Shown here one piece after another: positions 1 to 64,000 of a DNA stretch of 64,000 bases. The notes under the pieces are model-generated. The model was given only the letters and a program-made list of their open reading frames with translations, had not been told where the DNA came from and made no database searches. A program made the translations under genes and the position numbers. This stretch comes from Corynespora cassiicola (taxonomy: Eukaryota > Ascomycota > Dothideomycetes > Pleosporales > Corynesporascaceae), in assembly GCA_022059125.1 (NCBI GenBank), contig JAEUWY010000023.1, forward strand, positions 1,240,001 through 1,304,000, read 5' to 3'. Position 1 is the stretch's first letter; each line of letters begins with the position of its first letter.

Positions 1-264
1 TTGACCGGGGTCAAGGATTCGCAAAAGTCACTGAAATCAAAGGCATGGCAACGCTCTTACGGGGAATAGCTGAAGCAATTTGAATGGTGTGATTTGCATG
101 GAGACGTGTTCTGTGGTTATCGTGTACAATTCGCATCTTGAACCCCGACCAGACCCAGACATGCGATTCCCAAGATTCATCTTTTCCTCCTAGACTCCTT
201 GCAAGTCGGCTAACAGATCAAAAAACAAGCACATCCACATCATCATCGTCATCAATGGACAGAC

Positions 265-2183
265 TTAACCAAGCAGATCGCCCAATGCTCCACCAGGCTT
301 CGATCCTGAGCTTGGGGTCTGCGCCGCTGGTGTGCTTGTGCTAGAGGCCGGAGCACCCCAGAGGCCCTGGCTAGTCTTCTGCTTGGCCATGTCCGCCATG
401 GTAATCTTCTGCGTAGGCGTATTGCTTTTCTTGGGTGCCGCGCCAGAGAGCAGAGAGGCAAACGCATCGCCTCCCGCCTTCTTAGGGGCTGCCGACCCGA
501 TCTTGTTGCCCCCAATGCCTGGCGACATGACTGAAGGCGTGGAGCCAGCGGACTGGGGTGCAGTCGCTGCAGAGACAGAAGTGAAGTAGTTTGGCCCAGA
601 AGCTTGGTAGCCTGTGGGCTGAATAGGCTGGGTGGCGATGCTCGAGGCAGGGGTCGAAACAGGTGGCGAGGCCAAACTGCCCGTGGCGGGAGATGGAGTT
701 ACAGTCGAGAAAAGATCGTTCAGGTTGTTGTTCTGAGCGGCCGACTGAGGCTGTGGTGCCGCGAATTGGGTCGACGAGTTGATAGTGGAGGTCGAAGCCG
801 GGGGGGCAATGAAGGGCGCGGCGACTGGTTTGGCAAACGAAGAAGCAGCTGGGGCAGCTGGAGCAGGGGCTGGAGCAGCGGACTGGAAATCGTCGAAATC
901 ATCGTCGTCTCCAAAGTCGTTCGCTGGGGCAGATACAGGCTGCTTTCCGGCTGAGTTAGAGGTCGCAGCTGGCTCATCATCCCACGCAAGTAGATCGGGC
1001 ACAGGCTCCGGAGCCTTGGGCTTGGGTTCCTCCTTCTTGGGCTCTCTTCTAGCCTGGCTCGAAGACGACGGTGCAGGGTCCCGTCGCCGTGCCGCTGGTG
1101 CAGCATCTGCCTCGTCATACTCGTCGTATTCCTCGAAGCGATCTCGGCGGGCTTGTGTATCCGAGAAGCTGGATTCCTGGCCTCCAAACCCACCACCATC
1201 TCCATATACGGCCCCGCTGTAGCTGCCAAAGTTGGCTTGTTCGCTTCCAAATCCTCCGTAGCGGCCGCCGCTGCCACCAGAGAAGCCTCCGCTGCCCGAG
1301 AAACCACCCATGCCCGCACCACCCTCGACACCTCCGAATTTGTTGCGGTTCGCTCGCGCCTTCTTTCGCTCGGCCCGTATGCGGTCGACATCACTCAGGA
1401 GCTCAGCAAGCTCCTTGGCACGGTTTCGTACGTTGATACCCTGGTCCTTTCCGTTCTGATCGATGAAGTGGAATTGCCTGAGCATCTTGAGGAGGGACAC
1501 ATGAGAGCGCGCATCGTCGATGACCCGTTCAGAGCCGTTCTTGATCAGGAACTCGAGCAATTGTAGAGCCTGCAAGGGTTAGCGTCGCATAGTCTGAGAT
1601 GGGACTGCGTGTACCTTGTAAATCTGCCGCCACTCTTCTGCCGACTTTTCTGTAAACCGCTTGTAGATCATGGGCATGATCTCGTTCAGCAGTTGACTGG
1701 CTAGGTTAGCAGCAGCACTCGAGACCGCGCCTTTCCGCCACCTCGAGACGACCAGAAGGATGGCACCAGTTCCAGACAAGCACGGCGGCATGCCTGAACC
1801 CAAAGCGACCCAGTACATCTGTAGTTTTGGACATGGCTCTCGGAGGCTGGCGGAGGGTGGGACAGGGAAAGGATACGCACTAGTTAAAGGTACCGCTGGC
1901 GATTTCCTGCATGAGGGTCGAAGAAGCACCTGGGCGCAATTAGCAGAGATGGTGCAGACGGGCAAGAACACTCACCCCACGGCTCATTGTTGGTGGCCTC
2001 GCGCACCTTGGACTCCATCTCGGTGTAGTTCATGACGGCTGTGTGGGCGCATTAGCATTTGGGCAGCGACAGCGGCGAGCGCGACTGGGAGAACAACGTA
2101 CCATTTTGGACCTTGCGAACGCTGGCCTTGACGTCGTAGAGGGTGAGGTTGCTCACCTGGTCCTTGAGCTGGTTCCAGTCCAT
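265..2183 (-). CDS. ENT3: Ent3-type epsin (ENTH-domain clathrin adaptor)
   Basis: Five exons, complement(265..1569, 1615..1696, 1881..1929, 1976..2038, 2102..2183), 526 aa, all junctions GT-AG and in frame. Residues about 10-150 form an ENTH domain, starting MDWNQLKDQVSNLTLYD and carrying the WGASSTLMQEIA and FNEIMP/IYKRF-type helices that bind phosphoinositides in this family. The rest is a disordered Gly/Ser then Pro/Ala/Gln-rich tail. An acidic-phenylalanine motif (DDDFDDFQS, near residue 310) matches the gamma-ear/GGA-binding motif of yeast Ent3, so the expected role is clathrin traffic between trans-Golgi and endosome rather than plasma membrane. The ATG at 2183 begins the conserved first helix. 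The third intron (1697-1880) is long at 184 bases. Divergent from the cyclophilin gene. The Ent3 rather than Ent1/2 assignment rests on the N-terminus and the DFxDF motif. Confidence 0.9.
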
Positions 2184-3184
2184 TGTGGCGGGGGGGCGGG
2201 GTGCGTGGCCGGTGTCAAGGTTGCGATGTGTGAGGTGCTGAAGTGGCAGCTTAGTATGCAGCCCGGCTTGGAAGGTAAGGTTGCAACGATGGCCGTCAGG
2301 GCGCCCTGCCGAGCAGCACGTGTCCACGGGTGTTGGGACGGGAGACAAGACAAGTGACAGCTCCGCGAGAAGCCAGATCGCACTGGACAGCGTGCACTCG
2401 CTTGATGCTCACGGCCGTCTATCTTGCATCGTAGCCTTGACTGACCCTCGGTCGGCGTCGGGACTGCACGTGACTTTGTGCGCTTGGGCCACCTTTCACG
2501 AGCGCCGGCTGAGACAGCCACTGGGCAGCGGTTCCAGCCTCTAGAAGTTCATGGCAGTGGGAAGCAGGGCTGGAAGCAAGGAGGAGTGCATGATGGCCAG
2601 CTTCTCCCCCCTCTCGGCGGCAGGAATCGAGCCGGGTCGCTGCTCGGGGCTGCATCATGGTCGCGGAGCAGCAGCTCGCAGGCCCGAAGCGGAACGGCGC
2701 TAGGACAGGGAGGTCGAGCTCCAGATCTGAGCTCTGGAGGCAAAATTTAACTGTCTCCCTCTCCATCAATCAATCCCATCAGCCGCCTGCCATCCCATCA
2801 ATTGTACCATAGCATTCTCCTTCGTAACTTGTATTGCATAGCTGCCCAACGTCCGCTTTCTTGCCCCCCCCAATTGCCACCCAGGCCGCATACCTTTGTC
2901 TCTGCCCTCGCCCCAGCACCTCCGAACGGTAAGAGAGCAACCCGTCCCCCCAGTTCCCCAGCCCCCTCCCCCAGCTCCCCAGCCGCCCCCGTCATGGCCG
3001 CCGTGTGGCCGCGCGCAGCTCCCTGTGCATGGGGGATGCGCTCTGCATGCGTGCGGTCGAGGCTTGCGGGCTGGCGGGCGGCGAGAGAAGCAGGTCCACT
3101 CGCGCATTTCACCGCCAAGCTTGGTCTGACGGCATGCTGGACTCGCGGACTGGCCGGCGCTAACGCTTCACAGCCCACCCCGCG
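2184..3184. promoter_or_regulatory. Divergent intergenic region, epsin/cyclophilin
   Basis: About 1 kb between two divergent genes. Pyrimidine-rich stretches (CCCC/CTCC tracts near 2860-3000) precede the cyclophilin start. No TATA box or named element was recognised, and the short overlapping frames have no coding character. Confidence 0.5.
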
Positions 3185-3666
3185 ATGCTGCCCCACCTTA
3201 AGAGTTCTTCTGCCCTCCTCTCGACCTTCCGTTCTACAACAAACACCTCTCTCCGTGCCCCCATCAACAAGCGCTTCTTCACTCCATCAGCCGCAAACAT
3301 GGTCATCAAGACTTACTTCGATCTCTCCTGGTACGGCCCCGAGGTCCAGGTCGACGACAAGGGCAACGTCACGTCGACTAACCCCACCCCTAAGGGTAAG
3401 CTGCTGTTCCCCTCGCGCCCCTCCCTCTCACGCTGTCCGCTGCTCTCAGCTCCATCCCCCCCGCGCCGTGAGGCGCCGCCCTTCCATCGCGCTGCCCGCG
3501 CCCCAGGCCTGCCCAGTCAATTGCTAACGCCGTGCGCCGTGTAGCCCAGACCGGCCGCGTCAACTTCGAGCTCTTCGACGATGTCGTCCCCAAGACGGCC
3601 GAGAACTTCCGCGCCCTCTGCACTGGCGAGAAGGGCTTCGGCTACTCTGGCTCCAAGTTCCACCGT

Positions 3667-3699
<33 letters not shown>

Positions 3700-4125
3700 T
3701 TCACCCGCGGCAACGTGAGCTCCCCTCCCCCCGTGTGCACTGACACGGCCATGCGCTGACACGCCGCAGGGCACCGGTGGCAAGTCCATCTACGGCGAGA
3801 AGTTTATCGACGAGAACTTCAAGCTCAAGCACTCCAAGCCCTTCCTCCTGTCCATGGCCAACGCCGGCCCCAACACGTTAGTACCCCGCGCCTGCCGCAC
3901 GTCATGGCTCCCTGACTGACCGCACCCAGCAACGGCTCGCAGTTCTTCGTCACCACCGTCGTCACCTCGTGGCTCGACGGCAAGCACGTCGTCTTCGGCC
4001 AGGTTCCCGACGGTGACGTTGAGTCGTACAAGGTTGTCCGCGCCATCGAGGCCTGCGGCAGCAACTCTGGCGCCATCAAGTACAAGGAGCAGTCGCCCAC
4101 CATCACTGGCGCCGGCCAGGCATAG
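3185..4125 (+). CDS. Cyclophilin peptidyl-prolyl isomerase, mitochondrial/cytosolic
   Basis: Four exons, 3185..3395, 3545..3714, 3770..3876, 3930..4125, 227 aa, introns in frame with GT-AG ends. Catalyses cis-trans isomerisation of prolyl bonds and is the usual cyclosporin A target. The core has [15 protein letters not shown] with the catalytic Arg and Phe, [14 protein letters not shown], and [10 protein letters not shown] with the Trp needed for cyclosporin binding. The first ATG (3185) adds 38 residues rich in Ser/Thr/Arg, like a mitochondrial presequence. A second in-frame ATG at 3299 gives a 189-residue protein, so one gene probably makes mitochondrial and cytosolic forms, as known for the Neurospora cyclophilin. 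An insert [17 protein letters not shown] near the start of the domain is longer than in human CypA. The first intron (149 bases) splits this N-terminal segment from the core. Confidence 0.93.
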
Positions 4126-4835
4126 ATGACGACGTGATGTGTATGATGAACTGAGGCGGACGACGTGTGGTCTTTTTGGGCGGCATCGCCCTGCTCCAAG
4201 AGGGGCGGGCGGGCGCCGCAAAAGTTCGGGTCCTCATTCAGTAGCAATCAATGACAAGCGAGTTACTGACTGCCATGCCTTTGCCTGCCGTGCCCGTGAT
4301 GAGAGCGCCACCCGACGATTGACGGCCGGGTGGCATGCGCGCGCGAATGGGGAGCAAATTTTCGCCCAGAAGGAGGGGCAGGCGCAAGCTCCAGCAGCCC
4401 TCGCGCCCCTCGCGCCCCCCAGCAGCGCACCAGCCCACCCCCACCCCACCTCAGGTTGCGCAGCTCAACAACAACCCCGCACTATATCCGAAAGCGTCAT
4501 ACCCACCACCACCCGCCCACCAGCCCGAGCCCACCAACCAGCCGCACCACCACTGCCCGCCGCCTGCTCCTGCGAAGACGCCAGCCGGGGCGACTGATTG
4601 CGTGCTGCCGCCCTCGGCCCGGCCGTCGCTTGTCGTCTGGCAGGGCGCGTGCTTGTCAGTAGATATCGCCTGGCGCGACCGCTCTACTCCCTTATGTAAC
4701 CAGCTCGACCTGATGATGTAGCCATCAATTGAACCCTCCTCCCTCTCTTTTCTTTCCAGTCTGTCCTCGCCTTTTCCTTCTTCCGCCCTATCTCAGCCTC
4801 TCAGCTCGCCGTTGCTTTTCCTTGCCGCCCACACC
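4126..4835. other. Intergenic region, cyclophilin to PLP enzyme
   Basis: 710 bases in tandem orientation. The distal half is very C-rich (poly-Pro-like CCACC tracts at 4400-4560) and ends in a CT-rich tract at 4730-4800 just before the PLP-enzyme ATG, a common fungal core promoter texture. No conserved coding frame seen. Confidence 0.4.
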
Positions 4836-6158
4836 ATGGCCCCCAATGCCCTGTCCGTGGCCACTCACGCCATCCACGCCGACGACTACATAAACATAGT
4901 CACCGATGTCGCGCCCCCGATCCACACCGCCACCACCTTCCGCTACCCGCGCGACCCCTCGAAGCTGCAACCCACCCCCATTGAGGGCGGCGAGTCTGTC
5001 GGCCTGCAAACTCCCCTCGTCTACTCGCGCCTCGCCTCCGCAAACATCAACCGCCTGGAGGCCATCCTCGCACCATTGATCTATTCGGACATCCCCGACG
5101 CGGACCTCGAGGGATTGGCCAACCATGTTGTCACCTACAGCAGCGGCCTGAGTGCCTTCCATGCGCTGCTCGTCAATGTGGTGCCCAGGGTGGTCGCCAT
5201 CTCGGGGGGTTACCATGGCTGCCATGGAGTCTTGGGGCTGCACCAGAAGATGCACGGCGTCAAGCTGGTAGACCTGCACGCCGATGACGCCACCTGGGAT
5301 GCTGCAGGGCTCGGAAAGGGCGACATTGTGCACCTGGAAACCCCGCTGAATCCCACAGGCGAGGCTTTTGAGATCAAAAAGTATGCGAACCGCGCACACA
5401 AGCGCGGGGCCTTCTTGAGCGTTGACGCCACCTTTGGCCCCCCTGGCCTTCAGAACCCATTCCTCTGGGGCGCAGACATTGTCATGCATTCGGGGACAAA
5501 GTATATTGGTGGCCACAGCGACATGTTGTGCGGCGTGCTCGCAACAAGGCCAGACGCCGAGGGCCGCAAGCAAGCGAAGGTGCTGCGCGATGAGCGCATC
5601 TATTTGGGAAGTGTGCTGGGCAGCTTGGAAGGGTGGCTGGGCGTGCGGAGTCTACGAACCCTTGAGCTGCGTGTGCAGCGACAGTCGAGCAATGCCGAGG
5701 CGTTGGTCTCCTGGTTGGACAAGGCTTCCAAGGGCCAGGGCGAGGACGGAGAAGTCGTCAAGAAGGTCGTGTCCAAGGTCACGCATGCGTCCCTCCAGAC
5801 AGAGGACTTTGGTTGGCTCAAGAAGCAAATGCCCAATGGTTTCGGTCCCGTGTTTTCCATTTATACCCATGAGACGGTGCAGGCGAGAAATTTGCCCTCA
5901 TCGCTAAGGCTGTTCCATCATGCAACAAGCTTGGGCGGCGTCGAGAGCTTGATCGAGTGGCGGCGTATGAGTGACACTGATGTAGACGACAAGCTGCTTA
6001 GGGTTAGCATAGGAGTGGAAAACTGGGAGGATCTGAAAGAAGATTTGTTGCACGCATTTAGGGTTTTGGCAGAGGGCGTGCCAGAAACGAAGGAGGGGAG
6101 GTCGGATGTGCAAACGGGCGGAGAAGCAGCCAAGGGTGCTGTCAATGGTGCTGTATAG
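4836..6158 (+). CDS. Cys/Met-metabolism PLP enzyme, cystathionine gamma-synthase/lyase-like
   Basis: Single exon, 440 aa. Member of the fold-type I Cys/Met metabolism PLP family that makes or cleaves C-S bonds in transsulfuration. The Schiff-base lysine is Lys222 in HSGTKYIGGHSD. The Asp that contacts the pyridine nitrogen is in LSVDATFGPPGLQNP, and SSGLSAFHALL matches the PLP phosphate-binding turn. LETPLNPTGE and the C-terminal LLRVSIGVENWEDLKEDL are also family hallmarks. It looks closest to the poorly characterised yeast YHR112C type rather than classic Str2/Str3, so the substrate is uncertain. The start at 4836 lies in a strong context (CACCATGG); an upstream in-frame TTG at 4812 is not a likely start. 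Convergent with the proline dehydrogenase gene. Confidence 0.9.
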   Translation: MAPNALSVATHAIHADDYINIVTDVAPPIHTATTFRYPRDPSKLQPTPIEGGESVGLQTPLVYSRLASANINRLEAILAPLIYSDIPDADLEGLANHVVTYSSGLSAFHALLVNVVPRVVAISGGYHGCHGVLGLHQKMHGVKLVDLHADDATWDAAGLGKGDIVHLETPLNPTGEAFEIKKYANRAHKRGAFLSVDATFGPPGLQNPFLWGADIVMHSGTKYIGGHSDMLCGVLATRPDAEGRKQAKVLRDERIYLGSVLGSLEGWLGVRSLRTLELRVQRQSSNAEALVSWLDKASKGQGEDGEVVKKVVSKVTHASLQTEDFGWLKKQMPNGFGPVFSIYTHETVQARNLPSSLRLFHHATSLGGVESLIEWRRMSDTDVDDKLLRVSIGVENWEDLKEDLLHAFRVLAEGVPETKEGRSDVQTGGEAAKGAVNGAV

Positions 6159-6648
6159 AAAGCTCGCAGGCTCATGTACTTGACACTGTATATATTGGAT
6201 AGACACCACTTCAAGAACAATCCATAGATTTAGACACTGCACAGCGTTTTGGGGGGAAAAAATCGATGGATAATTGCACTGTATTTCGAGCTATTTCGAG
6301 TATGTCCTGGACTGGCCATCCCAGTACCAAGTGGCCGTGTTTCTCATCAAAGTCATGCCATGACCATCATGCACCCTCTCCTCTAGATGGGTAGTCTCAC
6401 GATGCCCCCCACCCCTTGAATGCCGCTAAAAAAATAATCCCCGAGCAAAAGGCAAACACATAACTACCGGGCCCCACTGAGCCGGCTAACCCTGGTATGT
6501 AGTAAACGACCCGACCGACCCACAACGCCAATATGCACCGCAACAATGGGAAATCGCTAACTCAAGGGACATGGGGAAGATGCAACAAGAAAAAGAAAGA
6601 GAGAAGAGGAAAAGGAAAGGTATCAGACACGTTGGCCTCTACGCCCCT
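6159..6648. other. Convergent 3' region
   Basis: 490 bases between two stop codons facing each other. It should hold both 3' UTRs and poly(A) sites (A-rich runs at 6256-6264 and 6577-6605 on +). No gene seen. Confidence 0.4.
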
Positions 6649-8143
6649 CTAGGCGAGCCCAACAGTAGCCTTGACGCGCCTCCACAACTCGGTACCCATG
6701 GCACGCCTGGTATCTCCCGTGCGCAGGGCGGCCTCTTTGTTCTCACTGGCCCGGCGCAGCAAGAAGTTGAGGCACTCGGATGTGGTACCCCAGGTCATGC
6801 ACTTGACGACCTTGGCCTGGGTGTCCGCCTGCTTGCCCGGATCCTGGACGAGCTGCTGGGAGATCTCGTCTGCCATGCCGAGCAGCTGGGCGTAGGCGAG
6901 GCGAGGCAGGGCCTCGGGGGGCGAGTGCAAGAGCTGGTTGGCGCGGATGCGCTGGGCCTTCTTGACCGAGTCGGCGTTGTGCGTCGCGAGCACGACGTTG
7001 ACGGCGGGGAAGGGCGTGTCGGGGCCTGGCGCGGGGACTGTGGGCGTCCACTTGCGTTCGAGGACCGCCTCGGCCATGGCGTCGTAGTTGGCGTCGGTGC
7101 CCTCCTTTGTCTCCCAGATGAGCTCGCGGGGCTCCGAGGCCAGGTATGCGCCGCGGACGAGCTTGACGCCGGCGATGAAGCCTTGCTCCTGTGCCTGGGC
7201 GAGGTGCGCGGCGAGGCGCTTGGAGATGTCCTTGAGGTAGCACTGGTAGGTTGTGTAGACGGTGGCGCGGCCGCGCTCCGGCGTGTTGTATTGCTTCTGG
7301 AGCTCCATGGTCCAGGCCTCGAGGCCGGGGTTCGTGACTTCTTCTTCCGCACCAGGCAGTAGGCATACGTTCTTTGCGGCAGCGGCGTCGCAGGCGGCGA
7401 TTATGGCAGACCACATCTCGGGAGTGGCAGACTGCTGGTTCTTGAGCAAGTGGAGGGCATGGCGGCCGAGTCCAGACCATCTGATGGATTGTTAGCAACA
7501 TGTTTGTCTTTGGCGGACACTTCAGGGATACTCACTTGAGCCCGATGAAGTCGCCATCTTTGGCCATCTCGATGCTCTGGAGCATACCCTTGCGCCACAC
7601 TTCAATCTCTCTGGCAGTCTCTTCGGCCGTGGGCGTAGTTCCACCAAGCACTTCCAGGGCGTACTCCAGGATGATGCCGTCATAGCCCAAGAGCTGTCGG
7701 AGGGTGTTGGTAGTGGTGACGACTTCGTTCTTGTTCTCACCCACGCAGAACTGGGCGTAGAAGGTCGACTTGAGAAGTCTGGAGAGGACAGGGTTCCTCT
7801 CCACATTCATCAAATAGGACTTGGACTCTAGCATGCGTCGCAGAATGCCGAAGCAGAGAGCGAGCAATGCCGGTGAGGACGACATCAGGGTGATGAGATA
7901 GGAACGCAGCACCGAGCTGGTCGGGAGGCGGGCAAGAGTAGTTGAGGAGCTGGCTGGCCGTGTGGGAAGCGTGTTCTGGAGCAGCTGGGGCGTGACGGGT
8001 CCAGTGGTGGGGACCGAGACATGGCGGCGAGAACTCGAGTGCACAAATCGGGGAGTCTGAGAAAGTGCACGGTAGGGCGAGTTGAGGGCAAAGGCCTCGA
8101 GGCGCCGGACGTGCTGCATACGGGGTCGAATGTGTTGGCGCAT
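6649..8143 (-). CDS. PUT1: Proline dehydrogenase, mitochondrial
   Basis: Two exons, complement(6649..7480, 7536..8143), 479 aa. FAD enzyme of the inner mitochondrial membrane that oxidises proline to pyrroline-5-carboxylate, the first step of proline use as nitrogen or carbon source. The start at 8143 gives an Arg/His-rich presequence (MRQHIRPRMQHVRRLEAF) suited to import. PRODH barrel motifs include FIGLKWSGLGRHAL across the splice junction, KLVRGAYLASEP, LATHNADS and a C-terminal CLNFLLRRASENKEA segment carrying the paired Arg typical of the substrate site. The upstream GTG at 8272 in the same frame is not needed. Put1/prnD family members are normally induced by proline through a Zn-cluster activator, but I could not define an operator here. 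Confidence 0.93.
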
Positions 8144-11100
8144 GGTGGTGGTGATTTTGGTGGTGATGGCGGCGGCGGAATTGATGTTGGACTTCCCAGT
8201 TGGGCGAGGGCGTGGGATTGGATTTGTGGTGTGGTTCAAGTTGGTGGCTCCGGATCGCCAGGCTTTGCCCACACAAGATCAGGGTACGGTGCGAAAGGTC
8301 CAATCTGTTGCCACTGGTGCTTTGGAAACGTCCCTGGCGCAGATTTATATCCAAGTCACGCGCCAGGGACGCCGTGAATGCTCCATGGCTCTGCGACGTG
8401 GGCTCGGCTTCCGTCGGCATGCACCTCGCAGCCCCCAGAATCGCACCAGAGGGCCTGCACCGGGGCCTGCCACCGGGCCCCGTGCAATTGCGGCGCCCTG
8501 ATTCGCCAATCCCACGAGCATCTGCCTTGCTGGGCCCATGGCATCATTTGAGGGGTCGTCGATTGGCATTGATCGTTGCTACGTTTTGGCGGGTGAATTG
8601 CGGAGAGAACGTGGAACAGCGTGGAACGCGCCGAGCCTGGCCTTCGGGCGCATTCCTGGCGGCCACCTGACTCCCGCCTGCGGCCTCTCCCACGCGGGCC
8701 CAGCAGGGACACGCCAGCCAGCCCGCCATGTCCGGAGCAGCCCTTCATCATCGTGACCATGTCTCGGCACCTACACCGCAGCTCCACATTCGGCTCGAGC
8801 ATCCCCCAGCAGAGCGAGGCCCAATGGCGTTAGCCCTTGTTGTGCACGGGCCTCATCCCGACCACGTCCAGACCACGCCCCTGCTCTGAACCGAATGTAC
8901 CCAGCCGCCACTGTTTTTATTCCAACAACACTTCTACGCTTTTTTGCCTTTGCCATGACAGGTCGAATCTCCACTCAACATGTCCGTCGTGTCGCTTGGT
9001 CCGACATCGGCGGTCAAAAATCTGGAGAATGGTGAGATGGGGTTCCTGAACGCCGACGATATGCGAGCCGCCCATGGAAATCAGGGGCTCAGACTGGAAG
9101 CACTCGTGCTCCATGTTTAATCATAGTGGAGAGGCTGCTCGGCTTCACCACTTCGATCCCCGGCTGGCTACCTATTCGGGCAGCGATATAGCGCTGCCAT
9201 CGTCTTCCTCGTCGCCAAGCGCCATCGCCAGGCCTTGGTCTGTGGCACCATCACCTTGTCGAGTACCCGGAACTATGCTGACCTCCCCGTCGTCGGCAGT
9301 GCTGCGGCTACCATGATCAGCTCGCCGTACTGACGATTAAACTTGTTATCGCTCCTTCTTCGGTACTCCACATCTCATCGTCGGGGACGGTGATCCGTAA
9401 CCAGATTGGATGTGAGGCTGTCATTCCGCCTGCCTATCTGCAAATTCTTTGCGTCTTCTGCTTGTTAATATCGGTTGCTCCGCGGCCACGGTGGGACTGC
9501 GCCCATCTTCCCGCCCGCCCTCTCAACCACTCATTCGTTTTTTTATCCCCAGGACGTCAGGTCATTCTACTGACCGCCCATCTCGTTTCCAACCGTTTGG
9601 AGCGTTCTCCATCCTTCATTCTTGGGAGAGGGGGCAATTTGTCTACTTCACGCGGCTCGCTAGCCCAAACGTCCCTGGACATCGTTGTCCTGCTACAAAC
9701 AGTGTTCAAACTGCCCTATGTTCTCGTCCGTTGCCCGCATAGGACATGGGAACAAAGAAGCTTGCAGGGATGAGTATCATATGAGGCATTCGGTTGGCTT
9801 CTCGGTGGTTTACGTATTTTCAAACCAAGTAGGACTGGCATTGTATAGAAACGCGCATTGGAAATCACCAGCATTCCCCGCATTGCGCTTTCCACCCCAT
9901 TCCCTCGTAAAATAAACCTTTAGGGATCTACCTGAAAGAATCCTGAAGAACATCTTACCCTTCATGAGCCAATCGCGATCTCGAGTAGCTAAATACTTTG
10001 ATCGCTTATTAATATGATGACCCCTCTAACATTGCCCTCCACCACAATTAGTAAATGAGAATATGTCTTCAAAGCTAGAAAATGTCCTAAATCAGTACAA
10101 GGGAGATACTCTGGGTTGTTTTTCTCTCGGAAAATCACGGTGAATATACAAAGCTAGTGAGAGCACGGCCATATCCGGTGGCACTCGATGCAAACTAGAG
10201 TCAATTACATAATATGCCACGCGGTTTGTATAGAGGCTCCATAAATCCCACATGGACCCTATCCTAATGCTCTGAAATCAAATTCAAAGGACTTGTCATA
10301 TTTCCATGGCTTAGGCGACTTTTCTCTGACATTTGATCCGTTCGGGTATTAATTGTATAGAGAACAGACCACAAATCACTTAAAACCTCAGCACTAAATT
10401 GAAAACACATACTGCCCCAGATTTGAAACTGTCACATTGAATAGCTGAGGTTTTCGTTTGATTTTGGAATACTTGCTGTCGCACCCGTTAGAGCAGGGAA
10501 ACGATACTAGGTACTTATCACGATTATAACACGTGCTCTCTGTATATTCTAATTATATGTAAAGTTTACAAAATTTAGTCTATTCATTAGTAAAATATTA
10601 CAAAGTTTTCTTGGCCAAGTAGTAAGGCATCGCACTTGTGCTCATACTTCCTGCGATACATGCGAAAATCGAGAGTTCAATTATCTCAGGGGAGCATTGT
10701 TTGTATTCAATGCTTCAGATTAGGTCAACTCGGTTGCCATCTTCAATCAAGACCTGGCTGTTCTTTTTTTATTTGTTTCTTTCCTCGTTTTCATTGGAGT
10801 ACATCGCTGACGGGAGCCATAATCAGCTTGAAAAACGTATATAATACAATGCGTGACTTCATTCAACCATCTATCGCCTTCACTCCGATAAGGCACAATA
10901 ATTGTATATTTCCGAAAAGCTCCATGTGAATGAATTACAAATCGACACTTGCGGAAATACTCAAGTACGTAAATCACCATCGCTAGGAGTTTGTTATAAA
11001 ATAAGTTCAGACGACCGTAGCGGACACAATTCCGACCTTAAGTTTTTTTTTGGTCCCTACGAGCCACTGCAGGACTACATACAAACCTTGCTATATCCCG

Positions 11101-11148
11101 CATCACATTTTCACCACAAAAATTCAGCAACAGGATTAGAAGCAAAAC
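8144..11148. other. Gene-poor stretch, GC-normal then AT-rich
   Basis: Three kilobases without a convincing protein gene. 8144-9900 is GC-normal and overlapping frames there lack domains. From about 9930 base composition shifts to AT-rich with many TA dinucleotides and continues to about 12430. It contains a degraded tRNA-like element (10605-10695), described separately. No terminal repeats or transposase-like frame was found by eye. Confidence 0.4.
10605..10695 (+). pseudogene. Decayed class II tRNA-like sequence
   Basis: A box-like TGGCCAAGTAGTAAGG (10612-10627), an intact 5-bp anticodon stem (10630-10634 with 10652-10656) enclosing 17 bases, a long variable region, and a T-arm-like GAGAGTTCAATTATCTC (10671-10687). 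Compared with the consensus A and B boxes, the differences are mostly G-to-A (CGAG to CAAG, GTGG to GTAG, TTCGA to TTCAA), as expected from C-to-T damage on the other strand. The 5' flank GTTTTCT pairs only by wobble with GGGGAGC. The long variable region suggests Leu or Ser; the anticodon cannot be assigned because the loop probably held an intron. Confidence 0.35.
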
Positions 11149-12220
11149 ATGGCACTGACAGATACTAACGCAGCTATAGAACATCAATCGTGGGAGCCCC
11201 GGTTTTATATCGATGAAGACGCTTTCCAGTACATCAGATACGCCCTGAAGATCTCCAAGAGGGTAAATCCATTCCGGACTCACAAGAAGCAAGACCTAAA
11301 AGCTTATAAGCACCACAAGTATCGCAAGATATTTGGTGAACTCAAATGGCAACGGACTATGAAGCCTCAATCTATATCATTTCTCAATTTACCTACGGAG
11401 CTTTGGGTTATGGTTTATCGACTATACTGCAGGCTAGACAAACTAATGGAACTCTGGGAAGAACCCGGCAGAAAGCGGAAGACAGCACACAGATCACTAT
11501 GCCAGGCGAGCCGATCACTATCTTCTCTGGTGTTTGACTCGTGGTCGCAAAATCAACTTCGGTTTCCTGCGCACTTGCAAAAAGGTCAATGCGGAGGCAG
11601 CTGAAATCTTTTATAGAGAACACGAGTTCTGATTCTCTGGCCTCAACGACCATATGATAGCTTACGCTTTCGAAGATCGCATCGGGACGCGGAATCTATA
11701 TTGGTTGAAGCAGATTACCATTGCTTTGCCAATGCGGTCTGAAAATCGCAGCGAGTATGCAATTAATTGAAATCCAGTAACAAAAGCTCGTACCAACTAG
11801 GTATATGATAACGCCCCGATTCCTTTCCGTATGAATTACCGGCGTGGTCGGTTCACTTTTGAGAGAGCCTGGTGTGTGTTAGCATGGAAGCCAGCACATG
11901 TTCACAGCTGCAGAAGCTGAGGCTGGTTATCCACAAGGATATCTTGATTTCTTCATTCTCCACAAAATAATCGGAATCTAGATGGATTTTGAGTGCCTTT
12001 GAAGATCTTTTTGATGCGAGGCCTTCGCTCGAAGTTGGTATCATCTGTATGTTCCATCGGAATAGCCCCAGTGTTGTCATCAGGGAGGCACATTGGGAAA
12101 TCCTTTAAACTTTGCAGAGAATGGGTGCGTGTAAGATACAGATGGCGTATTTCCGTGGCTGAGGTAGATGGTACATTGAAGAGAACGCTACTTTCAACGA
12201 CGATGGAACCTACGAGTTGA
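11149..12220 (+). pseudogene. Decayed F-box-like (FLNLPTELW-type) gene
   Basis: The first frame (11149-11604) encodes FLNLPTELWVMVYRLYC near residue 85, resembling the F-box/2EXR-type N-terminal motif common in fungal proteins. Homology then jumps to frame +1 at about 11546, with RKINFGFLRTCKKVNAEAA and EIFYREHEF. A TGA at 11630-11632 interrupts it, followed in the same frame by FSGLNDHMIAYAF and WLKQITIALPM. Weaker matching text (LQKLRLVIHKDIL, FEDLFDARPSLEVG) continues to about 12080 in shifted frames. The order of motifs is that of one gene broken by at least one frameshift and one or two stops. The TGA is explained by a CGA-to-TGA transition, and the whole lies in the AT-rich block. Treated as non-functional. 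Confidence 0.65.
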
Positions 12221-12483
12221 CTGAATAATCAAACACTGAAGCGTTTGTGCTATACAGGACTAGGACAAACTTCAATAATAACGTAGGATTTCAGCAATAA
12301 ACAATTGCCTAATACTGAGCAAGATGCGATGCGAATGAATCCACCAGTAATATATCTGCACGATTGTATTGCAACAAGTAAATCACTCTAAATATCGACA
12401 AGAAAAGAATGACCTGCTGACTATATACCCATTAAATCCTATTCCGCACTCCTATTAAAGTTCCGCCCCAGATTACTTTCAGC

Positions 12484-13270
12484 TTAGACACGAGCCCGGT
12501 CGAGGTTACCGAAAAAGCGGCCGTCGGTGAAAGGAACGTTGGCGCTTCCGAAGTTGGCGTTGGTGAGTCCGGCCTTGGCAGCTGCAGGCATGGCGTCCCA
12601 GTCGTTGATCCAGTAAGAACGGCCGGTGGTCTGAGTAAATTGAAGGGCATGGTTGAGAGGGAAAGTAGTAAAGTATTCGACCTTGACGTTGTTGCCAGAC
12701 CTCGGCGGGTTGGTGTTGGGCGAGTAGTTTCCGTGAGCCGAAGCAGCAGCGCCAATGATGCGAGGGTTAGCGTTGGCCGGGTTGTCAAGCCAGACGACAA
12801 CACTCTCCCAGTCATGACGATGGCCACCAGCCACGTTTCCGTCGATGGGTTGATCCTTGGGCCAGTACCAGGCGTACATGATGGCAAATCGGCCTCCATG
12901 CCAGGCGGCTCTGGCATAGATTTGACCTTTGTTTGTGTCACGGCAACCACCACTGCTGGTTCCAGAATCCTGAAGACCGCCGCTGTGGGAGAAATGAGTC
13001 AGTCCAAGGCTCGATTGAAACTTCTGTGATTACTAACCTTGTGTTTCCAGCATCGTCAACTGCAGTGTAAGGTTGACAGCCATGCGCAATATGCATCAAT
13101 GGCGTAAACCTCTCAATGGAACGACCGATAGCACCACTCTGGAGACGAGTCCTGACTGGGTTGAGGCTGTCGTGGCTCACGACCGCACGGGTCTCAAGGG
13201 AGGATTCGACAGGTGCACCAATGGCGACGGCTGCCATCGCCAAGGCAGAGGTAAGGGTAGAGAGAAGCAT
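12484..13270 (-). CDS. NLP family secreted protein (necrosis-inducing NPP1-like)
   Basis: Two exons, complement(12484..12982, 13038..13270), 243 aa, GT-AG junction in frame. The hydrophobic N-terminus of about 18 residues looks like a signal peptide. The mature part carries the family signature heptapeptide GHRHDWE and two cysteines positioned as in type 1 NLPs. Characterised members are secreted and act on the outer leaflet of plant plasma membranes; some are non-cytolytic, and which applies here cannot be told from sequence. The frame is intact and length is usual for the family. A TATA-like box sits on the minus strand at 13387-13394, about 117 bases upstream of the ATG. The gene abuts the AT-rich block that ends near 12430. 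Confidence 0.92.
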
Positions 13271-13386
13271 TGTGAAGGATACAAGATGATTGAATCCACA
13301 ACAAAAATTACTGCTGGGTTTACAGATAGCTATGAGGGAATTGACGTGTTCTGGGTGCTGTATTGCTGGAAGCCGCGAACCTTTGA

Positions 13387-13394
13387 ATTTATAC
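13387..13394 (-). promoter_or_regulatory. TATA-like box of the NLP gene
   Basis: TATAAATT on the minus strand, about 117 bases upstream of the start codon. The position would allow a 5' UTR of about 80-90 bases. Motif match only. Confidence 0.4.
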
Positions 13395-15508
13395 ACTCCT
13401 GACTGAAAAGCCCAGAATCTACTGAGTCTCTCCGTTCTCGTATTGTAGATACCAAGAGGACTAGAAGTAAAGCTTGAAATCATTTTGGGGTAGACTACTG
13501 CACTCGATCATTCTTGTTTGGACTTAGGAAGCGCTAATACATTTGACCTGCCTTCTCTAAATCACCGAGCGATCGGGATGCGGCGCAAAAATTGCCCCGC
13601 TCTCTTAGTTTACCAGGCTTCGGAAGCGTGCCGGAAACTAAATCGGTGGCTTCCGCTTTCAAACCCCAGTGAGGGAGAATGGGAGAGGAAAACTAGGTCA
13701 TTGAATGTGTGTATGGCCCCATGGGGGGTCGTCAAAACCCTATATCCACTACAGGCTGTCTATCTTGTTGACAATACTTCGAGCTCTGAGAATTTCCTCC
13801 TGTCTTTGCAAAGTGATGTTTCCGGAATGTAAAATATGAACCTTGACTTGTTAGCCAGTTCTTCCTCCCGCAGAGGTTAGATGATAATTGACTAAGTGGA
13901 TCTTGGCCTGGTCATGACCACATGACATCAAGCACGCTACAAGCACGCTAGGCACAGTCTACTGCTTTGGTCGTGTTAATAGCACAAGATGACAGTGCGC
14001 CACCGTCTATATAGAAACAAGAGGGATGTTGTTGAATTCAACCTACGGGCCGATTATATAGCTAAATTGACAAGTATTTCATCGCGAGATTCGACCTGGT
14101 TCAATTGGTGACCTGCTGGCGATCATATGCAGATAGCGGCCAACGTCATCCTTGCAGGGACTTTTAGACAGAACGGCCAAAATTGAAAATCAGACACCAG
14201 TAACTCTTCAGCAACTTTTGCGAGAAGTAACTAAGACGTCACGTGAAGTCCCGGCATGGCTTCATCAACAGCCCGGTCTTACGAAGTAGTGCCGACATTA
14301 AGCCTTTGGCAGGTTCGCATGCCAACTGCTGGCCTGTGCAGAGCTCTCGACATGATTTACTGTGTTCCTATTCCGGAAAAAGCTCGGTTTGATCCGGCAG
14401 CTTCGTCTCGCCAACCAATCTAGCGCCTTGAATGGGGGCTCTGGACTGCGTTCCCCTCCGTCTGCTTACCTCTCTCCCGAAATGCCACAGCCAAGTCTAC
14501 TCTCGGTCCACGGGTAATGCTTTATCTTGACCTTATATGGGGATTTCGACACAATCAATCCAAAACGTCCGTCTGCCCTTCTACCCAACCCTCTGTCCAT
14601 TACCCTGGCAGCCTGCTGCGGGCACCTGGGCGAACAGGTGGACCGAAAGTGGGAGCCAAGATATAGGAATGCATGCCGTGGGGTAATCGGATGACTGGGA
14701 CCGAGCAATAGTCAGTGGAAATGGACACTTCGGGTTGAATTGTAGCGCTATCTCCACTCCCTTTATTATGGGCCTGACAGTGAATACGGACGGACTCATT
14801 GCCACGTGGGGAGACCAGAAGAGCTTTTCCCTCTCTACTATCCCTAGAACAGGTCGACTGAGTACCTTTTACAGTCGCCATTTCTGCCGAAATATGCGCT
14901 ACAGTATAGCCGGCGTTGGCATGGCCGCTAATGTCCAAGTTCTCATTACGGTGGCGCCTTCATAGCCAAGGTCGACTCCAAGACCATGCTTGTGGAATCT
15001 ACAGATCAGGAAGCTGCACCATCGAATCCGATTTTTTCAGCGACGTGCGAAAATGATTCGATGCTGAAACCAGTGATCCTGCTAGCAATGGGCATTGTTA
15101 CCTTCCTGCAGTCTTGTCCCGCCCGTTGTTAGCGGCGGCACGTAAAAGCGCCGAAGAGAGCGCCTGGCATTGTAAACGTGGGGCGTCGCCAATTGGAACT
15201 ACACTGGTTAGAGCCATATAGATGGACCTTTTATTTTAGTGATAGATTGGTTCCTTGAGACCATCTCCTATCCTGGATTAAGGCTGTGTCGACTTGAAGA
15301 ACCAAAATGGATGTCCCTACCTAATCAGTTCAATCGCGCGAGTTAGTTCGGTACACGGAGTCGCCAATGCTTAGGTGCTGAACGCGGATAGCTACGGATA
15401 AGTCATGTCTTTTAGTTTCCAGGAAGGTTTGCTTCAGATGAATAGCATGTATTTCAATTCACCAATGCTGATGTCTTGGGTGCCTTTTTCTGCATGTTCT
15501 ACTCAGAA
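13395..15508. other. Gene-poor stretch
   Basis: About 2.1 kb between the NLP promoter and the 3' end of the ester hydrolase gene. Frames are short and lack recognisable domains. A tandem AAGCACGCTA-like duplication occurs at 13932-13951. No RNA gene recognised. Confidence 0.35.
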
Positions 15509-16456
15509 CTACATTGGCCTTTCAATTCTGTACAAAACTTTAGCAGTGTTGAAGTACCCTTCATATTCGATGGGTTCTTCCGACTCCTCAATGTCGTAAT
15601 GATAGTGACCACCAGCGTCTTCCCCCAGCGGAGAGTATGAATGTGTGTGCTCGATACGCAAGCCTAATCTATTCTCAGGGTCGGCCGAGTGCATCACAGA
15701 CAAGCACAGCATGGGTCCTTCGAAATCATGGTATGTCAACCATTGATCGACCTCTTCGCGGTTCTTGAAAGGCATCTCCTTGTCCGAGGGGAAATCAGGC
15801 ATTACGTGGTAGCGTGCTTTGCCCGACTTGACAAGGAACGCACCGCCAAGGCTGATGGTTTGCGAGTTGCCATATTGAGCATGCAACGCCTTCTGGATAC
15901 ACCCAGTAAAACTTTTTTCGTGCCCCTTTCGTCTTCCTGCCGTTATCTTCAGAACGGGGCCGGTTTCGCCCGATGATCCGTAAAGATTGACCATCAAAGC
16001 GCAATCCAACGACGGACTCTTCCTCACCCTGGCCGCCTTTGATTGGGGACTGATCTCGACGAAGCGGGTTTGGTTGTTGGCTTTTTCCAAGCTATCCTGC
16101 CAACTGAAGTTTGGAACAAGCTCACAGTTTTGTCCGATTTGATGGTAGGGTCCGGCGCCGGCGCCAATCAAGCAGCCTCTACTAGAGTCCATTCCCATGG
16201 CGGTAGCGATATCTTTCATGTTCCATTTTGTACCGAGTAAAGGGCGAGGGAATAGATTAGGCTGGCCCCCAACATCCGCTATTTTTTCGTTGCCCGAAAG
16301 GCCTTGGCTCGCCAGATAAAAGGGCGCTTCTTGAAGGTTGGGACATTGTACAACGGCGACATTTGAGCGCTCATAGTTGGCTGCTAGGGGAGCTTTGAGA
16401 ACCTCGGCTAGCTCCTCCAGGCTAGGAGGTGCTAATGGGTAAATTTCGGTTCGCAT
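15509..16456 (-). CDS. C11orf54-like (DUF1907) ester hydrolase
   Basis: Single exon, 315 aa, about the length of human C11orf54. Collinear matches to that protein run throughout: PSLEELAEVLKAPL at the N-terminus, CPNLQEAPF, ILGAGAGP-like LIGAGAGPYHQIGQN, GGAFLVKSGKARYHVMP, and the C-terminal cluster EHTHSY plus GGHYHYD. The four histidines 270, 272, 284 and 286 correspond to the metal-site region of the human structure, where a bound zinc and weak esterase activity were reported. The physiological substrate is unknown. The ATG at 16456 starts just before the conserved segment. The gene stands alone in a gene-poor region, with no partner that suggests a pathway. Confidence 0.9.
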   Translation of the reverse strand: MRTEIYPLAPPSLEELAEVLKAPLAANYERSNVAVVQCPNLQEAPFYLASQGLSGNEKIADVGGQPNLFPRPLLGTKWNMKDIATAMGMDSSRGCLIGAGAGPYHQIGQNCELVPNFSWQDSLEKANNQTRFVEISPQSKAARVRKSPSLDCALMVNLYGSSGETGPVLKITAGRRKGHEKSFTGCIQKALHAQYGNSQTISLGGAFLVKSGKARYHVMPDFPSDKEMPFKNREEVDQWLTYHDFEGPMLCLSVMHSADPENRLGLRIEHTHSYSPLGEDAGGHYHYDIEESEEPIEYEGYFNTAKVLYRIERPM

Positions 16457-18653
16457 GGCTTGTCGAAGTGGGCAGGTAAATAATTATGATAGCGATGATT
16501 TCTTGATAAGCTTGCTCTAGAATCTGCTTTGCGCTGTTGTAACTTGGTGGGAGGTTGGCGGAGGTTGTCCGCTGTAGCCCCGCATAGGTCGGCTTTTTGG
16601 CTTTCCCGGTGTCCACTCCGCTACGAGCTACCTAACGCGACACAGGTAATCACCTGCGGACCACGCAACACTTAACCGTCGCGTCTTTTGAGCCAAACCT
16701 CAAATTCTAGGCATTATTCCATGTTGAATATCTTGTTCGTTTTAGCTATTTGCGAAAAGCCTGATGTGACCCTTTTCTCTCCCAAGAGATCCACGACTCC
16801 AGAGTCAACGCAGTGAAAGGAATGGCAACGGCCCAATATATCCATATCTCACTAGAAAGTCTCTATTCTTCCGCTCTCATGCTGTCACCGTGCGAGAAGT
16901 CGAAGAAGCTCGTGCTGAACACAGCCTGATAATGGTCAGGTTAACAAGCTACGCGGGCAGCGCTAGAACTCACAGAAGTGAAGGTTGCAGGCAAGCATGC
17001 CAGTGTTACCACTGCCACAGTCTTTATTGCGGTACCATCACCCTTGGTTGTTTCTCCGATTTTCACTATTACCTTGCTGTCTCGCTGTGTGACCATGTTA
17101 TAGGTCTGTCGGTTATCAGTATAGGTTTTGTCGGGTCAATGACTTGTATGCTGCGCACAGAGAACGTACAAGCGTGATTTTGCTCTACAGCGTTTCTTAA
17201 TTGACCCAAGATCTTAATTTCAAATTACGTATAAGCTGCATATGGAAGTCCATGACTTCCTGCGTTATGCTCCAACTATTGTTACCCTTCTTTAACGTAG
17301 AGATCTAGAGCTCAGGGAATTCTCTGTGCCATCGTTGCATTGGTTCTATGAACTGGCTTGTGGCTCTTAGTGTCTCTGTAGTGTGAGTTGCATGACGGGA
17401 GATTTCATCAGAAGAACTAGCATGCCAAACGGTTCTTTCATGTCCATCTCCCTTGCTCGTTTGTCATAAGATGTTCTAGTCGAACGACAAAGTCTTCTAG
17501 TGAATTGAAGCAGAGTACTCTATGACTCTCTGGCTTCAAACTGCTAAATGATTTCATCTCATACCATTTATATTTTGTGCCGTGCAGAGAAGGATGAATG
17601 AGCTTGACCACACATCGAAGCCAACAGCCTCTCTACAGTATCAGCAGCCACTAACTATTGTTCAATACAAGTCATACAAGAACTTCTGACCCTCCCCCCT
17701 CGCTATGGTATACATGTTTGCTTCCAAAATACCCGTTGCACTTGCTGCAAGCGTCTGCACAATTCATCGAAGGTACGTTGAATGAGCGTAAGAGCTCTCG
17801 CCCATCATTTTCGGATTTTGGATAAGCACTTGAGGGGATGAATCTGCAGAATTTAGAAAAAATTAAACGCAATACGTGTTTTAAAGGCGGGGGTCCCCAC
17901 ATGAAAGCCGGTATCTGGTGTCTATCGCCCTGGATGCATATCAGCTAACGTAAGACTTCAGAGTGGATATTACCAGGGCTAGGTTTAGGCCCTTCTTTGA
18001 AGAGGTCCATTTACTTGTCGACGCGGTTTCGTGTTAGAGCGCGTTGTTGATTGCGATTTTGGTGTAGGCAGCCGCCCTCTTGCATTAAGCATGTACGCAA
18101 GAATTCAAGGATGTGGGCCATAACGATATGGATCAGATCCGACAGCTACGTATAGCCGCCATTTATTTCAAATTAAACAGAGTTATATAAGGCTACTTTC
18201 GGGATTTCAATGGTTGTATATGCTCTCAAATGGACTGTAAGTCACTCCACGGAGGCTGGACCTTGCGAGAGGAACATCTCGCTTGTGCATCGTACATTGA
18301 ACGGCTTGGCCTTACGGACTCGCGCTACACAAAGAGATTAGCCAACATGTGCCATTGGGCTGCGATAGACGTCAGCTCAGCCAATACATCAACTCATTTC
18401 TTGCGTTACTCGGGTGTCACTCTTTGAAGTGGAATGACTTGGGACGGGCCTCAGGCCCATTCCCACTTCTACTATGCAACTGAAATGATACAAAATTTCC
18501 GAAAAGGCTTTATTTTGGTGCCTCATTCATATAAAAGTTTAGACTCAATGCCTCTATCGACTTTAGGGCTTTCCAAAAAATAATGGTCAACCTATACAAA
18601 GAGTTGAAAGTAGGTATGGCATGCATTAATTGCAGCTTGATCACGATGGATAT
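16457..18653. other. Gene-poor stretch, AT-leaning
   Basis: 2.2 kb without a supported gene. Several short frames (for example 16890-17177 and 18230-18427 on +) have no homology I recognise. The 17200-18650 part is AT-rich. It includes the putative promoter of the ester hydrolase (16457 onward) and the 3' UTR of the P450. Confidence 0.35.
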
Positions 18654-20290
18654 TCAAGCTTTTACTGTCATATCGCCCCTCTCCTTGATGTTGACCATAA
18701 GCGGTGGTTTATGCCACAAGAAGTAAACCCTCAGTTTATCCGTCCATTTCCCCCAGTCCTTACCCTCTACTGTGCCGGGATCGGGTCGGCTCAGATCGAA
18801 ATGCCAAAGCAGCTTAGCGAGAATAAGCCGCATCTCAGCTTTTGCAAGATTGTTACCTATGCAGTTGCGCGGTCCATACGAAAAAGGCTGGAAGACACCT
18901 TAGATGCTCTGTTAGATTCGTCGCCATGTGCGTTTGCTATATTACAATCAACTCACCTCCTGGGTTATCGTCCTTGAATTCCTCCGGGCGATTGGCCATC
19001 CACCGTTCTGGAATAAACTCTTTAGGCCGCGCAAAGTTCAAGGGTGAATTGTACGCAACATGATGTACGGGATGAACTCGCGTCCCAGCAGGAAAGAAGT
19101 ATCCGCCAACTGCGTTACCCCCTGGAGGTATCTCCCTGCAGGCGGGTAAGGGAGCTGGAGGAAAAATACGAAGCCCCTCCTCTAGTACAGCGACGAAGTA
19201 AGGCAGCTTGCTAGTAGACGCAATGGTAATATCCTCATCGTGCGGCAACGTACGGACTTCCTCAGTTACCTTGTCAAGCACGGCGGGGTTCATCAGCAGA
19301 TAGTAGAAGAGGCCTGCTAGGAGGGTTGCCGTTGTCTCCGAGCCGGCAAGTGCGATGTCCCCTGCGGTGTTCTTCAACTCCTCGATATGCATGCCTTTGA
19401 TGTTTTCGCTCTTGTTGTCCTCGATGAGGTCATGTTTCAAAATGTGGTCTAGGAAGTCGCCTCTTTCTTTCCCAAGCTTGATGCGTTTCATTATCATACT
19501 GGAATTGAGCTCATAGTACTCAAAGACTGCGCGCATGAGTGATGGCGGTGTGAGCCAGTTGATGAAACGACGAAAGCCCCATCGCTCAGCAATCCCGATC
19601 CATGTTGCTGCAGCGATATTGTCGAGCAAGAACTGTTGCCACGGATGGGTTTCCATCTTCTCCATGCTGCGGAATGATTCGCCGAGTGAAAGGTCACCCA
19701 TGATGTCAAAAGTTGTCCATTGGACCCATAGGGTGATGTCAAGAGGTCCCTTCGGGCTCTGCTTACGCAGACCTGCTATGAGCATATCGACCTGTTGTGC
19801 CATGCGATGCTCCTGTTGGCGGAGGCTCTGCTCGGAGAAGGCATGCGCGAGGAGACGGCGGAAACGCCGATGATCTGCGCGATTGGTGTCCAGAATGCCG
19901 GAATATCCGTTGATTCTCTCTTGTATATCGCCTTTGGGGCATTCAACATCGTTTCTACGGAAGCCAAAGACGTCGCGCCAGATACTGTTATCTATTATGG
20001 AGACTTCAAATGGGGCGACGCGCACAATGGGGCCATATTTGGCGTGGAGTTTCTCAAGATGCTTGTGCCGCGTGCCCCTAATACAGGCGATATCGTGAGG
20101 AATGTTTGTTACTGCCTGCAACAGAGGCCCTGGGACGGATTTCAAGGGACAGAGGTAGAGTCGATAAATTATCACAGCAGCGACTCGGGTAAGAACCTGA
20201 TCTGCTTAGAAAGTGCTCGCGGGGTACAACTGGTGAGCAGGTACTTACCAAAGTCCCGAGAGCCAAGGCAATGGACGTTCCGGAAGGCAT
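18654..20290 (-). CDS. Cytochrome P450 monooxygenase
   Basis: Three exons, complement(18654..18898, 18957..20196, 20249..20290), 508 aa. The 14-residue first exon plus the next segment forms an N-terminal membrane anchor followed by the proline hinge PLKSVPGP. The I-helix has AGSETTATL, the K-helix ExxR is EEGLR, the PERF-like motif is FIPERW, and the heme loop PFSYGPRNCIG places the axial Cys at residue 440, encoded in the last exon. All hallmark residues are present, so the enzyme should be active at the ER membrane with a CPR partner. It resembles fungal secondary-metabolism P450s, but no backbone synthase lies nearby and the substrate is unknown. A longest-frame reading would start at a GTG in exon 2 and miss both the first exon and the heme loop. 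Confidence 0.92.
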
Positions 20291-21760
20291 ATCGTGAACA
20301 TATATTCGGAGGACCGTTGCCTGAATGGGCGCAGTCTAGTTCAGAGGAATGTGCGAAACGTTCAGGAAGAAGTTTGCAAGAAGTACTGGAGGGTCAGTCG
20401 CCCTTTTGAACCGAGAAAAAAGATACCCAGGCTGATGCACCCCTCATGCATGGCAAGGCTGCCACGCACCACTTTTTTCGACCCGTACTGTGTAATGCTC
20501 GTCCACTCGGTTATTACCCGACAAGATCTAGTATCGCATCCACCAGGCCCTTACACTTGGATGCTAAGAGCGGAATTTACCCAATCAGTCGAAACTTGAT
20601 TGTGCAAACTGTGTATTGGCTATTACAAAGCTTGATGCATGTTGCGTTAAGCTCGCTGGGTTCGTCTTTCCTAGTGTAGTTACTATTGCCGTAAACCGCT
20701 TGTTACGGCGAGGAAGATCTGCATCCGCTAGACCGGGGGGGGGCGGATTAACAACATCTGAACGGTGAATAGCCTTCAGCTACAGTTTGGCAAGTACAAA
20801 ACTGCAGTCTTGGTGCCTTGGAGATACCTAAGTAAGCTTTGGGGCCTTGGGTAGTCGTGAGTCCTGGTTCTGAATGTGTACTTCGCAAATTTCTTAATAG
20901 TAAACACAACGTGGAACTTCGCTACGAAATTAAATTTCATTCTTCAGATGCGAGCACACACCTTACGTCGGACGGCCCACCTTTGGTGATGCGTGAGACA
21001 ATCTATGCTACAGGGCAGAGAGAGGGGCTACGTCAGGGCTTATTGGTTGTCCAACGTCCCCGTCGGCACCCGACATGCACGTTGTGCTGCTTCCAGAAAG
21101 ATGCCATGTAGATCGCCTGGGTTTGGTGGTATACACGGCTTTGATACCTGTGCGTCGCATGCCGCGTAGTCGCTCACACGATGTTTACGACAATGCCCCC
21201 GACTCTACGTTAGATCGAACACCATATTGTGGAGTGGGCCAACAGATCGAGTGTCAAAAGTAATGTTGAGCCCAAGGCTCGAATACACGGAGCCTGTAGT
21301 GACGATTCGGAACTTGAGCGTCGAGGATTACGTTGGATGAGGTTGGGTCGACTAGTCCGCCAGATGTGGTTGGTTGGACTCGTGCAGTTGTATAAGACCC
21401 TACAGGCTACGGTCGTTTCAAATAAGCATGCTACGAGTGGTACTGTCTTGCCCCACTTGAGGCGGCCGAATGTCAAGATAACAGACCATGACGACCTGGC
21501 AGAGAATCAGTAACCTGTGCCGTTTGAAGCTTCTGCCCCAAGAACTAGGCGAACAGCTTGGCTCGTTCCAGAAACGCAATGCCGCTTGTGATGGACTGGG
21601 TGATGCCCCGGGGACGGACTTTGGGTTGGCTGGCCCGCGGGGGCGGCGGAGTTAGGATGAAGTGAGGTGGAGTGGAGGCGGTCCGACCGTTCTGGCGCAT
21701 TCGACCTGGCCGTGACTAAGCCGCCGCGTGCACGCTTGCACCTCTGCACGTCATACTTGA
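20291..21760. other. Divergent intergenic region, P450/BI-1-like
   Basis: About 1.5 kb between divergent genes. Part is AT-rich (20450-20700, 20880-20950). A G-run GGGGGGGG occurs at 20737-20744. No coding or RNA feature supported. Confidence 0.35.
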
Positions 21761-21841
21761 ATGCGCGCCCGCACCGCCTCTTCTCTCGTCCGTCGACCAA
21801 GACTCTCTGTCCACGCACTACCACACACACCCACTCCCGCA

Positions 21842-22864
21842 ATGGCGTCCCTCTTCCGGCGGCCGTTCGCCATCACGGCGGCGCTGAAGCAGGCCTCTCC
21901 CAAGCATTCGCAATCCACCACCTTCCGCGCTTTCCACAACTCGCCGCTGAAGCACCAACCCAAGACCTTCTTCACCCCCCAGGCCGCGCCCTCCATCTCC
22001 AAATCGTACAATGTCTTCCGCGCCGCCTTCCGCCGCAGCTACCAGCAGGCTGCCTACAACCCCGCCAGACAGGGCGACCTGCGCCAGCGGCTGATGTACG
22101 GCGCCGGCATCTTTGGCGCCACGCTTCTGGGAATCAACCTTGTCTTCAACCGGGAGACGCGCGAGGATGGCGGCATGCCCGACTTCGAGCGCTCCTATCT
22201 CAATGACACCTTCTTGCACACCGGGCTCGGAATTGGCATCATTGGCATCGCTGCCAGGACTCTGCACATGAACGGCTGGAGCTTTAGGCTCATGGCCGCG
22301 AACCCGTGGCTCGTACTCGGCGTCGGTCTTGTTGGATCCATTGGCACCATGTACGCTTGCAGGGCCACCGACCCGCAGAACTACGTCCAGAAGTACGCCC
22401 TCTGGAGCGCATTCAACGTGACCCAGGCCATGCTCCTCTCGCCACTCTTCTTCATGCATCCCGCCATCCTCGCCCGCGCTGGACTCTACACTGCCGGAAT
22501 GATGGGCTCCCTTGCTTTTGTCGGTGCCACCGCCAAGCAGGAGAAGTACATGTACCTTGGCGGCCCTCTTCTCGCTGGTGTTGCCATTGTCGCCCTGTCT
22601 GGTCTCGCCCCTCTTGTTGTGCCCGCTACGGCCGCACGCACGTTGATGTGGTCCGAAAACATCTGGCTGTACGGTGGCTTGGCCGTCTTCGGAGGTTTCA
22701 CTCTGTACGATGTACAGAAGGTCTTGCACCACGCCCGCTTGGCCGAGCGGGGCCTGATGCCCAAGGATCCCGTCAACGAGTCCATCTCGCTCGAGTTGGA
22801 CTTCATCAACATCTTCGTCCGTATGGTCCAGATTCTGGCCATGCAGCAGGGAAGGAGGAAGTAG
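21842..22864 (+). CDS. Mitochondrial Bax-inhibitor-1-like membrane protein (GHITM/TMBIM5 type)
   Basis: Single exon, 340 aa from the ATG at 21842. The N-terminal 50 residues are Arg/Ser-rich without acids (MASLFRRPFAITAALK), as in a mitochondrial presequence, followed by seven or so hydrophobic segments. Family features include FERSYLNDTFLHTGLGIGIIGIAARTLH, NYVQKYALW, the GPLLAGVAIVALSGLAPLVVPAT segment and the last loop YDVQKVLHHARLAERG...DPVNESISLELDFINIFVRMVQIL with the conserved acidic pair of the BI-1 family. The human relative sits in the inner membrane and affects cristae and Ca2+/H+ exchange; a similar site is inferred here. An upstream in-frame ATG at 21761 would add 27 residues that also look like a presequence. 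I chose 21842 for its stronger context (CGCAATGGCG). Confidence 0.88.
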   Translation: MASLFRRPFAITAALKQASPKHSQSTTFRAFHNSPLKHQPKTFFTPQAAPSISKSYNVFRAAFRRSYQQAAYNPARQGDLRQRLMYGAGIFGATLLGINLVFNRETREDGGMPDFERSYLNDTFLHTGLGIGIIGIAARTLHMNGWSFRLMAANPWLVLGVGLVGSIGTMYACRATDPQNYVQKYALWSAFNVTQAMLLSPLFFMHPAILARAGLYTAGMMGSLAFVGATAKQEKYMYLGGPLLAGVAIVALSGLAPLVVPATAARTLMWSENIWLYGGLAVFGGFTLYDVQKVLHHARLAERGLMPKDPVNESISLELDFINIFVRMVQILAMQQGRRK

Positions 22865-23493
22865 AGCGGCTCGTACCGTGTAGCCATGGATGAAATCGAC
22901 ACGAGATTCGGATGACGTGTCCAGATTCGGCATTTGGCCTCCATCATGCCGAGGGAACATTCGGAGGCTTCTAATACCTAATATACCTATGTATCCACAT
23001 AAATATCCTCGCGCCAGCCAGCTGGTCTGCGACTTCATCAATTGTACATCATTCTCCTCTCTTCGTTCAATCGAGTATCAAGAGGCCACCCACAATTGCA
23101 TTCTTCTGCCTCCGACGTGTCACTCGCACCACATTATGACTTCAATCCTGAAGCAGGACGCCTGCTCGTTTGGTGCAAGATTGTCTACTTTCGGTGGCGA
23201 CTGGTATCAAGTAAGGACATGGAAGGGGTTGCGGAGTTGGCGAGTCGATGGGGGCTCACGAGCTTTGTTTGGATTACGGGTTTCATTATGAGATTGGCGC
23301 CTGTTTGAGGCAGGATATATTTAATGGAACTACTAGTTGCATGGGTAAAAAAGATGGGACATGGGCGTCAAGAATGTAATGCATGGTTTCGATCATGCCG
23401 ACGGTGCGAAGACCGGCTTTTCCGTCTGCGCGTGCGACGTTATCGTCCCCTTGTAAATCGTCTTCTGCGTCCTCGGTCCGAGAATTCCTCGAT
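22865..23493. other. Convergent 3' region
   Basis: About 630 bases between facing stop codons of the BI-1-like and rhodopsin-domain genes. Short frames only; nothing supported. Confidence 0.35.
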
Positions 23494-24763
23494 TCAGACA
23501 GGACTGTCCATAACTTGGCATATGATACGGATCTCACTTGTCCTTTTGATGTCCTTTTCGGTCGACTCTGGGATCCTCAGCTCCGCTTGCTGTACGCTGA
23601 GCTCGGCCAATACGCTCTCTTCGCTGGCGTTCTTGATGACAGTCTGCTGCGCGCAAGCGCCCAGTCCAATGTAGATCTGCCCATCAGCGCCATAGCTGTC
23701 CCTCTCGCCAGAGCCCGCGGATCCTTTCTTTGAATAGCCGTTGAGAGGATAGGAACGTACGCTGAATGGCTCCACGCGTGAGCCGTATACCAGTTTAACG
23801 TAGAGAGGACGAAGTACCGGAATGCAGGCGCAGATCATGGTCACGAGCACCTCGGTGCTCGACCACATGAGCATGGGGACCGTGTCATAGGCGTATTCAC
23901 CTACAGATGAGAGCGTGTGGAGTTCGTAGGTGCGGATTGCTGAACAGGTACCAGCGCTATCAAGGATTAATAAATGCATGTCCATTGCGAAGCGATGACA
24001 TGAGTTCAACGTACAATATTCCGAGGGATAGGCCACAAGCAACTGTGAGCTTTTCTTTGCGCTTCATGTTGAGCCCCAGGACAACGTGCCAAGGAAGGAT
24101 TGCGAGGGCAAAGTCCATGGCGGCGGACCACGCTGGATCAAAGTCAGCTCTTTTCATTACTCTTGCAAAGAGACGATAATCCAGCATTACCTCCCATAGT
24201 GAGCCCAACCTTGGTGAAGTTTAGCCAGCATTCACCTCCAGCGATTGTCCGATCCCAGAAGAAGGCCGTGGGCTTGCATTGGGTGAACAACAATGCAGTG
24301 GTGATGATGCAGAGGGTGGTCGTGCTGGCGATACAAAACCAAAGAAAGGCGATATGCCATCTTTCACGTACAATCCTGAGAAGAAAAAGGGCAACTGAGG
24401 CTTTGCTTGCAGCTATACCCATGATACAAATCGCTTGTCCTATGACCTCCCACATAACAGCCTTCGAGTAGCTGGCGGGGTCCACAAGGGCCGATTTCTT
24501 GCCAATTCCATAGGAAATGCCGACACTGATGCATACTACAAAGCCGATAAAGGTCAACTATATGTTCGTCAGTATGTGTGAAGAGTGCTAGTGCATACAT
24601 TGTCGGGATTTACAAGGTTGACGAGCATGGCGATGTCGTCCCATCCTACACTCCTCATAACAAAGTAACGTGTGTAAAAACGAAGGCCAATGAATACAAT
24701 AGCCAATGCGACCTGAGTCCACATGACTCCGTTCAAAATCCCGGCAAAGTCTTGAATGGCCAT
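23494..24763 (-). CDS. Fungal rhodopsin-domain (PTH11-like/SAT4 family) membrane protein
   Basis: Four exons, complement(23494..23956, 24015..24132, 24191..24557, 24614..24763), 365 aa, all introns 56-58 bases. Hallmarks of the family are GLRFYTRYFVMRSVGWDD after the first membrane helix, a second helix LTFIGFVVCISVG, FFWDRTIAGGECWL (the usual CPP/WD...G.C segment), DFALAILPWHVVLGLNMKRKEK and IRTYEL. About seven membrane helices precede a cytosolic tail rich in Ser/Tyr. Such proteins number in the dozens in Pezizomycotina; a few act as surface sensors, most are unassigned. The extracellular loop before the segment AGTCSAIRTYEL is intact. No ligand can be inferred. Confidence 0.88.
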
Positions 24764-26278
24764 GGTGGCGGAGACTTGTCTTCTGAGAATTATAAAATAA
24801 AAATAAGGATGTAGGTGTCGTAGAATAAGAAATGGTACGAGGCAAGCGGCACAGCCTTAACTTCTTGTGATAACGATGGTTGGGAATGCCCTGGGTAGAA
24901 GGTAGTATTAAACCGCGCTGGGACAGCAACGACGTGAAAAAAAATAGCCTGGCTCCAGATCAAGAAGCTCAAGTGTAACAAGATAAAACAATGGAAACCC
25001 AAATGGGAACGAAAGAAGAGAAAGAATAGAAATTAGAAGGAACGAAAATACTGGAAGTAAGACTACTACGAGGGTCGACCATTATGATATAGGTCTGAGT
25101 AGCCATCTAAAATCTCGATACCGATCTTCACATCGAACCAATGGCCTGGTATTAGAATCTGACTTGCGTGTGGACCACGCGCCTAAAGTCACCATCGTTT
25201 GAAATGCACAGGGGTTCCGAGAGTTCACTGTTGTCTTGCGGGTTTGTGCTCATCCACCATGCATACTTTGCTTATTTTAAGTGTTGCGGAAGTTTTGGTT
25301 CTTTCCAAGGCCCATCACCAAACGGCGAAGATATATCGGCATACACGTCCCTAGAACGGCCTGCATTTATGGGCTCTATAGTGCTGACACATAGTGTTCC
25401 CATTTGAGCGATATCTTGGTCACTGGCTGCCGAATCAGAACACATCGTTTCTCAAATCAAATTTCGGTCATTAACCCACCCAAATCTGGCCATCACTCTT
25501 CCCTGGGTTCGCACACGAAGTTTGCCGCTGATATCGTAAGTCGATGCAAAAGCAAAAAGGATGTGCAGTTTCACGCAGAAAGGTCCATCTTTGGGCGAAG
25601 AGATGATGGAACGAGATGAAGCTTGAGGTGACTATCTTTCGTGAGCCTGAGATTAAGTTGTTGACACACTATAATTACTTATTCTGTCTGATCGAAAGGG
25701 CAGGGCGACTGAACGACCCAAAGCAGGGCCCCTGAAACTCCTGAACTTGGACGTCTTTGACCCACAGCAAGGAAAAAGCAAAAGGCTTTGTTACAACGTG
25801 CAAAACCAGTTGGTATAGCGCCGTTATCATACCATTTTTGAGCACCAGTGCGTAGAGTGAGTCACTACATGCCATATCTTGTCCCAAGACAATGGCCTAT
25901 TGGGCATCTTTTTCCAGAACAACACGGCCAGATTTTCCCTCGAGCCAAGTTGCCCCGGAGACTCTACTTTCATTACTGACAGACCCTTGCATACTTCCAG
26001 AGATGTGCGGAGAAAATGTAATCAGCGATGCTCCTTTCTTTTCATGCGGCATGCAAAAGATATTTACCTTTGTAATGGGTCGCCGATGGGCGGTGAGGGA
26101 ACGATCTAGGTGGCGATCGTAACAGACTTGACTTAGATCATTTAAGCTTGCCCACGTTTCGCTTCGGATGCGGAGTTGAAAGCCGTTTGTTCGCTGCTGG
26201 TTGTAGTTGAGCCCAGGTGCACAGAGCTGTGGTGTACACAACCCTATTCAAGTGTCGGCCTTATCACCGCAAAGACTC

Positions 26279-26321
<43 letters not shown>

Positions 26322-27477
26322 GAATCTTGCCTCGTTGTCCTGGATTGTTTTATCTTTCACCTGCAGCGGGATTGCGGCCAGTCGTGCGTCTTTCCGGCTT
26401 ACTGTAACACGTGGCGGGTTAGACGGCTTTGCGCAAGCCACGATACAATCTTGTTGACTATCACGGATTGCAATGAAACTCTCCGATGTTTGTGGCATAC
26501 GAGCACTGAATCATGGTTCCTCGGTGAAATCCTTATGCTGATCCACCTGGTTCATACTTATTAGAGGGGGATATCCCACCCTGGCTGTGTTGCCCCTCAT
26601 TGCCAGAATCGCAGCACTGCGAGCCCGACGCTACGATGGATTTCCGACCCGGCCATACGCGATTGATCATCCTTCATCTGCCCAATGCTTTGTACCTAGT
26701 TGATTGTATAATGATGCGCTGCCAGAAAGAAGAAGAAAAAGGCCGGTGACTAGCACGCAATTGTTCATGTCAATTAGTCTTGGGCATTTAGGCAGTAAAA
26801 AGATTTCAACCCCATGATAGTCCCATGGGAATAGCATCTCCAAGCCTCGCAGCCTCACAATAGCAACCTCCGATCCCGAGTGGTCTCCATCATGAGCCTC
26901 ATTCGTGAAAACATGGATATGGACAACAGATCCCCACATGCGAAATATTCTAGTGAGTCAGCCTTGCATGCTTCTCACTTCTTGCCAACTCAAGGGTCCA
27001 AGCTTGTGCCCAGTTCCTTGTCTTTGGTTCGCAGCTATTCGTCTTCACCCCTAGTTTACGTAATCACAGCATGACATGTGGTTTCCAGTCTCAATGATCT
27101 TGCGATTTCTGAGCTCAGAATGGCAAAAGACGGCACATTTTTTGCTTCCCTATCAAAGTACCATGCGCCAATGCATTTGATCCACATGCATCCCTCAGAA
27201 CACGCTCGGACATCAGTGCAAACGTCAAAGCGTGATATGTTACGAGTGCCTTAAGGACCAAGTATAGGCGTGATATATAGCTGAAAACCGAGAGGAAACA
27301 TCCGAGTACACCGTGGGCCATGAGCGAAACTGGTATTGGAAAGACACGTAAAAGACCGCACCACCTGTGCCTCCGAGCTCCTAAGCTAGAGACTTTTCGA
27401 ATCAAAGAACGCCCACACCCCAAGAAGGTAGCGAAGGAAAACGAGAATAAGCCGAGGCTGGGTATACGACACGGCAG
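24764..27477. other. Gene-poor stretch with a microsatellite
   Basis: 2.7 kb between the promoter of the rhodopsin-domain gene and the 3' end of the BED/TENA-like gene. Short frames without domains. It contains the (AC)18 tract listed separately. No RNA gene found. Confidence 0.35.
26283..26318. repeat. (AC)18 microsatellite
   Basis: Thirty-six bases of uninterrupted AC dinucleotide. It is intergenic and probably length-polymorphic between strains. Confidence 0.97.
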
Positions 27478-29181
27478 CTACGAATTTTGACCGACGCCTT
27501 CAAAGCCGCTATTATTGGGTAGGCCGTTGGGAATGCCATTGGGAAGACCGTTTGGGAGGCCATTGATGCTGAAACTATTCCTACCGTCTCCGCCAGGACC
27601 GCTGAAGCTATTTTTCCCGTCGCCAACTGGAGTGCTGAAGCTGTTCCTGCCGTCACCTACAGGCGTGCGGTCGCCGCCATTCATGCCCGGCCCGTTCATT
27701 CCATTACCATTCATACCAGGCCCATTCATGGATGGTCCATTTATGCCCTGGGTATTCATGCTCTGGTTGTTCATGCTTTGGGTGTTCATGCCCGGGTTGT
27801 TCATGCCCTGATTATTCATTGGGGCGTTCATGGGGGCGTTCATGGGGCCGCTCATGGGGGCATTCATTGGACCGTTCATGGCGCCGTTCATAGGGCCATT
27901 CATGGAGTCGCCCATGCCGCCGTCCATGGCAGCACCCATGGGACCAAGGCCAGGACCGAGACGCGCGCTCTCATCCTCTTCACCCATGCCGTCCACGTCG
28001 GGCCAGAAGCGTTCCTCCAGCCAACATATCTGGCGGAAGATTTCTTCGCACCGCTGCATCTCCTCCTTGCCGTCGCGCGTGGTTGTGATGTTGGCCAGTT
28101 CGTCAACAAGGGCTCGAGTGGCATCCACGAATTTGCTAAAAGCCGGCGAGGTCCAATTGGGTATGAGAGCCTGGTGGAGGGCGACTATGTGCGACTCGGT
28201 GCTGGGGGTAGAGTGGGAAGCGCTGAAGGAGGAGGCATACTGCCAGGCGGAGCGGTAGCACTGGGGAAACGGGGCGTCAGCGGGCAAAGGAATTCAGGCC
28301 GAGGGCGCAACCTACGTGCTCGGTGCCCCACAGCACCACCATGCCCTCGAGCAGAGAGGCGCTGGGGCTGCTCGCGCTCACAAAGAGGTCGAGCAGGGCG
28401 CGGGTGATGGGCGTGGGCGGGTCCTGGGCCAAGTTCAGGCCATACTTTGTGGCGGTGATCTCGAAGAACTGCATCTCGCGGCGCATGTTGTTGAGGGCGG
28501 AGATGAGCAGGTCCATGGTGCGGTACATGGGGTGGAACTGCGAGTTCTGCGTCTGCGGCAGGCGGATCTTGGCCAGCAGCTGGCCCACGAAGCGTATGTA
28601 GCCGCGCGAATAGTGGCCGTCCTGGACGAGCCATTGCGACAGCGGACCGGCGGCCAGCGAGCCGCAGCCAGCGTGGGAGAGGAAGGGCTGCTGGGTGGCC
28701 TGGCTGAAGGGCTGAGCGGTCACGGCGAGCAGGTGGGCAGTCAGGGACGGGGCGATGGGCTGCATCTGCACGTGGGGCGCGAGGGGCTGGCCATCGCGGG
28801 CGCGCTTGGTGTTGGGCCCGCGGCGGTGGACCTGGAGGTTCGGGTTGGGGTGCTGGCCATTGAGTATCGACGAAGGGCCGCTCGTCGGGTGGGCGCCCAT
28901 GTTGGGGTCCAGCGACGAGGCGTCGGCATTCTGGACGAGGTGGGCCTGGGCATCGGGCGACGCCAGGTAGGCCTGGCACTCCTGGAGATGCTCAATCTGG
29001 CGGGTCGTGTTTTTTGCGCGCACGAAGCCGCAGTGCAGACATCGCACCTTGTTGCACTGCGAGGCCCGTCAGCGACGGCGAGGGGAGAGGCGGGGGCCCG
29101 GCGGCTCACCTTGGACGGAGTGTCTTGGTCGTTGAACTCTGCAAAGGCCCTGCGGATGTCTGGGTTGGCGTGACGACCCAT
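27478..29181 (-). CDS. BED-type zinc finger plus TENA/THI-4-like domain protein
   Basis: Three exons, complement(27478..28260, 28317..29056 by GT at 28315, 29110..29181), about 531 aa. More precisely exon 2 is 28316..29056. The N-terminus has a BED-like finger CLHCGFVRAKNTTRQIEHLQEC (Cys30, Cys33, His47, Cys51). After a linker, residues about 125-370 form an all-helical TENA/THI-4/PqqC-like (heme-oxygenase-like) domain: PFLSHAGCGSL, LSQWLVQDGHYSRGYIRFVGQLLAKIRLP, LWGTEHCYRSAWQYA, and FWPDV near its end. The last 130 residues are low-complexity, built on Met-Asn-Gly/Ala-Pro repeats and then GDGRNSFS and GLPNG repeats. TENA relatives hydrolyse thiamine breakdown products, but the finger suggests nucleic-acid binding; the function of this combination is not known to me. 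The acceptor of exon 2 (29056) is chosen over an AAG four codons later. Confidence 0.82.
27500..27930 (-). repeat. Coding low-complexity repeats (MNGP, GDGRNSFS, GLPNG)
   Basis: Imperfect 12-15-base tandem units inside exon 3 of the BED/TENA-like gene. They encode runs of Met-Asn-X-Pro and Met-Asn-Asn-Gln, then three copies of a GDGxNSFS unit and four of xGLPNG. In-frame throughout, so likely to vary in copy number between strains. Confidence 0.85.
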
Positions 29182-31310
29182 ATTTCCCCGCGTGTCGACG
29201 ATAATTACTGTATCGTGGGGCGTGGGCGGAGGGTGTTGTCAGCCATGTTACTTTTCCAACATGACGCCGCCGCCTCCGCGCCGCCCCTTAGTCACCCACG
29301 ACGAGCCTGCCCGCGTCGCAGCCTGGGGCCTTGCCTGGTGGGCGCGCGCGGGCGCACGCAGACGAGCAGCCAGACGCGCAGCCTGGCCGACGGCCACACG
29401 AGCACACGAGCACACGAGCGGACGGGCAGACAAGCAGACAAGCAGCCAGAGGGGCTTCCAGACGGGTGCCTCTGCTTGCCCTCCCCTCCGCTCTCCCCAG
29501 CGCGGCGCTGCCCTGCTGTCATGTATGTAACGTTCGCCGCGGAAACGGCCGGCTTAGTCACCCGCCACAGCTGCCGGCGCTTGGCGTCAAGCAGGATTCG
29601 ATACGGCCAGCATCGCTCTGACAGTACCCGTACCCGTACCAGTACCGGCAGTAATCTTCGCTGGCCGTCTCCCTTCCATCCCCCCGGCCGCCGTCAGATG
29701 CACAGTCTCCATGCTGGGCCCAGGAGCCTTCATGCCTTGCCTTGCCTTGCCGCCGCCGCCGCCGCCGCTGCAACGTCAACCCGACGGCAACCCAGCATTG
29801 CTTCTCTGGGCGTTCCACTGGCTTTTGGATGCAACACACCAAACCCAATATTCTCGCCTTCTCCGTGGCCTCGTCGAAGCGTGGCACTAGCGCTGTCTCG
29901 GTCCGTGACGCTGCCTCTGGAGCACACGTGAAGATGTTCGCCTCCACATTTGCCTGCGGCCTTCTGTCCGGGGCACCTCCATCTCCACCTCCACCTCCAC
30001 CGCAGCGTCACTTGCTCTAGTCTGTCTCGCCGGCCTCGTGCGCCCGACCTTCCATGTCGACTCATGTCATCTGATGTACATGGTTGCTTGTGCTTGGGCA
30101 CGGCCGCCATCTGCCGCCCTCTGCCGCCCTCTGTCCGACATCGGATTGTCGCTGCATACCATCGGGGGCGCCCTCAGCATCCTAAGGATACCAGTCTCTA
30201 CACATGTTGGGGGCCGCGAATCACCATGCAGAACCTGCTCGCGCGTACTCCATCCAGCCCGCCGACCTTCCGAGGAAAGCAAAGTCGTCCAGATGCCGAG
30301 CACACATTGGGCAGAGCGGCCCTGCCCGCATGACGGCTAAGCTCTGTCCGCGCCAATCTTCTTTTTTTTTGCCGACTCGTCGTGGCGCGCCCATGAGCTC
30401 ATCCGTCACACCCCCAACGCTGGCGCAGTCGACATCTGAACATGGCCGAGGTTTCTAGAACGAATCGAAACTCAGCAAGACCGCTGGGGGCTAGGGCGAG
30501 GCATATCGTGAAAGCTTGGCTGATGCGGGGAAAACAAGGGCGAGCGGGAATAAAGCAGCTAACGGATGCAGCAGGTCACCCGCAAGCCCGCGAGACCCAG
30601 CCCTACTGCCTCCAGCTGCCGGCGAGGCGTGCGAGGCTTCCAACTTTTCCCACGTTAGAGCCGATCGGCGCGCCAAAGACCCTGGGTTTGGTGCGGAGAG
30701 CTTTGTGGCTTCAGCCATCCGACTTGGAAAACATCTTGTAGATCTCTGCCATCATCGTTCCAACTACCAGTCCAATCAGACACCGGTACCTGAGCTAGCT
30801 GTCAGACCTTCCACGGAGCACAGCATATGACCTGGAGATTCTAGCCTGAACCATATAGCCTCTTGTCAATCGCCATGCCCGCCGCTGCGTCACTCGGCTG
30901 CCTGTCTGACCGCCGACCGCTGCACTCTGCAAAACAGCCCGAGGATTGACATCGGGAGTGGACCCGCCAGCAACTCCCATAGGCTTCTTCCAACTTGCAC
31001 CCTTGACACCGCCTTTGCGCGGGGCTATTCAGAGTTTTGCTGGCGGAGCTGTGCCATGGCGCCAGGCGTTGTTTACTCCGCGATGATCCCCCAGGACTTT
31101 TTTTCTCGTGACGATATCGTCAGACCAAACCGCTGCCCTTTTAAGCTCGATGATCCCCTGCGTCTTCGTGCAACCAGCTCAGTGACCCCTCGCCTGTCTC
31201 ATCTTGCTAGATTAGTACCACTGTACATCTTGTCTCGTTTATACCTTACCACGACTTGAATGGTCTCGTAACCACCGGTTATCTACTCCTGGTCACTGTA
31301 GAACCTCACC
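29182..31310. other. Divergent intergenic region with simple repeats
   Basis: 2.1 kb between divergent genes. It holds short low-complexity tracts: CACACGAG repeats near 29397-29415, GTACCC/GTACCA at 29622-29645, TTGCC repeats then (GCC)n at 29735-29772, and CCACCT repeats at 29978-30003. No tRNA or coding frame supported. Confidence 0.4.
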
Positions 31311-32734
<1,424 letters not shown>

Positions 32735-34237
32735 GCTGCTTCGGCATCGTGGTAGGCGGATGAGCTTGTTCTCGCCTCCGACATGGACTGGACCGAAGAT
32801 ATTCTCCTATCGATTGCCTCTCTGCACCGACACTCGCTCTCCTCTCGTCCTGACCTAGCCGACCCATCCGCTCGTGAACGAAGTAACGATTTGACGAATC
32901 TCCTTTTGGGTTCTGTTTTGTTTTTCACCCTTTTACGGGCTTGGCTACTAGCTTCGCGATACCTGGCAACGATTAGGATAAACATTGGAAATTTTGTATG
33001 AACAAGGACGATTGGAGGATTGCAGCCGCGGCGGCCGCGAGGCCCCATGTAAAGTACAATAGCAATAGCACAAGGAATGATTATTGATTCAAGGTTGGAA
33101 CGAGACCGATTGCGCCGCAGGGGGGGGAAGGCCCCCCAAGGCGCCGTGCCGCTGAGAGAAATTTCCAAGATTGGGCGCGAATTAACAACGGGCTCAGCTC
33201 ATCTCAGCTGTTTTAGCGTAGGCTAGGGGTGGGCTGGCCCAGAAGAATTGGGTCGCGGCATGGCGACTCCTACTCGCTTGCGCCAGGCATCCATCTCGTA
33301 TTCGTGTCGCCGCGGTTTGACATGTGGAGGGTTCCCTTTTGCGCTCTCCTCCCGAGCAGAGTGAAGGGGCGGGCATGTCCAAGGGGATGGAGAGATGGAG
33401 TGTATGTGTGTGTGTGTGGCGGATCTCAGCGGAGAAGGCAGGCCGAAGCAGGTCCGACAACGCAGCTCCCGCTCCAACAGCCTCCTGAACCAAGGGGCCG
33501 GTTAGCGAACACGACAGGGCGAGGTTCCACTTGCCATGGCGCGCGAATCCGGAGGCGGTGGGCGATGGGCGATGATGTGCGATGGTAGCTAGGTACGGGC
33601 GTGGATGACGGCGGCTGGCGCTGTGGCAGGGCGCCAGGAATAGGCCATGAGCCATGGGCCAGCCAGCCTGACCGGAATTCAATAAGATTGCGCCGGGCAG
33701 ATTCACGCTCGCGTGAAGGGGCGTCCACGGGTGAAGGGGCCTGAAGGGGCCTGAAGCAGTGCCGGCGAGAGAACACGAGCGTGGTAATTAGCGGAGGGGG
33801 GCATGATTGGCCGGCGGCGATCACTGGGGGGTCAATGGGGCATAGCGGTGCACAGGTGGGCAAACGGCGAGATTAAGCTCCAGGGCGCGCGCTCCCTGCC
33901 CGCGGGCTGCTCACGGCCTACCCACGGCCTACTGCAAGGAACGGTGTGCCGGCCCTTCTGCACATTGGCCGCATTGGCCGCTCGCAAGCGCCAAGCTTCC
34001 TGCAGAGCGAGTAAGCCGAAGTCAATATAATCCATCGTGACTGCGCTGCCTCGCTCGCTTCTCTTCTTCACCCTCGCCCGCTTACCGCAGTTCAACTCTC
34101 TGCTCCCGCCTGGATCAAACTCCGAAGACTTGTCTTCAGCCGCTCTTTGCACCCCGTCGCTCATTAAAAACCCGCCTGCTTCGCTCTCTTAATATCCTAA
34201 TCCCACCCTCTGCTCCTCCACCACCACCTCAGCAACC
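32735..34237. other. Intergenic region, glucanase to wall protein
   Basis: 1.5 kb in tandem orientation. It contains a GGGGGGG run (33120-33126) and a (TG)n stretch at 33404-33416. The last 250 bases are CT-rich and lead to the Kre9-like start. No gene supported. Confidence 0.35.
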
Positions 34238-34371
34238 ATGTTCACCCACGCTGCCATTGCTCTGTTCGCCAGCCTTGCTGCTGCCCAGCTCCACGCCCCC
34301 GTCGGCGAGCCCTCTGGCAACCCCATCACTCGTCCCTTGAACGAGGTAAGTCTTGTCTCCTCCTTCTCCCT

Positions 34372-34403
<32 letters not shown>

Positions 34404-35140
34404 GGCCGGATGCGCTTGGCTCCACCATGCGCCCCCATGTCGCCCCTTGGTATGAAACGTGACACCGGAGCTGACCCTTGGCCGCACAGGTTGTCCCTGC
34501 GTGCAAGCCCTTCACCATCACCTGGGAGCCCACCACCCCCAACACCGTCTCCCTCTTGCTCCTGCGCGGACCTTCCTCCAACGTCGTTCCCATTGGCGCT
34601 CCCCTCGCTGAGGGCATCGCCAACTCGGGAACCTTCTCTTGGACTCCTTCGGCTGACCTCGAGGCCGACACCTCCCGCTATGGCCTCCAGCTGATCGACG
34701 ACGTCACTGGCCAGTACCAGTGGTCGACCCAGTTCGGCATCTCCAAGGACGACTGCGCCGCCGAGGAGACTGTCTCCAGCTCTCCCGCTGCCAGCGCCCC
34801 CGTCGCCTCCAGCACCCCTGCCGGCTACGGTGAGGGCTACCCTGCCCCCTCGGAGACTCCCTACGAGACCAAGGAGCCTGAGACCCCCGCTCCTACCCCC
34901 TATCCCACTCCTGTTGCTCCTTACCCGACCACCATCATCGTCAGCACCGGCGCTCCCGTCTACAACTCCAGCGTCATCCAGCCCACCAAGCCCCTCAGCG
35001 TCCCCAGCTCCCTCAGGCCCAGCTCCACCGGCGCTGCTGGCAACGGCACCGCCCCTCCCGAGTTCACTGGCGCTGCTTCGCCCGTCCGCGCCGGCCTCGG
35101 TCTTGCCGGTGCCGTCGCTGGTCTCGTCCTCATGCTGTAA
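34238..35140 (+). CDS. Kre9/Knh1-like GPI-anchored wall protein
   Basis: Two exons, 34238..34345 and 34490..35140, 252 aa. A 16-residue signal peptide (MFTHAAIALFASLAAA) is followed by an Ig-like Ser/Thr-rich GPI-anchored-family domain: VPACKPFTITWEPTTPNTVSLLLLRG, SGTFSWTPSADLE and YGLQLIDD. A Pro/Ser/Thr-rich stalk (about residues 125-225) should be heavily O-glycosylated. The C-terminus ends in a hydrophobic tail (AGLGLAGAVAGLVLML) after small residues, a GPI attachment signal. Kre9/Knh1 relatives support beta-1,6-glucan assembly; single-domain GPI versions like this are abundant in filamentous fungi and mostly uncharacterised. The 144-base intron holds a GTC repeat. Confidence 0.88.
34372..34403. 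repeat. (GTC)n tract inside an intron
   Basis: About ten GTC trinucleotides within the single intron of the Kre9-like gene, 26 bases after the donor. The tract does not alter the reading frame. Confidence 0.95.
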
Positions 35141-36881
35141 GCATCTTGCAACCATGCAGTCTGCAACCTCATCTCCTTGGACCTGGGTGGGATTATTTAC
35201 GGTAATGACTTCGCTTCTACGGTAGTGGTGTTGGAGCCCTTCTTCAAAATCTAGATACCAACCTTTTTCCTTTTACCGGCTCTGTTGGCCAGGGCTTTCT
35301 CTCATGTAATTGTTAGCATGGTGGACCGTGTCTATAGCATCTGCATTGCATCTTGTGGTGTCAAAAAAAGATGGCAATGGTGCCGAGGAGCCGTTGGATC
35401 TAAATGAGATCGATTATACCCCCAACCCTCGTCTCTCCGTAACCCTTGATCTCACTTATGACGTCTCCGTCTGTGCATGTTTCGTCCATCGGTAGATCAA
35501 GTTTGATTCGTCACTGATGCAGTTATGCCAGGTTGGCCCGCCTGATCAGCGACGCGCATAGCAGAGAGGTCCTATACCCCGACTCCCCCGTCCCAGCCAG
35601 CTGCTGGCACCTGACAAGAAACAAAAAAGAAACGTTCCGACCCTGTCCCACGACACGCGATGCCCAGCGCCATGTCGGCGGTAGCCAATACCCCCCCCCC
35701 CCCTTTTTTTCTCCCCCACATTGCGCTCTGCTTGCCATGCGACACCTATCATCGCATGCTCTGGAGAGACACGACCAAGAGCAGACGTCGAAACAAAGCT
35801 CGCTCGTCAATGGATAAAGTTGGGCCTGACAAGGCAGTTGGCAGCCTTCACGAATCAGCCTCCTTGTCTGTCGCCCCGTCGATCAAGCAACGGTGCCCTC
35901 CGCCCTCCTGCTTTGGGCTGTGCGTCTGGCTGCGGGATGATCAGATCGGCGCGTCCGCCCGCCTTGTCTAGCCACGCGAGCGCATTGCGCGCATTGCATG
36001 AGTCGCTGCCGCTCACTTCGTTTTTTTCCCCGGCAAACTGTAAAACGAACGATGACGTGACAGCACAGGCAAAGAAAAAGCTTTTTCTCACTTGTGCTTA
36101 ATCGGCTTGTTCTTCCTTCGTTTTGGACCCAGGGTGGAGGGCTCCGAGGAAGACCATGGGAAGGGGGAGACTAGACATCTGGTTCGCACTCCGGTCATGG
36201 GCGACTAGCTTCTGAGCAGCAGGTGCCTGTGATGATGCTATGCGCGGTCTTGGCCACGCCTTGCTGTGTTTTGGTTCTTTTGTATATTCCCGTCGTCATG
36301 GCTGGGGGCATACCCAGAGCACTCAAACCTCGACGCGGCATGTCACGACAGCATAACTACCTAGCAGGGCCAGGTAGGTACCTGGCCAGGCGGGTACCAT
36401 GATGCCAACCTAGAAATGCATGTATGCGCATGTATGCGCAATGCAATCAGCACCTGCTTGCATCTCAACGCGCATAATGATATCAATCAACGCCACACAC
36501 GACCAATAACCTGTCCAGCTACCTAGATGAGCAACTTTTGTGGCTCGGGCAAAACAAAAAGGAAAGGCGGAAGACTGAAACGGGTGTTTGAGCGATCGTT
36601 ACATGGCGCCGCGGCCTGTTACGTTGCAGTCTTGATCTCTCGCCCCGATGCTGCACATATAGGTACTTCCGAAAATGTCATCTTACCTCCAAGGCTGGGG
36701 GTGCGCCGCTCGTGCCAAGTCACGTGCCATCAGCTGTCCCGGCGCGTGGGGAGATACCCCGCGCTGCGCCCCGCTGTGACAGACGCTCTCTGAAGCTTTG
36801 GTTGCTGTCACAGCATGCTGCTCTGCCCCAGCAGATGGCGTGATGGTCCTGGGGCTTTCCGGCTTTTTTTTCGGGTGGTAG
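35141..36881. other. Intergenic region, wall protein to tRNA
   Basis: 1.7 kb without a supported gene. A CCCCCCCCCCC-TTTTTTT run lies at 35690-35709. A duplicated GCATGTATGC unit occurs at 36418-36440. A CAGGTAGGTACC-like motif repeats near 36371-36398. Confidence 0.35.
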
Positions 36882-36890
36882 TATATTTTA
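36882..36890 (+). promoter_or_regulatory. TATA-like element upstream of tRNA-Leu
   Basis: TATATTTTA about 30-37 bases before the mature tRNA 5' end. Upstream TATA elements near -30 support pol III initiation at tRNA genes in several fungi, notably fission yeast. Confidence 0.5.
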
Positions 36891-36918
36891 TTAGCTAGCA
36901 AAAACGGATAATATTCAC

Positions 36919-37051
36919 GACGCGATGGCCGAGTGGTTAAGGCGGTGGTCTTAAGAACCACTTCACTTTGTGATCATGGGTTCGAGTATGTGTGATGTCA
37001 GTCTGTGCTTCTTCGATCTTTACTAATTTGCTCTAGACCCCATTCGCGTCA
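36919..37051 (+). tRNA. tRNA-Leu(UAA) with a spliceosomal-like intron in the T-loop
   Basis: Acceptor stem 36919-36925 pairs perfectly (7/7) with 37044-37050, with discriminator A at 37051, as for Leu. D-arm GCC/GGC at 36928-36930 and 36941-36943. Anticodon stem GTGGT/ACCAC (36945-36949, 36957-36961) closes loop CTTAAGA with anticodon TAA at 36952-36954. The long variable arm TCAC-TTT-GTGA (36963-36973) marks a class II tRNA. T-stem ATGGG (36976-36980) pairs perfectly with CCCAT (37039-37043). These arms fold into a tRNA only if 36986-37036 is removed, which leaves a standard T-loop TTCGAAC. There is no intron at the canonical 37/38 site. A box TGGCCGAGTGG (36926-36936) is perfect; the B box is split by the insert. 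Oligo-T terminators begin nine bases after the 3' end. Confidence 0.88.
36986..37036 (+). other. Putative spliceosomal intron within tRNA-Leu T-loop (between nt 58 and 59)
   Basis: 51 bases, beginning GTATGT, with TACTAAT at 37021-37027 as a branch-like site 10 bases from the end, and ending CTCTAG. Length, donor, branch and acceptor match the protein-gene introns in this window (mostly 45-60 bases). Exact excision restores the T-arm. Confidence 0.75.
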
Positions 37052-37059
37052 ACATCAGG

Positions 37060-37083
37060 TTTTATTTTTATTTTTTTATTTTT
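37060..37083 (+). terminator. Pol III oligo-T terminator cluster
   Basis: T4 (37060-37063), T5 (37065-37069) and T7 (37071-37077) runs immediately downstream of the tRNA 3' end. These are strong pol III stop signals in fungi. Confidence 0.75.
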
Positions 37084-38419
37084 CGTTGAGAGCGGGAGGG
37101 ATAAGATGGGCATCGGACAAAACCTTTCCTGTATGAAGTGGGACAGCGCTGATCTCCCTCTTCGAGACGAGATTTGCTTATTATCCTCTATCCTCCTTTT
37201 TTCGCCATCAAAAAATGAACGAGTAGGTTATGAAAAGATATTGCTCAAAGCAGGCGGTGAGCACCATGAATTGTCATGATACCGCGTGCCGCCTCGATCT
37301 ACGTACGTAAACCGTGTTCGATTTTTACTAACCGCATCCCATGTATGTGGGAATAGCCAAAGCATTTGGCATTGAGTTGTTGAGCCGATCACCCCCTTTT
37401 GCCACTTTCACATCTATACCTCATTCACATTCACTTTTTTCCGCATTCAAATGCACGGGGACAGTCATTCTGAGTCCCTAAGCCTTGTTGTCTGCATTGC
37501 CTGTCCCCTGTAATTGCACAAGAATCTCAAGTGTAGCTACGAAGCATGCATAGCAATCCGCAATGGTGGGTTCTGGAGCACACGTTCTTCTCTAAGGCGC
37601 GAGTTTTACCTTTGGCATATCTTTTTCTGTCACTAGCTGAAGATGGGGTTGTTCCCAGATAAGCCACATTACTTGAAGGCGCCCTTGGCGGGTCAACAAG
37701 CATTGCATCAAATCCAGAGTTGGGCCGCTATGTAACTTTTGCATCCCAGGAACGCACCTATGCTGTAATATTCTATCATGTACAGATTGGCCGTCTATGT
37801 TCATTCATGAAGTCGCGTAAGTAATGCTTCAATACGGTCTTGGCATTATGTATTGGGTTCTTGGGGGGCATTTTTCAGACATACTGGTGTCTACAAAAAC
37901 TTTGAAAACTACTCCTAATAACACTACATCCAATAAATGACGAGCAGGTGCCAATGGTATTCTGAGTATGGGAGCATGTCATTTCTTCGAATTCTGAAGA
38001 GTATTCCAAATGAGCATATCCAAAACCTACAGCGACAGCGACAGTGGGTCTGACCGGCAGGCATCGTGCTATAGTGGGAATCAAGATGTGAAAAAGCAAC
38101 AGAGAAACGGACAAAGAAAGCAGCAGATAATCGGCTATCAAATGCCACGCGCTGTGGTCTCTCATCGAGGAGCGAGCACACTGAGATCATGTCTCAACCA
38201 GTTACAGTTGGGCGGGTTGTAATGTGTACGTGGTCTGAGGTATATCCAAAGTGTATGTGTATTCGCCATTGCTCCAATACACGGGACAAGTGTGCTGCCT
38301 AGGAAAGTGGGTAAAGAGTTCATCTCCTTTGAACATTGCCATGGCACAGTCATCATCTATACATGGCTCGACCACCCACCTGTTTGCACATCATACTTCA
38401 CATGCCACTCTGTGGCATT
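37084..38419. other. Intergenic region, tRNA to surface protein
   Basis: 1.3 kb, somewhat AT-rich. Short frames on both strands without recognisable domains. It includes the 3' UTR of the surface-protein gene near 38250-38419. Confidence 0.35.
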
Positions 38420-39656
38420 CTACCTCTGTGTCGTATCACCAGAAAGCTCGGCTGTGTGTGCTGGCGGCGCAGCACTCACGGCTGTAGTACTACTCGCGCC
38501 ACCGAGCTCAGCAGCCTCGGGATGACTTGGTTCCTGGAAGTGTGGCTGCTTCTCTGGTGCATAGGCCCCTTGCGGCGGTGGAGAATATGGGGCTGTGTAT
38601 TGGGGTGCGGGAGACGTGGGCACGGGCGATACTGGAGGTGGCGTGCTGTACGTCTGCTGATTGTAGGGATCGTTCGGGTTATACCCAGGCGACGGTTGCC
38701 CGTACGAAGTATGTTGTATGAATTGCGGCTTGGCTTCTCCAAACTGCGATACTCCCGTAGGAGCCTGACTGCCTGAGACGGCTGAAACCCCGTGCTGGGG
38801 TTGTTGAGCATTTCTCCTCCTTCGGCGTAGGACAAAGAAGACGATTGCAGCAACAATGGCGATGCCGACCACGGGGCCCGCCACGGCACCGGCAATCCAG
38901 ACTTTGGACGAACCCTTGTTGGCAGACGTCAGAGGGGTTGTCGTGTGCGTAGAAGGTCTGACGCCTGAATTCGAAGGAACCGCCGTTGGCGGAGAGGATA
39001 TTTCTGGAGGGGCAGATGCTATGGTGGTGAGTATATCGCCTAATAAATGCAGACAGTCAAACGTACGTGCTTCAGATGAGACAACCTCGGTCGCGGAGGC
39101 GGGGACCTTTCTGTAATAGCTCCAGTTGACTGACGACTCTCCACAAACGATGTCGGTTTTAGGGTTCGAGTCGCCGAAATTCTCAAAGATGAAGGCGGTA
39201 TTGCACACCGAATAGGCGACATTGTCAAAGTTTTCGGTGCTAGGCATGTGTCAGGGGGGAAGAACAGTTGAGTCGGACTATCTAGGCATACCAAGCAATT
39301 GTAATTGTAGTGCTCGATTCAGGGAAAGGATAGATCAAAGACCCGCCTACACACGCTGTGGGCGCATTGCAGTGCGCCAAAGTCGCCGGGCAGCACTGTG
39401 CATATTCACCATCCTGATACCAGGTAAGGCCAGGATTGCATTCTTCTGAATACCCTTGGCCATGTTAGCTATAACCTTCATATTTGCATGCCTACATACA
39501 AGTGCCGCTGGCCTCCACCCACCCAATAAATCGGTCGTTGTTCTGTCTAGGAAGTTTTGCCGCTGCTGTGATGGTAGGGTCTGCTGGCACCAGAGCCATG
39601 CCCAGCTGGCACCAGGCCATAGCTGAAAGGAGTGACGGTGAGAGTCGTCCAGTCAT
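38420..39656 (-). CDS. Single-pass cell-surface protein with Cys-rich ectodomain
   Basis: Four exons, complement(38420..39018, 39067..39239, 39292..39454, 39500..39656), 363 aa, all joins in frame. A signal peptide starts MTGRLSPSLLSAMAWCQLG. The ectodomain has clustered cysteines (EECNPGLTWYQDGEYAQCCP, HCNAPTACVGG, AYSVCNTA, DIVCGES), then a Ser/Thr/Pro stalk. The membrane helix is WIAGAVAGPVVGIAIVAAIVFFVL, followed by an RRRRR stop-transfer. The cytosolic tail of about 140 residues is rich in Pro, Gln, Tyr and Ser. This plan resembles wall-stress sensors (Wsc/Mid2-like) and many fungal orphan surface proteins. There is no WSC domain, so a sensor role is inference. The second intron uses a CCAAG acceptor after a GCTAAC branch; the nearer CAG would give a stop. 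Confidence 0.75.
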
Positions 39657-40958
39657 CTCGGCCGATTGGGTTTCTCGGGAAATGGAGACAAGAGTGCCAA
39701 AACTGCAGAGTGCAGGAGAGCCATCGTGTTTAATAGCATGAAGGCCATATTACAGCCACAAGCCACAAGCCGCCTGTGTAGCTAGACCTGGCCCTCGTTG
39801 CTGCTTCTCGTCTCACGGGGCGCTGGCTAGGCAATCCAAAAATGGGACATGTTTCTTTTCGGCCTGTTCAACAATATGGAGGGTACTGCCTACCACGACG
39901 AGGATAGTGTCACGGCTGCACCAATAGACGAATATTCAGCTGGAGGCACCATCGAGAGCGACACACTACCGCGGCACAAAGAAGGTTCAAGGCTCCAGCC
40001 AATTCAACAGGCAGAGTCGAGGAGACTTCAGGTGTGGCGCGCCTAGGGTGCATGTGAGATTAGCTTGGCGAGCCCATGTGGTGGTTCTAGGGCGCGAGCT
40101 GAAAAGCACGCCCGTGTTCAACCACACAGCCAAAGCCAGCCCAGGCATGTCGAAGCTGTAGTTCGCACATTGCAGCGGCCAGAGGGCGCGACTCGAGGCT
40201 ACCGCTGTATAGGGCTCGTCAGCTACGATACGGTGTTGCGCTGGCTGCTGCCGGCATGCAGGAGTCGGGTAGGACCGACACTACGCATTTCTGCATGTTG
40301 GAAGCGAGAGATAGACGGCAGTCTAGGGGAAATCAAGTATGTGCTGGCGTCTAATTATAAATGCGCCGACGCCCTGCCGTTGGCGGGTATCCGTGAGTCT
40401 CCCAATGAAGCCTAGTGCATCCCGATCACATCACTACGAGAAAAACCTTCGCGCTGATGTAAATGTCCGTGGTGCCCCCTCTTCCTCCCCTGAATGAAAA
40501 TGGTGGAGACGCAGAAGGTCGGAAATGGATGGAGGGCTGGCGCGGGTGGTGAGGCTTGGAGTCTGGAGGAGCCAAGACCGGATATTATTTGCTCCATCCC
40601 CGAGGCAAGCTCACGATGGGAGCGGGCCATGGCAACGCGGCCGGGAACGTCCAGCCGCCGGCGTGCCCAGGACCTTGGAGCTCCATCGCCGGCTTGAGAA
40701 TCGAGGGCGGGGCTCTTCGAGAGAGATCCTCTACTGCTACTACCCCAAGAAAGCCGTTGATTTGGAGCTAACGCAGCTGTCAACGCACGGCCAGCAGTCC
40801 AACAGCATCATCCATGCAGCGGCCAATCTCGTGCGCGTCTCAGGATCTGCCGCGAGACACGCTGTTAATTGTGCCAGGGCTATAAGTCGAGTCTTGGTTT
40901 GTCAAAGCCGACCACAGAGTCTCCCATCATCCACCGCACCCTCGACCCGCGCACCGCA
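39657..40958. other. Divergent intergenic region
   Basis: 1.3 kb between the surface-protein and F-box genes. Short open frames (for example 40412-40783 on -) have no recognisable domain. No RNA gene seen. Confidence 0.35.
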
Positions 40959-42200
40959 ATGCTCCCCTTGGGTCGGCGGAGACAGTCGCCAAATCGGCAG
41001 GCCGATCGACGGCGATTCGACGAGTTGCCCGAGGACATACTCATCCTGATTTTCTCGCAGTGCCGTATCGATGAGCTCCTCGCCCTCCGACTGACGAGCT
41101 CGAGGAGCCGAAACTTGATCGGCGAATACATTGCTACCATCGCTCCCGCCGTCGGCCGCTCGACGTTTCCTCGCAGCCACCTTCTGCTCACTCCGCTGGG
41201 CAATGCGACCCAGTACAGTATCGAATGGCTCAAGGGCCTCATACCGCAGCATCTGGCCGCCATCCTAGTGGACAGGCATCGCTTCGCGCATGACTGGTCA
41301 CACCAGCGATACGGCATCCCGGCCGAGGATCCCTACGGCGACGAACTGCGCGAGCGGGTAGCGAATGGATGGTGCGTGCTGCGGCGGCTCTCGATGATAT
41401 CCGAGCATGTGTACAACATGCACGCCAAGTATGTGCTCAAGTCGACTGCGGATTATGCGTGGAAGGTGGTGCATCCGTCCAGGTTCAAGTTTGAGGTCTT
41501 CCGACAGAAGGAGGACCTCATTCTCAAGCGGCGGTTGGAATACATCAAGGAACTGCCGGTTGAGCTGGCCAGGGACTACAAGCTCATGTTCATGCTGCTA
41601 TCGTCGGCATTCCGCACTTCGGTCTCGAACTATGGCGAGGACTTCAAGCCCTGGCTATTTGATTGGGGCTGCGGCATAGACGGGCAACGGCTCCTGAGGA
41701 GGGGCAACTCGTGGCTGACGTGGTTTGTGCTCCACGAAGGGCCCGAGCTATTCTGGAACCAGTGGTGGAGCCTGGCCCCGGAGTTGTCGTCGACGAAGAA
41801 CCACATCCGCGACCGCTCGATTGAAGCATGGTTCGGTAAGACAAAGATCACGCCCGAAGACTTCATCCGGCAGTTCCTGCCCAAGGAGTGGAACGACGTG
41901 GACGAAAAGGCACACGACATACAGCGCGACAATGCACGGACGGTGCAGAAGACGATGGAGGAGAAGGCGGCGTCAGGGCTTGGGGACTTTGGGGCGGTGA
42001 ACCCCATCGTGTACTTCACCCAGTACGCCGAACGCAGGCAGTCGAGGGACGAGCTGGAGGTGGCGCCGGTGGCGGAGACGCTGTCGCATGTCAATTTCCA
42101 TGTGGACTTTAGATGCCCCGAGGAGCTGTTCCAGAAGTTTTGCGCACTGAGGGAGAAGCGGGCGGTAGCAATGGCGTCGCAGTCGTCAGCCAGAGAATAG
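40959..42200 (+). CDS. F-box protein
   Basis: Single exon, 413 aa. The F-box is at residues about 20-60 (FDELPEDILILIFSQCRIDELLALRLTSSRSRNLI), which should bind Skp1 in an SCF ubiquitin ligase. The C-terminal 350 residues show no WD40 or LRR pattern and include Trp-rich stretches (FWNQWWSLAPE) without a family I recognise. The substrate is unknown. The ATG at 40959 is preferred; the in-frame extension upstream starts at GTG. Intact, with normal codon usage. Confidence 0.85.
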   Translation: MLPLGRRRQSPNRQADRRRFDELPEDILILIFSQCRIDELLALRLTSSRSRNLIGEYIATIAPAVGRSTFPRSHLLLTPLGNATQYSIEWLKGLIPQHLAAILVDRHRFAHDWSHQRYGIPAEDPYGDELRERVANGWCVLRRLSMISEHVYNMHAKYVLKSTADYAWKVVHPSRFKFEVFRQKEDLILKRRLEYIKELPVELARDYKLMFMLLSSAFRTSVSNYGEDFKPWLFDWGCGIDGQRLLRRGNSWLTWFVLHEGPELFWNQWWSLAPELSSTKNHIRDRSIEAWFGKTKITPEDFIRQFLPKEWNDVDEKAHDIQRDNARTVQKTMEEKAASGLGDFGAVNPIVYFTQYAERRQSRDELEVAPVAETLSHVNFHVDFRCPEELFQKFCALREKRAVAMASQSSARE

Positions 42201-43486
42201 TGCTTTGTAGGATGCAGTCCTTGACGCAATGCAAACCGGGCGGCTGCCACGGATGAGGCGCCGGCCTAGACATGAATCAATTGCCCTTTCTAGCCAGAGG
42301 TGAGATGCAACAGCGATGGGGGGTCATGGCGGTCGAAGCGGGCCGATTTGAGCTCGTGGCAGCGGGCAGAGACGGGGGCTTCCGAACTGCGGTTTGGTAG
42401 AGTTCCGAGGCATCGGAATGGCAGATGGCAGATGGCAGATGGCAGATGGCCGCCCAGGCGACGGAGCCCAGGGCGGACGGCACGCCTGGGACAAGCAAGA
42501 CGTCGGACGGTGCAGCTGGCGGGATGCAGCCTGGCAGCCACATGCATGGGCTATTTCGAGTGGCGAAGGATGCAGAAGCGCATGCTGCATCCATCTTCGG
42601 CGTGTTTCAACCCTTTCAGCAGCCTGGTCGGCGTGTCGCCATCCTGCAATCTTTGCTGACGGCGACGAGCGGTACTACGGCTACGGCTACCTAGGTATGG
42701 CTACGGCTGCCTGTCAGACGGGCACGCTGCGCTGCGTCTGAGATTGGAGGGGGTCGACATGCATGCGTGCATGGACGCAGCAGTGTGGTTTGCTCTGCTC
42801 TGCTCTGCTCTGCCCTGGCTCGTCTTGCTTGCTTTGCTGTCGCTGCTGCACTGCGGAGGGAGGATTAAAAAAAAGAGAGAGAGAGAAGAGGGTGTGCTGC
42901 TGGTGGACGGGGCAGGGATGGCGATACCAGCGCAGGTTCCAGGGCCGTTCCAGGGCATAGCCTCGCGCGATTCGCTGGTAGTTCGTAAAAGGCGCGAAAA
43001 ACCTTTGTTGCGGGCGCCCCTTCGGCCGCGCAAAGCAGAGCACCAGCAGAGCACCAGCAGAGCAGCAGAGCAGCCGGGCAGCAGCACCAGCAGCAGCACC
43101 AGCAGCAGCGACATGCCGGGACGAGGGGCGGCCGTGGCAAAGGGGACGAGGGCGGCGGCGACGGGCCCGGCAGAAGAAGCAAGTGATAGGCAAGGATGGC
43201 CCTGCACGTGACGGCGTCTATATTTAACCAGCACTAAGACGGGGTCGCTGCTGGGGTAGAAAGGCGATGGATCACCGCCCGTGTGGAGCCACAGGCCCAG
43301 CATCTCACGGGGACTAGATAGATGCTCCCTCCGCTCGAGTCGCGAGCTCCAGGCACCGCATGCTCCATGGAGCTGCTCGCAGACACCGCAGCCCGCCCGT
43401 CCTGATCCGCCCGCCCAGCCCCCACGACGACGAGCACCACCCTCACCACCACCATCACCACCACGGCCGCCGCCCGCAGCGCCATC
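42201..43486. other. Intergenic region, F-box to propeller-like gene
   Basis: 1.3 kb in tandem orientation. It contains the 7-base tandem repeat at 42421, TCTGC repeats at 42792-42815, and AGCAGCACC-type repeats at 43047-43110. No gene supported. Confidence 0.4.
42421..42448. repeat. Four copies of GCAGATG
   Basis: Exact 7-base unit repeated four times in the intergenic region downstream of the F-box gene. Confidence 0.95.
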
Positions 43487-46273
43487 ATGGTGGGCCGGCC
43501 GCCGCGACTGCACGACGACCGCTCCCGCCGCAGCTCCAGCCTTGCCATCCGCACCGACGTGCGCGGGAAGGGCGCCGCCGCCAGCAGACACCATGCCGCG
43601 CGCTCCGCATCGCTGAGCTCAGAGGGCACGTCGCCCGACGACCACGACGACGACCACGACGATCACGACGGCCACGGCCACACGCACCTGTCCGCCTCGT
43701 CGGCTGCCAACACCGACACCCTCTCGTCGTCGGGCCTCTCTGCCAACTCGACCGCCCGCACCTCGGCCATGGACGACGATCCATCCTCGAGCAGCAGCCC
43801 CACGAGCCCCTCGCCGCACGCCCATCCCACCCTGACGCTGCTCGAGCTCGTCTCCAACACGGCCGGCGCCTCGGCCCTGCCCGACAGCTTCGACTTCAGC
43901 GTCTCGCGCAGGGGCAACTTCGTCGCCGTCTACTCGGCCTCCAACATCTGGCTGGTCAAGACGGCCCAGCTGCCGCGCCTGTGGGCCAGGACCCTGCAGG
44001 TGCGCCGCAAGCCCGTCGCCATCGACATCACCGAGGACGGCTTCCTGCTCGCCGTGTTGTCGCGCCCCGAGCAGGTCGACCTGTACGAGATCCACGGCGA
44101 GCAGGGCAGCCACATCCGCAAGCGCCGCTCCGTCATGCTGGTGCATGAGGCCAGCTCCGTCGCCCTCTCGCCCGACGGCCTCATCCTCATCACCGGCAAC
44201 CGCTTCGGCATCGAGGTCGTCGCCGTTGGGCCAGATGCCCCCGAGACAGCCAGGCGCACCCTCTCAGGGCCCGTGGGCGAGACGCTCGAGTTCTCCGACG
44301 ACGGCCGCACCTTGCTCGTCACGGGCTTCGCCCGCAAGCCCTGCAGCTCCTTTGTCTTCGTGCTACCGGGCCTCTACGACGGCCCGCTGAACGAGGAGGG
44401 CGTGCCCGTGCCAGCCTCCCCCGAGGCCCTCTGGACCGGCTCCATGCTCTTCCCGGAGACAGCCAAGATTGCCCGCCAGGCGACGCTCCTCCCTGACGCC
44501 GACACGGGCCAGGTCAACGAACTATTTGCCTTCAACGCCGACGAGGACACATGGGGCGTCTACGACATCACCAGCCAGCGCTTCACCCAGCGCAAGATGT
44601 TCCTTCCGGACCAGCAGCGATGGACCCGCTCCGAATTCCTCGACGACGCCATGCCTGCCGTGTCCCCGGATGCAGACCTCGCTGCCGTTGCCCTCAGGAT
44701 GCGGGGCACCACCAGCATCTGGATCTACCAAGTTCCCGAGTGGGACTTCAAATCAACCTCCAAGAGTGATCTCTCGCCCATCCTGCCGTGCTTCTGCATT
44801 CCAATCCTTCAGGACGGCTCCAATGTCTACCAGGAAATATGTGCTCTCCGCTGGGTCAAGATCAGCACCAAGGTCCAGCGTCTCGTTGCCGTCGGTAACA
44901 CCAGCCTGGAAGTTCCAGGTGATGGGGTCCCGGGGGTTTCGTCAGGGTCCAAGGGAATCGTCATTGTGCTCGACTTCGACAAGACAAAACCTGCTTCGAG
45001 TCCAGCTCCCACTCCTACCAAGACAGAATATGACTTGGATCCCCTGTGTCCTGGTGAATTGCTCCCCGAGGGCTCCATTGACTTCGAAAGGGAAGTCGAA
45101 CTAGTTCGGACGAGGACCATGGCACAGCGAAGGGCACAGGACCGTGCGAGCGAACGAAGGAACTCGAGAGGCTCAGCGCCTGGTCGGGCTCATACGACGG
45201 CCAACCGCGAGCGTCCCACGTCGATTCGTCAGGCTCCAGTCCAGCCTCCAGACAATGTCAGAGACGACGAGGTCGAATTGACCCTCGAGGAGGCGCAAGC
45301 AGCCTTCGAGGCGCCCTACCACAACCAACAGCCTAGATCTCAAGTCTCTTTAGCAAGGGCGGCAACCGTGGCTGCCGTCTCCCCAGCAAATCGACGTCAT
45401 CTTAGGGCTTTGCCTTTTAGGCCTTTGGAGTACCGCCGTGCCGATGGCCTCAGAGAGTTTCCTCACGAGAGCGACGCAGACAACTGGGTTCCGCCTCCTC
45501 CAGCATACACAACCACCGCAGAGGCAGCCCAGAGCGTCAGTCTAAGCCACCCAAATGCTCCACCTGTTCCACGCATCCCCCAGACGGCATCCGGTGCCCC
45601 TCCTGTGCCTCCTCTTCCTGCGACAGTCAACCCCTCCCAGATGATCGCTCACAACCCCTACCAAAACCGTGGCCAGTCCATTTCCTCCACTGACTTGACG
45701 AGCGCTCCGCCTCATGTGGCTGGGCGGCGTCCCTCATTACTTCACCCATCTACATTTCCCAGCCCGCTCGCTGCTGCGCCAGGAAGAAGACGCAGCTCAG
45801 TGACTCAATCACCCTCGCAGCAGGCACCTACAACGCATAATACCCCCCCAGTCCCACCCATTGATCAGTCTGCCTACCAAGCTGCCTCCTCCATTCTTTC
45901 AACCCGGCGCCCATCCTCCCGCTCTCGCCGTCTCATAGAAAGCTCCGTCGATTTCCGCCCACCACCAGTAATCGACCCAGTAACTGGCCGCCGAGGCTCA
46001 GCTCCGGATGCTGGAATTCATCGTCGTCCAGTTCCCCGCGCCGGTGCCTCTCCCAATCGTGTCAGTATGCCCATGACCCATCACACCATGCCACGTCCTC
46101 AGCAGAGCAATGCTAGGAGAGCAATGCTCCCTCGGCTGTCAACCATGGGTGATTCAATGGGCCGCCGTGAACCTCTGTCCGCACCACCACGGACCAATTC
46201 GGGCAATGTGAGAATTGCGTCACGAGAGAAGGAGAAGAGTCCTAAAAAGAAGATTGGCTGTATTGTCATGTGA
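43487..46273 (+). CDS. Large beta-propeller-like protein with C-terminal CaaX box
   Basis: Single exon, 928 aa. Residues 1-110 are disordered with a His/Asp-rich run (DDHDDDHDDHDGHGHTH). Residues about 115-510 have repeated beta-strand patterns typical of a WD40-like propeller (FDFSVSRRGNFVAVYSASNIWLVKT, PVAIDITEDGFLLAVLS, SSVALSPDGLILITGN, PAVSPDADLAAVALRM). The remaining 400 residues are disordered and rich in Pro, Ser and Arg, with a PPxY motif (VPPPPAYTTT) that could bind Nedd4/Rsp5 WW domains. The protein ends KKKIGCIVM: Cys925 in a CaaX box (Met at the end favours farnesylation) after a polybasic patch. That predicts attachment to an inner membrane face. I recognise it as a conserved filamentous-fungal protein without assigned function. 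Confidence 0.85.
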   Translation: MVGRPPRLHDDRSRRSSSLAIRTDVRGKGAAASRHHAARSASLSSEGTSPDDHDDDHDDHDGHGHTHLSASSAANTDTLSSSGLSANSTARTSAMDDDPSSSSSPTSPSPHAHPTLTLLELVSNTAGASALPDSFDFSVSRRGNFVAVYSASNIWLVKTAQLPRLWARTLQVRRKPVAIDITEDGFLLAVLSRPEQVDLYEIHGEQGSHIRKRRSVMLVHEASSVALSPDGLILITGNRFGIEVVAVGPDAPETARRTLSGPVGETLEFSDDGRTLLVTGFARKPCSSFVFVLPGLYDGPLNEEGVPVPASPEALWTGSMLFPETAKIARQATLLPDADTGQVNELFAFNADEDTWGVYDITSQRFTQRKMFLPDQQRWTRSEFLDDAMPAVSPDADLAAVALRMRGTTSIWIYQVPEWDFKSTSKSDLSPILPCFCIPILQDGSNVYQEICALRWVKISTKVQRLVAVGNTSLEVPGDGVPGVSSGSKGIVIVLDFDKTKPASSPAPTPTKTEYDLDPLCPGELLPEGSIDFEREVELVRTRTMAQRRAQDRASERRNSRGSAPGRAHTTANRERPTSIRQAPVQPPDNVRDDEVELTLEEAQAAFEAPYHNQQPRSQVSLARAATVAAVSPANRRHLRALPFRPLEYRRADGLREFPHESDADNWVPPPPAYTTTAEAAQSVSLSHPNAPPVPRIPQTASGAPPVPPLPATVNPSQMIAHNPYQNRGQSISSTDLTSAPPHVAGRRPSLLHPSTFPSPLAAAPGRRRSSVTQSPSQQAPTTHNTPPVPPIDQSAYQAASSILSTRRPSSRSRRLIESSVDFRPPPVIDPVTGRRGSAPDAGIHRRPVPRAGASPNRVSMPMTHHTMPRPQQSNARRAMLPRLSTMGDSMGRREPLSAPPRTNSGNVRIASREKEKSPKKKIGCIVM

Positions 46274-47954
46274 AAACGATGTGAATGGTTTCCTTTTTTT
46301 CATTTCTCTTCTATCCTAGGGCTCAAGAAGCGGCGTAGGCATGCATTATATACCCATAGGCGTTCAATCTCGGACATCAGCCTCGAACTGGTGGTGAAGA
46401 CACATTACAATATTCTACAATCTAAGAGTGGTATCTCAATCCACCTTCCAATCCCTTACATTATGCCATACCTCCTGTATCCCTCCAGTCCTTTCGACAT
46501 CCTCTAATATGATCTGCCAGGACCCAAGAGCTCACCGGGAGCACGAAGGGTACTTGGCTGCTTCGGTGGTAGATAACTATGGGGCCGATAATTCGATGAC
46601 GGTATTCCAAACGTGCCTAGAACATTAAGATGATCATCTCAGGCGTAGATTGTGGAATGATCAGCGAGACGAGGTCTTATGGGAAGAACTCTTATCAACA
46701 TTCAGTGGCAGACACGATCAAATCCCGCCAAGACCTCTCCCAAAATGAACCAATAAGCGTGGAGTTATTTTATCAATAACGTTTCAGAGGCCCATCGCCG
46801 CTACGTGTGTACCCACTCCACCGTTTTCTTGCCATGAAAACGCGCTTGCTCCGGCAAGAATTTACACACGGCGCTTCTGGAGCTCCGAAGGAATATCCAT
46901 CTCCGTTTGCCTACACAAACGCTCGCATGAATAGGCCAATATACCACCTCCCACATTCGTACTGTTAAGCGTAAGCGAATATACTGTACTAGCACACTCA
47001 GTACGGGCCCATAACAACAAAGAACGCTTCTTGGGGTGAGGATTGTTTAACGTTACTAATATAGTCAGCTAAAATGCACAAAGCCGGGAGTCCATTTAAA
47101 GAGCTTTCTACGCATATCCGGAGATATCCCACCCATACTTTAGGCCTACTTTTATTGATACTTAAGTACTATGGTGTGGATGCTGGAAACATGCCCTGGA
47201 TCTGTCTTTGAATGTGCTCGATGTACACATTGCCAGGGTTTCTGCACACTAAATGTGTGACAAGGGCACAGCAGAGTCACTGCTATTGAAAAGACAATTA
47301 GTCCTGCATGCCGCTGCATGCTGGGCTCGACAATACCCCGCCACATCGCAAGGGTTTCTAACAGAGTTGAACCTGCTAACTTATGGCGAAGCAGCAACTT
47401 CCGGAAATATGCATGAATTCCCTTCTGAGCAGCGGTTATTTCGTTTGTGGAGCACCACCTCTCGTGCTTCCTTGATTCGACGTAAATCTACACATGACAA
47501 CCGACATTTCGTGTGCTTTTTCAGACCTACACTACCGCATCGCTCCTCGGTTTAACCCTATTTGAAAAGCGTGAAGTTCTGGTCCCCTCTGTTTCTCCCT
47601 GCACTCTACCCTTATGCACACTTTGACCCCGGGATTAAAAGCGGGCTCAATCTCGCATCGAAACGTTTGGTAGGCGATATAGATCGGGGTCACAATCCTT
47701 GTGGTTTGAACCTCGCCGCCCTCGCCACTGGGAGCCGAATATTGACTCAAGCCCTATTTCCTGCTTGATAAATTCGTCGTCCATCTCGTTTGCAAACACT
47801 TGGAGATATTCACGGAATTCACGTCTCAGCTGACTTGTGTGGTGTCTTCCGTTCATTGGTTATTACTCATCGATCAGTAAGGATTGTCATAGGAGTCAAA
47901 CATCGAGCTCCATTCGTATGTTCAACCGGTTTTCTTTACAGTCGGTAACATAGG
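46274..47954. other. Gene-poor stretch
   Basis: 1.7 kb. A minus-strand frame pair at 47532-47856 contains DLYRLPNVSMRD and IEPAFNPGVKVCIRVE, possibly a small gene relic, but no start, splice pattern or family could be established. Nothing else supported. Confidence 0.35.
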
Positions 47955-48986
47955 ATGATGATGTACCTCCGCTGTATGTTCGTCTCCTGTGTGGCTGCCC
48001 TAGCTCCTCGTCAAGGTACGATAAAGCTGCGTTAAGTCGGTTGAAATGATTATAGTTAACTTTGCACTAGGGTTGCAGCACCACAGTAGCGACATAAATC
48101 CTACTCCCAATCTCGGATATGATCAATTGTGGAAACTACAACACCATTTCTATAGAAAGTTCATCTATCCTAATAATGTCGAGGAAGCTGCCAGTATTAA
48201 CTCGACTATCTTCTCCGAAAATGTAGGTGAAGATGCTCTCTCGATCAAGTACCACACCGTCGTTATGCGTCGGGAGCTCGCTGGGGTCCAGGAAAGTCGG
48301 CTAATGACATGTCAGGTCCAAGGTCGCGTCTCTGACACGCGCAACTTCCAGGGCAGGGAACTCAACACCGAATACATATTTGGGCTCTTTGTCCCTAGTG
48401 AAAGCAAGTCCATCATCGGCCAGCCGCGCTCTACAACATTTTGAAATTTCTCGGAGAAAAAAACATCGCCTCAGCATCTACACGGGTAGACTTCACATTC
48501 CCCGCCTTCGGAAACATATCCATGCCCGTCATACTCGAAACATGGTTGACGTGGAACTCGGCTGGCCAGATCACCCAGTACGATGCCATCTTCAAGTGGT
48601 TCGGCTACTTTGCCAAGACACTCGTCACGAGTCTGGACTCGGACTCAAAAAAGGCGGGCCAAAAGGCCGTGAAGATGATGGCAACCTCCATCTGCAGTGC
48701 GCATGGCAGATATTGCAACGGCACAAACCTCCAGTATGAGTCGTACGAAGCGTGCTCCACTTTCCTGACTCTAGAAATACGCGTAGGGGAATCCTTTGAG
48801 CTCGGGATGAACACACTGTTCTGTCGTTCGATGCACGAGAACATGCTAAAGTATAGGCCCGATGTGCATTGCTCGCACATTGGACCCACAGGGGGGGGTA
48901 TGTGCGAGGATGATGTCCCGTACATGGAGAAGGCGGGTGAGGTCTACTATACAAACAGTCCATGGTCACCGTCTAGTTGCACCTGA
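47955..48986 (+). CDS. Secreted Cys-rich fungal protein, reading frame broken
   Basis: Exon 1 47955..48015 encodes a signal peptide (MMMYLRCMFVSCVAALAPRQ); a 55-base GT-AG intron follows and the frame continues from 48071. The first part (LWKLQHHFYRKFIYPNN, AINST-like ASINSTIFSENV, GRELNTEYIFGLF) resembles an NTF2/SnoaL-like fold. At about 48417-48424 the frame must shift by one base to reach AALYNILKFLGEKN and the conserved C-terminal half (SICSAHGRYCNGTNLQYESYEAC, CRSMHENM, RPDVHCSHIGPTGGGMCEDD). This layout matches a large secreted family of Pezizomycotina with unknown function. The break is either a real pseudogenising indel, a sequencing error, or a 26-base intron at 48394-48419 that would be unusually short. 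The rest of the frame is clean, so decay would be recent. Confidence 0.6.
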
Positions 48987-49873
48987 TTGGAGCCTCATCT
49001 CTGGTGCATATACAACATGCCGGGTTTAAGACGATTCCTCCATGCATATTGGGTACACTGTAGATGGGGTGTCTTGGTTTATAATGCCTTTGCTTGTGTA
49101 TATAACGGCTTCTCGGTACTTCAGGTGTAACCTATACTGTCCAATGTACTCTTCGGCAACGGACACAATTGGTCAAATAATCGTGCCTGGGGAGGAGGGA
49201 TTTCTCCACGTCTTCGAAGTGAAAGATTGATCATTCAGATGTGCCTTTTCATCACAGTATTTCCCATCACTAACATGCTCAAAAGAGAGCCACGCTAATG
49301 ATTGCTAAGCAACTAGTCGTGTCCACGGAGAGAACAGTACCGAAAACTCACTCAAATCGGGCGCTAGCTAGGGCCCACAAGTGCATGCAGTCTCCACATG
49401 GTGGCGCTGGCAACCCCATCCAAGCACTTCGGGGGACATACCGGCGCCCTGGGACTTGCCCATGGTAGGTCCCAGGACAAGGGTTTGGTGGCTCTCCCTG
49501 ACCGTTTGGATGGCCGGAAACTTGCTCACCGAAGTACACGGCCGTTGTTCATGGCGCGCACAGCAAAGGAAATGTAATGGGCGTGCGGCTAATGTGACAG
49601 CCACGGGCCCAGCAGTCAATGGTTCGGGACTCGTTTGAACCCGGTTGTCGGTAACGAGACAGATGTGTTCACAGTGGCATGGATTGAAAAATTCTGAAAG
49701 GCAAACTTGCAGCGTTCCGCTGGATGGATATGATGGCAGAAACACGCCCGGAGCAATTGGATATCTCGAGAAGGACAAACAGAAGGAATGGGAGGAAAGA
49801 CAGGTTGCGCCCCCGCTTGCCATCATGCTCCCAAGAAAAAGAGAAAAAGGTGCAAAAAAGGGCATGGGCCAGA
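48987..49873. other. Convergent 3' region
   Basis: About 890 bases between the secreted-protein and copper-transporter stop codons. No coding frame or RNA supported. Confidence 0.35.
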
Positions 49874-50490
49874 TCATGCGCAACAGCCCGTCGGACCTGA
49901 AGCCTCGACTGGTGTCTTCTTCTCCTCCCTCTCGGGAAGAGCCGAGTATGGGATTCGCACGACTAGCCAATCGCACAAGAACTTGCCCAGCACGGAACCA
50001 AAGATGACGGAGATGAAGATGTAGCCATTGTAGTGCATGACGAGCAGCATGACAATGTATGCGACGGCGAGAATGGCGCCGTGGATCAGGGCGCGGCCAA
50101 ACTGCTGCAAGGGCGATGCGCGGAAGGTGGCGTATCTGGTGGTTGCGGGCGTCACGGGCTCGTCGCCAGCACTGGCCACGTCGGCCTCGAGAGCCTGCAG
50201 GGCCTGCAAGCGCCGCTGGAACGAGCGAACGAGGTGGGCTTCATATTCCTTGCTCACGCGGCGCAGGAGTTCGAGGCAGACGACGAGGAGGGCGACGCCA
50301 ATGCACGACGCAATGAACATGGCGTTGTTTTTAACATGCCACGAGCTCGCGAGGAAGCAGGCGTCAATGGTGTACCAGTTCCACATCATCTGGTGCCGGA
50401 TTAGCCTCGCGCCCAAATGAAGCCGCCGCTGCCACTCACCTCAATCTTGCACTCGGCCATGCCCGTCATATTGCCGCTGCCGTGGTCCAT
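49874..50490 (-). CDS. Ctr-family copper transporter
   Basis: Two exons, complement(49874..50389, 50440..50490), 188 aa, GT-AG intron of 50 bases in phase 0. Trimeric importer of Cu(I). The N-terminus is short with spaced Met (MDHGSGNMTGMAEC), a copper-collecting segment. The three helices include the diagnostic MxxxM (MLLVM) in helix 2 and GxxxG (GSVLG) in helix 3. The C-terminus ends TGCCA, a Cys pair like that used to pass copper to cytosolic carriers. The loop between helices 1 and 2 is long and charged (SKEYEAHLVRSFQRRLQ). It is divergent from a ferric reductase with copper-type promoter elements between them, which supports high-affinity uptake. Confidence 0.92.
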
Positions 50491-50787
50491 GGTGGATTGT
50501 CTTGTCGCGGGGTTGGCGTGTGTAAGAAGCGTGCGAGGGTGGTGGGGTGGAGGCGGCGGTTCGGTGCGGTGTTAATCTACCGGCAAGGGCACACAAGGAC
50601 GCGACAGAGGGCAAAATTGCAAGACAATATGTACGGGGCGAGGAGCCGCAGGCCTGGATATAAACCCGCCAGAAACGAAGGACGGGTGGCGGCGGCCCAG
50701 CGCCTGTCGGGGAGCCAAGGTGGAGGGGTTGACAGATGGACATGGTGGGCTCCAAGTGGGTCCCAAACGACATGTAATGTGCGCAAA

Positions 50788-50795
50788 CGTGCTCA
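50788..50795 (+). promoter_or_regulatory. Copper-responsive element-like site 1 (CGTGCTCA)
   Basis: One mismatch to TGTGCTCA, the element reported for Aspergillus Mac1. About 298 bases from the transporter ATG and 182 from the reductase ATG. Confidence 0.45.
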
Positions 50796-50891
50796 TTTTG
50801 CCATGGCCAAGCCTCCAGACGTTCTGGTACTCAGTGAAACGAACCATGGCCCACCGCCGCCGCCGTCCTATCCAGATTTGCTGATTCAATA

Positions 50892-50899
50892 TGTGCTCA
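50892..50899 (+). promoter_or_regulatory. Copper-responsive element site 2 (TGTGCTCA)
   Basis: Exact match to the Mac1-type element, 78 bases upstream of the reductase ATG and 17 bases from GATTTGCTGA. Confidence 0.6.
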
Positions 50900-50976
50900 C
50901 GCCCGTCGCCTGTCGCCTATAAACGTGGGAGCGCCGCACTGTACGGCGGCATGCCAGCGCCCCCCTCCGTCACACC

Positions 50977-52974
50977 ATGTCCAAACGCCATATCCAAGAC
51001 CATGCCTCGGCAGAGAGCCTCGAGCCGCACTGGGGCTACGCTGACCGCGTGGTCCCGTGCACCAACGACGCTGGATCCTGTGCCTATCTCGACGAGGTGT
51101 ACGGCTCCCACGATCGGTCCATGGTGTACATGGGCATCCTGTGGCTGACCATCGCTGCCATCCTGATCTTCTGGGCTGTCGGCCGCCAGTCCCTGCGCTC
51201 AAGGACGCCTGGAGTCGCCCTCCCCGTGCGGGGGGAACAACAGTCAAGGAGCCTCAGCGCCACCCAGAGGCTGCGGATAGCCGTCCCGGCCGCTCTGCGA
51301 AGACATCTGCTCCCGGATGCCCCCAGGATCCTCTTCGGCCGCACCACGCGGTTGCAGGTGGCGGTTCTCGCTGCCCTCGCGGCCTACCTGATCATCTGGT
51401 CCTTTGTCGGCATCGGATACAACAAGTGGGTGACTCCCGTCAAGAACTCGCCCGGCGTATACAACACGCGCACCAGTCTTGGCCCCTGGAGCGACCGTGT
51501 CGGAATCATTGCCTATGCTCTCACGCCCTTGTCTATTGCGCTTGCGTCGCGCGAGAGCATCCTCTCCCTCATCACCGGCCTGCCATATCAATCCTTCAAC
51601 TTCCTGCACCGATGGCTCGGCTACATCATCTTCGCGCAATCTGCCCTTCATACCATTGGGTGGTGCGTGATTGAGCTCCGCCTCTACCAACCGCAGCCCT
51701 CCGTCGGCATTGAGTGGATCAAGCAGCTGTACATGATCTGGGGCGTCATTGCCATGTTCTTCCTCACTGCTCTCGTCATTCTCTCCACCCCCTGGGGAAT
51801 CCGCATGACGGGCTACGAGTTCTTCCGCAAGTTCCACTACGTCGTCGCCTGCCTGTACATTGGCGCCTGTTGGGGTCACTGGGCCCAGCTGTACTGCTAC
51901 CTGCTCCCCAGCTTGATCATGTGGGGTCTGGACAGGGCCATTCGTCTCGTTCGTACGGCGCTACTGCACTACAACTATCTCCCAGACGGAAACATGGGCT
52001 TCCGCTGCGCGACAGCTGACATCAGCTTCTTCCCCGATCCCGATCCCCAGGGCGGTGACATTGTCCGCCTGGACTTTGATCACCCGCACGATGCGTGGAA
52101 CATTGGACAGCACTTCTACCTGTGTTTCCCCGAGTCGAGCGTCTGGCAGTCGCATCCTTTCACGCCGCTCTCGCTCCCCATCGAGGGTGCCCGCGCCCAG
52201 CGACACAGCTACATCTTCCGCGCGAAGAAGGGAGAGACGCGTCGAATTGCCGAGCTCTCTGCCCGCCGCTGCACTCGCAATTCGGACAAGTTGGCCCCGG
52301 GGACTGACGCCAAGTTGAGCGTCGTCCTCAATGGCCCGTACGGCGAGAACATCACCTCGGACCTTCCGCGTGACGCCAACATCCTCTGCATCGCCGGTGG
52401 CACTGGCGTGACCTATGTCCTCCCGCTGCTCATGGATCTTGCCTCGCGCCCGCAAAACAGCGACCGTCGCTTCAGCCTCGTCTGGGTGGTCCGTCACAAG
52501 CAAGATATGGAGTGGGTAGCGCCCGAGCTGGCAGCCCTGCGCTCCTCTGCGCGAGCCATGGGGCTCGGTATCCGCGTGTTCGTGACCCGTGGCGGCGAGG
52601 AGGCCGCCCTACCGCCCGCCTGCAACTGCCAGCCTTCGGCTTCGGACAAGGAGAAGGAGGCGAACCAGGAGATTGCGCCCGTGGCCAACTCTTCCTCGTC
52701 TTCGGATACGTCTTCGCAGCTGTCCCTCCACGGCGTTTCAAAGTCGGAGCTGAACATGGATCATGTTCACAACCGCCCTCACCTCCAGGAAATCGTTACC
52801 ACTTTTGTCAACGAGAACGTGAGCGGGCCAACGCACGTTGTGGCCTCGGGCCCAGGCGGCATGATCAGCGAGCTCCGGGGTGTTGTCGCCGGTGTGAATG
52901 ATGGCGGCAAGGTATGGAGGGGCGAAACGAGATGGGACGTGAAGCTCGTCTGTGACGACCGACTGGAGTGGTAG
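50977..52974 (+). CDS. Ferric/cupric reductase (FRE/NOX superfamily)
   Basis: Single exon, 665 aa. Plasma-membrane flavocytochrome that reduces Fe(III) or Cu(II) outside the cell using cytosolic NADPH. An N-terminal anchor helix (ILWLTIAAILIFWAV) is followed by the ferric-reductase membrane domain. The two heme-ligand pairs are FLHRWLGYIIFAQSALHTIGW and KFHYVVACLYIGACWGHW. FAD binding is marked by HPFTPLSLP, and NADPH binding by GGTGVTYVLPLL and the C-terminal VASGPGGMISELR. An acidic/Ser-rich insert (about residues 550-600) interrupts the NAD domain, as in many fungal Fre proteins. No signal peptide is obvious. The divergent Ctr neighbour implies that Cu(II) reduction to Cu(I) for uptake is the likely job. 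Confidence 0.93.
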   Translation: MSKRHIQDHASAESLEPHWGYADRVVPCTNDAGSCAYLDEVYGSHDRSMVYMGILWLTIAAILIFWAVGRQSLRSRTPGVALPVRGEQQSRSLSATQRLRIAVPAALRRHLLPDAPRILFGRTTRLQVAVLAALAAYLIIWSFVGIGYNKWVTPVKNSPGVYNTRTSLGPWSDRVGIIAYALTPLSIALASRESILSLITGLPYQSFNFLHRWLGYIIFAQSALHTIGWCVIELRLYQPQPSVGIEWIKQLYMIWGVIAMFFLTALVILSTPWGIRMTGYEFFRKFHYVVACLYIGACWGHWAQLYCYLLPSLIMWGLDRAIRLVRTALLHYNYLPDGNMGFRCATADISFFPDPDPQGGDIVRLDFDHPHDAWNIGQHFYLCFPESSVWQSHPFTPLSLPIEGARAQRHSYIFRAKKGETRRIAELSARRCTRNSDKLAPGTDAKLSVVLNGPYGENITSDLPRDANILCIAGGTGVTYVLPLLMDLASRPQNSDRRFSLVWVVRHKQDMEWVAPELAALRSSARAMGLGIRVFVTRGGEEAALPPACNCQPSASDKEKEANQEIAPVANSSSSSDTSSQLSLHGVSKSELNMDHVHNRPHLQEIVTTFVNENVSGPTHVVASGPGGMISELRGVVAGVNDGGKVWRGETRWDVKLVCDDRLEW

Positions 52975-53323
52975 GAGCTTGATGCGCCCCGTGGCGACTT
53001 GAATTTTGTGTAAATAGCTTTGTTGATACCCCCTTCATATTGAATCTTCTTTTCACGTCCGATATCAACTCGCTCGGCTTTGATGTGGCGTACCAAATGA
53101 TTTCTTCAATTGTGCATACACTGTGTTTTTTTCGACGTCAAAATGTCAGACTAGGAGCGTGATACACTATCGATACCGTCATAATCCTACAGTGACTGGC
53201 ACGGCAGAATGTCGATGTCCCAGTCTTTTCAACTAACGCCGTCGAATCAAGCCAACCAATTTATAGATGGTCCACCACCCATGAAAGCCGCAACGCCGAC
53301 CCGTAAACCAAATGGCCAAGTTC
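52975..53323. other. Convergent 3' region
   Basis: About 350 bases between reductase and DGAT2 stops, AT-leaning with a T6 run at 53126-53131. No gene seen. Confidence 0.35.
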
Positions 53324-55031
53324 TCACTCAATGATGCGCAGCTCCTCGGTTCTTTGCTTGGCAAATGTGTCTTTGTGGTCATCCCATACGCGCAAGAGCT
53401 CCTTGACATAGTCTTCATGCACCCGGTTTACGTATTCGTTGTCCGGCTCGTTGTCCTGGACGACGCGGATAGGGCGGCCGACGACGATATTCAGAGGCCT
53501 GCGATACGGCATCATGCCAACATCATAATTGAATATGCCCCGTGCGTGGAACAGCGGGACGGTGAATCCCATGATCTTCTTGACGAGGAGCTGGAATTTG
53601 TGGACATAGGGGTGGGACTTGGCATCCAATTGTTCATAGATTTCATTCTCGCCGAAGCCTATGACAGGTACAAGGTCGGCACCAGTCCGGATGGCCATCT
53701 TGACGAAGCCCTTGCGGCGGTTGAGGACAAGACGAAGGGATCCGGGGTGAGAATCAAGGGCTTCCCGAGCGCCTCCTACAACAACGGTCACAGCACGGCC
53801 CATGCCTTCGCCATTTCTGCCGCCCTTGCTCAGGATGTTCTCGATGGACTCGCGAGAAACGGAAGCAAGTCCCATACGCAGAGCATACTCGCGGTACAAA
53901 GGCAAGCGGAAATTGGAGTCTAGCGTGAGCAGGGTGTTTGTAATGCCTGGGAAGAGCTGGGAGAAGCCCAATGCCTCGGTAGCAAAGGCGGCAAAGGCAC
54001 CGTGTGAAATGATGCCGTGGGGGTGGTAGCCGAAGATGTACTTGCGAGTAGGCTCCAACTCCTGCGAGCGATGGAGGCGAGCGGGGAAATACGAGGCAAA
54101 GAGCGACCAGACGGGCAGGCGTCGAGCACGCTCGCTGCGGAATGACAGCTCACCAGAAGTTCCGGCATTGGAAAACAGCACGTAGACCAGGTAGGGAAGC
54201 AGGATAGGCCACAGCAGGGGAATAGCGCAGAGGAAGAAGAAAATAGCGAGCGAGCCGGCGATGCTGAGCGTGTGGATGAGTACGGCGAGCGTCTGCAGGC
54301 GACGCTGGAGTGGAACATTGAGAGGGGCAAATCGGATTCTGTATCATGTCAGCGCGAGTCCTATAAAATGACGCAGTGGCAGCCGGCAGGGCGAAGGGGG
54401 GACTTGTGCGGCGTCTAGTGCAAGGGGTGCAGCGGCCCGCGTACGTAGGGGCGCGGCGCGGCACTTTGCACATCAACGGCGGGCGGGCGTTGGCAGAGGC
54501 TGGGGGCTCTACGACGCCGACCAAGGCCTGCACGGCGTGGTTGCGTGTCAGTGGTGCAGCATACTTGCTCCTGTGCCAGCCAGCGCCGGCCTGGCGCCCC
54601 GATTTGAGCTCCGAGTTCCTGCGCATGGGCTTGCCGTCGGTGCGATGGGGCTTTTCAAACTGTACGGCCGGCTTCACGCTCGTGAGAGGCTTGCCATTGC
54701 CATCCTGATGTTTCTCGTATATGTCGCCATTGGGCATGTCGGTGTGCTTCTGGCCGATGCTGCCATTGGACTTGTTGGAGCCGTTGCGGCGGTGGCTGCC
54801 CCTGGCGGGGCTCTTGGGGGTTTCGTCCTGGCCGGCGCCCTCGAACTGGAGCTGGTCGGCGTCGTAGTTTTGGTGTTGGGTGTGTTGTTTGGCGTCGGTG
54901 GTGCCTTCAGTGGTGCTGTCGACACGTGATTGCTGGTGGAGGGCTTCTTCGGCCGCGTCGGCGTAGGACTTGGGCGCCAGGTGCTGGGCCTCGCGGTCCT
55001 CGGGCGCGGAGGGCTCGGGGTTGAGCGGCAT
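53324..55031 (-). CDS. DGA1: Diacylglycerol acyltransferase, DGAT2 family
   Basis: Two exons, complement(53324..54338, 54565..55031), 493 aa, 226-base intron in phase 2. Forms triacylglycerol from diacylglycerol and acyl-CoA at the ER/lipid droplet. Two membrane helices (TLAVLIHTLSIAGSLAIFFFL, IPLLWPILLPYLVYVLF) precede the catalytic YHPHG motif (IFGYHPHGIISHGAF). Further family blocks are GGAREALDSHPGSLRLVLNRRKGFVKMAIRTGADLVPVIGFGENEIYEQ and VVGRPIRV. An unusual N-terminal extension of about 155 residues is hydrophilic and rich in Ser, Gln, Asn and Lys; yeast Dga1 also has an N-terminal tail, but shorter. The start at 55031 (MPLNPEPSAPED) is the first ATG of that frame. Confidence 0.92.
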
Positions 55032-55560
55032 GGCGGGTGGGGGCAGGCGACGATGCGTCGAGGAAGAGGGATGCCGAGGTTTCTGGTAGGAAGAGAAGGA
55101 GGAGGAGAATGGGAAGAGGAGGTGCATGCTGCCTTCGTGCTTTGCAAGCCTGCCCTTGGCGGGGATGACGTCGCAGACGGCGGCGGGCCCAGCCGTGGCC
55201 GTGCTCGTGCTCGGCATCCCGTTCCTCCGCAGTCGCTTGCCTGCCCACCTAGGGAGGTGCCCAGGTATACTCGTACCCAAGGAGGTAGGCACGCGGTTCT
55301 TGGCGCCTGCCCATCCGCTGTCCTGTTTGCAGGTACGCACCAGCCTGGGAAGGCACCGTATACCATATACCACGGGCTTGCTCTTTCCACCACGGGCGCT
55401 TCCCATCGACCCATCCCAATCCGGACTAGCCTCCCACCGCCGCCCTGGGACTGCCTAGGTAGGTAGGTGGCTGGCGTAGCTGGTGTAGCCCTACTATGTA
55501 TATAGCTGCGAAGGGCTCGACCTTGGCCTCGGCCTCGTCCTACTCCTACCCCCCTCGACC
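55032..55560. promoter_or_regulatory. Divergent promoter, DGAT2/STK19-like
   Basis: 529 bases between the two start codons. A TAGGTAGGTAGG tract sits at 55457-55468, and a TATATAGCTG sequence at 55498-55507 is about 55 bases upstream of the STK19-like ATG. No regulator-specific site recognised. Confidence 0.4.
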
Positions 55561-56799
55561 ATGTCCTTTCACGCCACGGCTGCCCACGCGTCACGCATCA
55601 AACGGGCGAGGAAACTAAGCACGGCTGCGTCGCTAGGCTTACCGTCTACCGCATCTTCCCCGTCGTCAGCAGCTTCGCAGCCAAGGTCCACGCCCAAAGT
55701 CAAGACACCCGCTCACGATGCCGACGACGAGAAGCTCCATGACCTGGGCCTCATCGCCCCCTTGGCTCAAGACTTGAACTTCCGCGATGTGCCCCAGTAC
55801 ATGGAATACATCCGTACCAAAATGTTTGCAGACATCCCGGCCATCGCCGCGGGCATGAGCTCGACGCGGATAGCTGAGGTCCTGAATTACCGCCGCGCTC
55901 TGCCGCCCATCGTCACTGTGGCGCATATTGATGCTCTAGGTGCCTCATCGACCGCCACAGAGCGAGAGATTACCGACCTGTCACGGGCCGGCATCCTTCG
56001 CAGAGTCACCATACCACGGCGTGGTCTTGGCGCTTCTGATGTAGGGGACGGCCTGGCTTCGGTTCAACTGTGGCAGCGACTTGTGCATGCCCATGCCGAA
56101 TTAGACGACGCTTTGAAGCGTGCGTATCCCTTGCCTGCCGTGCTTTCCCCCGTCTCACATTCGCCAGAAAAATACATATCCGTCATGGATGCAAATCCGA
56201 CGTCGGCCACGATCCCAAATACTGCTTTCACGCCCGCCGAGGCTTCGATACTAACCACCGCCGGCTTCCTCACCACTAGTACCGCCTCAGACTCCCACTC
56301 TTCGTCTTTTGCCTCGCCTGGCTCTGTCAGCATGGGTTGCCTATCCTCACTCTCTTCTGCTGGTTCAAGGTATGCAGCCGGCTCCCTTGGCGCAGTGGGC
56401 GGTTCTTCGCCTTCCCTACACATCCCTGGCCGGGAGACCGCTTCTCGCACCACCACCTCGGCTTACTACAATTTCTCGCTTCCAAACACAGGCTCTCATA
56501 TCAAGCTTCTCGTCGACGCTAGATCGCACATGCTCAGTCTGCTGGATAGTTCCAGATACAAAGAAGCCCCGTTGGCCTTCTTGCGCCAACGATGGGACGG
56601 CGGTATCATTGGGAAAGACGTCATCACGGAGAGAAAGAGGTCGCGGAAGGAAATTTCTGGGGTTCTGCCAGGGAGGACTAAGAAGTGGAAGCAATTCCGT
56701 GGCATGAGATTCGATTGGATCCTCGAAGAATGTCTAGGTGCCGGCTTGGTTGAGATCTTTGAAACCGGGAGTGTAGGTCCGGCGGTTCGTACAATATGA
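55561..56799 (+). CDS. STK19: STK19-like winged-helix protein
   Basis: Single exon, 412 aa. Collinear similarity with human STK19: LPPIVTVAHIDAL...EITDLSRAGILRRVTI aligns with its first winged-helix unit, FTPAEASILTTAGFLTT with the second, and GSHIKLLVDARSHMLSLLDSSRYKEAPLAFLRQRW plus FDWILEECLGAGLVEIFETGSVGPAVR with the third and the C-terminus. Human STK19 was named a kinase but is now viewed as a DNA-binding winged-helix factor of transcription-coupled repair; there is no kinase motif here either. A Ser-rich insert of about 90 residues (AFTPAEAS...SRYAAGSLGAVGGSS) sits between the second and third units. The N-terminus is basic and disordered. Nuclear function is inferred. Confidence 0.82.
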   Translation: MSFHATAAHASRIKRARKLSTAASLGLPSTASSPSSAASQPRSTPKVKTPAHDADDEKLHDLGLIAPLAQDLNFRDVPQYMEYIRTKMFADIPAIAAGMSSTRIAEVLNYRRALPPIVTVAHIDALGASSTATEREITDLSRAGILRRVTIPRRGLGASDVGDGLASVQLWQRLVHAHAELDDALKRAYPLPAVLSPVSHSPEKYISVMDANPTSATIPNTAFTPAEASILTTAGFLTTSTASDSHSSSFASPGSVSMGCLSSLSSAGSRYAAGSLGAVGGSSPSLHIPGRETASRTTTSAYYNFSLPNTGSHIKLLVDARSHMLSLLDSSRYKEAPLAFLRQRWDGGIIGKDVITERKRSRKEISGVLPGRTKKWKQFRGMRFDWILEECLGAGLVEIFETGSVGPAVRTI

Positions 56800-57122
56800 A
56801 AATGCCTCGTTTCATGCCCTGTGCCCTATATCTAGTCCACGTGATTCCGGTGAGAGAGCTAATTTTAGACCTTTCCATGATCGTAGTAAACAACTTTACT
56901 CACCATTCACTTTTGTCCTTTATCGGCCTTCACCGTTTCTTTTTCCTTTGCCACTTTCCTACTTCTTCCCCCTCTTCCTACTTAACCTCCACCACAAAAA
57001 CGCATATACACACTGCCACCCCCACTCCTGCTGCCGTTTAGCGCTCACCACTCCTACTTTCACACATCTCGGAGCCGAACCGGTCCTGACTGGGGTACCG
57101 ATAACCCCAAAAGCAGTTCATC
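56800..57122. other. Intergenic region
   Basis: 323 bases, CT-rich at 56940-57020, probably the 5' UTR/promoter of the next gene. Confidence 0.35.
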
Positions 57123-58898
57123 ATGCCGCCAAAGGGGCTTTACTCGGTGCCGCGGAGTTATCTCTATGGAGGTCATAACCAACACGTAGCCCTGTTCAAT
57201 TCCAACGAGTACGGGGATGAAGGAATCTCTCACGCTGAAGGGGGCCTGCCTTTAACCTCCAACAACACCGAGAACAGAAGCCAGGTGGAGAAATTCGACA
57301 AGAGCCAAATACAAACCGGGCATTCAAGGGCCACCAACATACACCGAGACCCAGAAACTCCCTTCGCGCCCGTTGCTCCACCGAAACTGAAGCGGGAGAA
57401 AAAGCGAAAGCGAATCAGTGAACTACCCGTACTCATGGGTTCAAGTGAGAAAAGAACTAATACTGGGAAAGGCCTCAAAAAGAGGTCGAGTTCCTCTAGA
57501 AAGAATGAATACACTTCAACTGCCAGGCAAGACATGATTGGTAGATCGCCAGTGGAGCTCAAGTCGATCGAGAGAGAGGTTGTTCTATCCAGAAAGGATA
57601 ATGGCAAGTCCGGAAGGGGCATGGTTGTAGAGGCGCTGCCTAGAACCCCCCGGAAGACGCCAGTACCACCTCCCAGACTGGGCAGTGTGTCTTCAATCAG
57701 CCCAGACCAAACCAAAGGGATGGGGAATGCAAAAGACAGAAACTTACAAAGTGCATATACAGTCAAATCTTCTCAGCAACCTCCAGTGTTCCAAAAGACA
57801 CCAGTACCGCTCCCAATACTAGGGTATATCCCTTCTGCGGTGACTGCAACCAAAAACAAACCTGGAGGGTTGACGTCTGGAGTTTCGCCCGCTAGCCCCC
57901 AACTCACACAACGTGGTAAAATTAGCTCTCGGGCCAATTCCATCACTTCTGTCGGAACATCGTTTCCGGATTCGGATTCTTCTTCTAGCGATGTGCTGGA
58001 GTTATTCCCACGCATTGGAATGCCGTATGATCGGTCCGGGACATCCTATGACCCTTTTGTTAGGCCCGAGAAGAGAAACAAGAGACGCAAAGAAACTCAT
58101 GAAGAGGCCGAAATGCATGTTTTCCAAGGCCATTTTATCGATCTACAGAAAGCAGTCAACTTCACAGAGGAGCGGTCTTACTTGAAAGAGTACTACCAAT
58201 GGAATCAAGAGAACAGTCGAAGTGATCCTCTCCCATGCTTGAAGAAAGCGACGGGATGCACCTCAAAGCAAGAGAAGATTCTGCAAATTAGTAGAGAAAA
58301 GAACCCTGGCGTGGTTGGATTCGTTGAAGCAGGTGGCGGCGACCAGAACAAACTGATAGAAGCCGACCAACGCGCACATGAAGCAGAAGGCTTCCTTATT
58401 CAAGCAATACATGCTAGGGTACCCATTCCTATTGGACCTATTGAAGGCCAGTGGTCCCTGTATTGTCCGAGGTATTCCGCGGATCACTTTGATAGGTATG
58501 GCTCTGGTAGCCGCACTCTATTCATCTCTACGATAGCCGGCCTGGGGGGCAACAACCAATTCACGGCACGTCTTAACATTCCGCCCCGTTCTATGCCATA
58601 TGCTATTTCGACTTTCAGTGTTCCACCTCACGCATCATTTCGGACAACAACATTGAGCACCGCTTTGGAGAGATACAAAGTGGACGTTATTTTCCTGGGC
58701 AATGGATACTTGCACATGAGGATTGATCTTAACCTGCTCCTGCAGGGTAAAGATTCCGAACTGGTGGAAGGAAAAAAGTTATACATGGAATTCATTGGCA
58801 TCCACCAGAAAGCTACAGCGTGGGTCGAGGAGGTGGACGAGATTGAAGAGGAAGGAAGAAGGTTGTTTGCAAAGTACGGAGATGTTGAAGAAGACTGA
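57123..58898 (+). CDS. Hypothetical protein with PVPxPxLG repeats
   Basis: Single exon, 591 aa, no homologue recognised. The first 300 residues are disordered and basic (KLKREKKRKRISEL, KKRSSSSRKN could be nuclear localisation signals). Two copies of a KTPVPxPxLG unit occur (KTPVPPPRLGSVSS near residue 180 and KTPVPLPILGYIPS near 227), of SH3-ligand type. Residues about 335-591 look folded: an acidic/aromatic start (HVFQGHFIDLQKAVNFTEERSYLKEYYQW), then SLYCPRYSADHFDRYGSGSRTLFISTIAGLGGNNQFTARLNIPP and a beta-rich end. The last 25 residues are acidic. Frame is intact and long, so a real gene is likely. Confidence 0.75.
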   Translation: MPPKGLYSVPRSYLYGGHNQHVALFNSNEYGDEGISHAEGGLPLTSNNTENRSQVEKFDKSQIQTGHSRATNIHRDPETPFAPVAPPKLKREKKRKRISELPVLMGSSEKRTNTGKGLKKRSSSSRKNEYTSTARQDMIGRSPVELKSIEREVVLSRKDNGKSGRGMVVEALPRTPRKTPVPPPRLGSVSSISPDQTKGMGNAKDRNLQSAYTVKSSQQPPVFQKTPVPLPILGYIPSAVTATKNKPGGLTSGVSPASPQLTQRGKISSRANSITSVGTSFPDSDSSSSDVLELFPRIGMPYDRSGTSYDPFVRPEKRNKRRKETHEEAEMHVFQGHFIDLQKAVNFTEERSYLKEYYQWNQENSRSDPLPCLKKATGCTSKQEKILQISREKNPGVVGFVEAGGGDQNKLIEADQRAHEAEGFLIQAIHARVPIPIGPIEGQWSLYCPRYSADHFDRYGSGSRTLFISTIAGLGGNNQFTARLNIPPRSMPYAISTFSVPPHASFRTTTLSTALERYKVDVIFLGNGYLHMRIDLNLLLQGKDSELVEGKKLYMEFIGIHQKATAWVEEVDEIEEEGRRLFAKYGDVEED

Positions 58899-59468
58899 GC
58901 GGAACAGCTCTCTAGCTGTTCTTTTGGGCTATGATGGCAGCATGGTGAGATTCCGACATGGGTGGTTATATGAATCGGCCATACCCTGTTATCGTCGGCA
59001 TTATCATTTGCTGTCAAATGCCAAGAATGGGGGGTTGCAATGAATAATAGCCCGGGATTTCTGGGGTTTCTGGGGACTATATATCAAGGGCTACATCATA
59101 TTCAATTGAATACATTTGAAATGCCGAGCTAGTGCATACTATGGTAAATAGATACTGACGTGGATGAAAAATGATAAGCTTCAAACTCTACAACGCTTGG
59201 GACTGTTACTCTGTTAATAAACAAATATGATTGCTTTGTGCCCACATCTCTTCGTACTGTAGGAAATATATTATACTGCATGGTGGCTTTGTGTTTTACG
59301 ATGCTGTACCTACAGTGCACTACCGTCATCGTGCTTGGAGGGGCGAACCATCGGCATCTGCCATGTGCCTGTATTTATCTCCAGCACCAACCCAAAGAAC
59401 GCAGAATTTGGTGTAGCATCTAGTACATGTGTAATGGACTTTTTAGCAAAGTATTCATGGGGTGTAGC
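58899..59468. other. Convergent 3' region
   Basis: 570 bases between facing stops, AT-rich after 59040. No gene supported. Confidence 0.35.
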
Positions 59469-60459
59469 TTAATCGAGACTAGTAACATGACCAATAATAC
59501 CGGCCTTCTCCTCTGCTGTTAACGAAATCCCAAAGTGTTTCTGCAATGCCTCAACTCTCTCATCCTCACTCCGACATTCCTGCACAATTTGTGTCCGCCC
59601 GCCTAGATTCTCTTTGATTATACCATTCACGAGCATCCTTTTCCCCAAAATTACGCTCTCTTCTTCATCCCAATTCGGGGTCCGCAAGAATTTGACGACG
59701 ATCGCATTGTAGGTTTGAAAACTGTCTGGGCTGCTTCCAGTAAACCAGTTCAAAATCTTAAAATCGGCTTCCAAGAACTCAAGTTCTGGGAATGCGTAGA
59801 ATGAATTCCAGGGTTTGTCAGGTCCATTGCGGTACTGATAGATCCAAATTTTGGTGTGAGGGGATCTATCGACCTGCTGTGGAATATGGTCGTGTATTAG
59901 GCGGTTTTCTTGGAGGCCCAGGTTGGTGAGGGGATGATCATGGATCAGTGGTATGGGCTGTGTGGCGCCGTCACCGCCGAAGCCGACATCTAGCATATAC
60001 TTGTTGCCATTGGCAAGAGTGACTATGTTCACCACGTGAACCCTGGCTAGAGTGAGCCAATGGTATAGTAGGTAAAGCAATGACTGACCAGCCGATATAG
60101 TCGCCTGCAGGCACGCCGTTCTCCCTTAGCCGAATCCTGACGCCAGCTGTGTATGCCTTGAAACCCAGGCCCCTAAGGATGTGATTGAATAGCAAGGAAA
60201 GCTCCATGCAGTAACCGCCTCTTCCCCTGCCATCACCGACAACCTTTTGGAATGCGTCCTGCGGGTCGGTTGAGATTGTATGGGTCTTGGAATAATGCAA
60301 TGAAAGGTTCTCGTAAGGAACTGTCGATATGGTGTGTATGTGCAATGCCTTTAAGAATGCAAGGTCACGAGGAGGGTCGCTTTCGAGGTGGTACCTTTGC
60401 GGAAGTCCAATGTAACGGAGAAACTCCGATAGTTGTTCGGAGGTTAAGACGGATGCCAT
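59469..60459 (-). CDS. Arylamine N-acetyltransferase
   Basis: Two exons, complement(59469..60042, 60089..60459), 314 aa, with a 46-base intron. Transfers acetyl or malonyl from CoA to aromatic amines; fungal members detoxify aminophenols such as 2-benzoxazolinone products. The Cys-His-Asp triad is complete: Cys84 (RGRGGYCMELSLLF), His126 and Asp142 (VHVVNIV...YMLDVGFGG). The splice places W124 just before VHVVNIV. Length is normal for the family. The start at 60459 has TATA-like TTATATAG on the minus strand about 48 bases upstream. No second NAT lies nearby. Confidence 0.94.
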
Positions 60460-60505
60460 GATAGTCGATAAAGTATCAAAGGATGCTGAGGACAAAATAT
60501 GAGCA

Positions 60506-60513
60506 CTATATAA
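60506..60513 (-). promoter_or_regulatory. TATA box of the N-acetyltransferase gene
   Basis: TTATATAG on the minus strand, 47-54 bases before the ATG, giving a very short 5' UTR. Confidence 0.45.
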
Positions 60514-60868
60514 GCGTGACTGCAAAAATTTTCCAAGGAAGGCTAATCGTTCACGATTGCAACGTCTGTTGACTCAGACTTGAGCCGCAAAAGTCGGCCG
60601 CGGCCTTCGTACCGTCCGTCCGTGCTCGGACTAAACCTCGTGTGGGTCCTAAACAACCTTGGAAAACCCTCACCCTTTTCTTACACTAAAAGGGCGCTCC
60701 CCCATATCTGTGAAAGTAGACAGCAATGGTGTAAAGAATATTTGCAGCTGCATAATAATCTATCTATGGCTTACAATTTCGTCCATCTCAACAGCCCAGC
60801 GGCCAGCAGCACTGGTAAGCCACCCACCAATGCGCTCGGTCCCGCAAATACCGGGAATACTCTTGCTT
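60514..60868. other. Intergenic region
   Basis: About 350 bases upstream of the N-acetyltransferase. No coding frame supported. Confidence 0.3.
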
Positions 60869-61428
60869 CTACGAAAACGACCCCTTTCTAACCGCAGTGG
60901 CCGCCAGGAGTTCCGCAAGATTCGGGTGCATGAAGACCACATTCTCGATGGAGTGTGCCATAATGGTTCTGGACACCATGTGTATTCCGACGGTTGCTTT
61001 CGCAAGTGCGACGGCATCAATTGTGCCGTTTCCTATAGACATGGCGGTGCGCTGTTTGTATCTGCATCCCAATATCAGTGTTTATGTGGGTTTTTTCTTG
61101 GTATGATCCGATTTGTTAACAGGGCTCCATTGAGAACGTTTCTTATCCAGGAGGGGGTACTGACTTGTGATGCGACATTCATTACCGCACCGTGACTGTC
61201 CCCTGATATCGGAGGCAATAATGTGCCTGATTCCTGAAGTGTAATGATTGTGGGTATAGTGTCTCGGCTGAACGAGTATCGAAGGCCGCAAATTGCCCTT
61301 GGGACACCATTAATGGTGAAGCAGAAAATTGCCAGCCCTTCACAGAGCAAATGATTTAAACTGATGATGGGTAGAGAGCACAATCCAAGCGTAATGCCTT
61401 GCGAAAAGCTTATTTCTACTTTGCACAT
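60869..61428 (-). CDS. Small two-exon candidate gene, unknown
   Basis: Possible exons complement(60869..61051, 61165..61428), 148 aa. The donor GTCAGT and acceptor AACAG join in phase 0. It would begin MCKVEISFSQGITLGLCSLPIIS with a hydrophobic N-terminal third. The second exon reads SIGNGTIDAVALAKATVGIHMVS and ENVVFMHPNLAELLAA, which has protein-like composition. No family recognised; it may be a fragment of an older gene. Confidence 0.3.
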
Positions 61429-61714
61429 CTCCAATCCCCTTTGCAGTAATAGATTTAGAATCCAGAACCTCTCATGGTATCATCCCCCGTCTTTCTAGAC
61501 AGGCCGTGATATCAACCAGTACTAAATACTTGATACCTCCAATCAGTCCAATCAGAAGGCTTTCCACGCTTTCCATGTCGCTGCCAAGATGTGTGCAGCA
61601 CTGGTACTCAGAACGAGTCTTATTTCATAATGCATTGAGTGCAGCAGGCATCTAAGAACGCAGCAGCAAAAGATAGGGAGCGGCGAACAAAAACTTTGAG
61701 CATGGGTCTTTTGA

Positions 61715-62665
61715 TTACTCGAAACCATTGCCTCGGACTTCATCGATAATGGATTTGTCAATGAGTCCTTTTAGCGTGGCAGCACTCATGGCCGACCTGT
61801 TGTCTACCCTAGCCACATAAACATCTTCAGCGGCAAGGAGATCGGGGAGATCAGCTGGAATAGTCCCCGGCCACTCATGTACTGGCCAGACGGCTCGCAT
61901 CAGCTCCTCCTGGATGTTGACTGCGTTGGCAGCTCTGGCATACACCTTTTCTGGCTCGTCTCGAAACAGCAAGAGCGCCTTGTCTAGGGCACGGACGAAA
62001 GACACAATCTCCCTGCGCTTGGCTGGATCATGTAGCTTCTCGGTGGTGGAGTGGAGTGAATAGATCTCGCGATACACGGCGAAGTCTTGGTAGAATACTG
62101 CATTGCCGGACCCAATGGCACGGGCCGAGAGCTCGACACTGGGCTCCCAAAAGCCGACGGCATCGACATGGCCTGCTTTGAGCATAGCTGGAAAAGTGCC
62201 CGAGCCACACGGCTCTTGTGAGCACGTGTTGCCGCTGACGGTCGTGTACTCGCCCCTCTTGGCACCGACGCTCTCCATGTACTTTTCCACGAAGTATCCG
62301 GAGCTTGTTGCCTGTATGCAGCCAATCCTCTTGCCTTTGAGGTAGCTGGCGGCAGGAACCTTGTTTCTGTCGGCGACGATGCGGTATGCAACCTCGCTAA
62401 TGGTGTAGATTATGCGCAGGTTCTTGTGGCTAGCATAGTTGCGCAAAGCTTGGGTTTCAGCGTTGGAGGCAAGATCTACGGTGGTGTCGGAGAAGAGGTT
62501 CGGGATGCCTCCGTTGACTATGGTCACCGAGCCGTTGTAGAAGGACTCCTTTGCAATCTGCTCGGGAGTCCACTCGATGACACTCAGCGCACTGGCGATC
62601 TTGAGTGCAGCATTGGCAAAGGACAAGGCCGGGAGGAGACAGAGACAGCGCCTGTACAAAGTCAT
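61715..62665 (-). CDS. Secreted periplasmic-binding-protein-like (SsuA/THI5-like) protein
   Basis: Single exon, 316 aa from the ATG at 62665. The signal peptide is MTLYRRCLCLLPALSFANA. The mature part has type 2 periplasmic-binding-fold features: LYNGSV-type SFYNGSVTIVNGGIPNLFSD, DLASNAETQALR, YLKGKRIGCIQATSSGYFVEKYMES, AGHVDAVGFWEPSVE, and a C-terminal helix set. Bacterial relatives feed ABC importers for taurine, nitrate or thiamine precursors; fungi lack such importers, and the cytosolic THI5 enzyme has no signal peptide. An extracellular ligand-binding or effector role is inferred. Five or so cysteines, including CSQEPCGSG, suit secretion. The in-frame GTG at 62743 is unlikely as start. 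Confidence 0.8.
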   Translation of the reverse strand: MTLYRRCLCLLPALSFANAALKIASALSVIEWTPEQIAKESFYNGSVTIVNGGIPNLFSDTTVDLASNAETQALRNYASHKNLRIIYTISEVAYRIVADRNKVPAASYLKGKRIGCIQATSSGYFVEKYMESVGAKRGEYTTVSGNTCSQEPCGSGTFPAMLKAGHVDAVGFWEPSVELSARAIGSGNAVFYQDFAVYREIYSLHSTTEKLHDPAKRREIVSFVRALDKALLLFRDEPEKVYARAANAVNIQEELMRAVWPVHEWPGTIPADLPDLLAAEDVYVARVDNRSAMSAATLKGLIDKSIIDEVRGNGFE

Positions 62666-64000
62666 GGCAAATGGCAGCGGTGCATGAAGGCTGGAAGTCG
62701 GTGTCGAGGCAGACGTCTGGACAGGGCGGGTTTTTGTACTCACCTACCTACTATCCGGCAGTTGGCGTTCAAAGCGGCAATCAACGATCCAGACACGCTT
62801 TAATATCCGGCACTTGGCGGATATGCGAGAGCGATGGGTGCGGAGATGAAGAAGCGTGTCGTGTTGTACATGCTCGCGGCGCGCGTCTGAACAGGCAGGC
62901 GCGTGGGACAGGCACGTGAGGCGCGTCAGTCTCGTGTATGGGCACCTTCCGGGCAACAGCTGGGGGTGCGTCCGTACAAGGAAGGAGCAAGGCGAGGGGA
63001 AGTGACGGGCATGTGCCATCCTTGAGACGGCGGCTGCCTGTGTTGGATGGAGCACTGGCCTCGATGGACCCGAGTACATGCAGGCTGCCATGTTATACGT
63101 GAGAGTGCGAGAGTGATCAAAGGCGGCCGGCCCGTGGTTGCCACCACCAGACGGGGGCTGATGATCTGGCATGTGTTGGATGAGGTCAGGCCAGGGCAGA
63201 ACCGTGAGATGTCGAGGGCCTCGAGGTCCGGGGAGGGTCAGCGGGGCCCGGCGAGATATTGGCGTTGCGACGCTGATACAGGCGGTGTAGGGCAGGGTGT
63301 GGTCAATGCTGACGAGCGATGGGCGGGCGGCGATGAGATGGGAGAGGGGGGTGGGGGTCCTGGACGGCGTGTCAGCGTCCGACAAACAGACAGCAGACAA
63401 GCGCCCGAGTGGAGAGGGGACCACGGAACCGCAGCGGCAGCGGCAGCGGCAGCGGCAGCGGCAGCGGCAGCGGCAGGAGAGAGAGAGGGAGAGGGAGAGG
63501 CAGAGGCAGGCCGGCCGTCGGCCAACGGACCCTATATACATGTGTATGTATGCATGTGTATACGTGGACGGCAGCGGGAGGGCAAACGGCAGCGGACAGA
63601 GCTGGCCGGGCGCTGGCCTCTCGGGCCGTGTGCGTACGGTACGGTGCGGTGCCTGGTGGGCGGCTGCCGGCCGGCTCGCGCGACCCGAGGGCCTGGGACG
63701 CGCTGGCTGAGCGAGCCCTGGAGTGGAGCGCCCGGCCACCCACCGCGCACCCACTGCGGAGAAGGGTACGGCGGGCTGCGGGCTGCGGGCTGCGAGCGGC
63801 GTGGGGAGGTGCAGCGCGTGATGTTGTGCTGAGCGGGCGGCAGCCGTGATTGGCGTGCCTTGTGCTCGAGCTGGCCGGCCTGTGGTGGGCGCGCTGCGGG
63901 CTTGCCGGGGGGGTTGCTGCTGGCCACCGCTGGCCACCGCTGGCGATGGCTGCTCGTTTTAACCGCGCCATGCAGCCCATTGCAGCCGGCCGGCTTCACG
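62666..64000. other. GC-rich right end with simple repeats
   Basis: 1.3 kb of very GC-rich DNA. Long overlapping frames on both strands arise from the base composition and have Arg/Ala/Pro-rich translations without domains. Contains the GCAGCG tract. Probably promoter of the binding-protein-like gene plus intergenic DNA. Confidence 0.5.
63431..63510. repeat. (GCAGCG)n followed by GAGAG/GGAGAG purine tract
   Basis: Over seven copies of a 6-base GCAGCG unit (63431-63476), then a GA-rich purine run to about 63510. Confidence 0.95.

Follow-up and report, generated by a model that had tools for sequence, protein, structure and literature searches.

How can a functional tRNA arise from a gene whose T-loop is split by an insert with the signals of an mRNA intron? 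This question is raised by the tRNA-Leu(UAA) gene of Corynespora cassiicola, which lies in a window of 64,000 nucleotides (the whole stretch of DNA analysed, C23:1240001-1304000); the genome searched comprises 44.35 Mb in 23 contigs. A sequence-only reading of the window had placed an insert with GTATGT, TACTAAT and TAG between positions 58 and 59 of this tRNA, and both direct reading and recomputation bear it out (Table 1). It had also held that the stems are perfect and that exact removal from GT to AG leaves the loop TTCGAAC. Recomputation of the spliced gene gives this same T-loop, together with 7 of 7 acceptor pairs, 5 of 5 T-stem pairs and A as N73, and by eye the anticodon stem has 5 of 5 pairs and the variable arm 4. 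As it stands in the DNA, the gene is not called as a tRNA by ARAGORN, either in bacterial mode or with introns of up to 300 nt allowed (locus L001), and has no Rfam match at the gathering score; with the GT-AG segment removed, ARAGORN calls a standard tRNA-Leu(UAA). Folded as one strand, the window gene is unremarkable (z -1.43).

We consider the locus to be, with a probability of about 0.9, a functional nuclear tRNA gene whose Pol III precursor carries a U2-type spliceosomal intron in the T-loop. In the proposed mechanism, Pol III would transcribe the gene into a pre-tRNA containing the intron, and the spliceosome would recognise GTATGT, the TACTAAT branch site and TAG, excise 51 nt and join A58 to A59, yielding the T-loop TTCGAAC. 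Pol III transcription, splicing and the dependence of the mature tRNA on splicing are steps that we infer from sequence features.

Table 1. Coordinates of the tRNA-Leu(UAA) gene parts and of a protein gene in the window, and of the interrupted tRNA genes in the genome
Feature	Position	Strand	Remark
tRNA-Leu(UAA) exon 1	36919..36985	+	anticodon UAA, no 37/38 intron; holds acceptor 5' strand, D-arm, anticodon arm, variable arm and T-stem 5' strand (36976-36980)
TTCGA of tRNA-Leu(UAA)	36981-36985	+	positions 54-58, end of exon 1
Leu(UAA) intron, spliceosomal type	36986..37036	+	51 nt, between positions 58 and 59
5' splice site of Leu(UAA) intron	36986..36991	+	GTATGT
Branch site of Leu(UAA) intron	37021..37027	+	TACTAAT
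Predicted branch A of Leu(UAA) intron	37026	+	10 nt before intron end
3' splice site of Leu(UAA) intron	37034..37036	+	TAG (intron ends CTCTAG)
tRNA-Leu(UAA) exon 2	37037..37051	+	positions 59-60 (AC), then T-stem 3' strand
T-stem 3' strand of tRNA-Leu(UAA)	37039-37043	+	CCCAT
Acceptor 3' strand of tRNA-Leu(UAA)	within exon 2	+	TCGCGTC, then discriminator A73
T-rich Pol III-type terminator	37060..37083	+	runs of 4, 5, 7 and 5 T
TATA-like element	36882..36886	+	37 nt upstream of tRNA-Leu(UAA) gene
Ferric reductase gene	50977-52974		identical to Corynespora cassiicola Philippines protein
Leu(UAA)	C23:1276919		insert at 58/59
Ser(GCU)	C15:1069644		insert at 58/59
Ser(GCU)	C2:3079927		insert at 58/59
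Ser(GCU)	C15:1041684		insert at 58/59
Ile(UAU)	C2:720418		insert at 58/59
Gly(CCC)	C2:4358232		insert at 58/59
Lys(CUU)	C20:2011409		insert at 53/54
Lys(CUU)	C6:1323831		insert at 53/54
Lys(CUU)	C6:1323101		insert at 53/54
Lys(CUU)	C6:1322950		insert at 53/54
Lys(CUU)	C4:2991878		insert at 53/54
Lys(CUU)	C23:792452		insert at 53/54
His(GUG)	C2:4563975		insert at 53/54
His(GUG)	C5:281672		insert at 53/54
His(GUG)	C5:1330731		insert at 53/54
Ile(AAU)	C6:2579005		insert at 53/54
Ile(AAU)	C20:2027067		insert at 53/54
Ile(AAU)	C20:1494058		insert at 53/54

The window gene has counterparts elsewhere in the genome, where we found 17 more tRNA genes interrupted in the T-arm, making 18 in 7 anticodon families (Table 1). 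ARAGORN calls none of the 18 in unspliced form and all of them after GT-AG removal. In the spliced genes, the acceptor stem has 7 of 7 pairs in 17 cases (6 of 7 in Gly(CCC)) and the T-stem 5 of 5 in 17 (4 of 5 in one Ile(AAU)), and by eye there is a U-U at 31-39 in Ile(UAU) and a mismatch at 27-43 in His. The Ile(UAU) gene is labelled as such in one ARAGORN run and as Glu(CUC) in two others; in our reading its anticodon is UAU, against the Glu(CUC) label. In 11 of the 18 genes an anticodon-loop intron is present as a second intron (six Lys, two Ile(AAU), Gly and Ile(UAU) according to ARAGORN, and the third Ile(AAU) by eye), and the precursors of these genes would therefore need two unrelated splicing systems.

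How the genes were found determines what their shared signals can tell. A genome search with Rfam RF00005 returned 58 matches, with 63 of 1206 candidates scored, and was incomplete: Phe, Glu, Pro and Leu(CAA) genes are present in the genome yet unlisted. ARAGORN reads 51 of the 58 loci directly. The 7 on which it fails are three Lys(CUU) genes, three Ser(GCU) genes and that of the window; each of them carries a T-arm GT-AG insert with full splice signals, which played no part in the finding of this subset. Pattern searches extended the list. Among the 20 places matched by RGTTCGAGTANGY there are 6 interrupted tRNA genes, and this pattern contributed Ile(UAU) and Gly(CCC); Gly(CCC) is also found at one of the D-arm pattern places (L074). 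Among the 15 matched by YAGTTCGANYCCC there are 11, and this pattern contributed genes for Lys(CUU), His(GUG) and Ile(AAU). Neither pattern is enriched, with 39 and 31 places for the respective reversed patterns, and a third, YAGTTCAANYCCC, matches 16 places, one of which is a known Ile(AAU) gene and 15 of which hold no tRNA by eye. Eight genes (two Lys, three His, two Ile(AAU) and Ile(UAU)) came from patterns that contain one splice site, either YAG ahead of TTCGA or GTANGY after it, and in these eight that insert end was therefore pre-selected; the branch site and the other insert end are absent from the first two patterns. Ile(UAU) and Gly were first picked out by a scan that required YTRAY and YAG. 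A query with exon 1, which is blind to inserts, gave 27 places, comprising 5 other Ser genes and 22 places of seven families. Among the 22, 18 are interrupted with full signals (including the third interrupted Ile(AAU) gene, found by this route), 3 have an intact T-arm (L024, the first copy in L121, and L122) and 1 is decayed.

In the fetched loci ARAGORN directly reads 83 distinct tRNA sequences, so that interrupted genes make up 18 of the 101 seen in a census that is incomplete and whose 83 include one mitochondrial-like sequence and several with wrong ARAGORN labels. The idea that Phe, Glu, Pro and Gln genes are interrupted as well was rejected, as ARAGORN reads all 25 fetched loci directly, several under wrong labels. 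A Tyr gene was not found with one pattern; Thr(UGU), Ser(CGA) and Ala(CGC) are not among the tRNA genes seen, only Thr having been queried; and a search of viral contigs with a Ser(GCU) exon stretch found nothing. Three further loci deserve separate mention. ARAGORN calls Ala(AGC) at L014 (C4:58429-58500), where G3-T70 is seen by eye, yet over 65 nt the body has 86% identity to a yeast tRNA-Pro. L015 (C18:126671) is a mitochondrial-like tRNA-Met gene, about 100 nt or less from TTAGGG repeats, and is either a telomeric mitochondrial insert or an assembly join. L108 (C23 around 2259997) is a U6 snRNA gene with no intron by eye, and GGTTCGAGTATGT, a possible external B box, lies a few dozen bases downstream of it.

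The inserts have the make-up of U2-type introns, running from GT to AG with an extended donor, a typical branch distance and a sensible product. The donor is GTANG in 18 of 18 (GTACG in 6, GTAAG in 5, GTAGG in 4 and GTATG in 3), all end in YAG, and each has a CTRAY branch site (CTAAC in 16, CTAAT and CTGAC in 1 each) whose branch A lies 10-14 nt from the end; one His(GUG) intron (HisGUG_3) has another AG 3 nt after the branch A. Dinucleotide-shuffled interiors would be expected to yield 1.2 CTRAY and 0.3 CTAAC sites at 8-16 nt from the end, against the 18 and 16 observed. The inserts are 48-59 nt long, with one of 97. For comparison we used six mRNA introns of two protein genes of the window, placed by comparison with proteins. 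Five of these measure 45-63 nt and one 184; the donor is GTRNGT in all but one, where it is GTACAC; five end in CAG and one in AAG; and they have a CTAAN branch site with the branch A 9-13 nt from the end. The window also encodes a P450 with 505 of 508 residues as in the Corynespora cassiicola Philippines protein, which together with the ferric reductase (Table 1) assigns the DNA to this species or a very close relative. The window has 215 segments of the form GTRNG..YTRAY..YAG, and in-silico excision gave a tRNA across the junction for 1 of them; in overlapping loci it did so for 28 of 898. Five shuffled sets, with 1221-1314 such segments each, and the reversed sequence, with 1373, gave none. 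An earlier locus set gave 19 matches among 1056 candidates, all in nine of the 18 genes, and a laxer scan covered 7036 candidates, from which the rows around the intact tRNAs L015, L034, L042, L048 and L062 were dropped.

Two classes of intron can be set aside at this point. A canonical TSEN intron sits at 37/38 and is ruled out by the positions 53/54 and 58/59. A group I or II self-splicing intron was rejected, the catalytic core of such introns being usually well over 100 nt and the inserts 48-97 nt, with no Rfam match at the gathering score in the window. A subtler possibility is that these are ectopic tRNA introns, cut by TSEN through a BHB or a relaxed form of it, with the GT-AG ends coincidental. 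The 11 genes with anticodon-loop introns speak in its favour, as do the archaeal introns at 53/54 and nearby, the D- and T-arm introns of nucleomorphs and the similar ones of C. merolae described in the available part of PMC4090602. However, none of the 18 genes has a strict BHB, at the junction or with shifts of -2 to 2 (at most 3 of 4 central pairs form), and TSEN cutting is not known to depend on GTANG, CTRAY or YAG, which all 18 contain, so that we regard this account as very unlikely. Removal by the spliceosome, as the sequence-only reading had proposed, is on the other hand strongly supported at the level of sequence by the 18 full sets of signals and their likeness to the six mRNA introns, and is further backed by the lack of a strict BHB and of an uninterrupted Leu(UAA) in the searches made.

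Comparison of paralogues points in the same direction. Exons are 92-100% identical between paralogues versus 40-88% for intron interiors, with 19 of 24 pairs at or below 70%. The exons of the three Ser(GCU) genes are identical and their intron interiors 40-57% so; the corresponding figures are 92-97% and 50-88% for Lys(CUU), 100% and 66-88% for His(GUG), and 93-97% and 41-71% for Ile(AAU), the exon identities of Lys and Ile counting the anticodon-loop intron in. Quick change of the interior beside fixed signals and exons is the pattern that splicing would demand. It also bears on whether the interrupted genes are merely disrupted pseudogenes, with unseen intact copies serving translation. Short T-arm insertions in one of many synonymous genes are mostly deemed pseudogenes in the part of PMC4090602 at hand, the census is incomplete, and there is one decayed Lys(CUU)-like copy, L123 (C1:1672224-1672301), which is apparently a pseudogene. 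Decay of the L123 type is nonetheless absent from the 18 genes, and the Ser exons are identical though their introns diverge. Moreover, every copy found by the exon-1 query is interrupted for Leu(UAA) (1 of 1), Ser(GCU) (3 of 3), His(GUG) (3 of 3) and Ile(UAU) (1 of 1), which leaves the pseudogene account highly improbable.

The sequence-only reading had argued that the absence of any uninterrupted Leu(UAA) copy would make splicing essential. Such a copy appeared neither with the exon-1 query nor in 30 of 46 D-arm-pattern places (at most 3 mismatches; read with ARAGORN, six by eye). A diverged intact copy may be missed, because the census is incomplete and the DNA search strict: six tRNAs of other species matched only 1 place. 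Intact T-arm copies were found for Lys(CUU) (one) and Ile(AAU) (two), and for Gly(CCC) there is another gene, L028. TTA, AGY, CAY and ATA codons are present in genes of the window. We think it likely that the spliceosome is an obligate tRNA-maturation enzyme in this fungal lineage, required in the T-loop for the tRNAs reading UUA, AGY, CAY and probably AUA, and that many pre-tRNAs are spliced by two unrelated machines, TSEN acting in the anticodon loop and the spliceosome at 53/54 or 58/59; AUA is given as probable because of the Glu(CUC) label that ARAGORN attaches to that gene.

The origin of the introns is a separate matter. The sequence-only reading had suggested, as an alternative, that the insert entered the gene as a mobile introner-like element, and copies of such an element landing in tRNA genes might account for the use of the same two insertion points in unrelated isotypes and for a 13-nt stretch with 12 matches between the introns of Ile(UAU) and Ile(AAU). 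This suggestion found no support. Of the 18 genes, that of the window was searched whole, insert included, under strict conditions (E at most 0.001), and its only match in the genome is to itself; the similarity of introns between isotypes is close to that of shuffled sequences (2 of 129 pairs reach p<=0.01, with 1.3 expected); and no repeats beyond one G flank the junctions. Because the window gene is unique in that search and cross-isotype introns are near chance, an introner burst is unsupported, and we hold it to be unlikely, albeit less so than the other alternatives considered; it bears on the origin of the introns rather than on their removal.

Transcription of these genes by Pol III is suggested by their surroundings and by the position of the introns. 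With the cloverleaf, the Pol III-type terminator completes the picture of a functional tRNA gene: runs of at least 4 T lie within 60 nt downstream of 17 of the 18 genes, and the eighteenth precedes a tandem tRNA copy. A TATA-like element occurs within 60 nt upstream of 12. The splice signals are those of Pol II transcripts, as would be expected if RNA polymerase II transcribed these genes and the insert were an mRNA-like intron within some longer RNA. These T-runs, the lack of TTTT in the introns and the preserved tRNA body all run counter to this account, which we consider highly improbable. TTTT is absent from 18 of 18 introns (product of shuffle probabilities 0.026), which is weak evidence for Pol III because of that probability and because the six mRNA introns lack TTTT too; avoidance of T-runs as proof of Pol III transcription was accordingly rejected as too weak. 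Two arrangements of neighbouring genes stand out. L121 (C20:1493850-1494300) holds two Ile(AAU) genes in tandem, separated by 30 nt; the T-arm is intact in the first and has a 55-nt intron in the second, which makes them a natural test pair. Two interrupted Lys(CUU) genes, L057 and L115 (C6:1322950-1323236), lie 17 nt apart with no T-run between them and likely share one dicistronic precursor.

Transcription by Pol III would also fit the placement of the introns, which always border the TTCRA core on one side or the other, at 53/54 or 58/59. This core, central to the Pol III B box, is therefore never split. In the 53/54 genes, the G of the intron's AG replaces G53 in the DNA, and the B box is thus whole. 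In the six 58/59 genes, GTTCGA is kept and the next C of the B box consensus is lost to the insert, which counts against our preferred explanation.

The splicing of tRNAs and that of mRNAs are treated as separate worlds with separate enzymes. If spliceosomal removal is confirmed, short Pol III transcripts can be obligate substrates of the spliceosome, no more than about 15 to 20 nt of mature tRNA following the intron. Pol III transcripts would then have to enter the mRNA splicing pathway, and translation capacity would be tied to spliceosome activity. Since ARAGORN sees none of the 18 unspliced genes, it would also become clear why some tRNA families are absent from annotations. How introns are gained in a structured RNA becomes directly testable in related Pleosporales. 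Collectively, these results suggest that the mRNA-splicing machine is needed for several tRNAs that this plant-pathogenic fungus seems unable to spare.

Among the open-licence matches listed, none reports a spliceosomal intron in a nuclear tRNA gene, although a report in the subscription literature is possible; the available parts of PMC4035089, PMC11782384, PMC13148404 and PMC6726248 hold no such tRNA case, and the terms are absent from that of PMC5709842. Eukaryotic tRNA genes with insertions in the T-arm are mostly regarded as pseudogenes, ectopic introns being described in nucleomorphs and C. merolae (PMC4090602, in part), and BHB cases are treated in the accessible portion of PMC3978253. 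The ectopic introns of archaea, nucleomorphs and C. merolae resemble those described here in their T-arm positions, including 53/54 in archaea, but they are 3-24 nt long in Guillardia or else bounded by a BHB, and the portions of PMC4090602 and PMC3978253 at hand mention no GT-branch-AG signals. Some nucleomorph tRNA genes have two or three introns each (PMC4090602, same portion). Eukaryotic tRNA genes are stated to be limited to one (PMC8450103, excerpt). An mRNA-type intron reported in nuclear 18S rDNA is likewise a spliceosomal-type intron in a structural RNA gene, the host being an rRNA and not a tRNA.

Canonical 37/38 TSEN introns also interrupt tRNA genes, and 11 of the 18 genes have an anticodon-loop intron too, but the T-arm introns differ from them in position, in signals and, presumably, in machinery. 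With the U2-type introns of protein-coding genes they share the GTRNG donor, the CTAAC-type branch site 9-14 nt before the end and a length of about 50 nt, while differing in having a tRNA gene as host, Pol III-type signals and a junction in the T-loop. The U6 snRNA genes of Schizosaccharomyces pombe and Rhodosporidium reportedly have mRNA-type introns, so that there, as proposed here, a spliceosomal intron would sit in a Pol III noncoding RNA. U6 is itself a part of the spliceosome, whereas the hosts in C. cassiicola are tRNAs, in 7 families and 18 genes.
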